Shown in pieces: positions 1 through 64,000 of a DNA stretch of 64,000 bases. Under the pieces are notes generated by a model. That model searched no databases and was not told where the DNA came from. It worked only from the letters and a program-made list of their open reading frames with translations. Numbering within the stretch: the first letter of the stretch is position 1; each line of letters starts with the position of its first letter. Origin of the DNA: Blastomussa wellsi. Lineage: Eukaryota > Cnidaria > Anthozoa > Scleractinia > Plerogyridae. The stretch covers positions 43,978,733 to 44,042,732 of the forward strand of contig OX393561.1 of NCBI GenBank assembly GCA_947652115.1. The letters are read 5' to 3'. A program made the position numbers and the translations under genes.

Positions 1-2
1 GA

Positions 3-203
3 AGGAAAAGTCTTAGTGCTGCAGAAGAACTGGAGACGCGTCGCATTGCAAAGGCTAGGATTCATGTGGAACGTTTTAATGAACGCCTTAAACAGTTAAA
101 ACTTGTTGGTAGAAAAATACCTTTGTCCTTAGCTCCTCTTGCAACCCAAATGGTAGTAGTTGCTGCATTTCTTGTCAATTTTCAGAAAGTCCTTTGTAAG
201 TAG
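3..203 (+). CDS. DDE-type transposase, C-terminal end (partial)
   Basis: An open frame runs from the window edge to TAG at 201-203 and encodes the last 66 residues of a protein. It contains RIHVERFNERLK, then PLSLAPLATQMVVVAAFLVNF. This is the pattern of the C-terminal end of DDE_Tnp_4 (PIF/Harbinger/ISL2EU-like) transposases, where a basic helix with the last acidic catalytic residue (RxHVER, the E) is followed by a hydrophobic helix near the end. The first two Asp residues and any THAP or HTH domain would lie upstream of the window. It converges on the SAP/YqaJ gene at 1751-5330. Family assignment is by motif only. Confidence 0.68.
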   Translation, partial: RKSLSAAEELETRRIAKARIHVERFNERLKQLKLVGRKIPLSLAPLATQMVVVAAFLVNFQKVLCK

Positions 204-255
204 ACATTTGATTTAAAACCCATTGTTTGAATACCGATTTAATTTTATATACTTA

Positions 256-584
256 GGGGGTGATTACATGGCGAATTTCAGCCCGGTTAGCCAGGCTAAG
301 ATTTCAGCCCGGGTTCTGAAAGAGGTCCTCTTGAAATGAAAGTGGCGATTACATGGAGAAGGTTTCTGCCCGGGCTGAAAATATCCAGCCCGGGCTGTAA
401 GGCTGAAATACCTCATGTAATAGAAGTAAAATTTCAGCCGGGGTTGAAACTTGAGTTTGGGCAGGCGTAGTGATGGAATATTCAAAGAAACAAAATGGCA
501 GTAATGGATAAATTGGGCTGAAACTCGCCATGTAATTGCAACAAAATTTCAGCCCGGGCTGAAATTTGCCATGTAATCACCCCC
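256..584. mobile_element. Harbinger-like MITE with TTA target duplication
   Basis: The ends form a terminal inverted repeat starting GGGGGTGATTACATGGC at 256 and ending with its complement at 584. Both ends are flanked by TTA (253-255 and 585-587), the 3-bp TWA duplication expected of PIF/Harbinger elements. The interior repeats the motifs GATTACATGG and CAGCCCGGGCTGAAA several times, so the whole unit can fold back. No coding capacity is evident. It lies between the transposase tail and the convergent YqaJ gene. Confidence 0.72.
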
Positions 585-1750
585 TTAAACCCCAAGGGAG
601 GGGGGTCTGGAGTTCATTGGGTATGTGCATTATTATATAGTTTATTTGGTGGCCAGAACAGGAGTGGGTTGTTCAAAAGCTCATTAACACTAACCCAGGG
701 TTAAAAGTTGATTATGTGTTCAATTTCTCTTGTGTATAAGTGAATTTACTGCTTATGTATTCTTGACTTTGAGATTTGTCAATATTATTAAACACTGGAG
801 GGCAAAAAATATGTTCAGCAAAAGTCACTAAAAGGTTGAAAAAACGAAGAAGTAAATTTACATTAATCTTGGATTAGCCGAATCGTGCTTTGAACAACCC
901 AGCCCAGAAAGTTAGCTGAAAACTGCAGGTGTAATATCTGGTAATTAATGTTAAGTAATAAAGATCCAGATATATAAGTTTAAAATTCATGATTTGTGCA
1001 AATTCTGTCTTATGGTATTTATATTTTGGACAAATTTTACTTTATAATATAAGATAATATCTACACTTTCAATCAATGTTTCCCTCTCATCCTCATCCCA
1101 TGACCAAAACAATGAAATGCTCATATTGATATTATTGTTCCTCTATGAAATTAAATTCAAGCTTTCTAAGCAGCCCTTGGTTTATTTACCCACAACAACA
1201 GTTGCATGCTTGTCTCAGTTTGAATGTTGTAAAATTTAACAACCAGCACTGGACAGACAACACCACTGTGGCTCCTGACCAATGGGCAAGTGGAAGAATG
1301 AAAAGTTACATGCTTGTCAAGAAAATCTGCATGTCCAAAATAATGAGACAGCACTTAAATATAAAGCCTTGTTAATACAATGTAAATTATATCTCGGGGC
1401 TGAGCTAACCAAAATTGCAAGTGATTCCATTTTGCACCCTATGTCTACATATAAATTCTCCCGAATGATCTCTGTGCATTTGTTAGTTCTGAGAATACGT
1501 CAAAAGGTTCCAGAAAACATCCATACCCACCGACAAGGAAGGTCACTGGAAATTCCAAGGGGGGGGGGTCTCATCAGTCAAAATTTATTAGGGAAAGTGT
1601 GAAGCTAATTGGAAATTCCAGAGGTGTGGGGGTGTGGTTGAAGGTTTCAAATAAAAAAAAAACCTGCCATGGGGGGAGGTGTGGATATTTTCTGGAGCCA
1701 CACATTTTGAGTTCTGGAAGACTTAAAATTAAATGGTAAAAATGTTTTAT
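585..1750. other. Intergenic, no gene recognised
   Basis: This AT-rich stretch has only short open frames without recognisable domains. Positions 1500-1700 hold a G-rich repeat (GGAAATTCCAGAGG followed by G tracts, beside CATCCATACCC) that recurs in similar form near 32330-32460, so it is probably dispersed repeat sequence. Confidence 0.5.
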
Positions 1751-4700
1751 CTAACCACAATACACTAAATAGCTTAATGAAAAACCCAGTGGCTCAAGAA
1801 ACATGGTTGGAGAAAATAAGATTCCAGAGCCTTTCTTTCTATACTCCCTTAGGCCATCATACAGGCACCAGTTCCCCTTGAAATAAAAGATACAAATGTA
1901 ATGACCACCATTCCAAAGTGTTGCACCATACAAATTAAAACTGTTTCCAAATACCGAAATTACAGGTGGCGTATTTGACAGCTTAAGAAAACCTCCCCGG
2001 CTGAGAAGGTCAACTGAAAACACAAGAAATGATTTAAAATTCAACATTGAACGTGGGCTGCTCGCCCTTACACCTGCACAATGCCATGACATGTTTGCAT
2101 CACCATTTTCATCTATAGTGACATCTTCCACAAATGGGGTTCCTTCTGCAGGCTGGCTTGCAAATTTCCTTCCGCAGTGTGAATCTGGTGGAATCAGCCA
2201 GTCATCAATAGCATCCATAACCACATTGTTGTGGATTTGCTGGGAGGGCTGTGGCAATATCACTGAAAAAGACTGGATTGTGTGGACTTCCAATGGACAG
2301 GTATTGAAGCAGCAGGTTGTTGTGAGAGTGCTTGTTAGGTAGGGACGTAGCAGCATTAAAAAGAAGTCGCCTTCATTACCGTACAAGTCCAAGGTTCCAG
2401 CCACAACTGCGAATAACAAATCATCAATAAAAAAAAGTTCTAAGTAAAAGTTATGTGTTTATAATTTTGAAAAGCACCCCTTCCCTAAGCCATCATTTTG
2501 CTCAAAGTGAGAAAGTAAGTGTTAATGTAAGCTTAAGGGAGGGATAGGTCGGCAGTTTGTTATCATAGCAGCAGTGATTATAAATAAACCTATAAAAAGT
2601 GACCTCTGTGTGTGATTAATATATCTTTATGATAATTTATAACAATGTATTTCACAAGCGCCTGCTGGATATGAGAGGGTAGAGACATATATCCAACAAG
2701 ATGAATATATCACTTAGTTGGCTATAACTATCTGATACCCAACAAGTGCGACTGGAATAATTGTTTTTTTTTTAATCAAACAGCCACAGAAATGCCTCAA
2801 AGTTGGCTACAATCATTACAAAAAAAGATACGCAAACCCAACATATTATTTTGCAATGGTATATGTCCATTGCCTGCCAACCAATCAAAATTAGCATTGG
2901 TAATATACCATAAGTAGCCTTTAATAATAAAAACTATCTATTACATAAAGCATACAACAATGTACCTTGATGCTGTTGCGGTAAAGACTGCAATATGAGT
3001 AACTTGGCATCCGCATAAAGGCCATCATCTATAAGCCTCAGTGCTGTCGCTATCGTGTGGCCTGACTCTGGAAGGTCCTGGAGCTTCACCTTGTATGATT
3101 TTACAAGAGCCTGGAAAATCATTAGCCAATTATCTAATGGACAAGTATTGGTGAGTGTAATTCCATTACTTGTCAGTCCACCCCATGGGAAAATAGTCAG
3201 TTCCTGGTCTTGTTTACTAGCAGTTGTAGGGTTACAAGATGTTTTGGTAACTGATAGAAGAAGAGCTTCTGCGGCATCCATTTCCCCTTGAGTGTACAAG
3301 CTGTCAGCCAAGAAGGACTCTTTGGACTCACTGGGAGGCGTGGCAAGATCCATCCTATCAGCAGACAGTTGTTCCTGATCAGGGGGCATATCTGTTTCCA
3401 GGCAGTCAACAGGTGACGGTAAAGAAGTGCAAGTGGTAGGGTCCTCATGATCAGGTGTCAAGCCATCAACAGGCGATGCAGATAGAGGAGGTTCAAGTGG
3501 ATCTAACCTTTCAACAGCCTCTGCTAAAATCAGTGGCAAGAGATCCCTGGGGACACGCATTTCAAAAATCTCTGGGGCAATAACACGAGTCCACAAAGCT
3601 GTTAGATTGTGCAAAATCTTCTCAATGAGTACTTCATCTCTTGGGATCCTTTCCACTGAGTCAGGACCACTAGCAGCATGTAAAATAAAATCACAGTACT
3701 TTCTACCAGTCACAAGCAGGATCTGCTGACATTGGTAGTAATACGAATGGGAACGCTTTAAAACACACTTTCCATTCTCCACTTTAAAGCATTGCCTGCT
3801 AAGAACACTCTTAGGGACTTGGGATGTAGAAGATGCGATTGTTTCTACACTGTACTGCTTTAAGATTTTAAGTGACTTAATCTCGATAACAGTATCACTG
3901 CCAACCAGGCCATCCGGAGAGCAACCAAGGAATGGGAACTTGGGGTTCACCCAAAATCCTGTTTGAAAGACTTTTGTCTTTGTGGCATTCTCATACTTCA
4001 GTATCGCATCAGGCTCACATTCCAGGCCATACCTCATCCAGTATGACTGAAAGTGCTCTGATTCCAGTCTCCAAATGTTACTAAAAATGAACTTACTGGC
4101 TTCTACAGCTGCATTCGGCTGAGACTCGACAACAAGTTTTCCAACTTTAAAAGCAGACAGACATTTTGATGCAGTTAGCCTGCACCACCGTTCTGAGAAC
4201 CATTTCTCAGATTTACTCTGCTCTGCTGTTCCTGGTATTTGCATCAAGGTTTCAGGCTTCAAGTTTTTGTGCAAGGCACTCACTTGCTCTAACAAGACTC
4301 TTTCTCTGTCACATTCAAGGTCATAATCATTGTAAGTCATTTTTAGCTGAGTTTCCCACATTATGAGTTCTTCGCCCTCAGCTTGAGACAACGCTTGTAC
4401 ATTACAAAGAAAATTGTTTATGTGGTGCACGTTGACGTTTCGATATTTCACTGGTCTCGGATCGAAATCAATCACGTTCAAAGAGGCGTTCTTGTTCTTT
4501 CCAGGGTATTTTGCATCACTAACCCTACGGGGATTTTTGTTTCTTTTCTTGCCCTTGTTCCATGAACATTCTTGGCTTGTGCAAGGTTGTGTTAGCAATG
4601 GCCCGTGCTTTTGAACGTAGTCAAGGACAGAAAATAAAACAGCCACAACATGACTACATCGACCCAAAGAAGAAGCCCGGCATGGTTCGCAGGAGGCATG

Positions 4701-5330
4701 AAGAATAGCGCCACTGTTCGCAGAAAAAACAACAGTGACATTGTGTGGCAGTTCGTTTCTCATCGATGGCCAAACGTGAGCTCTCACAAAATAATGATCG
4801 GCACTTGCCGTGTCCATAATATCGTGCACAAATCCGGAATCCACATATTTTCTCCCATTTTTCATTGGCTTATCGGTCATATGGCCCAGTCCGTCTTCGA
4901 TGTCTTCGGCACCATTAGAAACATTTTGGATAGATTCCAACGCATAATAGTGCACATGTCCATAGTTGAAAAGCGAAGGAATGTTCTGCGACGGAAAAAC
5001 GCGCCAGCCGGTCGAAGGAATAATAGGAACAGAGTTTAAGGGGCAATTTCCTTGTAACTCTGAACTTTCTTTGATAATTTTCGCAGCAAACCATTTACCA
5101 TTGTCGATGCTTGGATCGAGCGTGTGGAGATTTCCGCTCTTCAAGCAGTCGCTTACACGTTTCAGAAGCTCGTCTCGTTTCCCGTTCAATTTCAATCCTC
5201 TACATTTAAGCCATCGTTTTAACTGTTCCACAGTATACTCCTCCGGCTCTCTTTCGAATTTAGACCCAGGAACGCCATCCTCATCCGTTAAAACAGTAAA
5301 ACATTGCTGAGCACTGCTCGCCATTCGCAT
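1751..5330 (-). CDS. SAP-SWIM-YqaJ nuclease fused to USP-like protease, two exons
   Basis: Exon 1 is 5330-2966 and exon 2 is 2406-1751. The donor (CAAG|GTACAT) and acceptor (TTCGCAG|TT) are both phase 1 and give a protein of about 1006 residues. Domains in order: a SAP-like DNA-binding helix pair (about 31-65, EQLKRWLKCRGLKLNG); a SWIM-like Cys/His cluster (about 210-235, CEPC...CSH); a YqaJ-type exonuclease core (about 375-590) with SPDG, EIKS and QCQQILLVTG motifs giving the D, E-x-K and Q residues of the fold; then TNTCPLDNW (about 727), which resembles a USP Cys box, and WNGGHYICIF (about 957), which resembles the USP His box. Cellular role is inferred: DNA-end processing linked to a mobile element, possibly with deubiquitinase activity. 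A CRE palindrome TGACGTCA lies at 5401-5408, about 75 bp upstream of the start. Confidence 0.8.
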
Positions 5331-6190
5331 ACATTTCCCTTACTTCTCTTACAGAATTGGACTTTGTTTGTCCGACCCACGACGGGGGTCTGAAATTTCG
5401 TGACGTCATTAGTGCAAAGCGCTATTGTACTACACTATTATACTCTATTTACTACTATCCAAATGCCAAGTATGTGGGTCATGTACTTGAACGAGTATTG
5501 ATATCTCCCTTGACTTTAAAAAAACTCTGTCACTGATCCTCAGTGGATCCTCTACGTCTTGCATTGAATGACTGATTACCTTGGATGACCCTGTGCTAGT
5601 TGTGGAACGCGGAATAAATGTTTCTTCTGGAATTGTGACCTTGTCTCGTAAAGAGTTCAGTTGAGAAGACGATTGTTAAAACGTACAGCTCTTCCGTACC
5701 GAGTTCTTGCACCCAGTTGCCATTGTCGCGCATTGAATCAAAGCAACGAGAACACGAGGCTGTACGGCTGTACGAGCTAACATCCGGCATGGAATCTCAC
5801 GAAGTCTACGCATCATTGACCAAAACAGTGTATCACATACAGTATGAACTGGAAAAGACCGTAATTGCAAACCACAGAGTTAAATTGTAAGCTGATATAA
5901 TGAACCCTGATGCGTTGTAAAACAAAACACTTCGCTTGCAAAACAACCGGATGCCGACCGTTCTAAAGAGTGTTATCACCGCAGACACTTTTTTTCACCG
6001 AAAACCGCGACTGAAATGTTGTAATAACCGCAAACCGCTTAGTGTTATAAAACCGCAATACCGCGAGTTACAATAAAAATTACAGCAAACCGCAAACCCT
6101 TACGCCCCCTCCTTGAAGTTTGAAACCCTAATCATTCAAAGCCTGCCTGATGGCAGATGACACAACATGAGCGCTAGCTGATGACTTGAT

Positions 6191-6254
6191 GTTAGCCTGC
6201 GTGCAGCTGTCTATTTTTCCGCTTTAGGAATACTAGACGGCTGCACGCAGGCTA
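6191..6254. repeat. Short inverted repeat (MITE-like hairpin)
   Basis: Arms of about 22 bp (TAGCCTGCGTGCAGCTGTCT and its near-complement) enclose a 19-bp loop. No target duplication could be defined. Confidence 0.6.
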
Positions 6255-6373
6255 CCTGATGTTTGATATTGCATATAAATATCATATTGCATAACCTGAT
6301 GTTTGATATTGCATAATACACTTATTATTAATTTATGCGTCGCGCTCTTCTTGGTAGTCTATTCGCCATTTTA

Positions 6374-6403
6374 CACGTGGACGTGTACGTACGTGTACAC
6401 GTG
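6374..6403. promoter_or_regulatory. Imperfect palindrome with two E-boxes upstream of the CGL-family gene
   Basis: Two CACGTG boxes (6374-6379 and 6398-6403) bracket a GTGTACGTACGTGTA core, about 120 bp upstream of the ATG at 6521. CACGTG is the core site of bHLH-ZIP and CLOCK/BMAL-type factors. Regulatory use is inference from position and motif. Confidence 0.4.
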
Positions 6404-6520
6404 GTGGGCGTCACAAATCGTCACGCAATCTTTCGTTAAAAATCTCAACAAAAGTTAAATTGTCCATATCGTCCAGTCGTTTGCGGTACTTTCTTGGACC
6501 ACTTCTTGAACAAGGGCGGC

Positions 6521-16315
<9,795 letters not shown>

Positions 16316-18699
16316 TGATGTATTCGGAGAAACTATTAGTGAGTGAAATCCACTGGGCCACAGAGACGACAAAGGATGTAAAAAAAAACGAAAGTTTGAA
16401 AGATTAAACTGATATTAGAATGGGTATTTGATATCATGCTTGCTGAAATGGAGTTACAACCTAAATGTCTCCCGCCCTCCAGGCCCTCTCTTAGTAAGAA
16501 TAGGTCTGCAATGCGTACATACCTAAAAGTGCTCAGCACTGCCAGGTCAGTAACAAGGTCACAGTGGCTGATAATTTCTGAAGCTCCCCCCCCCCCCCCA
16601 ACTTGTCCTCGGCGCCCCCTGGCCAGACAGTCACGATTTGTCTCAGTAGGTGCCGAGCTCAACCAAGCAATTGGTCTAAGCTCATCTATCAATTGTTGTT
16701 TAGTGGGTTTAATCTACTTGGTGTTGTCACTACTTTTAGTTACTCAAGCTAATGATCGATTGAAACAAAAAAGTGAGCCTGGTACGTGAAGGGTCGTCCG
16801 AAATAATGTAAGTTTACTAAATTTCAGCGTTATTGACTAAAACACACATATGCAGTACACTTTAGAAAAGTTGAAATTTAAGAGAGCTTTTTATAGTTTG
16901 GAGGGACGCTGTACCACCAAACAATACAAAGCTCACTTAAATTTCAACTTTTCAAAAGTGTATTATATATTTGCGTTTAAGCCAATAACGCCGAAATTTG
17001 GTGTCTTGTACCCAGTGCCCTGCTCGTTTAGAAAATGGCTAATATCCACGCACTGACACGACTCGTATTTGGCGTTTGTCTTTCCCTGTTACTTGTACGA
17101 GACATACGGGTAGTATCAATTGTTTCGACATGTTTTGGTATTATCTTGAAATTAATCTGGGAAAAAAAGAAATAATTAAGTAAGTAATTAAAGTGTTAGG
17201 GTCCGCGTACGATCCAGCAGAAGCGATGTTGGGCTCCTGGAACAACCCGCATTTAAGTGGATATTTAAGTGGTAAAAATTACGTTCGTTTGAACGTAGTG
17301 AATTAGAACGTAAACCAGACTGCGAGCTTGAGGTTGTCCGTCATTCCAGCAACGGAGATGCGCGCGCAATGGCGTGACGGATCTCAAGTTACTGTCTCTA
17401 CTCTCTTCCCTACAGAGGCTCTCTAATAAGATCCTATTATGCTAGAGGGGGAGCTCGCTTGAGGAGCGGGAGGGCGCGTGTGGTACGATCATCATCATCA
17501 TTTTGTCCTTTTCCCTTTAAGGGAAATGGGGCCTTAGGTACGATGGGAAGGGCGAAATGCCTGCTCCACGGGCTTACTTTTCACCTCTCCCCATTTCCTG
17601 GGGTACAAAAAAAAATGATAGAGGCCTCTGCGGAGGAGAGAGCTCTCTCTCTCAGTGTTTGCGCTGACGACAACACGTCAACGCATTATCCTGTTTTAAA
17701 AAGGGCTTGTAATTTTTTTTCAATATAACCAAACACTACTTGAGTCTTCTTATAATCTTGTCATATAGCAGTATAATTTTAATGAGTTGGTTTGTGAGGT
17801 TTCAAACGAGCTAAAACTAACGCGCACTCAAATTGAAACGGCAGTTGATCAACATTAAGATCCATGACGCCATTCCCCGCGCGCAACTTAGATTGACCAT
17901 ATTGACCAATCAGCTTCTCCATTGCTGGGCTGACGGACATATTCTCTCAAAATGCAAAAGAGTCCGTAGTCGTTTTTACTGTTATCGCTCCCCTCCCGTC
18001 TATATACCACCTTGTTCACGGTGTTTGCCGTGCCCAGTTCTCACGATATAAAACCACTCCTCTGATCCTTAGAGAAAATACCGACAAGTATTCTAGTTAA
18101 CCTGTCGCAAAACAAGAAACGCAATTTTTATTCGTACTAGGCCCTCCAGAGTGATTTATCATTTGCGACCAAGTTTGTGCTGTCTAGCAAAAGAATCGAG
18201 TATGACGACGCTGGTCCGCAAATATCCTGTTCATTTAATTTCGCGTAAATTCGCCAATAGGAACGGAAAAAGCCGATACAGGCGTAAAATGTTTGTAAAT
18301 AATTAAGAGAGTTTCTTTCTATAATGGTTTAAACTCTGAAAACGTTCAGGTCAAATTCACAGGTGACGATCAGAGAGCAAAGAAGACTAAGAAGTCTTGA
18401 GAAGGTTAGAAAGAAAATATAAAATAGGAAAAGAAACACATTCTTATTGACTTATCTTCGCAACTGGACATAGCAATGCTTATATGATATTTTTCATAAC
18501 TGAAAGACTGACTTTTATGTTTTAAAATGAACGATACCTGAACATTGATTGTGGCGACGATTAAAAAAGAAAGAGGACAACTTCTTCGAATAAAATCTAA
18601 TTGCTTTTCAGTAATTGTTTAAAACTTGAAACTGCAGCTCATAACTTTTACTAATAATTTCTGTTTTCATTGAATGTTGTTCATTCTCTAGAACTAATC
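16316..18699. other. Intergenic with a foldback element; no gene recognised
   Basis: Between the CGL-family gene and the Pro-Tyr protein gene lies repeat-rich sequence including a poly-C tract near 16588 and the foldback at 16817-16999. A TATAAAA box at 18047-18053 and an acceptor-like CTCTCTAG at 18684-18691 just before the ATG at 18700 suggest an upstream promoter and 5' UTR intron for the next gene, but the first exon is not defined. Confidence 0.4.
16817..16999. mobile_element. Foldback element, about 75-bp arms
   Basis: The left arm carries AAATTTCAGCGTTATTG and AAGTTGAAATTTAAG; the right arm carries their complements, ending CAATAACGCCGAAATTT. No transposase or clear target duplication was found. 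Confidence 0.6.
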
Positions 18700-20424
18700 A
18701 TGAAGGTGTCATTACTATTAATCGGTTGCCTTTTGGCCACGGTGGCGCTAGTTTCCTTTACTGAAGGAAAAAATGTCAGTCCCTCAAAGGAACAAGAACA
18801 AGAAACGGAAGATCACGTTCCCATCACGCACGAACACGAAGAACACGATGAAGACGAAGAAGGCTCGCTCGATTCCGGGAGTGGCGCGTCGGGTTCTGGT
18901 AGGAGAACCTATTACAGTAAAGCTTTTATCGCATTACTGAAATTTAGATTTAAAACGTTGGGAAATGCGTCAGACATTAAATAAGTCAGAGAAACAAGTT
19001 TTACGATTTCAAAATTCTGAATTAGAAGTTGTAGCTGAAGAAGAACGGAAACAAAGAATCGATGATGAAATCTCACGCAGCGAAACACATAATCAGAGCG
19101 TGATATTAACCACAGCCGTAAAGAGCTTTTAATCTTTCAGAATGAACAACGACGTTAATTCCGACATATCTATCTCTTTTCTTTTCAATGATTTTAAAAT
19201 AGGGAAAGAAGATTATTTTTTATGTTTTTTTTTAATTTACATTTACAACACTTACATTACAACTTACAATAGGGAACGGAGATGAAATCGGTGGCAAAAC
19301 ACCAGCCATAAGGCGTGATGACCTGTTGGGTGGATGCGCTGTAGCAAGGAAGTGTCAGAGTTCTTCCTTAAAACCTCCTTCAATACAGTTAGATTTAAAA
19401 CTGCATGTCATTTTTCACCGGTTTGGTATTAGCGGCCACATGAAAACGCTCGGTTTTCTGAGTTTTTCCAAAACCCTCTCCAGAATAAGATGAAATTTGA
19501 AAACGCCGACCAGGTGGTGTTGTGTGGTAGGCATAGGTAAATTCTGCCTGCAGGATTTCGTGGACAATGAGCACTTTTCGAGGCGAGCAATCTGTTGGCA
19601 GGATGAGGCATTTTCGAGCAGAGTTTGAGCAGATTAACAGAAAATCAGTAACGATAAAGATACGGATAATAGCTGCAACAAACCTTGAAAACAAAATACG
19701 AAACAAGCGGGAAACGGGGCGGACCGAAAATGCTTCTTGTACCGAGCGGAATTCCAGCAGAAGTTAAGTGTTCAAGCACTATTTAGAGAAGAATATGTTA
19801 TTTTTGAGTTGCATTTCCATCAGGCAGAATAAGCCATTTTATGAGTAAAAATAGATTTATCTAATCCTATGTGTGGACGGCCGAAAACGGGAAAAACTGC
19901 TGAAATTTATTCGGGTGAATATGCATGCACTCAAGTTCACCAGAAGGAATGGGACGAAAATCCGTTAATTAATGACAAAAAATTCAACAGGTTTCACCCG
20001 GCCGTTCACTTTAAAGAGGTCGAGAATGTGGAATAGAGGAGATTAACTCTTTTACTTCTTAATTTGTTTGACAGGGGCAAAGGACGCTCAAGGTTATCCC
20101 GCGCCTTATCCGTCGCCATATCCCATGCCTTATCCCGCACCGTATCCACACCCGGCTCCGTATCCCGTTCCATATCCCGCTGGGGCTCGATATCCCGCAC
20201 CATATCCCTCCCCGGTCCCGTATCCCGCACCATATCCCTCCCCGGTCCCGTATCCCGCACCATATCCCTACCCGGCCCCGTATCCCTACCCGGCCCCGTA
20301 TCCCTACCCGGCCCCATATCCCGCGCCCGCGCGAGAAGAGGAGGAAGAGGAGGAAGAAGAAAAGAAGAAGGATAAACCCAAACATAAGAAAACCAGTAGC
20401 GACAAGAAAGAAAATCGACATTGA
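18700..20424 (+). CDS. Secreted Pro-Tyr repeat protein, copy 1, two exons
   Basis: Exon 1 is 18700-18898 and exon 2 is 20075-20424, joined in phase 1 (GTTCTG|GTAGGA to GACAG|GGGCA), giving 182 residues. The start is ATG at 18700; further upstream only a TTG is in frame. Seen: a signal peptide (MKVSLLLIGCLLATVALVSF, cleavage probably after about residue 24), an acidic segment with His (HEHEEHDEDEE) and an SGSGASGSG linker; then about 80 residues of PYP-based repeats (PYPAPYP, PYPSPVPYPA, PYPYPAPY); then a run of Glu followed by Lys-rich sequence. There are no Cys residues. The product is expected outside the cell. Function is unknown; Tyr-Pro repeats suit cross-linking, adhesive or matrix roles, but this is inference. 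AATAAA at 20498-20503 is a fitting poly(A) signal. A paralog follows at 25572. Confidence 0.82.
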
Positions 20425-20497
20425 AAAGAGCTAGGAAACGACGAGAAACTAGCTTAACAATTATATAAAGTCAAGTAGCTTGACAATGATTTATGTA

Positions 20498-20503
20498 AAT
20501 AAA
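20498..20503 (+). promoter_or_regulatory. Poly(A) signal AATAAA of the Pro-Tyr gene copy 1
   Basis: AATAAA lies about 75 bp after the stop codon at 20422-20424. Confidence 0.5.
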
Positions 20504-20547
20504 TTAAGAAATGAAAATATTTGAATATTATTACGTTCAACGGAAAC

Positions 20548-20833
20548 CATTCTCGTCCCCAGAGCCGCTGGTCCCTCTTAGCCGGTTGGACCTGTGCACG
20601 AGGAACAAGTGGCTCTGGGGACACATGATTTGATTCGTTGAAATCAAACAAAGGAAATCCAATCACATCAGCCGTTTTGAAATCCTTTAGCGTTAGCACG
20701 TTTAAAACGGTAGATGTGATTGGACTCCCTTTGTTAGATTTCAGACAATCGAATCATGTGTCCCCAGAGCCACTTGTTCCTCGTGCACAGGTCCAGCCGG
20801 CTAAGAGGGACAAGCGGCTCTGGGACGAGAATG
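20548..20833. mobile_element. Foldback/Mutator-like MITE with 9-bp target duplication
   Basis: AACGGAAAC occurs directly at both sides (20539-20547 and 20834-20842). The element starts CATTCTCGTCCCCAGAGCC and ends with the complement; the arms of about 140 bp pair over nearly their whole length. Related arms occur at 44441-44768 and 61855-62010, sharing GTCCCCAGAGC and GCCGGCTAAGAG words. Confidence 0.8.
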
Positions 20834-21290
20834 AACGGAAACATGGATGATCGGCAATAAATTAACAAGCTACCGTAAAATCCCAAAATCAAAACACCCC
20901 CCACCAAATCTCACATACAATATTCCTTCCCAACTAAGCCTTCCTGAATATAAGTCCACGACTCTTCTTCTTTCGTACACAGAGTATTCTCGTCCCCAGA
21001 CCCCACGATCCTTCTGGTTTGCGCTGGGGATCGAGAACTCTGGCTTAAAGTGGTACTACGATGAAAAACTGTTATTCTTGTTCTCTTTCTCTTTCGATTT
21101 TATGTTTGGCAAGAATGCACCATGCCAATCATTGCGCCTCAATTTTCGAATTAAGTCCGGGTTTTTTTTGAACGACGAAATCTTGTTTAAACTGTCCGCC
21201 ATTACCGGATTCGACTTCAGTCGAGTTGCATGGAGAGAGCTGGATCAAGAGAGAAAATGACGTTATATGCTCACTAGTTTATTTTTGCAA

Positions 21291-21375
21291 TGTGTGAACC
21301 CAGCTAATTAGTATGCAGCACGAGCTTTTAGATACAAGTTGCTGTTCTGCATACCAAATTAGCTGGGTTCACACA
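21291..21375. mobile_element. Short MITE-like inverted repeat
   Basis: TGTGTGAACCCAGCTAATTA at the left end is complemented by AATTAGCTGGGTTCACACA at the right end, with a spacer of about 30 bp. Confidence 0.65.
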
Positions 21376-23569
21376 GTAAAAAAAAATAATCTTTCTGTAT
21401 GACCTTATCGTCTCTTAGGAAAATAGCGTCTCTTCTGCGAGATTCGAACCGCGTGATCCCTTTTATAGAGGTATGCCCCAAGGGACGTTACATAATCACA
21501 CAAGGACTTAAATATTTTCGTGTTTGTGTAAAACAGAGTGAGTTCATAATATGAGCTCAGATAATACCTGTCTGTTCGTTCCCGCTACGTAAAATGGCAT
21601 AGCTGGAACTGACGTCACGCAGACCCACGCAGTCTTTGGGTCCATTCCTTGTATCTTGCTCTCATTTAGTAAGCACACTCGTAGCACTGTACATTTCTTA
21701 TGCCGTTAACATATTGTCATGAACGAGGTGGCCTCAACTACTTGCCTCAACTATTTACTCGAATAAGCGCCGCCCTCGAATAAGCGCCGCACTTGTGGCG
21801 CGAATAATTAAATAAGCAACGCGGCGCTTATTCGAGTAAATACGGTAGGCGAAATAAATTAAACGATGATGAAAGATGATATAAAAGAAATTACAGATTT
21901 AAACAATAGTGGTGCCTTTAAGTTAGAAAGGATGTTTCACTGATTTATTTACTCAAGCGTTAACACGCAGAGCGCCATCGTTGTGGCTTGCTGTTTACTG
22001 ATTGGGATATTTACCGAGAAAACAGGCGAAGAACCTAGCTTCCATGATCGTAATTTTATTTATTTATTTTTTTTATTTTCCACACAACAGATAACATTAT
22101 TATAATGAGAACAAAAGAGATAGAAAGAATAAAGTTAACAATGGCGAGGAGACCTAAAGGAAACTATGTAGTTCATGTTAATTAGGCCTCCTCAGTTATG
22201 GTTTTACAAGATGAAATCAATAAAGAAGAACATGCCTCATTTCACTGAACCAGGAGTGAAACGAAATTAATAAAATTGTTCTAAACTGGTTAAGTCGTGG
22301 GAAATTCCAACAATGGTGGTTTAGATTTTTCGAAAGAGAAAAAAGGCCTGACGGCTTCTATATAAGGAACAAAACGAAGGTGACAAAAAAGAAAGAAATT
22401 ATTCTCGTCCTCCCGGGAACGTTTTCTCGCCATTTTCAACATTGAGACTGAGTCGCAATTACGCTGTTATTCTGGATCCGAGAAGAATTTTAGAAGGGTT
22501 CTTTAGCAGCTTCAACTTTTTGGTTTAAGGAAATAATTTCTCTGAGAAGAGTACAAATGTCGGCCTAAGTCCAAACGCTTTCAAGGTTACCAAGCATAGC
22601 TAGAGCGGTGACGAAATAGAGTCTGGCGTAATAACGCGGTCACCGTATTATAACGCTGCCTTATTGTCTTTGCAATTGTCACGTACTAGCTGTAGAAACA
22701 AGGTGGCCGTATAAACAGGGTGGCTGTAAGGCGTGGTTTCTCTTCATTTCTCAAATCTTTTATATAATCAATCTAGTTCAAGCAAAGGAAACCACGGCCA
22801 TGACGATAGTTTGGAAATCTGAAATTTTTAGTTTTGTTATTTCTCCGTTTATTCCTTAGTACCCCTCAGTTTTAGCTTCGATTGAAAAAATAAATAAAAC
22901 CTCGTAATTTGTCAAAAATACCCCGCTGCTCGTCGTATTTTCAAAGCAAAGCAGTAAAAATAAACTGGGAAGAACTTAGGAGAGCTTTGAATTAGAAAGA
23001 TTGAGAAGAATCGTAACTGGCAAACCAAGATGTTTCATCCGTTACAGAAGTTCTTCAAATGCCAGTGAATGTTTCCGGGTAAAGTTTCAGCTCAAAATTG
23101 GTTTTGATACCAATTGAAATTGTGAAAGGCCCGATTATCTTTCTGGTAGCAATTTAACGCCACGTAGTAGGATAAACTACAAACGTTTTACTATATTTGT
23201 AACTCTGTTCTAAACACGATACTGTCGTGTTACACGCAGTACAAATATAGAATCGTTAAATTAGTAAAATATTTTATCATATTTTATAGCAAGACATTAC
23301 TTTCCTCTATTTATTCCATTTCCCCACGATTATTCCTTGCAAATAATTTTGAAGGATAAAAACATCGTCCTTTCAGGTTCGTCACAGGGTCTTCAAAAAT
23401 TAAACTCGAACTTTCATTCTATCGTGGCGTCACTTACTTTTTGTAAATGAATCGTAGATGGTGATGATGACGCCATTGAATAACACAAAGTCACCTCATG
23501 TTAAAAAATGTAAAATATTAAACAAAGTAAATGAAAGCCGGAATGGTAAAAAGTGAAATCTTCATACGA

Positions 23570-23815
23570 GCCTAGCGGCCCATCAGGCCGGAGCTCATCC
23601 CGGTTAGACTCTCTGGATGGAATGCTAGTCCATCGACGGGTTACCCCTGGCATTAAATTCGGTAGCCATTTATACACCTGGGTGGAGAGGGGCACTGTGA
23701 GAATAAAGTGGCTTGCCCAAGAATACTGACAAACGATGCCCATGTCGAAGCTCGAACCCGCACCGCCCGATCCGGAGTCCAGCACATTAACCGCCCTCCC
23801 AAATTAGAGAACGGC
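23570..23815 (-). mobile_element. SINE-like repeat, minus strand
   Basis: On the minus strand an A-box-like GGCGGTTAATGTGCTGG is followed by a B-box-like GGTTCGAGCT. The body (CTAGTCCATCGACGGGTTAC, then CACCTGGGTGGAGAGGGGCA read on the plus strand) resembles a conserved SINE domain widespread in marine invertebrates. A related, shorter copy lies at 28866-29005. Confidence 0.55.
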
Positions 23816-24430
23816 TGACTCCGTATCACCTATGGCGTTCCGAGTGAAGGTTCGACCCGTGGTGGGGTATAACTCAGCAAACTGTAAAAGTTGGTCACAA
23901 TTTTAACAGTTAGCTGAGAAATAACACGTTCTGTAACTGATAGCCGGAAGCTGCAAATTTCAGTTATATAAAGCTGAGAAATGGGCTAAAATTTTAACTG
24001 ATAACCAAGAATTCGCCAATTAAGAAATTCAATTTATGACTGAGATTCTAGCACCGCCATCCTAGGCCCGGGTTCGATTCCCAGACCCAGCGTCATACCA
24101 TTTCTCACTTTCATCATCCGCAGTTCAATTATGAATTATTTCATATACTTTACAAACGTAATAAGTTGTATTAAGATTTTATTTTTTAACTGGTTTGAAG
24201 AGGACAAAACTGACGAGAATTAATATTTACCGGGCTTAACCAAGGAGACAACGTGGAACAGGTAAGTTTGCCGGCAACTGCATAAACTGTTTTCAGTTAT
24301 CAGCCATTACTTCACAGAGGTTAATTAGCGGAGCTCTCAGGTGGGAACGCATGAATGGGTTCAAGATGAAAGTGAAGAATGGTCATCAGAGTGAATTTCC
24401 AATTTGAGTAATTGGAAAGAAGCCTGAAAA

Positions 24431-24516
24431 AAATTAGGGATTCAACGGGATTCGAACACGTGACCTCCGCGAATACCGGTGCGATGCTCTACCAACTGAG
24501 CTATGAAGCCACACAT
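24431..24516 (-). tRNA. tRNA-like sequence, probably pseudogene or SINE head
   Basis: On the minus strand the sequence has an acceptor-like GGCTTCA/TGAATCC pair with one mismatch, a D-arm AGCTCAGTTGGTAGAGC and a T-arm region GTTCGAATCCC. The anticodon arm is weak: a GGT triplet (Thr) sits in a loop with C rather than U before it and an extra base in the stem. It is more likely a tRNA-derived pseudogene than a working tRNA. Confidence 0.4.
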
Positions 24517-25571
24517 AGAGAAATAAAAAGTGTTTCTGAGAGCTTATACGAAGGAGGTAGGCGATACTCCGCGAAAATCGTATCATCCAATGTCGAGCGA
24601 TTGATTGTACGTTAAAAAATCAAACTGTAAGCCACATTTTAGTTTACTATTGTACTATGATCTGATAGGTACTAAAAGTAATCAGTTGCGTTTGAAACGT
24701 TTAACGTTTATATTAACTTGTATCTAAGGACATTTTTCGTTAATTGTTTTAGCTTTCTGTACCCCCCACCCCTCCCAACTTGGCTCACGCGTTTCAGCCC
24801 CCCCCCCTCCATTAAAAATCCTTCTGCGCGGGCCTTGCCGAGTGGTGCGCTACTTAACTGGTCAAACAGGTGAAGCTTTTACCCTGATGGTATTAACTCT
24901 TCAGACTCTTATCGTTCGGCCAACGTGTTTACAATGTGCCTTGTTCTGTCATGTTTGTAACCGTATTTTATTTTTACCCTGATAGTTCAACAAACCTTAT
25001 GCTGCATCAAATTTTTTGTATTTTCAGTCTAAAAATATTCATACCTTTTCCTAAACTAATCGTAGACCTGAGAGAACGGGTGATCCACGTCGCCAACTTC
25101 TTTGTTAAATCATACCAGGTATATGCACCGTATTTGATGACCATACAAATAAATAACCTGGCGGAAACGACATTCTGCTGTATTATGTGTCAGTACAAGT
25201 GACCGGTAACAATGGATTGAGGTTGACGATATCAGTCAAATATCCTGGTTATTTCATGGTGATTCACCAATAGGATTAAATATCGTAAACATTCGACACG
25301 TATATATACATTACATAATCTCAGTAAATAATTTAGTGATGTCTACTTATAATGAGATATTTGCAGCGCACTTATAAGCTCTGAAGTAAGAACAGGGGAC
25401 CCAGTTGAAAAGGTGAGAGAAAGTCTAGTCTTCGTTTGATGATAAAAAGAAATGGCTTTTTTCAAAGACAATTTGTTATCAAGTAGTTGTGTGAAAAAAA
25501 TCAAACGAATGTTCCATTTTTACTGACAATGTCTGGTTTCTTTTAATATAGTTTTCCGGTAAGGACAAACC

Positions 25572-27347
25572 ATGAAAGGAACACTGACGCTACTAATATT
25601 AATCGCTTGTCTTTTGGCGTTTGTTGCCTCAAAGAAGCAAGGTAAAGACAAGAAACATCACGCTCCCAACACGCACGAGCACGAATCTCACGGAGCGGAA
25701 CACGAAGAAAGTTCGAGTGGCGTGTAGGGCGCTGGAAAAGGTAAGATTGTAAACGTATAACTTATAGTTCGCTAAATTTTCTTCAGTTCTGATTGGTTTT
25801 AATTAATCACGTGAGAGATACTATCAGCTCTTATAATCCATCAAATATTTTTTCTCGCGCGCGATTGGCCTAAACACGTCACGTGATGTTGGTAAACTGG
25901 GGAATATCTGAGATTATTAAAAACTAGCTATGGTATGTTGAATTTCCTGAGTTTTGATTGGTTTAGAGACAATGGTATATGAGCTCATATACCATTAACC
26001 TACAAATATGGTAGGAGTACGCGTAAAATAATGCATTTTTCGTAATGCTTGTTGGATACGAGATGGCTATCATATCCAACGCACGCTCGTGGAATAATTG
26101 TTAATTATTATTCAACAAATTGTCATGTTGCCCATATATGGTCATTATGCTCTCGATATCCGTCAACTGCAGCTGACAGATATTCTGCGGTATACGTCAA
26201 GTAGTGATTATTCGATTAAAGTCTCACAAAGCGCCGCATAACGGCAACTTTTCTAACTGTAAAATGCTCTTCGTTGGCAATTTGTTGAATAATAAAATAA
26301 TTATCCTGCTCAATCTTGTGGAATATCGGCTGGAGCGGAACTACGCGGCCTACGGCCTCGTTGGTTAAGTATCAGGCGATATTCCGCCCGACTTCGCAGG
26401 ATAATTGTTAAATATAACCCAAGCGATATTCCCCAGGTTTTGAATTTTGAGATTTATTTTCGCACGTTTAGTTTTCATCCCGAGTAAAGTGTTCGTTTGA
26501 ATAGAACTGAACCTTTTGAACAGCATGAAAATATTTTGAACACCTACATGCAGTTTAGGTGTTAAATATGCTCGGATATTTGCCCTTGGACATTATTTGT
26601 TCCTCTAAGCTCACTGTTTTCCTCGAGCATGTCGAGCTTTGATAATGTCTACGTACAAATATCCGAGCACATTTCCGCGCCAAATTGAGGCTATTGAGCC
26701 TATTGTTTATATACCTTTTAAAGGAGCTATGTCACGGTTTGTGCTTTTTGAAAAATTTAGCGTAATTTTTTTAAATCCGTGATTCGTTATCTATCTCAAT
26801 CGTCTCCATCCTGTTCCTTTTTGATTTAGTATCACCTCTTTGTTGATTTTCTCCCTTAGGTTTCCTATACTTTTAGAGTAATTTGGTTCGTCACAAGAAA
26901 ATGATTAAAAATATCGTGAAAGTAGCTCCTTCAAGTTGGAAAATGCCACTTTGAATATTTACCCCATGCAAGTACTCTTTATATTTTTTTCAACGACAAA
27001 AGGGGATAGAAACCGAACGACGTTTAAGCTGAATAGGTATTTCTATCAAAGTGAATATAATATTTATGGAAAATAATAAATATTTTCATTTCGCATTTTG
27101 TTTTACAGACACAAAGGATGCTTCTCTTGGTCATCCTTCTCCCTACCCCTACCCGTATCCGTCTCCCTACCCCTACCCATCCCGCGCGCCCCTACCCTAC
27201 CCCGGCGTCCCGCACCCAGAGGACGACGAACCACGGAACTCCTACCGACAGAAAAAGAAGAATAACGAAAAAGAAAAGACGAAGCCGAAGGAGGATAAAA
27301 GTAAAGATGATGAAACCAAGAATAACAAGGAAGAACATAAAAACTGA
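25572..27347 (+). pseudogene. Secreted Pro-Tyr repeat protein, copy 2, with in-frame TAG
   Basis: Exon 1 is 25572-25740 and exon 2 is 27109-27347; donor (AAAAG|GTAAGA) and acceptor (TTTACAG|ACACAAAGG) are phase 1 as in copy 1. It has a signal peptide (MKGTLTLLILIACLLAFVAS), a His/charged segment (HAPNTHEHESHG), then PYPYPYPSPYPYPS repeats and a Lys/Glu tail. In exon 1, codon 52 is TAG (25725-25727), at the place where copy 1 has TCG in its Gly/Ser linker. Translation would stop after 51 residues, before the repeats. The second exon is still open and well ordered, so the loss looks recent, or the base may be a sequencing error or an allele. A short secreted peptide is another possibility. Confidence 0.72.
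25836..26715. repeat. Dispersed repeat B, copy 1
   Basis: Shares an ordered block with 51629-52320 (ATAATCCATCAAATATTTTT, GGGGAATATCTGAGATTATT, CAAGCGATATTCCCCAGG, GAGATTTATTTTCGCACG) and partly with 58108-58345. It contains the palindrome at 25971-25996 and ends in a hairpin built on ATATGCTCGGATATTTG (26566-26680). Confidence 0.7.
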
Positions 27348-27934
27348 AAGAGGCTATAGAGGCAAGCCAGACGGCTATCTAAGTAATTCAGACTGACATC
27401 ATGTAAATCAAGAAGCTTTTACACGGATTCCCTTTTTTTTCGCAACCCAATCTATTTTGTTGCAATTATGCCTTCCATTTACACAGAGACGATGGAATAA
27501 TCATTAGGAAGTTAAAGTGCCTATGAAATGAAAAAATGAGCTTTTGAAAAATAAGCCTATTTGAAAGGCCTTAACAAATGAAGGAAAATGGCGTTTTCCT
27601 TTTTGTGATATCTCCTCTCGTTCCAGAGATATTCAAGATTTTAATATTATGCAAATTAGGTACTGATGATGTCATAAGGTGTGATAGGTTGGGTGTAAAA
27701 ACACAAAATATGGCATATCTCTGCAACTAATTATGCAATGCAATTGGAACTTTGCAAGCACATTGCACCATAAGAAATACACCTCTTGATACATATTTTG
27801 ATGTTGCTATGGCAACAATCTTGGTTCCAGTCTCTTTCCTCTTTAAATCAAATATTACTTATTTGTGACTGTATATGGCAAATGATTGATCCCATTTAAA
27901 GCATGCACAAAGCCCATATTGCACTAGTTCTCCA

Positions 27935-28467
27935 AACCAAACCTCAACCCATCAGGGCGTAGCACTTAGTACCCCAAACCTCAACCCCTCAGGGCATAGC
28001 ACTTAGTACCCCAAACCTCAACCCCTCAGGGCGTAGCACTTAGTACCCCAAACCTCAACCCCTCAGGGCGTAGCACTTAGTACCCAAAACCTCAACCCCT
28101 CAGGGCGTGTAGCACTTAGTACCCCAAACCTCAACCCCTCGGGGCGTAGCACTTAGTACCCCAAACCTCAACCCCTCGGGGCGTACCACTTAGTACCCCA
28201 AACCTCAACCCCTCGGGGCGTAGCACTTAGTACCCCAAACCTCAACCCCTCGGGGCGTAGCACTTAGTACCCCAAACCTCAACCCCTCAGGGCGTAGCAC
28301 TTAGTACCCCAAACCTCAACCCCTCTGGGCGTAGCACTTAGTACCCCAAACCTCAACCCCGCTGGGCGTAGCACTTAGTACCCCAAACCTCAACCCCTCG
28401 GGGCGTACCACTTAGTACCCCAAACCTCAACCCCTCAGGGCGTAGCACTTAGTACCCAAAACCTCAC
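27935..28467. repeat. 37-bp minisatellite, about 14 copies
   Basis: The unit reads CCCCAAACCTCAACCCCTCA followed by GGGCGTAGCACTTAGTA. Copies differ by one or two bases (CAGGG, CGGGG or CTGGG; TAGC or TACC), and one copy has a 2-bp insertion. There are no unique spacers, so it is a tandem array and not CRISPR. Confidence 0.93.
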
Positions 28468-28683
28468 TTTTGTATCATTTTAAACAAGATGTCTTAAACT
28501 CACGAATCAAGAAATAAACGACTAATGTAAACGTATCAAGTGGAATGTGACTTTCCTATGTTAGCTGTGTTTTGTTAAAATTTCGTCCATTGAGATTCTG
28601 AAAGCTGTTTAAGACATTGTATCAAGTTTGAAATAATTTGGAATAAAAGGTCAACAACATTCAATTTTATCTTCTCTTCAATG

Positions 28684-28862
28684 AAAAAAGGAAAATGAAT
28701 TCGCCTTGTTTTGTTTGTGCCATCTTTTTTCCTATTTGATGGCTTTTGGGACACTTGATGTCAGTTTGTATTTGAGGTAAAAACCTCAATTTCTTCCAAA
28801 AACAATCAAATGCGCCAAAAAGATAACACAAACAAAATAAGCCGGATGAATTTTCCCTTTCT
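28684..28862. mobile_element. MITE-like element with about 60-bp inverted arms
   Basis: The left arm (AAAAAGGAAAATGAATTCGC) and right arm (ending ATGAATTTTCCCTTT) are near-complements and include TTGTTTGTGCCATCTTTTT and AAAAAGATAACACAAAC. Confidence 0.65.
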
Positions 28863-28865
28863 CAT

Positions 28866-29005
28866 GCTAGGATACTAGTCCTTCGCAGGATTACTCCAGC
28901 AGTAAATTCACCGGTACCCATTCATGTGTCTTGCCCAAGAACACAACGTAGAGCCTGGCCAGAGCTCGAACCTGGACCTTTCGACCCGGAGTTTAGAACA
29001 CTACT
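28866..29005 (-). mobile_element. SINE-like repeat fragment, minus strand
   Basis: GATACTAGTCCTTCGCAGGA, TCTTGCCCAAGAACACAAC and GCTCGAACCTGGACC parallel the copy at 23570-23815 in the same order and strand. Confidence 0.5.
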
Positions 29006-29027
29006 GGATCTATTCTTTGTTTTCATG

Positions 29028-29497
29028 TGACATCATAAAATTCTGAAATCAAAATTCGTTAGGCCTGCTAAATTTTCGTTGCCACTAGGTGCAAGGCTGA
29101 CTTAAAATACATCTTTTAGCAAATTTTCAGTTCGATAGTACCCTTCGTTTTAAAAACAGAACATCTTGAATATTTGAGTTCTCGGCCGTGTGTGACATCA
29201 AGCTGAGAACCGTGACAAAACTGTTTTGTTTAGAAAAAGCCTATCCTTTCAATTTTCAGGTGTTTGAACATTTCAGGTATGATAAGTGGTTTTTATGTGT
29301 AAGTATAAGAGCTCATAAGCCAAAAGTAGTCGCTATTATAGCACAATTGAATTCCAGATGGTTTCGCGTACATCACGGCGGCCATATTTGTGTCCCTCAG
29401 AAGGACACAAATATGGCGCCTCCATACTAAGCTTTGTAAATTTGCATAGAACGTTTCGGCAAATAACTCGTGAACGGGACACCGCACAGGCCTGAGG
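29028..29497. repeat. Dispersed repeat A, uninterrupted copy
   Basis: Matches 51345-51620 plus 52318-52440 (GGCCTGCTAAATTTT, CACAAGTTTCC-like words, TTTCGGCAAATAACTC). An inner hairpin pairs GCCATATTTGTGTCC (29381-29395) with GGACACAAATATGGC (29403-29417). Confidence 0.65.
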
Positions 29498-29638
29498 GTT
29501 GGAGAACTTTTTTACTTTTTTATCATCTATACTGTATGAAATTCTAAGCTTTTGTAGATGAATTGTTTTGAATTTAGTTTTTGATAGCGTGACATTGAAA
29601 ACCACCAATAGGTCACGTGACCGGATTGAAAAGTCAAC

Positions 29639-29848
29639 GGATAAATTTTGGAAATCAAAAACTGTTTTCAGAAATCAAACGGATAAAGTTTGGAAATCAA
29701 AAACTCACTTCAGAAATCAAACGGATAAATTTTGGAAATCAAACACTCATTTCAGAAATCAAGTGGATAAATTTTGGAAATGAAACACTCATTTTAGAAA
29801 TCAAACGGAAATATTTTGGAAATCAAAAACTGGTTTCAGAAATAAATT
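29639..29848. repeat. 42-bp tandem repeat, five copies
   Basis: The unit is GGATAAATTTTGGAAATCAA followed by AAACTCATTTCAGAAATCAAAC, repeated exactly five times in 210 bp with a few substitutions. The unit length is 14 codons, so one frame stays open (DKFWKSKTHFRNQ); I treat this as a by-product, not as evidence of a gene. Confidence 0.9.
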
Positions 29849-29976
29849 ACAAAACTACCATGGTAAAAAGTGAATGAATGTTCAGTTATTTTCTAAAAAG
29901 AGAAAAATCTAAATAAATTAGCTACAAAAATAAGACATAAAATACGAAGAAACGAAAACCTCGAGAACTCGTGATG

Positions 29977-30316
29977 AACGGTTGTTTACCATTTACCCAA
30001 AAAATCCGGAAATCCCGGATTGAATGTAAATGGAAGACTATTTTGCCTCCCCAAACGGAAATTTTCTCGGGAAAACGGGATTTCTTGAAAGGTAGTCCAA
30101 AATTCCCAAACGGAATTTCCGAACGGAAAATGTGCTTACCATTTGCCGATCGCCACAACCTCCAGGCCCTACGCCAATAACTCGCCCTTGGCTTTCTCGG
30201 TAAGTTGGGTCTGTTTTGTAAATGGAACACGTCATTCCCAAACGGAGGACTTTTGCTTTCCATTTGCACAAACCGTCGACCAACCGGTTTCCCCGTGTAA
30301 ATGGTAAGCAACCGTT
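29977..30316. mobile_element. Non-autonomous DNA element, about 340 bp
   Basis: Ends are AACGGTTGTTTACCATTTAC and its near-complement (GTAAATGGTAAGCAACCGTT). The interior repeats CCCAAACGGA and CCATTTGC words. The target duplication is not clear. Confidence 0.6.
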
Positions 30317-30460
30317 ATATCATTGCGCGTGCGGTTAGTTTTTCCGCGTTGTCCCAACCCCAACTTGTCTCCACTAACCCACTACACCACCCGGCTGAAT
30401 TCCCGCTCTCTCCGGTCTGGAAACTTGCGCCTAAGTCTGGGAACAAGCTTTGAATCCAAG

Positions 30461-32684
30461 ATGGCGGATTTCAAGAGAGGTTTTTCTATTTTCTGTTTAG
30501 CCTTTGCTTTCCGCTTAATTCTCATTCACAGTCCAGTTAAAGATTGGCTTGTTAACCGAATAGAGCTTTCAACACCACTAACTGCCTGGAACAGAGGTAT
30601 GCTCTCAAACATATCTGTAATTTAAAACTCGTTGAAACTCCTTCGGTCCGTCCCTACAGTATTGGGCCCAGTTCTCGTCCACCAAAAACAAAACAGGGAC
30701 TCGAAATTTCACATACAACTTGCTTCAGCATTCAGTTTACACATGGAAAGCTATCTACAGCTCAACACTGTTTTCGCCCGAGCAATAACGAAAATAGAGG
30801 CTCCGTTCGCAGGCCCAGTTATCGGCCACAAAAAGTGTGCACGAATTCTCCTTCGTAACAAAGGCTAAATACTTTTTTAATAATAAAACTCTTTTAAACC
30901 TCCGATATGATGTTTCTATCGCAAATTATGTTCAAGGTCTTTTCTTGATTTAGAAAACAAAGTTCGTAGAAGCACACCTAATTTTTCTCTTAAGATGCGC
31001 GCAATCAAAAGGGTTGGCTGCTAAAGATACGAGTTTAGTCGAAGCTCAGTCTTGTAGTAGACATTTATTGGCACAACCCTTTTTTTCTTCCATTTAGAGC
31101 TTAGTTGCAATTGATTTGATGCAAATAATTCTTGAAAATCAAGAAGTTGGGTGATTGCGAACAGGGTGACCGAGAATAGGCAAATACGCAAGAGTTGGAA
31201 CGAAATATTACGGGATGTGCTTAGGCCAAAGAATAAAATAGTATCAGGGCCCCAAAAAATACCTCGTCCGGTCGTCCAGGACAAGTAGATTTTCCCTTTG
31301 GGCAAGTAACTTTCTCTCCTTCCTTGCCCAACGGGCAAGGACCCAGGCAAGCCATTCGCCGACTAAATTTTTGATAACAATTTTGAGAAGAAAAGGTAAG
31401 CTTAAGGCTCAAGGGTAATCAAGTGTTTAGATGAAGCTTGACGAAAATTACAATTTATAGCATTGTTTTGAAAGTGATCAGCACTAAGAGGACTACAGTC
31501 AAGATGGGTTTATTACATTAAAACATGCCTGTAGTTTGACTTCCATTCTTGGGTTCATGAATTATTAATGAGTTTGAAAACTTGGGCAAGTGGGGAAGTG
31601 CCCCGGGCAAGCAAAATTTGAGGGTTACTTGCCCAACGGGCAAGGTGGAATTCAAATATTTTTCGAGCCCTGTGGTATAACCTTCGCGTCGACTCAAACT
31701 TTTAGTGCCCAGCAGCAACTGGAAAGCCACCACTCGAAATGATGAAACTAGACACATCAATTAATCTTCTGAAATAGTCTTTTTGTATTGAAATTTATTT
31801 TTGGCATGAAAAAGATTGCTTTGAATGCCAAGTGGCCATCTGGGCCCAGCCGAGAACTGGGCCAATGGCATGCAACATTAATGTCATTTCAAAATATAAC
31901 TTCCCGTTTCTGTGACGCTTTGTCAATTATTGAGACGTTTTTTACTTGGAAAATGCTGACGAGCTCTCCAGGAACTAAATTACTATGAACGGCATTAAAG
32001 TATATAAAGAAAAAAGAAAGAAAACTTTGCCGCCATGTGCTCAGAAATGTACAAAATTATAAAACGCATGTGCAGAGCGATTGTTTTTGCTAATGAAACT
32101 TATTGTTTTGTGGCGTTCTCGTTGCCGTTGCTGTCCTAGTTGCTAAAACTCTCTTTTATTGACTTGTCATTCATATTTGGACATTGGGCTATGCCGTTTA
32201 AAATCTACACCCCCTGTTGGAGATAGGTCTTTCAGTCTAACCCCTAAAGTAATCCTTTCGGAAACGTCCTCATCCCTGCATAAATCCATTAAAATTGCCT
32301 TAACCTGTAAAGAAATCTGTTAAAAAATATCCATACCCATATCACATGTGGCATCTTGGAATTCAGAGGGAGGGGGGGGTGTTTCTTGGACTGGAATTCT
32401 GAAGGCATGGGGGAGTTTCAGGTCTGAATTTCCAGAGGGAGGGGACGGTGAAATCTGTTGATTTTTCTTGTGCGTAAATCAGTGTTTAGGTCAGCTCTGT
32501 GCTAAATTAATTGCTTAGTACATTTACTTGTGCAAAAAATGTTCCTGCAGAAGATATCAAATGAGAACCATAATAGTTTATGGTTTCCTATTTTGTCGAG
32601 AGATGGCTTGAGAAAAAATGGCAATTTTTCAATCCACTTCCATCCTTGGCATCTGTAACAATGGACGTCAGTAAATGGTTTCAA

Positions 32685-32715
<31 letters not shown>

Positions 32716-35700
32716 AGGTAGCCAGCACCCCTGTCATTTTTATCTTTCCTTTTTCATTGTATCTTGTATTCCTATACCATTATATCATTGTATCTTTTCT
32801 AACCATGGGGTGAAATAAAGTTGTTGTTGTTGTTAGGTAACAAAACTAAACAATTATTTTTGGTTTTCCTTTGAATGAAAACAAGTTTTAGCATTATAAG
32901 CTGTTGCTAAAATGGCATGACAATGCCCCTTTAAAAACTCTATAATCAATTGGAATATTTCATGGAGCCCCAATATTAGCTCTTCCAACTGATTTATTGT
33001 TTTTAAAGAAAAGGCTTTCTTACTCCCCCCCCCCCCCCGCTTTTTTATCTGATCCTTGTGTGTAGATTGTCTAAGTTTCCAAATACATTTGTTTCCCTTT
33101 TCAGTGCAAGAAGGCCTCTCTTTAGTCAAGCACGGAGTTTCACCGTACTCTGGAGATGTTGTACATGAAGTAAGACTTATCAGTCTTCTGTGATCCAACT
33201 CAGAATCTAACAATACCCCAGACTTTAGAGGATGTGCAGTGTTCTCCTTATCAGGTGGTAAAATTTAAAATTTACCAACTGCAGCACAATTTTTTGCCAC
33301 CTAAAAATGCACTGAGATACCTTGAAAACTCAATGGGCAAATAAGAGTGAAGCCACATGTTCCACCAATGTAGTCTCATTGAAAATAAAAGAGCAGATGA
33401 AAAAGTAAGATAAAAAATTTCAACATTCATTTGCAACTTTGTGCCTGTATTACATACAATACTCATTTTTTTCACCTTCCAAATTTCTCAGTGCCAATAG
33501 GGTACATTAACATGCCAATAGGGTACATTAACATGACATATTCCCGATGAAAGTCATGTTAATGTCATTATTATCCATATACAAGGCCAAATAACATCCT
33601 GATGACTCACAAATTTAATGACGTTTTCAAGAATACAAGTAAGGACTTACTTCGCGCTTAAAAATTATGTTATAACTGTAAAAGCCGGACCAATATTTTC
33701 TGAACAGATGCAGAACTTTGCTGATATAGCTACAAAGTCTCTGGAAATAATCGCCAATGAGTTACGAACTCATAGATAATCATAACATTTAACAAACTTA
33801 CAATTTCCAGTTGATCGTTGGTGTAAAATTCCCGCAGTACTTCAATCAAGTGAACGACATTTCACTTCTTGTAAAGGTGACAAGAACTTGCTTTCTTTGT
33901 TTCTTCTGGATCATGCTTTTGCTTTTTGCCCATCTTTTTTTGTCTGTATTCTTCCCATTTATAACAAGTACACCAATTTTTCTCTCTGATAAAAATGCAT
34001 TTTGTGTGAAACTGAACTTCAAAGCTTGCTGTTCGCTTGTACGCACCTCAATGGTTTTCCCGCCTCAAACAGTCTGAACGTAATCTGATTGGTTTAAATT
34101 CATCGCATGAACCAATCAGCTTCAGGGCCGTTGCGGCCCGCACAGCGTGTGTTTTGACGATCAATTTGGCCAAGTATATGGATAATAATACCTATCGAAA
34201 AAAGAGTGAGTTTTGGTGGGCTTTCTCCACAAGTGTACATCTTTTGTTGCCAGCTAGGTTTTCACAATGAAGCCTCAGCAATCATTGCTGTTCTTTCATT
34301 TTACCACCTGATCTGTCCATTGACAGTGAAGAAAGTCTGAAAGGAATTTAAGTACCTTTTTACTCTAGAAGTGAGAATTATTACTGACAATGCTGATTTC
34401 AGTTTTTGAAAACATGCAAAAATAGAAGATTGCTAATTGTGAAATTAATTAGCTCACTCGTGGTGAGGACAAAGGAAGCTTCTCATTGTGTTCATGTTTC
34501 AAACAAAACCCAGAGGAAACTGAAGGTTAAAAGAGGGTTTGAGAGTACAACCTTTCTACAACACTGTTGTTGTTGAATGAGAAAAAGAGTTACAGCAGTT
34601 TGTCGCTAAGGCAAGACCGTGGAGTTACCACCAATTTTTCTCATAGTACGTCATTTCAGAATTTTCAAATGTATCCCATCACTGTCTGCGTTTCCCCCAA
34701 TTTTTTACTGGTGTGAAAAATAACCTGCTGTGCTGAAAACTAGGGAGAATCCTGAATTATTATTGTGCCATAGATTTGTAAAGATTTGAAGTTATTCCCA
34801 ATGTCACTGTATTACCAAAGACAGCTTTGTCCAGCTCAAGTTCAAGTTTATTGCACACTGTTTACAGAAAACTAAACATAAAACACTATACAATTATTGC
34901 AGAAAAATAAAAGTACACTCATAGAAATTAAGTAGCTCAGGGTGCTTTTCCATTAGAATGTTTAACTCTTTATAATTGGATCATAAGAGTTCACAATATA
35001 CTGGTATAAGCACCCTCGCTGCCCCTCCCAAAAATATTCTACTCCCAATCTAAGATGCAAAAATCCTTCTGATAGTAACCTCTCAAATATTTGCTTAAAT
35101 TTACAAATTTAAATGTCCTTACTTTTAGCTGCTTTGCAAGGCTTGTTTTGTATTGTTCTTGAAGGCTCAAAGACCAGTAATGATTGCTGTGGGACTTGTG
35201 TTTGGGTTTCATATTGTTATGTTTTGAGAGTTTTGCCATGTGGTCTCTGAAAATATCCCCTCTCCCAGTTGAAAGAGATGTAAACAAAGCCCAGGGCTTA
35301 TTTTTGGAATTTAACGGAAGGTTTGCAAACTGCAGGCTATCATTCTTGCGCAAATTTATTCATCAAAGCGCAGGGGGAAACAAAATGTATTCAGGGTATC
35401 AAGTGTGTTTGAGCTATGTTGAAGTATTGTGTTCTAAATAGGCTCTTGACACTTTATTTTCACAGTTCTCTCTACCCAGCAAAAACATGCATAATTTGGT
35501 ACCTGTGCACTTTTAGATAAAAAAATTGCCAAATATTGTGAGGGTAACCTACAATGATGTTGTGTAGGGGGGTCTTGACAAAGTGCAAGCCTGCGTGCTT
35601 GCAGTTGGAATTTGGGATTTCTGGCTTGTATGGCTCATAAGTTACAGAGTCATGTGAACCATTCTGTTTAGCCTGAATTCATAGCACTTTGGTTAGCCTA

Positions 35701-38700
35701 AATAGCACTCCAGTAAGCCTAGGGTTAGCTTAGGTAGCTTATGATTAGCCTTTACATCGGGAGTTGGGGTTTCTGGCTTGCCTTTCTTGCAAGCCCTGGA
35801 GTCATGCGAGCCATTCTTGATAGCCTACATAGCCCTCCGATTAGTCTTACTGGGATTAGGGTTTCTGGCTCACATGCTTGCTTGCTCATATATTGTAACA
35901 CTCTATCCAGGTCGAAATGGAATTTAGAAATGCTGGTTTTTGATGTGGGAGGAAACGAGAGAACCAGGAGAAAAAACCCTCAGTTTAAGTACGAGAACCA
36001 ACAACAAACTCAACCCACATATGGCACCGGGCCGGAATCGAACCCAGCCCATATTGGTTGGAGGAGAGCGCTCTCACCACTGCATGCACCACCCTTGCTC
36101 CTTGAGTTGTATGGGTTGCATTATGCCTGCATCGTCTACACAGAAGCTGAGAATGAAATAATAATTAAGCACACAAAATAATTATCCTGTAGTGTTGATT
36201 TATCAGTGATATTAATTTTATTCTGAAAACCCTTTCTCTTTCAGACTCCTTTGGTGCTGGCAGTATTCCTAGGGCTACAGGAGGTGTCGGAGTTGCTATT
36301 TCCTCTTCTATTTGTGGTATGTTTAAAGTTTCAAATATGAATTGGAATGTTTAGCAAGAGCTATGACTTACAGAAATGGAACTGCTGCACACAGGTCAAT
36401 GTTTCCACCAGCAGGAAGGAAGTCTTGATGTCCATTCAAACTTAAGTGTTAAATTTGAAGTGAGCTGTTACTTTTTTCTGAAAATTTTCTATTAATGAAG
36501 GACTGTTTCAGTTATTTTATAACTGGATTAAGGGTTTCAAAATAATTATATAAATGGTACATGTTCATTATTATCGTTGATGATGGTAATGTTGGTGTTG
36601 ATGTTGATGATGATGATGATGATGGTGGTAACAATGATGATGATGACGATGACGTTTATTAATTATTTATTTTTTGTCAGGTGGGTGATCTGTTAATTGG
36701 ATTCCTTCTCTACAAACTTGCCAGTCTTCACTGTCAAATGCTGGTGTGTATTATCGAGGGGTCTGTTTACATTTTTGTTATGAATTTGTTGATAATTTGT
36801 TACACTAAGGTAATAGTATACATGAAGTTCTGGAGTCTGCCATTACTGTTCCTTTCTTTCAGTAATGCTCAACTGATGAGCTGAAACATCATTAACACAT
36901 AGGCAAGGAAAAACGGTTTAACATTCTGTTAAGGTCTTGGGATTGATTTGGTATTGTTGTCTTTTTTTCCAGCTGAAAGAGCAGGTAATGAATTTAAAAT
37001 TGTATGCCAAGTCTTCAGGGCTCATTCTACTCAAACAGGATACTTTAGATGACATTCCTCTGTTAGTTTCTTCCATGTAAGATTTTTTATTTTTAGTTAT
37101 AATTATATTATTTATAATAATTGACACAGTTACTTGCATTTTTGAGCACCACTTGTCATCAAACGTGATGATTTATCAGCACATTTGAATCATATTTTAG
37201 TCAACTCTAAAATTGTAAGCAAGTTTGTGAAGTCATACTCCCAGGGGGTACTCTTAGTATACATGACGGGAGGGGTGGGGCATATTTTTTGGGTTGAAAA
37301 TTTTGGGGTCAAGAGATTTGTCAAATATTTTTTAGGTCTTAACAAAATATGCATATTTTGGGGTGTGAAAGTCCATGCATTTTTGGGGGTTTGCAATATA
37401 AAGTTTGGTTGGACTACCCCCCCCCCTCCCATCTGGTCATAAAAGAAAATAAAGTATCTATCTCTCTATCTATACTGCAAGTACCCCCCCCACTCCCGCC
37501 TTGGGTCATATGTTGACCTACTGAACTGAACACTTGCTGATGAAACATGCATTGTATGTACATTTTCGGGCAAATCATTATCATAGAAAGTTTGATGGTG
37601 AGACATTTAAAAAAAAACCTTCAAGGGAATCACTGTTACCGTGAACACCAACAGCTGCACACTCTAAATTCTTGTGACTTAGGGAATCCTAAAATTCTTG
37701 TGACCTGCTTCTCTGAGTTTAAAATTGGAGGCCACATAGGGTAAATAGAACTAAAGGTGGATTTCCACTGTCACGTAATTTTTTATGTGTGTAAATAAAA
37801 TTAGAGACGATGTATGGAAAGCTTGCGTACACGCTAAAGCAAGTCATTTATACATTGTCTCTTTTTTTACGCACGTAAAAAAATACGCGACAGTGGAAAT
37901 CCACCTTAATGGTGACTTTTTAACTCTTTTCTCTTACAGTTATTTGTTGAACCCATACACCATAGGTTCATGCATAGCCCAATCTACTGTAATGTTCACT
38001 AACTTGGCCATAACAACAGCATTTCTCTATGCACTGAGAGGTACAGTTTAATTATTCTTTTTGCTCATTATTTGATGACAAAACAGGTCTTGGAAGAAGT
38101 GCTGCTCACAAAAAAATGTCTTTACATGCATACATTGTTTCCCAATAAGAATCTTACCTTTACTTACCCTTACGAAATATACATTGCACTGTGAACTATT
38201 TTTTTCTAGTAACATCTTGTTTGGTGTGTTCTAAATAAAATATAGCAACCTTCTCAGAAAACGTAACTATCTGACAAAGATTCACTGAACTTGGCAACTA
38301 ACTAAAAACAAAATTTCAGCATTCATTGGTAAACTTCTTCAGAACACACTTTGTTTATAAACTGAATACTTTAGGTACTTTCAGTGCATGTACAGGTTAA
38401 CTCTCCTTGGTTTAATGCTTGCTGCCATTGTTGTTTTATTTGTAAAGTTTGTAATAGTCTTTAAATTTTCTATTCAGGGAGTGTTCTTCTCAGTACGCTT
38501 GGAGTAGCTGTTGGAAGTTATCACTCTCTCTACCCTGTTACATTATTGGCTCCTGTAATACTTATACTGATGAAGGTAAACCTATGTCCCTTCTCCATGT
38601 TACACCTTGATGCCTGTGAACAGTTGTTTCAAGTTGAAGCTGGGGTGGGGGAAAATTTGCATATAGTTTCATACATTTACTTCATTTTTGTCCAACCCAG

Positions 38701-41589
38701 CCTCGACTTGAGACCATTGTTTCTAATCGCTTGACTGAATGGTCTGTTGAAGTTACCAAGCCCCTCCAAGTCCGAAGGTGCCCATATGCCTATGATTCTG
38801 GTTAGTCGAATTAGTCTTTCCCTTGACTTTTCTGAGCAACAGCACACTTGTCAGTGCATATATGAGAGGCACATGCTGAGTTAGCCCATCAATCTTGAAA
38901 TCCATTGATTGAGGGCTTGGGACTGGGTGCTATGTTCATCAAATTGATGTTTTTATTGTTCTTGTAGGCCAGGTCTGTTGATGTTGAATTCAACAGGAAG
39001 ACTGTTGTATTTCTTAGTCGAGTTGTTGGTTCCTTTATTGTATGGTCAGTGGCTTTACTTGGCATGTCCTATCACGTCTTTAAATCCTGGGACTTTCTTG
39101 CAGCAACTCATGGGTTTATGTAAGTACAATGCCTAAATGTTGTCTTATTATGACATAGACCCTTTTGATCTATGAGTACTTATTTGATTAACAAAATTGT
39201 TTGAACAGTCCTCATGAACCTCATTTAAGAGTAGAAATTCTTTTGAACTACCAACTTAAAACGTGGTTAGTGGTCCAAAGGCTACTTTAAATGCATACAA
39301 AAGTTAAAGACGTTTTAAAATCCCAGCCATTTATGAAGTGTAGATAATATTTGCCTGCTGGTATTGGGCTTAAACTTGACTTGAAAGAAATTAAGCATTT
39401 CCAGATTAGCACACTTAAATTTTACCACCCAACTTTATACTTTTACTATCTTAGAAGTAGGTTTTTAAAATGAGTAATTTGTGTTTCTCATCTTCAGATT
39501 ACAGGTGTCAGATCTCACACCAAACATGGGCCTGTTCTGGTATTTCTTCACGGAGATGTTTGAACATTTTAGGATTTTCTTTTTGTGGGTGTTCCAGCTT
39601 AATGCCTTTTTCTACTGCATCCCATTGACCATCAAATTAAGGTATCAATGTTTAATTTAATTTCTTTGAGTTTTTCAGTGAATTTTACCGGTTTATTTTT
39701 AGACTGTAAATAATTTATATTCACAGGGGACAGACCACGATCTCAATGTTGGCTCCTGTGCAATTCTACAATTGGTTTGGGCTCCATTAAATGCCATACC
39801 AATTGCAGAACATTTCAGGTGCAGCCACCCATGATTATATAAAGTACAGAATGTAATCTGTACCACTGTTGGTTTCAGTATTAGATACCGAAAAATTCCC
39901 AAATTTTGCTTGTCATTGAGTTGGATCCCTTGGATGAAATCATTGATATCATGCAACCTTGTTTGTTTGTTTGTTTTTCAGGGATAACCCAACCTTTCTT
40001 GCCTGTATGCTCTGTTCTGTGATGGCTATTATGAAGTCCTATCCAGCTGTGGGTGATACCGCACTTCCGCTAGCACTCCTGGCACTGTGGATGCACATAT
40101 TTCCTTGTAAGTCAGCTCAAATGATTTTAACTGACTATGTTGTTTGTTTCAAAATCTTAAATGTCATTGCCTGCAAGCTATGAAAAGAAACGCACGTGAT
40201 ATGAAGTTATTTTTACCGGAAGTCAGTTCCAATTAGTGCATATATAGGAGGACCCACTTGGCCCAAGGTAATTCATAATCCAATATTGCCAACAGATACA
40301 TTTTTTATTAATTTTTGCGAAGTGCCCAGATTTAATATAAATTGGACAGTTTGAGCAAAAACTGTCCAATTTGAAAAAAATCTGGATACCTTTCAAATGT
40401 CAAGAAAAACTATTTTGAAGGGTGAAACATTTGGCATGTTCAGATATTCTAAATTGGTCTCGTCAAAGGGCCTCGTCCAATTTGACAGTTGTCGGATTTT
40501 TTTCATCCAATTATTTCCGAATTAGACAGCATGTAGTCCACAACATTTTAGTGCGCCCATAAAAAGAGCATCTGGTTTTAGCGTAAATGTTATTTTCAAA
40601 CAAGTTTGTCTGACCCAAGCCAGGCTCGACCGGGACTGCAATGCATTAACCATATTAAAGACCCTCGCGCCTCCAAGGAAACTAGAGGGGACTGGGACAA
40701 GGGGCGGGGGTTATACAGGAAGCGCAATTCCAAAGGTGGTGGAAACTTGTAGAAACTGGGGAAAGGATTTAGCAACATTGCATAATGTTCACTTGCTATG
40801 AAAATGCCACACAGGGGCGGGAAACGTTGAGCTGGAGGCGGGCACCCGGGGTACAAGGCAACCTCGTTCCCAGGATCCTCTCCTTCCTGTCCCCAGGGGG
40901 CGGTGAGAGAGAGACCCTGGGAACGAGGTTGGGTATGTAAGGTAGAGTAAGCCGGTAGATCTGACCCCCTTTCCCCACCTCCCACTAAACGGTGCTTCTT
41001 AATTCTTCTTCCAGATCTCCGTAACACTTTCCTGGTCGCGTGCATGGTACTTTGTAGTTCGTTTTTGGCCCCAGTCTTCTGGCAGTTGTGGATTTACGCG
41101 GGAAGTGCAAACGCCAACTTTTTCTTTGCAATAACGCTGGCGTACTCTACTGCTCAGGTATAGTCACGGTAAACGAGTGAGTAACAAGTGTCGGCAATCT
41201 TTGTTTTAACCCTTGAACAGTTTTCCGTTTGTTGGCCAAATCAAAGTAAAGCACTCACGAGTACTCCGATTGGAGGGTCAGCTTGACGTCCTAATGATAC
41301 GTCATGCATGCTGCTTAGCAACGTCCTCGACGAAAACTGCAGGCTCAGAGAATTCAGTTGTTTACCGACTCTTAGTGAATTAAGGTGTGGAAACAGTTTC
41401 TTTATACTCCTTAGGTACACAATTTAGCTGGCTAATAACTGGAAGAACTAAGAAAGCCTTACCTCTTTACCTTGGAAAAAGGTGATCGACCTGCCATATT
41501 GAAGTTATTGATCCCTTTCGTACCTACCTCGTGCTAGTCCAATGTTACATGTACCTGTCATATTTAATTTAATAGAGGGGGTAAGTTTG

Positions 41590-41620
<31 letters not shown>

Positions 41621-42041
41621 TATAACAATATAATTTGGTTTTGTCAACTGGGTTGATAATGTAAATTGGCCACCGTAAAGAGATTCGAGAGCTTTTCATT
41701 CAACTAATTTATTCCGTTGTTTTCACGTTACCAGGCACCAACCAATAGCGGAGCTCCATCTTTCTGTATATAAACAACACACGACCCACAATTCCTTGAT
41801 TCGCTAACGCTCGAAACGTCAGCTCTCGAATCTCTTTACGGTGGCCAATTCACATTATCAACCCAGTTGATAAAACCAAATTATACTTACTGTTTTCTTA
41901 GGTTGTTAACTTTTTGTACGCTTCCAGATCCTATTGACTTCTGACGTTTTATTCGCGTTCCTTCGTCGAGAGTATGATCTTCATCATGGAATATATCCAC
42001 CCGTCCTGGAGGGTGAGACTGCTTCAATCATCTTACGCTAA
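30461..42041 (+). CDS. PIGU: GPI transamidase subunit PIG-U, twelve exons
   Basis: Exons: 30461-30596, 33105-33169, 36245-36316, 36681-36743, 36973-37076, 37940-38040, 38478-38575, 38968-39119, 39498-39641, 39982-40106, 41015-41157, 41928-42041. Every junction is GT-AG and in phase, giving 438 residues against about 435 in vertebrates. Strong family matches: [72 protein letters not shown] and [13 protein letters not shown]. The protein is a multi-pass ER membrane subunit of the complex that attaches GPI anchors to proteins. The start ATG lies within AAGATGGCGG, a YY1-type motif common at starts of housekeeping genes. Several introns carry MITE or Penelope-like pieces, one of them 33 bp from exon 6. 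Confidence 0.97.
32735..32836 (+). mobile_element. Possible 3' end of a LINE-type element
   Basis: ATTGTATC words lead to GGGGTGAAATAAAGTTGTTG and a (TTG)n end, the form expected of an L2-like non-LTR 3' tail. It lies in PIGU intron 1. No reverse transcriptase frame remains. Confidence 0.4.
33490..33534. repeat. Two-copy tandem repeat, about 22 bp
   Basis: GCCAATAGGGTACATTAACA occurs twice in direct succession. Confidence 0.7.
35935..36112 (-). mobile_element. tRNA-derived SINE-like copy in PIGU intron 2
   Basis: On the minus strand an A-box-like TGCAGTGGTGAGAGCGC and a B-box-like GGGTTCGATTCC are followed by GTGGGTTGAGTTTGTTGGTT and a tail of CCTGGTTCTCTCGTTTCC. A B-box fragment of the same family (GGGTTCGATTCCCAGACCC) is seen at 24070 and a tail fragment at 14815. 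Confidence 0.6.
36585..36656. repeat. (GAT)n-type microsatellite
   Basis: GATGATGATG-rich run with GTTGAT and GACGAT interruptions, in PIGU intron 3. Confidence 0.8.
37755..37906. mobile_element. MITE with TAA target duplication, beside PIGU exon 6
   Basis: TAA flanks both ends (37752-37754, 37907-37909). The ends read AGGTGGATTTCCACTGTC and its complement, and the arms of about 65 bp pair through TACGTGCGTAAA-like and GACAATGTAT-like words. The 3-bp TAA suggests a Harbinger relative. Confidence 0.75.
40859..40931. repeat. Short foldback in PIGU intron 10
   Basis: CAACCTCGTTCCCAGG at the left is the exact complement of CCTGGGAACGAGGTTG at the right; the spacer is about 41 bp. Confidence 0.7.
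41628..41886. mobile_element. Inverted pair of Penelope-like terminal sequences in PIGU intron 11
   Basis: Arms at 41628-41693 and 41821-41886 are near-perfect complements and contain CAACTGGGTTGATAATGT and GGCCACCGTAAAGAGATTCG. Next to the right arm is GCTAACGCTCGAAACGTCAG, the sequence that accompanies the hammerhead-like motif of Penelope-like retroelements. A third copy lies at 63489-63600. Confidence 0.6.
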
Positions 42042-43271
42042 TTTATATATGGGCACATACACTTGCATATATTTTTGGACTTCTGGACTGTCATCCGCTT
42101 TGCAAGGAAGACTATATTGGCATAAATTATGCATAACTGGAGTAATAAATTTGCATAAATTAATGAGCATCCAGAAGCAAACTTGCATAAATCATCGGAC
42201 AACTAAAGACTAAACGTACGAACCCGCTGTATGACTTACCGAAATCCGACCGAGAAGGGACGGTGGGAGGAAAGAGTGAGGCAACCATTGTGCTTCTGGT
42301 CACCAAAATGGATGCATCAGTCCAACATATAAACTCTTTGCGCTGTTTAGCTTGGGAGTTTCTAAGCACGACAATTCGACTGGGATACCTTCTGACATTA
42401 ACGCGTCAACTTTTGCTGGGAAAGTATAATGATAATTTCCGTGGGCTCGTGGTGCCCTCAAATGGAATCTTGTAAGCAGTATTCTCTGCGAGCACTGCAA
42501 TTTTATATTTGTTTATTTACGCAAGTGCCCATAGCAATGAAGAGATGTGAATGAGATATCGTTGTACAGATTTTGCGTTGTTGGTCTGCCATGCCAATGA
42601 TATTCCTGATGTGAAACGACGATAATAACAACAAAATAAGATTAAACGTTTGGCGTGAGTGTAGTTTAAAGTATAGTTCTAGGGTTCTTGAGCAGATATA
42701 ACTTTTATTTTGTTTTTTGTTTCACATAACTGTGTAAAATTTATAATAAAGAGAAAAATACAAAGAAGTTTTCTTTTCGAATCTGCATTACCACCCTTTG
42801 CATTTGTCTATTTGGGTCGCTTGCACAATTTTATCTTTTGATGACCTTCTGTGCTTTCCTTGGCTTTCTTTGGTGTAGCTAGTTACATTTTAGCTGCTTT
42901 TGAATCGTGAAATCAAAAGCGGTTAAGAGGGCTGGACTGTAAAACAGAACCCACGGGTTCGAATCCTCCTCTCTGACACTAGATTTGTTTGTGGTCGGTG
43001 AATTGTAACTATTTTCACACGACCCCACAAGCTCTAAGCTTTAAACCTTATCGTGTTTAAATAAAGGATATACCCGTTTTGAAAATAGGGCAATATTCTA
43101 TATTTAATATTTGTGCATTTACAGTAGTGACATTATAACGAAAAAAACGTTCAATTCCGTACGGACAAGTGCGCGTAAAAGACAACTCGTTTTACCGTCA
43201 GTTGACGTGAAATAAGCGCGCTTTCTCCTATATGTTTACAGACACGGCGACAACTCCGTTTCGCACAGTTT
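42042..43271. other. Intergenic after PIGU
   Basis: AATAAA at 42144-42149 could be the PIGU poly(A) signal. Positions 42930-42985 hold a tRNA-like piece (GCGGTTAAGAGGGCTGG, then ACGGGTTCGAATCC). Other frames between 42160 and 42500 show no domain. Confidence 0.4.
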
Positions 43272-43595
43272 CTAAGTACGATTGTTCTCAAAACAGTTTT
43301 CTCTTTGAACTTCTTTTTGTTTAAAGGAATACAGCATTCCTTGTATGTACCCGCTCACATACCCCTTCATGTAAGTCTCCTTGTTAACTGACTCTGGTAC
43401 AATCTTCAAAACATGTTCCAGTACTCCTTTAATGTATCCCAGTTCATATCCAAGCGTGTATCCTTGTGATGTTCTTATACCAAGCTCTTTCAAAGTGTTT
43501 TCCGCTTGTTTTAAAGCCATCTGTAGTATCGCGTTGTCTCTATCCAAATTCGCTGTGTCGGCGTTGAAACTATTCATCAATTCTTCTGGATTCAT
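43272..43595 (-). CDS. Small protein with Gly-x3 repeats, unknown
   Basis: An intact 107-codon frame starts with ATG (MNPEELMNSFNADTANLD). It has a helical, charged N-terminal half, then two related segments, GYTLGYELGYIKGVLEHVL and GYVSGYIQGMLYSF, in which Gly recurs every fourth residue. Such GX3 series occur in Yae1/LTO1-type proteins (deca-GX3 motif) and in glycine-zipper helices. I cannot assign it to either family. There is no signal peptide. It may be a single-exon lineage-specific gene; a fragment of a longer spliced gene is also possible. Confidence 0.5.
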   Translation of the reverse strand: MNPEELMNSFNADTANLDRDNAILQMALKQAENTLKELGIRTSQGYTLGYELGYIKGVLEHVLKIVPESVNKETYMKGYVSGYIQGMLYSFKQKEVQRENCFENNRT

Positions 43596-45200
43596 TGATT
43601 TCTCGTTAAGGGTTTTAAATTTATAAACACGGAAACGTAATATAAAGAACCTTTTTTGACGGGCTTACGAAGTAAAACTGTTTTGTACAATGTTGAGGTC
43701 TTGTTGGTGATGGCCGAAACCTAAGCGCTTCGTTGATGAATTATGATGATAGGTTACTAAGCTTGTTTCTTAGATAAAACGTTTAATTGTGAATTATTTA
43801 TTCCGTGCTCGTAATGATCCTACTATTTGTGCGTAACAACACAGCTGGGATGCCTGTCCTTTGTAATAACCGTTTTATTCTCTCTCTGCGGTTTTCATCA
43901 TTAAATAATTACTAAAAGGAAGCTTTTTTTCCTCGTGTCGACTCGTAGATTGTAAATTACCTTACGTTGAAAGAAATGCTTCTCTTATAAACCAGATAGG
44001 AACAATGTGCCAGGAGAGAAAAGGAACTTTATCATTCTTTTGTTTTGATATTGTTTGTTTCAGACCAAAGTTCCGCCGAGAGAATAGATTGAATCGAATT
44101 CCTGTATGTATTTGTAAATAACTTACTTGTACAAAGATTGGTGGAAAGATTAAATAATCTATGGCCATCTAGATGAAACCAAATTTATTTGTTGGAGTTT
44201 TCTGAAGAGCACTTAGTTTTGAGGCACAGGATGTTTAAAAGATATTTGACAACATGTCAATTACGATCGGAAGCATATGAATGCCAATTTTTACGAGCAC
44301 AGTTTGAAGCGGGAAAGTCGTTTTTATTCTTGATCTGTTTTGGTTCTGATTGGTGCAGAGAACAGTGTCTCCAATCATTGGTTAACGCATTTCGTACATT
44401 CTCAAATCTCAAATCAACCGGAATCGAAATCCAGCGACCAGCGAGCCCACGATCCTTCTGGTCTGCTCCATAGTCCTTTTCGTTTCTGTTAGCCGGCGGG
44501 GCCTTAGCACGAGAAACGAAGGGCTCTGGGGACAAAGGATTCTAGGACTTCCTGACTTCATGTATTTAGTATTGATGTTTCTACATGTTGTGTGCTGCAA
44601 TAGAGCGACCGCCGAACATTTTGACTTCCTTTTAAGATTTCTTTGTTCTCAAACAGTCAATAAAAAAATTTAATTTTTTTGAAAATCGTATGTCCCCAGA
44701 GCTCTTCGTTTTTCGTGCCAAGGCCCAGCCGGCTAAGAGAAACGAAAAGGGCTATGGGGACGAGAATGGCGCTGGACGAGACTTCGAGCACACTCGTTTG
44801 AAATGGAACAGGATTCGAAACAAACCAGAAAAGAAAGGAAAAGTAATGTATTTTTTATAATAGCCAAATTTTCATTTTACATTTTACAGTAAATATTCAC
44901 TGAACCTTCCCGCAGTGTTTCTTAAAAATTACAACTTTACAATAGTTTTTCCTTATATAAATATCACGACCCTTGTTTACTTTATAAGGTCTCTACATTT
45001 GATGATATCCCATGCGAACACATGATGTTTGCTGTCAAATTGATAACTAAAAATCTACGTTGTGAATTATATTTTCATTTTGTTGTAATACAAACATGAA
45101 TTTTAATAAACTTAGTTTATATTTTAAACTTTAATTTATGCGCATTTAATTTTTTAAGATAAATATTGTTTCGAAACAGTTTTTTTTAATAGCCCAGTAC
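43596..45200. other. Intergenic, AT-rich with one foldback element
   Basis: Contains the foldback at 44441-44768 and the AT-rich 3' flank of the CIBAR gene; nothing else is recognised. Confidence 0.4.
44441..44768. mobile_element. Foldback element related to the one at 20548
   Basis: Arms at about 44468-44535 and 44690-44757 share TTTTCGTTTCTGTTAGCCGG and CGAAGGGCTCTGGGGAC with their complements. The right end GGGGACGAGAATG equals the terminus of the 20548-20833 element. The left terminus is altered (CCACGATCCTTCTGG). The segment 44600-44757 is also homologous to 61855-62010. Confidence 0.65.
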
Positions 45201-46052
45201 CTACATTGTACGGTTTAAGTCATCGCTTTCATCTTCAACCTCTTCTAACACGTTGTCCATAGTATTTGCATTGTTGTAACGTCCAACGTTGGACAGGGTG
45301 GGTGCAGAGCCCCATTGGGGTGGCTTAAAAGTCATGGATTTATTAAACTCTCCCAAATCTTCATCTTCACTGATATTCATCACGGCTTGATAAGCTCGTG
45401 TATAGAGCTCCATAGAGCGAGCTAAAAGCTCCATTTCGCCCACCACGAACTCAGATAAAATCTGCTTGACATCTCGCATTTTTTGACTTTCAAACTCGTT
45501 CATTTGCTCACGCAAAACCCGCAGCGAGCGATTAGCTTCGCCGGAGGCCTTCTGAAATTCAGCCTGTGCTCTCGCAATTCTTGTCCGGTCAGTTGATTTC
45601 ATCTGGGCTTTTTCAAGGCTTTCAAACGACTTGACCTCTCTCGTGCACAGTGAGGAACTGACCCTCACATCGTTTCTTGCTTGTTTGCATTTCGTGTCGT
45701 ACACGCTAAAACCTTGAACAAGCTTTTCTTCCATTCGACTAACTTCAATGTCTCGTTGATCCTGAATGGCTGACAGACATTCAGACAAGGTCATAAGACC
45801 TTGTTTCATTGACGGCGATTCTTCCTCGGCATAAGCTGTTATTGTTTTTGAAAGCGCATCACCTTTGTCGCGCAATTTCGCTGTTCCTACGGCGTATCGT
45901 TGAAGCATGGCTGCCAATTTCGGAAAATGAGTTTCAATAACGAATATCTTCCTGTCGACAACTTTGGTTTGGTGCTCGGTAGCCTTGACTGAAGCTTTTA
46001 GATCGGGCAGGGAACCAGTTAAATTTCTGTCTTCTCGGTTTAGACGAGCCAT
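45201..46052 (-). CDS. CIBAR/FAM92-family BAR-domain protein, intronless
   Basis: A single 283-codon frame from MARLNREDR to a stop at 45201. A TTG four codons upstream is in frame, but ATG at 46052 is the natural start. The body matches the FAM92 (CBY1-interacting BAR domain) family: an N-terminal helix, KLRDKGDALSKTI, long charged coiled helices, then QILSEFVVGEMELLARSMEL and YTRAYQAVMNISEDEDLGEF followed by a PP motif. Residues about 5-215 form the BAR-like region; the C-terminal tail is acidic (LEEVEDESDDLN). Family members bind Chibby at the distal centriole and help shape membrane at the ciliary base. Vertebrate members have introns, so this may be a retrocopy or a lineage with intron loss. 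Confidence 0.85.
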   Translation of the reverse strand: MARLNREDRNLTGSLPDLKASVKATEHQTKVVDRKIFVIETHFPKLAAMLQRYAVGTAKLRDKGDALSKTITAYAEEESPSMKQGLMTLSECLSAIQDQRDIEVSRMEEKLVQGFSVYDTKCKQARNDVRVSSSLCTREVKSFESLEKAQMKSTDRTRIARAQAEFQKASGEANRSLRVLREQMNEFESQKMRDVKQILSEFVVGEMELLARSMELYTRAYQAVMNISEDEDLGEFNKSMTFKPPQWGSAPTLSNVGRYNNANTMDNVLEEVEDESDDLNRTM

Positions 46053-46883
46053 CGATATGGACAAGTTATTAAGCCAACAGTATTGTGTTTGTCGTTGGAA
46101 AATTTCGTTTTAAAGTCGCGTGCGTCTTGTTAGGACAATAAGAAGTCGAACAAAGCCACCTGAAATTTGCATTTCAAAAGAATTTCTGTTGCGTTACAGG
46201 AGAAACTGTGACATACATTCGTGCTTATTTCTGGTGCACAATCGAAAAACAATGTTGAACTGAGCGCGATCTTGTTTACATTTTGGCTCATAGCATACGG
46301 CTTGGCGTACAGAAGGCAACATGTTAGATATGAATGGACTCCAAACAGTTAAAGAGCTAGTGAAATTTAGTATATGGTGAAAATTTTAGCTCTTTGCGTG
46401 TAATATTGAAGGAGAAATTGTCTTTTAAAAACTCCAAACTTTCTGGGTGGCAAAAGCGCTAATGAGCTCATACATTCTCTGTAAAATTTTGAGTTTTTAA
46501 ACCCGCGTCAGGCAAAAAGTATTCGTTACATCGAGCTGAAATTCATTGGCAGAGTTAATCGTGCTATGAACTTTCAATTTTCAGAACTGTTTTCTTTTTG
46601 AACTGAATCGCTTATGCTAATGTGGCAAATATTGTAAACAAAGATTCCCTTATATGGATTGCATATTTGGCAACATGTGTTTCGGATTCAGTGCAACGTA
46701 CATGTAGTACCGAGTGAATAAAGCAGTTGAGTTCAAATGGCGTCTTGTCGTGCCATCCGTATCCTCTACTTTCGAAAACCTCCGTTGTACGGGTGCCTCC
46801 CCCTTTTGTCCCAAAGAAGTCAAAATTCATATAAATTCTACCTCTAATGCGGACAACACACTCTTTCCCTTTGGTGAACCGTA

Positions 46884-47292
46884 TTAAAAAGAGACACTTT
46901 CACGCCTGATTATATATAGACATTTTTATGTTCTAATTTCCGTATTATTGTGTCAAATGCCACCAAATGCACGAATAAATTTGATAAAAATATTCCACAG
47001 GACAAGATAGAACAGGTTCTTTGGAAAGTAGTACAGGATTACAAGGATAGAAGTGGATTGCAATTAATCAAAATTGATTTCCGGACAGGATGTCCAGAAA
47101 TCAAAGCTGGAATTCTGGTGAAATTTTGAATCTTTTAATAGTTTCTTTTTCTTCTTAGTTGATATTTCTTTGCTTTCACCACTTTTAGCATTTTTCTCCT
47201 TCCATTGCAAGACAATAAAGCACGATTTAATACAAGCTGCAGGTCATACTTATTAAAATATGATAAATCAGGCGTGACAGTGTCCCTTAAAA
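46884..47292. mobile_element. Non-autonomous DNA element, about 400 bp
   Basis: The left end AGAGACACTTTCACGCCTGA and the right end TCAGGCGTGACAGTGTCCCT are near-complements. A fragment of the same terminus (ACACTGTCACGCCTGATATA) lies in intron 8 of the CGL-family gene at about 15880-15900. Confidence 0.65.
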
Positions 47293-47445
47293 GTCTTTAA
47301 AGAGATTAGAGCTGGAGGAAAAGTAAAAGGGAGCGACCTTTGTTTCCATGTTTAGATCTGTTAATACCTAAACTGTTATATTATTATTTTGCCGCCGTGC
47401 ATTTGATTCAACAGCTGATAGTTTTAAGGAAGCATTCAAATCATG

Positions 47446-47915
47446 TTCTGACACAGGCGGCCCATACGTTGTATGTGATTTACGTGACATTGTGTAAGAG
47501 AATATACGAGAAAAGTTCGAAAATTGCCCTAAATTCTACATGTGGAAAAGAATGCGAATAAAAATGATTTACCTTGTGTTTTCCTTGCGTTATTTTGACG
47601 TCTCTCTGGTGCTGGGGTTGATTTAAAGACGTTTACGCGAGTTCAATTACCTTCTGAGGTTTGCCTACGAGTAAAGCGAAGGTAAACTCGCCTAAATGTC
47701 TTTGAATCGACCCCAGCACCACATAGACGTCAAAATAACAAAAGGAAAACACAAGGTAAGTCATTTTTAATTGCATTCTTTTCCACACGTAGAATTTAAG
47801 GCAATTTTCGATCTTTTCTCGTATATTCTCTTACCTAGCAGCCTAGTAGGGTCCTAGTCCTAGTAGTGATGTCACGTAAATCACATACAACGTATGGGCT
47901 ACCTGTGGTTCTGAC
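47446..47915. mobile_element. Large foldback element, about 200-bp arms
   Basis: The left arm (47446 to about 47655) and right arm (about 47685-47915) are near-complementary over almost their whole length, through CATACGTTGTATGTGATTTA, GAGAATATACGAGAAAAG and TTATTTTGACGTCT. The right arm carries an insertion of repeated CCTAGTAG words near 47840-47870. Confidence 0.8.
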
Positions 47916-48870
47916 TGTGCAATTTAATTAGGTTAGCTTTGGACTGTATTTAAGTCTTATTTGATAATTTTTAGTGTCTATTAGTATGCAATTTAATTAG
48001 GCTAGTTTTGGGCCGCATTTAAATTTTATTTCTTGATTTTTAGTATGTTTAATAATGGAGAATATTCTTTGTATGGGAATTTAGTTTCCCCCAATTACTT
48101 TCCAGTCATGTTATTTTTGTACTTGTACTGGCATGACAAAGTATTATTAAACCTTAAACCTTAAACTAAAGCTGCTACATCGCCGAACGAATGAAGGGAA
48201 ACCTTACTTCAACGACTGAATTAATACATACTTCATTTTGTTTTCAAGCACACACATGCAGGGCTTTATACGAATATACAATACAAATTTGTTTTAATGG
48301 TGTTTAAGTGATCATGAAATAGAGTTCTAAGACAGATTATATAAATATGATAATATCGTAGCCGTGTTACCTACGTAGCATAAATAACATCTTGAAATCT
48401 AGCAAAAAAGGAGTCGACACTTGAATAAATCACGCACAAAGAAGTAAGGGGTGGATTGTTTTAGCGATTATTCGTTTGTTTGACTGGTTATCTTTTTGGC
48501 TTGTAGTACCTGCTACTCAAGAACTGATAACGCCTTGTAAATTATTTAATACCAAGCGCAATCGAATTGCCTGTAAAGCAAAAGCTGGAACCACGCCTGG
48601 AAGGGTACTTCACATCTCGCAAATTTGATATTTTTCCAAGGTTGCTTTCAAGTTCAGGCAGCTTGTTTGCTTAATGCATTCGTTTTTAAAACGATTGGGA
48701 CGAAACTGAACTTTTTTGTCAGTTGCAAATATTTGGCGACCGCAATGTCTAAACTCAACTGTTGAACGCTGGGAATGAATTGCATAAATCCACCGGCAAA
48801 CAGAAGATGAAACAGACGAAGTCTTTATCGTAACCAATAGCGTTTTTTTTCGAGCTTTTATTGCACTGTG

Positions 48871-50637
48871 ATGGCTTCCAAACGTGGTCCGAAAAAATCT
48901 GTAGCATTCAGAGAAGAAAGCCCACAAGATATCTGGTGTAAATATTGCAGCAAACTCTATGACGAGCCAAAAGTACTACCTTGTTTACATACGTTTTGCA
49001 AGCGCTGTATAGGTTTAATTACCGGAGAAAACGAATCCTCAGTATTCTGTCCTATATGTCGCTCCGAGGCTTCCTTGCCATCGAAAAATCTAGACGATTT
49101 GCAGCCAAACATCATTGTTCTAAGAAAACTGGAGGAATTTGAAAGACAAAAGCTACGACAGCGTGAGGAGGATTGTAGTGGTTGCGAAAATGGCCAAAAC
49201 ATGGCTTCACATAGGTGCATGGAGTGCCAAGAATTCCTCTGTGATGACTGTACACTAGCTCATCGAAGGGTCAAATTTACAAGAGAACATGAGATCTTGT
49301 CTCTTGAGGAATTTGCGGATAGAACAAATCCGAAAGAGGATTCATCGTCTGTGACTTGTGTTAAACACAGCAACGAAAAGGTCGACATGTACTGCAAAAC
49401 CTGTGATTTATTAACATGCAAGGAATGTAGAACTGCCGATCATGACGGCGAACATGAAATCTTTTCGTTGCAAAAGGCTGTCGATTCGACCAAACCAATG
49501 CTTCAATCATTGCTCGAAGCGACGCAGAAGAATATTGCCGCCTTACAGAAGTCAGTTTACGAGATTATCAAGGTGTACGGTCGGTGGCAAAATAAAATCG
49601 ATGACGTCTCGTGGCAAATTCGGAGAACTTCGCGTCGCCTTATTCAAGCCGTCAAAGAAAAGGAACATCAATTGCTTAAAGAACTGAACACCATTAGAGA
49701 TAACCGCTCGACTATTCTGGTGAACCAAAAGGAAGAGATTGAAAGGAAGTTGGTTTGTACTATCGACGGGTGTGATTTTTCCGACGAGATTCTCAAACAA
49801 GGCAAAGATGCCGACATATTAGCGGTGAACAGTTTAATTTGTCAGAGACTATGCGAACTACAGGAAAGTAGCTCAGAGGGAGGGTTAAACAGTGTCAAAG
49901 TAGGTTTTGATCCAGATGAGAGACCGATTTTGGAAGCTATAAAGGACACCTTTGGCTCGATAAGTATCGGACATGAACCAGCTGAACAAGCTAGCAGTGA
50001 GAAACCTAATGAACCTACAGACAAATCACAATTATCGAGCTCGTTGCCGAATGGCGGCAGCTCTGTTGCATTTGCTTCGGCTGATGATGACGAGGCCAGT
50101 GCCAGCTCTCTCTCTTCAGACTCACAAAAGCCTGGCGCTGTTATAAATGTATCCACGAGTGCGCCTGAAAAGCAAGCCAAAGGTCGTCGGTTTAGCTTTC
50201 CAGCGTTGACTGTTGGCAAAAAGACTAGTGAGCCTGTTGGAAAGTTAACGCCGACAGAATTCGTGATTCCCACGACTGACAGCCGGGGACGTCCGAGAGA
50301 AGTCGGAGTACAGCTCGAGTCACCCGACGGTAGCGTCATTTCCGCTAAAGTCCTTGATAACAAGAACGGAACCTATTCAATATTCTACTGTCCGCGGTCC
50401 CCAGGGGAACACAATTTGTTCGTGAGCTTGTCCGGCAAGCAAATCAAGCATGGTAAACGCGTTTTGAATTTCTACGGCTCTTTTACCGGTTTGAAAGGCG
50501 AGGAATTGACGCTGGTTTGTAAAACGCTGTGTTTGATTAAGTGGCACGTTACTCCTGGCCTGGTTCAAGTAAAGGACGGCAAGAAAGTTCCCAATACTGA
50601 AATGAATTTCCAGGAAGTAGGCCAATCAGAGGCCTGA
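48871..50637 (+). CDS. TRIM protein with filamin-type C-terminus, no NHL, intronless
   Basis: A single frame of 588 codons starts at ATG 48871 (MASKRGPKK); the GTG just before it is not needed. Seen: a C3HC4 RING (residues 23-63, CKYC...CLHTFC..C...CPIC), B-box 1 (about 102-143, CSGC...CMEC..FLCDDC..AHRR), B-box 2 (about 165-198, CVKH...CKTC..LTCKEC), a coiled-coil (about 205-305), a Ser-rich low-complexity linker (about 375-435) and a filamin/ABP280-like domain (about 450-535, with DNKNGTYSIFYCPRSPGEH). There is no NHL propeller; the frame closes about 55 residues after the filamin domain. This layout equals that of TRIM45 (about 580 residues). It is probably an E3 ubiquitin ligase. It faces the TRIM-NHL gene at 54537-56945 tail to tail. 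Confidence 0.9.
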   Translation: MASKRGPKKSVAFREESPQDIWCKYCSKLYDEPKVLPCLHTFCKRCIGLITGENESSVFCPICRSEASLPSKNLDDLQPNIIVLRKLEEFERQKLRQREEDCSGCENGQNMASHRCMECQEFLCDDCTLAHRRVKFTREHEILSLEEFADRTNPKEDSSSVTCVKHSNEKVDMYCKTCDLLTCKECRTADHDGEHEIFSLQKAVDSTKPMLQSLLEATQKNIAALQKSVYEIIKVYGRWQNKIDDVSWQIRRTSRRLIQAVKEKEHQLLKELNTIRDNRSTILVNQKEEIERKLVCTIDGCDFSDEILKQGKDADILAVNSLICQRLCELQESSSEGGLNSVKVGFDPDERPILEAIKDTFGSISIGHEPAEQASSEKPNEPTDKSQLSSSLPNGGSSVAFASADDDEASASSLSSDSQKPGAVINVSTSAPEKQAKGRRFSFPALTVGKKTSEPVGKLTPTEFVIPTTDSRGRPREVGVQLESPDGSVISAKVLDNKNGTYSIFYCPRSPGEHNLFVSLSGKQIKHGKRVLNFYGSFTGLKGEELTLVCKTLCLIKWHVTPGLVQVKDGKKVPNTEMNFQEVGQSEA

Positions 50638-53600
50638 CATCGTAGATGTCATGCCAGTTAGATGCGTGACATGGCAAATGTTACACCAGTCAAGAGTGAG
50701 TCAAAGGAACATCGGATCATCGGTCTTGTCGCAGAGAAAGTAAAGCTAAATATTGGGGACCTTTCGATCAGAGTAAGGCCGAGCGTGTGCCGATAACCTA
50801 CGAACGCAGACATATTCCCGGAAATACGTCTGCGTTCGCAGGCTAGTGTACCGACTGCGTCTTTCGCCTTTCAATCCCTCGCTCCTCCCTGCTGCTGATC
50901 AGTGGTAAAGGAGGCCATCGTCATCAGTATCTGACAAGTCCCCAGTCTTCATCATTGTACACGCGCCATACGAAGCGGAGAGAGATGGGTACCCAAAAAG
51001 GCAGCGCAAGGTGGCTGGGGAAGACTGAGGACGAGTCAGCATCGGTACAAGATTCACCTGAAATGTGATCGGCATCGAAAGCAAAAGCACAAAATTTGAA
51101 AAAGTCGTAGTCGTCCCCAATGTCGTATTCGTATATCACTGCACAATGATGTGAATCACAGACTTTTAAATCGGAACTGGTCGAGAACTGCAGGGACTAA
51201 GATGGTGACTGATACATTTCCCTATCATTCTTTGCGCGCGAAAATCCTAAAAACGCACAGAAAAGTCCGTCAAACTCGGTAACAACAATGTAATAGTACA
51301 GGAACGAATGTCGTTGAATCAATGCTTTCTATGGCTAGTTTTTACGTGACGTTATAGAATTTTAAAAACAAAATTCGCTGGGCCTGCTAAATTTTTATTG
51401 TCACCACGTGGAAAAAGTGCTAAAAATATATCTATTCACAAGTTTCCAGCTAGGTTGTATCATTTGTGTTTAAAATACAACATGTTGAATTTTCGAGATT
51501 CCTGTCGTACGTGACATCTCGATGGCACCGTGACAAAGCCTTCGTGTTTGAAGAAAAGGTGTTTTCTCACGATTTTTGCAGTTTAACCAGTTCAAGTATC
51601 AGGAAAGATATTTATATACAGTCTTATAATCCATCAAATATTTTTTTCACGCGCGCAATTGGCACGTGATGTTGGTAAAACTGGGGAATATCTGAGATTA
51701 TTAAAAACTAGCTATAGTATATTGCATTTCCTGAGTTTTGATTGGTTTAGAGGCAATGGTAAATGAGCTCATATACCATTGACCCACAAATATGGTAGGT
51801 GTTTGTATGTTTGTACAATATTTTTGGGCGTTTTTAATAACACAATAATTCCACTCTCGCTTGTTGGATATGAGATGGTTATAGCCAACTCAGCGCTACG
51901 CGCCTCGTTGGCTATCTACCATCTCATATCCGACGCGTGCTCGTGGAATAAAATTGTTAAATATACCCCAAGCGATATTCCCCAGGGTTTGAATTTTGAG
52001 ATTTATTTTCGCACGTTTAGTTTTCATCTCGAGTAAAGTGTTCGTTTGAATAGAACTGAACATTTTAAACAGAATGAAAATAATTTGAACGCCCATAGAA
52101 ATGTCCAAAATTGGGCGGCCTAATTGAAAATATTTGAAGGATAATAAACACAATAGCCTCCATTTGGCTTGGAAATATGCTCGGATATTTGTCCTTGGAC
52201 ATAATCTGTTCCTCGAAGCTCATAGTTTTCCTCGAGCTTCGCGTATCGGAACAGATAATGTCCGCGGACAAATATCCGAGCATATTTCCAAGCCAAATGG
52301 ACGCTATTGTTTATATATTGGTGTCCCTCGAAGGGACACCAACATGGCGTCCCCATACTGAGCTCTACAAACTTGCGTGAAATGCTTCGGCAAATAACTC
52401 AAGAATGGTGTACCGCAGAGACCTGAGACTTGGAGATATTCCCCGAAACGAAGTCAAGGGGAACATTCGCAGACGAAATAACAGCAATGAATGTGTTGCT
52501 GCTAAAACAACGTTTGGGTTCCCTACGCGGCATATCCAGTTTGCTGACGATTGATTCATTAGAGAATCGGAGTTCAGGTTTCTCAAAAATTCGTTGAGTA
52601 TAGACGTGTGTGTGATGTGGCACCAAAGCGTTTAGGTGTTCCTTACTGCGGGGTCTGTCGACAGCTACAATTAGTCATGTTCTAAACGAGCAGAGGCCTT
52701 GCGCCTTGCGCGCGAAAACCCTAAACACGCTTATAAAAACGCAAACTCGCAAACTATACCCTGTTGGCTGTGTTAGGGTCGTAAGGTATTGTGGTAAAAT
52801 GAACAGCCACCATCTTTTTTCTACGGTGGACTGGGTTCTATTGGGTCGAAAAGTGATCCTACCACACGAAAAAGCATCCAAGCCTTAGTCAGGTTATGAA
52901 ATTTGTTCGTCTTTGGAGAAAAGGGAAGCCAATGGTGGGTTTTCAAAAATCCCTGAACAAGAGAGTTTAGTATATGGATTTGAGGGTCACCTTTAAAAGA
53001 AAGACCTTAAAAATAGATCTCAAATTTGGTAGACCTACTAATGTAGGGACAAGCGAGTGACAAGCTTAATTTAAAGACATTCTAAGGCCCTGCTTGTCTT
53101 ATCTTTAGTCGCGATCAAAGTCGTTGACATGCTCAGACAGCTCAGTAGTTTTAAAGTTTAATACGGTTCGAGTGATTAAACACTAAATTTCGAATTCTAC
53201 TATTGCTCCACAAATTCTAGTCGTGATCCTTCCTTTGATATCAATATGGTTGAGTTACGTATTTACTATTGCAGTGGATACATGTCTGCCCTCCAGGGGC
53301 GTATTTATTTCCAACAACTGACGCGCAACTCCTGCCAAGCGTGGGAAAATACGTGCAACTCCATAGTTGGTCTTGATTAGTATTGCTCTTGTTCGGATTG
53401 GCACGTTACAGGAGGTTTGTGAGGAACAGAGCGAGTTTCAATTGATTGTCGTGAAACCAAAGTAGTTACTTTGGCCAATCACAAAGTATGGAGACAATTC
53501 AGTGAACCAATCAAGACTCGAAGTAATTACAGGTTGCCGCTACAAAGCGCAGGTTAACGTGTGCGCACGAGTCACGATTGGTTTTGGTTTTACTTCTGGT

Positions 53601-54536
53601 TGGCTGAAAAAGTGACGCGAGATTTTTAAACCAATCACTGAGCGCATTATTGTAACCCAAAGCAATTCGCGCTAATTGCTTTCTACAGACTCTACACTCA
53701 ATTGAAAACAACTCTGAGAACGACTGACACGAATTACATTGCTCAAGCACAATTGCTTTCGAAAGTCAAAGGAAAATCTCTTTTCGCCTAATTTCATTTC
53801 ATGACAATAGCTTTGTATTAATTCGAAAAAAAGCGACAATTGCGCTGAGCTCTGCAAACCGAGTCATCTCTCATCGTAAATGAGCTTAAATTGTTTTCAC
53901 CTTCCAAATTGTCTGAAAGTAATATACTTATTACAGTGTTATGCACCTTGGTTAACTATAATTTTGAAATAAAAACTTTCAGCGTGAAAATCCCTTGACA
54001 ATAAATACTTTATTCAATTGATGAACGCAAGACCGAGATTTTTTGAAAAGCAAAACGTGCTCTTGACAAAGGCAACTTTCTCTCCTATTATTTTATAAGT
54101 TGTTTTGGAGGGCCTCAAGTTAGCTTGCATTGCTATTTTGAGCCCCCCTCTTCACCCACTTACCACACAGCGGTCAAACGTGGCGCGCGTGTGCGGGAAG
54201 TTCCCGCCAAAACTGTCTCATAGAATTTTTTAAATTTCTGAAACTCTCCGCTTTCAAACCAAAAGTTAAGACGGTTGCTGAAATAAAAGTTACGCTTTAT
54301 ACGCCGTGTATGCATAAAAAAATAATAATTGTTATCCATCGAGTTTCCCAGCTCGAAATTTGATTTCACCGATATATTTTTGTGACATTTTTCCTGTAAA
54401 AGTCGCACGTTTTCGCGGCAAAATTCAAGAAACCTCGAGGCTACAAAAGCCGGAAGTGGCGTTGGATTTTGCGTTTGACCGCTATATGCCTACTTGCGTA
54501 TCGATTAGTAAATAAATGCCCATGCGTTTTTCTTGT
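50638..54536. other. Region between the convergent TRIM genes; nested repeats
   Basis: Contains a hairpin at 50797-50842 (CCTACGAACGCAGAC and complement) and the nested repeat A/B composite at 51345-52440. The rest (52440-54536) is AT-rich with no domain in any frame. Confidence 0.5.
51345..52440. repeat. Repeat A interrupted by repeat B (nested)
   Basis: 51345-51620 and 52318-52440 match consecutive parts of the intact copy at 29028-29497. The segment between (51629-52320) matches repeat B at 25836-26715. Repeat B ends in a hairpin with arms of about 47 bp (52163-52209 and 52251-52297, GAAATATGCTCGGATATTTG and complement). Confidence 0.7.
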
Positions 54537-56945
54537 TTATTCGTTGGGGAAATAGAAGACCTTGATAGAGTTATTCCCAGCATCGGCCACAGCAACCCGA
54601 CCTTCAGGAGTGTAATCAATTCCAAGCGGCCCGCTCAACTGACCGTCGCCACTAAGTTTCCCGCCAAACTTGGTGACGAAGCGCAAGTGCGAGTTAAACA
54701 CTTGCACGCGATTGGTACGATCAGAAACGAAAATATACCCGGATGAATCGACTGTTATTCCCGACGGATAATGAAATTCGCCATCTCCAGTGCCGGGCCG
54801 ACCAAATTTTCGTAGAAATTTCCCCATTGGGTCGAAAATTTGCACTCGATGGTTTGAAGTATCGGTGACATAAATCTCACCATCCTGGCAAACAGTGATA
54901 TATGAAGGGTTGTTAAATTCTCCGTCTTTTGTCCCCAGAGATCCAAACTGATTGCAGTAGACTCCTTGGCTATTGAATACCACAACTCTGTGGTTCTGTT
55001 GATCAGTAACTAAGATCTGACCCTCTTCGTCAACAGCGACTCCCGTGGGGTTTTTGAAGTACCCTGCATTATGTCCTTTACACAAAATCACTTCAGACAG
55101 CACTCCCTCCAAACTGAACACTTGGATGCGGTTATTCTGTTGATCTGCTACGACTATTTGTCCATTTTGAGAAAAGCAAAGACCAGTTGGCGAGCTCAAC
55201 TTGGCAACATCTTCCCCGGGACTTCCAAACTGCCGCAGGAAGCCTCCCTTGCTAGTAAACAGCTGAATTCTATCGTTAAGCGTGTCAGCTACAGCTATAA
55301 CGCCGTTGCACGCCACTGCAACGTCAGAAGGACTGTTAAGTTCGCCTCTTCCTTTTCCTTTGTAACCAAAACGTAAGCAAACGGGAATAGATTTCGTTGC
55401 GAAGCACATGTGGCCCTTTTTTACCTTCACAGTGTAGGGGCTTTCTTCCACGTGCTTTCCGTTTGCTACAACCGTAATCACGTGTTCGCCGTGAATTCTT
55501 GGCGTGTAACTGAGCGTGTAAAGGCGTGAACTGTGCTCCGTTATGTTACATGTGAGAATCACCAGATCTGGAGTTTCGATTCGAACATCCATGTCGTGTT
55601 TGCTAATCTCTGTGTCTTCCCGCACAGCCAACGCGAAGCTTGAGGTTTTGCCAACCGCGGCGTTGTACAAGCCCTCCCCGATAAGTCGCACAGCGGGAGG
55701 CCTGGTGCTGCTCTCTATCTTGCCTCCTCGGTTAATGACGTCAAACAACAGCTCTTCCTCTGTTACGTAATCAAATTCTGGCCCTTCAGTTGGCGACATA
55801 TCCTGTATCATATTTGTTAAGTTGCGTAATCGTCCGGTCATAAAATCTTTTACCCTGGCAACTTCGACTGAATTTCCCCCTTGCAGCATCTTTTCAATAA
55901 GTCCACAATTGCTCTCGATATCTCTGATTCCTTTGTACAAGCGTTCCTTTTGTTGTTCTAACAATGTTGCCTTGTACTCTCTCATGGCGCCTAAATCATC
56001 CAATAGTTGCGTTTCGCGCTCTTTCAATGCTCTAATGTAGCGTGCTGTCGAGCTTTTAATTTGCTCTTCAATCGCACGAGCATGTTGTGGAATGTCACCG
56101 CACGCTTCTTCTATCTCCAACAAAGCTCTTTTGACGAAAGGACTCCTCATTTTAATCGCGTCTAGTAGTGCGGTTATCTCTTGCCTGTGCTTGTTGGACG
56201 CATCTTTAAGAGGCTCGAACGCGTGCGTAGTTTTTGTGTGATTCAACACCGTGCACTCTCGACAAATGAGCTTATTGCACGTTTGGCAAAAATACGTAAG
56301 CTCTTCGCAGCTGTGATCCAAGCAGTTATCAGGACTACACAAATTATTATTCTCTTCCTCGCTTATTGTTAGTTCATTTAGAGTGATAATTTGATGTTCT
56401 CTCGTAACGCGCACTCTTCTGTGAGCGGAGGTACACTTGTCGCACAGAAATTCCGCGCATTCGTTACATTGCCCAGTAGCCTCGGCATTGTCTTCACAGT
56501 TTCCGCATTTGATCGGGGTTTTCTTCTCTTTAACCGCTTTATTCCGATTCTTTAGTGCTACTGCAATGAGAAAATTCACCGGCAGCTCATCAGTTCCTTC
56601 ATTGCCAAGTTCACTGGGTGAAGAGCATATGGGGCAAACAACAATACTCTCTTTTCCACCCGCATTTTCCGCGAGACTCTCAATGCAACTTTTGCAAAAG
56701 CTATGTAGACATCGAAGAAGTTTTGGTCGGTGGAAAAATTGTTGGCAAACACTGCACAATAGAGACGGGTCGCTTAAAATATCTTCGTTTTTCTTGGGTT
56801 TTTGCGGGACTTTGAATCCGTTAGCAACCAGTTCGTCGTTTGACATCCTGTCCAATCTCTCCAGTGAATTCCAACGAGTTGGCTGCGTAATGTCATCGAA
56901 ATAATCTTCAACGGCTAAACTTTCCCAAGTCTTCCAGCGTTTCAT
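54537..56945 (-). CDS. TRIM-NHL protein (TRIM71-like architecture), intronless
   Basis: A single frame of 802 codons starts at ATG 56945 (MKRWKTWESL); the in-frame TTG at 56966 is not needed. Seen in order: a C3HC4 RING (residues 64-107, CSVC...CLHSFC..C...CPIC), B-box 1 (about 145-185, CGNC...CNEC..FLCDKC..AHRR), B-box 2 (about 208-245, CLDH...CQTC..LICREC), a coiled-coil (about 250-360), a filamin-type domain (about 415-510, IHGEHVITVVANGKHVE) and six NHL repeats (about 520-802), each with a VAD/VTD/VSD-x-x-N-x-R-(I/V)-Q-(I/V)-F core. Two B-boxes plus filamin plus NHL is the TRIM71/LIN-41 layout. The family are E3 ligases and RNA-binding repressors in the cytoplasm. Strict orthology is not shown, since cnidarians carry many such genes. 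Confidence 0.93.
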   Translation of the reverse strand: MKRWKTWESLAVEDYFDDITQPTRWNSLERLDRMSNDELVANGFKVPQKPKKNEDILSDPSLLCSVCQQFFHRPKLLRCLHSFCKSCIESLAENAGGKESIVVCPICSSPSELGNEGTDELPVNFLIAVALKNRNKAVKEKKTPIKCGNCEDNAEATGQCNECAEFLCDKCTSAHRRVRVTREHQIITLNELTISEEENNNLCSPDNCLDHSCEELTYFCQTCNKLICRECTVLNHTKTTHAFEPLKDASNKHRQEITALLDAIKMRSPFVKRALLEIEEACGDIPQHARAIEEQIKSSTARYIRALKERETQLLDDLGAMREYKATLLEQQKERLYKGIRDIESNCGLIEKMLQGGNSVEVARVKDFMTGRLRNLTNMIQDMSPTEGPEFDYVTEEELLFDVINRGGKIESSTRPPAVRLIGEGLYNAAVGKTSSFALAVREDTEISKHDMDVRIETPDLVILTCNITEHSSRLYTLSYTPRIHGEHVITVVANGKHVEESPYTVKVKKGHMCFATKSIPVCLRFGYKGKGRGELNSPSDVAVACNGVIAVADTLNDRIQLFTSKGGFLRQFGSPGEDVAKLSSPTGLCFSQNGQIVVADQQNNRIQVFSLEGVLSEVILCKGHNAGYFKNPTGVAVDEEGQILVTDQQNHRVVVFNSQGVYCNQFGSLGTKDGEFNNPSYITVCQDGEIYVTDTSNHRVQIFDPMGKFLRKFGRPGTGDGEFHYPSGITVDSSGYIFVSDRTNRVQVFNSHLRFVTKFGGKLSGDGQLSGPLGIDYTPEGRVAVADAGNNSIKVFYFPNE

Positions 56946-58107
56946 GTTTATGGCGTTGCGCTCCAAATTGAAGCGCTAGCAATCAGGTTTCAATTTTGCG
57001 ATGCAATTTACAATATCAACTTACGCTTTGTAGCCATGGAAATATAAACTAAGGTAAAATATGCTGTCGACCGTGGGTGAGAAATTCAAAGCGACTCTCT
57101 TACCAACATCCAAGCAATTGCGATAAAAATAATCGTCAAACTGAAAAATGAACGTCGTTTCGTACCGTACCGTAATATGGCTATCTTGCTGATTAATTTA
57201 ATATGAAATGCGTTTAGTACGTACTTTAGCAACAGTTGGGGGTATGGAGTTGTGAATAATTTATGCATTAGTCAGTGGGGTCGTAAGTTTTATTGTTAAA
57301 TTTTGCATCATCGTTTTTGTGGGGGAAGAACTAAAATAGAAGTCTTTGTCACGTTTTGCATGCCCAGTTCATGCACGGAGACAAGAACACAATTTGAAAT
57401 TAAGACTTTCTTTGGTTGGGTGACGAAAATCATGACGTATTTATTTGCCCACGCTTAGCCATAATTATCATGGCCAATTTTAGACTGCAGCAGAAATGAG
57501 GTATCGTTTTAACAAACACGAAGTACAGAAGTTTCTTGGGAAGTGCAAGTAAAACGAAATAAATAAAAAGTTTCTATAAAATTTAAAGTATTGTTTTTGA
57601 ATAGTGTAGGTTTTGCAAACATGTCAGGGCACAAAGATTGCGGTTAACAGGTGGAATTTCACAAACAAACGTTCTATAAGCCAATCACGATTCTGAGGTT
57701 GTTATTAAAAACCCTCTGTTAATTTAATGAAAGCGGTTTAATATTTGCAGTCGAGGACAGGTACCAGTTAACATCATTAGCATCTCAACTCCAAGAAGTG
57801 AATATGAGCCCACGGTTTTCGTCGTCAAAGTTTACTGCCTTTCATTGGTAGGTACGTCATGTATGGAGGAATTATAATGTACCCTATGTATTATTATATC
57901 CGTCATGAAACCTAACCCTAATACATAATCTGTTATGTAGTCTAAAGCGATTTATATATCCCATAATCTGTTATGTCGTATAAAGCGGTTTAAATCTGTC
58001 TATATATTTTGGAGACATAATGGTACATAATAATTTCCTCATACATCACGTATCTACGCTTTCATTATGTTCATTTGTCTGACGTAGTAACTGTCGTTGG
58101 GTTAGTT

Positions 58108-58345
58108 ATGGCTTATTATTAAAAACTAGCCATGGTATATTGTATTTCCTAAGTTCTGATTGGTTTAGAGGCAATGGTATATGAGCTCATATACCATTGA
58201 GCAAAAAAAATGGTAGGTGTACGCGTAAAAGAATGCATTTTTCGCAATGTTTGTACAATATTGTTGGGGCGTTTTTAATAAACGCGCCTCGTTGGCTATC
58301 TACCATCTCATATCCAACGCGCGCTCGTGGAATAATTGTTAAATA
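58108..58345. repeat. Dispersed repeat B, copy 3 (partial)
   Basis: Contains TTATTAAAAACTAGCCATGG, GATTGGTTTAGAGGCAATGG, the 28-bp palindrome at 58172-58199, and GCTCGTGGAATAATTGTTAA, matching copies at 25.9 and 51.7 kb. Confidence 0.7.
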
Positions 58346-58699
58346 TAGGTATAAGGAAAAGCCTCGTGAAGAGTGGCACATACTGCCACAGCTTATCCCG
58401 GTTTCTCGGAATATTCCTACTCCCCCCTGGATGGGATGCTTGGCAAAAGTGGATAATGGTTTATTTAATGAACGCCATATAAGAAGGACCTGAAGAGGTA
58501 AAATGGGAACTGGGATTTGCCTATTTTCGGACTGGGAAAATGGGATTTACTGCACTGCGACTGGGATGTCACCACTGGAAATGGGATAAAAACTTTCGAA
58601 AATGGGGGTGGGATTTCTATTATTTATCAGTCTCTGACTCTATAAATTGACGCAAATGCTAAAATAAGCCCATTTTTGCAAATAAGGAAATAAAATTGA

Positions 58700-59500
58700 G
58701 TATATTAAAACCAAATTGATTGCAAGGCTGGTACTACGGGCAAAAGTGCAAAATGTATTGGCCAATATTTCAACTAGCAGAGCTAGTCTTCTTCAGGGCC
58801 ATTACTTTTAAAATACAAGGAACTAAGTACGTACTGACCCTGAAGAAGACTAGCTCTGCTAGTTGAAATATACACCGAATGCAAATATGGCGGAGCACTC
58901 GGTTGTCGCCCGGGACGAGTGGCATGAAAGCGAGGCTAGTCAGTCTTTCTTGACCAGAAAGTCTTGCTTCGTTTTGTTTCGCACTCCCTTCGCGTTTTCG
59001 TGTTCCTGGATGCCAACAGAAGGGAGTAAAATCTTCCATTACAGAGAAAGTGTTTTTTTTTTCAGTTTCCCCGTTCACCTTTGAGGGGAAAACAGACAAA
59101 GAAAACACGTGCAATGGAGTTCACGATCGCCAAAGGAACTGTTCAGCCTGGAAGATCTTAGAAAATGTGTAAGAGATCGCATTCATCTCCGAGTCGTTGT
59201 CATTTGGCTCAATGCTTTCAATGACGGGGCAGTTAAAGTTCATTCGCTTGGTTATTACACCGCAGTATTTGTTTCGTGCGATTCCGTGTGAGTGCACGCG
59301 GTCGTAAACAACTTCTTCCATTGATACATTAAGAGGAGCTTTTCTTAACCTTGGGGAAGGTTCTGGCCATGCAAATCGTGTTGGAACATCACCAGGCACC
59401 ACATGAGCTCGTCATTTAACCGACTTTTGTAAGATCTCCTGTACTGAAATGATGATGGGAAAAATTTCCGCACAGCCCCATACATTTATTATGCATGCTG
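58700..59500. repeat. Dispersed repeat, copy 1 (opposite orientation to 61200-61510)
   Basis: AACCAAATTGATTGCAAGGC, TACACCGAATGCAAATATGG and GACCAGAAAGTCTTGCTTCG, then ATTTCCGCACAGCCCCATAC, all recur as complements at 61200-61510. This copy has extra internal sequence at about 59010-59455 and a MITE at 58768-58868. Confidence 0.65.
58768..58868. mobile_element. MITE inserted in a repeat, TA-flanked
   Basis: The ends TTTCAACTAGCAGAGC and GCTCTGCTAGTTGAAA are exact complements; the arms extend to about 38 bp (CTAGTCTTCTTCAGGG). TA flanks both sides. The inverted partner near 61435 lacks the element and reads GGCCAATACACCG. Confidence 0.8.
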
Positions 59501-59739
59501 AATGCTTAATTATGCATGCGCTTTATTGTCTTTTTAAACAATAGATATCCCCTAAGGATTTGAATACATACATCGTTAATTGATACTTACAGTTTGAATA
59601 AAAATGGTCTTCTCTGCTCTCTCTTTCATTTCCCCTTTCTCCCTTTTCCTTCTTCTTACTTTCTTCTCTTCTACTCCGAATTTCTCTGTCCATATTCCCC
59701 TCGAATATTTCTTCGTTTTTCTTTTTTTTTTTTACCACA

Positions 59740-59822
59740 GCAAGCCTCGAACCCCCGGCCTTCATCTACCTTCAATACAGTTGTCGGATTACCAGTCCAT
59801 CATCTATACCACTACACCACGA
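59740..59822 (-). mobile_element. tRNA-derived retrosequence with A-rich tail
   Basis: On the minus strand CTCGTGGTGTAGTGGTATAG resembles a tRNA 5' half with A-box and GGGGGTTCGAGGC a B-box; an A-rich stretch (59715-59740 complement) follows, as in a SINE. Confidence 0.4.
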
Positions 59823-60349
59823 GGTTCAGTTGGAAAATGGACGTTTAAAATTAAATTTTATTTCTTCGTTACTTTTGTAGACAAAGAGAAATTTGCATTA
59901 CAATCCTTTATTCTCTTATTTGATAATTCCAGCATGAAAACATGCAGAATATTACATTTCCATTGGCTCCCTTGCCAAATAAAAGGAAGTGTTTGCATTT
60001 CTCACCCTCTCGATCATTTTCTCGAATATACTAGTAGTGCAACCACAAATTATCAACCTATATTTTGCTTCATTTTTCTACGTTATCTTCTGTTTTCTTG
60101 TTGCGTCCGTTCTTCGTCAATTTTTCGTCGTTTCCCGTTTCCTGTGTACTGTTATGTCGTTGACGTCCATAAATCTGTTCAAGCTGTTCTACATAATCTC
60201 AGAACACGGCTGGTGCATACAGTGGTACAAGGAACACAACCTGCTCGCGTTGTCCACGAGAAGCCTGAAATAATACTATTTCGTAGAGAGCAGGGATAAA
60301 GATACTCTCTTGAGATACTCCACCATTCGCGCTCAACTGAATATTGCCT

Positions 60350-60618
60350 GGAACACGCGTGATGACCGACATGTGTAAAGCTTACGATTGCCTCAATGAC
60401 GAGGGTTACAGTCGCCTCATAGTTAACCACAGCATAAACTTCATTGACCTAGACACAGGTGCGCACACACAGTGCATTGAAAATACATGGTGGGGAATAA
60501 AGATCTCTTCGAAAGCTACCTAAAGGAGTGGTTGTGGCTTAAGCACTATGGAGAGAATCCTTTTGGTAACATAATCAAGCATATCGCCGATCTTCGTGAA
60601 GTCCGAAAGGACGCATAA
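60350..60618 (+). pseudogene. Decayed IS1595/Merlin-like transposase fragment
   Basis: One frame reads VMTDMCKAYDCLNDEGYSRL, IVNHSINFIDLDTGAHTQCI, then ENTWWGIKI before a stop; shifted by a base it continues LFESYLKEWLWLKHYG and NPFGNIIKHIADLREV to TAA at 60616-60618. This is the C-terminal half of the ISXO2-like DDE fold (NHS..F..PDTGAHTN.IE..W in intact members), with at least one frameshift. The N-terminal half is not recognised upstream. Confidence 0.72.
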
Positions 60619-61199
60619 GAGTTGAAAGTACTACTGTATGCATCGTTCGTGATCTGCTGACTGACTGACTGATTGATTGATTGATTGATGGTGGATGGAT
60701 TCATTTCGCTGAGAGCTCCGACTACGAATACGTACAGGAATTAGACCTGTCTTCTCTACTCACGTAATCAAAACAACGGAAAACAACGACCAAATACAAC
60801 GAGAAAGGTAAGCAAAACATTTATTCTTTATTTTGTATCATTAAATAAAATACTTGATGACCCAAACAACATTTGAAAGCTAACCCCAAGGCCTAAATCA
60901 CTATTTTAAACCATTTCTACATGCGTATTTAATTTTAAAACATCGTGAAATCGCCCCAAAATTTAACATTTCCTTTTGATTTTCCGTATTTTAGAATCTA
61001 AATTTTAAAAATTTTCTAAGTCTAAATTTATTTAACCTATTTTTCACGCGATTCAAGACAAATTTCGTTAAATTTTTCTAAGTTTAAAACTATTTTGGAC
61101 TTAGAAAAAAAATGAAAAGTTAGTCGAACAAAGAAATGACTCAAACAAAGAGCGTAAGCCCCAAAGGGTCTCTATTGTTCCGGCTATTGTTTTCAATAA

Positions 61200-61510
61200 A
61201 CAAAGAACTGCATGCATAATAAATGTATGGGGCTGTGCGGAAATCTTGCCAAGATTTCTATCCCTTCTCGAGGCATTCAGAAACACAAAAACGCGTAGTA
61301 AGAGCGAAACAAAACGAACCAAATCGACAACGAAGCAAGACTTTCTGGTCAAAACAAAGCATCGAATACTGACTAGCCTCGCTTTCATGCGACTCGTACC
61401 AGGCGCCAACCGAGTGATCCGCCATATTTGCATTCGGTGTATTGGCCAATAAATTTTGCCCTTTTGCCGTAGTACCAGCCTTGCAATCAATTTGGTTTTA
61501 CAACACTAAG
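61200..61510. repeat. Dispersed repeat, inverted copy 2
   Basis: Complement of parts of 58700-59500, lacking the MITE found there. See the copy 1 entry. Confidence 0.65.
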
Positions 61511-61854
61511 AGTGACGTCTGGTACGAGAATTTCTTTATCAAGAGATCCAGCAATAACAAGCCAACTAGTTTTATTCTTCGTTGCGTGGTCTCCTGCATC
61601 CAAACGTTAAATGTGTATTAGTGACCACAGCGGCACTGACAGTGGGGACAGCGGGTCAGATGACGATGGCGCTGATGACGTAACTGCTTTTTTTAACATA
61701 GTAATGCCAACAACGGATGGGCGAGAAAGAGTTGTAACCAGCAGAATGAGAGATTTTCTTGAGCCCAGATAAAAGTGCGTATGAAAAACAAGGCCTTGGA
61801 AATTTGTAGCCAAGTGCCGCGACTCGCCAAGACGCGCCATGATTTTAATTTGTA

Positions 61855-62010
61855 TGAACGGCGAACATTTGAACTTCCGTTTAAGATTTCTTTGTTCTCA
61901 AACAGCCAATAAAAAAATCATTTTGTTTTGAATATCCTATGGCCCCGGCCCAGAGCCCTTCGTTTTTCGTACCAAGGCCCAGGTGAGCCGGCTAAGAAAA
62001 ACGAAATGGG
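61855..62010. mobile_element. Foldback-element arm abutting the PPR gene start
   Basis: Matches 44600-44757 (TTAAGATTTCTTTGTTCTCA, AAACAGCCAATAAAAAAAT, CCTTCGTTTTTCGTACCAAG, GCCGGCTAAGA). It ends about 40 bp before the proposed start ATG at 62048; the opposite arm is missing. Confidence 0.65.
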
Positions 62011-62047
62011 CAGCGGTTTCGTTTCACAAGGCACGCATCCGCAAAAC

Positions 62048-62835
62048 ATGGCGGCCATGTACTCCATGAGGTTTGTGGTCAAAATTGTTCAGCGTAGCGC
62101 AGGAACAATTAACGAGACTACTGGTGACTTTACGCGATTCATTACACAAGGAATAAGGTGCTGTTCCTCTACACCAAGATCGCGAAACAAGATTGTAGAG
62201 GCTGAAAATGGTGGCTGTAGTGTCTCCGAGCCCATACACGTGGCAATGGGTGAAACTCGCCTAAAACGTGCTTCCATTCGAAATTTTTGTGAGACACTGG
62301 GCAAACCAAGCGAAGTATCACAGATGTTTAATCAGTTGCTCCGACTTCCTGAGCAGTTTCGGATAGAATCTTTAGATTGTGCGTTATATTGGTTGTCTCA
62401 TTTTAACAAGATCGATGCAGCTTTCGAACTGAAAACTCTGATGGAAAAACATGCCATTTCCAAGAGCTACTCGACATATTGCGTTCTGGCTAGTTTGTAT
62501 TCGAAGTCGAAAGACATGGAAAATTATCAAACTATTTTCCATGAGATGGCGAGAGACGGTTTAACTCCGCAAGCTCGCCACTATGCGTCGCTTGTGGAGG
62601 CCGCTACCCAAACAGGCGATCTTATGGGTGCGTTTCGGTGGCTGGACGATATGCGGCAATCTGGGGTTGTCCGTGAGAGAAACATTGATATACACACAGT
62701 GCTTCTTAAAGCTTGCATAGGACAGAACAGTAAGCAGTTACAGGGCAAAGTGTTGGAGATATTTCAGGAATTTCGAACTTATTGGGACTTGTTGAACGAT
62801 GACACTCTTGAAATTATTAAGATGTGGTTTGACAG
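62048..62835 (+). CDS. PPR-like, probably mitochondrial protein, first coding exon (partial)
   Basis: The frame is open from 61928, but the first part is foldback-element sequence, so I choose ATG 62048 (MAAMYSMRFVVKIVQ) in the context AAACATGGCGG. The exon ends at a donor, GACAG|GTAAGG, in phase 2. The 5' end looks like a mitochondrial targeting segment: basic, no acidic residue in the first 20. The rest is all-helical, with pairs typical of PPR units: SYSTYCVLASLYSKSKDMEN then IFHEMARDGLTPQARHYASL and VEAATQTGDLMGAFRWLDDM. Candidate families are organellar PPR proteins such as PTCD or the protein-only RNase P group; I cannot choose. The remaining exons lie outside the window or are unrecognised. 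Confidence 0.65.
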
Positions 62836-64000
62836 GTAAGGAGGGGGGCTGGGAGGATGACTTTCATATCTAGTTGTCGTTTCAATGATATAGGGGGTCT
62901 TTCATAACTACAGATGTAGAACAATTGCTAAAGGATTGCTGAAGATTGTGTTTTGAATTAAACCCCTAAAGCCACATTCCAGAGTATGGCAGAACTCAAC
63001 GAGATCTCGTGCGTGCAGAGCCATTTTTCGCCGTGACCGAACGAACGTTTAAAAAGGAACTTGTGCCTGTACTTGCCATACTCCGCAAACTGGCCCTAGA
63101 GGTGACCAATCTGGACGTAACTAAACTAATGTTGGGGTATTTTTAGTGATTAATGCCTAAGTTGCAAGTGGAGACGGAGCCCCCCTCTCCTCTCCCATGA
63201 AGCCCCCACACCAAGCACCCACTATATCACCCATCACAGTGAAGCCATAGGCTCAAGTGAAAGTAGATAATAACAAGAAACCAAAGAGTAGGAAAAAGAA
63301 AAAAGGGAGGGATGGAGGTGACGTAGAGAAACAATACAGTGCGGAACACAACACCAGGCAAACAGAATGCCGAGCACAACACAAGCACATGTACATGTAA
63401 GATGAACACGTGTGCAGATGAAGCATACTGCTAACTAGACAAGAATCTGCTCCCACACTCACAAACACCCAAAAAACGCCAGAATGCTACATGTGTAACT
63501 TCGCTCCGACGAAGGGCTAACGCTCGAAACGTCAGCAATTGAATCTCTTTACGGTGGCCAATTGACTTTATCAACCCAGTTGATAAAACCAAATTATATA
63601 GATAACAGGGCCTACTTTATAATCTGATTTTTAGAATTACTGTTTAATAGACATAAGCAAGGGTGCATGTATGGGTGTAAATTGACCATTTCCACATTTC
63701 CCATAAGACACTTTGTTTGCCCCCCAAACTTTTGCATAACCGTTATTTACCATTTCTCTTGGGTATTACAGTATTCCCATGAGAAACTGAAGACCATGCT
63801 TATGTCAGGCAAACAAGTTGCATTATGGGAGATGTGTTTATTGTGCGTCTCTCTTGTTTTAGTTGCATAATCATGTCACTTGTCTCGTTAGAAATTCCTT
63901 TCTCACCAATATTCAAGCCTGTGTTGCATGTCGCTTTTACTGGTTCCAATCAACTAAGACTAGTATGTACTGCACATACAGAACTTGTGTGCTTCTAGAG
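62836..64000. other. Intron/flank after the PPR-like exon
   Basis: Contains a GA-rich stretch at 63180-63320 and the Penelope-like terminus at 63489-63600. No continuing exon with matching phase was found. Confidence 0.4.
63489..63600 (+). mobile_element. Penelope-like terminal sequence with hammerhead-like core
   Basis: GCTCCGACGAAGGGCTAACG is followed by CTCGAAACGTC. CGACGA and GAAACGTC sit where the hammerhead CUGANGA and GAAAC...GUC boxes would be, with a short stem II (GGGC/GCTC) between; the U of CUGA is C here. It is followed by GGCCAATTGACTTTATCAAC and a TTGATAAAACCAAATTA end shared with 41821-41886. Confidence 0.55.

Follow-up and report, generated by a model that had tools for sequence, protein, structure and literature searches.

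A YqaJ nuclease gene with a USP-like tail in the coral Blastomussa wellsi, probably the second gene of an ISL2EU-like transposon

We report a gene running from 5330 to 1751 in a 64,000-nt stretch of the Blastomussa wellsi genome (contig OX393561.1 of assembly GCA_947652115.1; hereafter the window; G+C 40%). It encodes a protein with SAP, SWIM-like and YqaJ nuclease regions and a C-terminal tail resembling a ubiquitin-specific protease (USP). We consider it probable that this gene belongs to an ISL2EU-like cut-and-paste PHIS transposon as its accessory (second) gene, most likely in partnership with the transposase whose tail lies at 3-203. According to PMC4482050, ISL2EU elements combine a DDE, HTH and THAP transposase with a second gene carrying a YqaJ domain; the second gene here has such a domain (PF09588, E 1.9e-13). 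As both kinds of gene are present and converge, the layout is what would be expected of an ISL2EU-like element whose second gene is longer. The main features are as follows.

3-203, plus strand: C-terminal part of a transposase of the DDE_Tnp_4 family (PF13359 in Pfam at E 9.5e-11, covering profile positions 100-158 of 158).
256-584, no strand: MITE with terminal inverted repeats (inverted arms of 32 nt, 97%; TTA on both flanks).
1751-2406, minus strand: exon 2 of the YqaJ-USP gene, with most of the USP domain.
2407-2965, minus strand: GT-AG intron between exons 1 and 2.
2966-5330, minus strand: exon 1, with the SAP domain, SWIM-like motif, YqaJ nuclease and start of the USP domain.

Translation of the joined exons gave a 1006-aa protein with zero stops or frameshifts, and this intact frame rules out a broken gene. 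The splice is supported because P0061, a partial gene model from Desmophyllum pertusum, reads through the same exon junction. The intron contains a repeat at about 2640-2930, and a repeat search of the window recovered diverged copies at 51697-51959, 58113-58341 and 25913-25975 (70-84% identity over pieces). Comparison of the intron with plasmids returned zero matches, and so did an Rfam search over positions 1-8000.

Three regions precede the USP-like tail in the encoded protein, all on the minus strand.

Residues 32-59: SAP domain (Pfam E 1.7e-6, above the cut-off).
Residues 214-227: SWIM-like motif C-x2-C...C-x-H, from the motif alone, with no profile match.
Residues 376-543 (3702-4205): YqaJ nuclease domain carrying the motifs SPDG and EIK (Pfam PF09588, above the cut-off).

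A PDB profile search matched the YqaJ domain to LHK-Exo (3syy) at E 5.4e-11, and in the profile alignment the SPDG and EIK motifs line up with that enzyme, indicating that the PD-(D/E)xK motif residues are present. The Glu and Lys of EIK are invariant across the 16 rows of alignment A3. In a structure model of the relative P0010, the YqaJ part is predicted to take the fold of LHK-Exo and lambda exonuclease; the pLDDT of this model (49.3) is too poor for it to be used alone, and its YqaJ and USP matches agreed with later results.

The tail follows a linker and covers about residues 712-1006. At residue 728 it has the Cys box NTCPLDNW, whose Cys is encoded by 3143-3141 (minus strand, exon 1). 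In exon 2 it has GGHY at residue 955 (His codon 1903-1901) and YDG at residue 971 (Asp codon 1858-1856, minus strand), whose His and Asp were assigned catalytic roles by motif. A structure model of a relative that shares 61% identity with the tail across 97% of its length predicts a USP fold for this part of the window protein, with moderate Foldseek TM-scores (0.53-0.57 among the best matches listed). The Pfam UCH profile had zero matches in the window protein, leaving the tail unrecognised by Pfam, and UCH matched 2 of 61 tail-family members (best E 0.052). Sequence-profile searches of the PDB with the tail reached zero USP structures. We therefore assign the Cys/His tail to the ubiquitin-specific proteases (C19) because of its modelled structure and conserved catalytic residues, an assignment supported by fold and motifs and distinct from membership of a curated Pfam family. 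These same two lines of evidence, fold comparison and catalytic-residue conservation, rule out a chance resemblance to USP.

It is possible, if doubtful, that the tail is a USP fold acting on SUMO, an ISG15-like or some other tag, or a binding module without protease activity. USPL1 (SUMO) and USP18 (ISG15) are among its best fold matches, and the Cys, His and Asp are replaced in a few rows of the family (2/35, 5/60 and 4/59, respectively). Against this, the triad is kept in nearly all rows, and the window protein has it too. We also considered and rejected a viral source for the tail: the 39 viral-library matches (E up to 0.001), most of them annotated as ubiquitin hydrolases from large viruses, share 8-17% identity with it and are no closer than cellular proteins. 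Overall, the sequence-only reading of this gene as SAP, SWIM-like, YqaJ and USP-like in succession agrees with our results, the nuclease being identified by Pfam and PDB, SWIM by motif, and USP by fold model and catalytic residues.

Sequence comparison indicates that the YqaJ-USP fusion is not local to the window. Named coral relatives come from Porites evermanni, Acropora digitifera and Stylophora pistillata, to which a search with the tail adds Desmophyllum pertusum; together with the G+C content and the spliced gene, these relatives mark the window as eukaryotic. The Cys box is found in 25 of 51 relatives and both the Cys and His boxes in 12 of 51, a floor and not a rate, because many of the other entries are partial; all 12 relatives with both boxes also have the YqaJ EIK motif. 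Some relatives, such as P0010, list the whole fusion protein as one entry. In others the front and tail halves are separate entries, and 6 of 8 tail matches (hand-picked from 107) share a contig size with one of the 51 relatives. This pairing is indirect and fits two halves of one gene on one contig. We also compared the distances of the N-terminal-YqaJ part with those of the tail, using the nine full-length proteins among the 11 rows of alignment A1 and leaving out the two partial rows. The two sets of distances correlate (r 0.72, permutation p 0.0015), the pattern expected if the halves stayed together.

The spread of relatives bears on whether the gene might have been domesticated from a transposon as a host gene. 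The intact 1006-codon frame and the conserved catalytic residues would suit such a gene. However, the relatives are many and range widely in identity (37-85% for rows P0001-P0049; 40-91% for the 107 tail-search matches), a pattern closer to that of a mobile family with many members than to that of a single orthologue, and a transposase end adjoins the gene; we regard domestication as very unlikely. Cluster sizes reach 427 members and may reflect repeated sequencing instead of copies per genome, so we did not use them as copy number. Scans of viral and prokaryote contigs, with two peptide patterns per scan, found zero relatives of the YqaJ-USP protein; hence there is no further locus in those contigs to show the transposase and YqaJ pair.

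At the left edge of the window, the transposase frame is already open at base 3 and runs to a stop at 203, so that only a 66-residue tail lies inside; the N-terminal part, where THAP and HTH domains would be, falls before base 1. The Pfam match covers the last 59 profile positions only, and these do not single out PHIS. We note a GTAAGT in the 190-203 region that overlaps the stop and is a candidate splice donor, in which case the transposase might extend into another exon. The 1.55 kb between this tail and the YqaJ-USP gene contain the MITE but no coding sequence that was recognised. The TTA at 253-255 and 585-587 delimits the MITE itself as 256-584; with a TWA target duplication and terminal inverted repeats it has the hallmarks of PIF/Harbinger, and we take it for a separate insertion of that type and not for a part of either gene.

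These results bear out the gene layout that had been read from the letters. The transposase tail (plus strand) and the YqaJ gene (minus strand) do point at each other, as shown by ORF, Pfam and splice coordinates, and the proposed limits of 1-5410 fit the two genes. The claim that nothing else coding lies between them but a MITE fits what was observed: the MITE is real, and the five tested ORFs, of nine with at least 60 aa listed within 204-1750, had zero Pfam family matches.

The same interval offers some ground for reading the two genes as mere neighbours, namely a YqaJ-USP copy, older or unrelated, next to which some other DDE_Tnp_4 transposon landed and left this transposase tail, such as Harbinger or an ISL2EU lacking the YqaJ-USP gene. 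The intervening 1.55 kb and its MITE would be consistent with this, and the 66 transposase residues do not place the transposase in PHIS. Two further observations count against a single element: the transposase and YqaJ-USP pair is known from one locus only, and the transposase stop and the outer end of the YqaJ gene lie 5.1 kb apart, which by itself exceeds the published whole-element average for ISL2EU of about 4.84 kb. On the other side, DDE plus YqaJ is the published ISL2EU pair, which makes chance adjacency the less economical explanation, and we judge it unlikely. The YqaJ-USP gene is more probably the second gene of one ISL2EU-like element.

The right end of that element, if there is one, would be sought beyond the outer end of the YqaJ-USP gene; its left end would fall before base 1, so that the window includes at most one side of the element.

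5331-6520, no strand: stretch probably holding the right end of the element, if any, bounded by an ATG at 6521.
7160-7423: exon from a gene for a PLP-dependent enzyme of Cys/Met metabolism (PF01053, E 3.2e-15).

The PLP-dependent enzyme gene is probably a flanking host gene, and we take the ORF at 6521, which is without a Pfam match, for its first exon. ISL2EU elements are described in PMC4482050 as having AT target duplications within A|AT|T, terminal repeats beginning GG and the average length given above. Two CCATT sites lie to the right of the YqaJ-USP gene, at 5720 and 6366, and are not diagnostic of an AT target duplication; repeat searches of the window located zero element ends. Other features were seen along the way. 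An 83-aa ORF at 5639-5890, right of the YqaJ gene, weakly matches the 3H domain (E 0.0014), scoring 19.2 bits against a cut-off of 25. A hairpin at 6193-6254 consists of two 28-nt arms (TAGCCTGCGTGCAGC...) that are 89% complementary with 6 nt between them, and at 7614-7716, near the PLP-enzyme exon, two 33-nt arms with 91% complementarity form an inverted repeat. Farther off, a reading frame of the FAM92 family occupies 45201-46109 on the minus strand (PF06730, E 2.4e-48).

We can outline how such an element might work. By analogy with known families, the transposase would cut and join DNA, and the YqaJ domain would trim DNA ends at the excision gap or at the element tips. The SAP and SWIM regions may tether the accessory protein to DNA or chromatin. 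The USP tail could strip ubiquitin or a ubiquitin-like tag from proteins at the break and so steer repair; alternatively, it might remove tags from the transposon proteins, keeping them stable and sparing them degradation. The function of second genes in PHIS transposons was called unknown in 2015, in PMC4482050. A nuclease and a deubiquitinase fold in such a gene would give a testable idea, that it couples end processing with control of ubiquitin marks at transposition breaks, and hints that a mobile element may manage the host response to DNA breaks.

Two other proteins offer parallels. P0050, a USP36-like gene model from Frankliniella that may be an annotation artefact or join, has a Pfam UCH match cut at its start (profile positions 83-254 of 254) placed before SAP-SWIM. 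It shares with the window protein the joining of SAP-SWIM to a ubiquitin-type protease, whereas its UCH is recognised by Pfam and the window tail is not. Because P0050 aligns over SAP-SWIM only, we used it solely as a parallel and rejected it as sequence support for the USP tail. P0051, a predicted protein of 977 residues on a contig of 3,409 bases, likewise joins SWIM-YqaJ to a ubiquitin-type protease, which is Ulp1 there (with a PHD finger) and USP in the window protein. Should both proteins be genuine, SWIM-YqaJ-type proteins have been combined with ubiquitin-type proteases of three kinds. We tentatively propose that corals and their kin harbour an ISL2EU-like clade in which one accessory protein serves DNA-end processing and ubiquitin removal, and that USP, classical UCH and Ulp1 joined SWIM-YqaJ-type proteins independently. 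If so, such elements would have a recurring need to control ubiquitin or SUMO signalling where DNA is broken.

Among known enzymes, LHK-Exo (3syy) and lambda exonuclease share the predicted nuclease fold of the YqaJ part, with SPDG and EIK aligning to the former. Both are phage-type recombination enzymes and are not known to carry the other domains of the YqaJ-USP protein.

Ubiquitin-type proteases on DNA transposons are already known. PMC2836005 describes Ulp1 or OTU proteases on Ginger1, Mutator and Helitron elements and, from Ulp1 and OTU on Ginger1, proposes a role of the ubiquitin and SUMO pathways in transposition. These elements have in common with the window locus that DNA transposon genes occur with a ubiquitin- or SUMO-type cysteine protease. 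They differ in protease family, and the Ginger1 protease sits on the transposase, whereas the window protease sits on the YqaJ protein. The same source lists Trichomonas vaginalis XP_001314237.1 as transposase_11 plus peptidase C19. That protein also brings together C19 (USP) and a DDE transposase, but there the protease is fused to the transposase itself, and no YqaJ is mentioned in the passages on it. The earlier suggestion that a system of this kind is undescribed was thus too strong as regards Ulp1, OTU and C19 proteases with DNA transposases. A USP fused to a YqaJ protein was not found in searches of a library of open-licence PMC papers. The window gene would add USP to the Ulp1 and OTU known on transposons, with a different carrier protein.

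The link to ISL2EU, also drawn from the letters, proved apt. As described in PMC4482050 and PMC9179366, ISL2EU shares with the window a DDE transposase beside a YqaJ-exonuclease second gene. The USP tail sets the window gene apart from these descriptions: none is mentioned in the text of PMC4482050 that was consulted, and that of PMC9179366 has zero occurrences of USP or protease. The YqaJ-USP fusion is thus a probable new form of the ISL2EU second gene.
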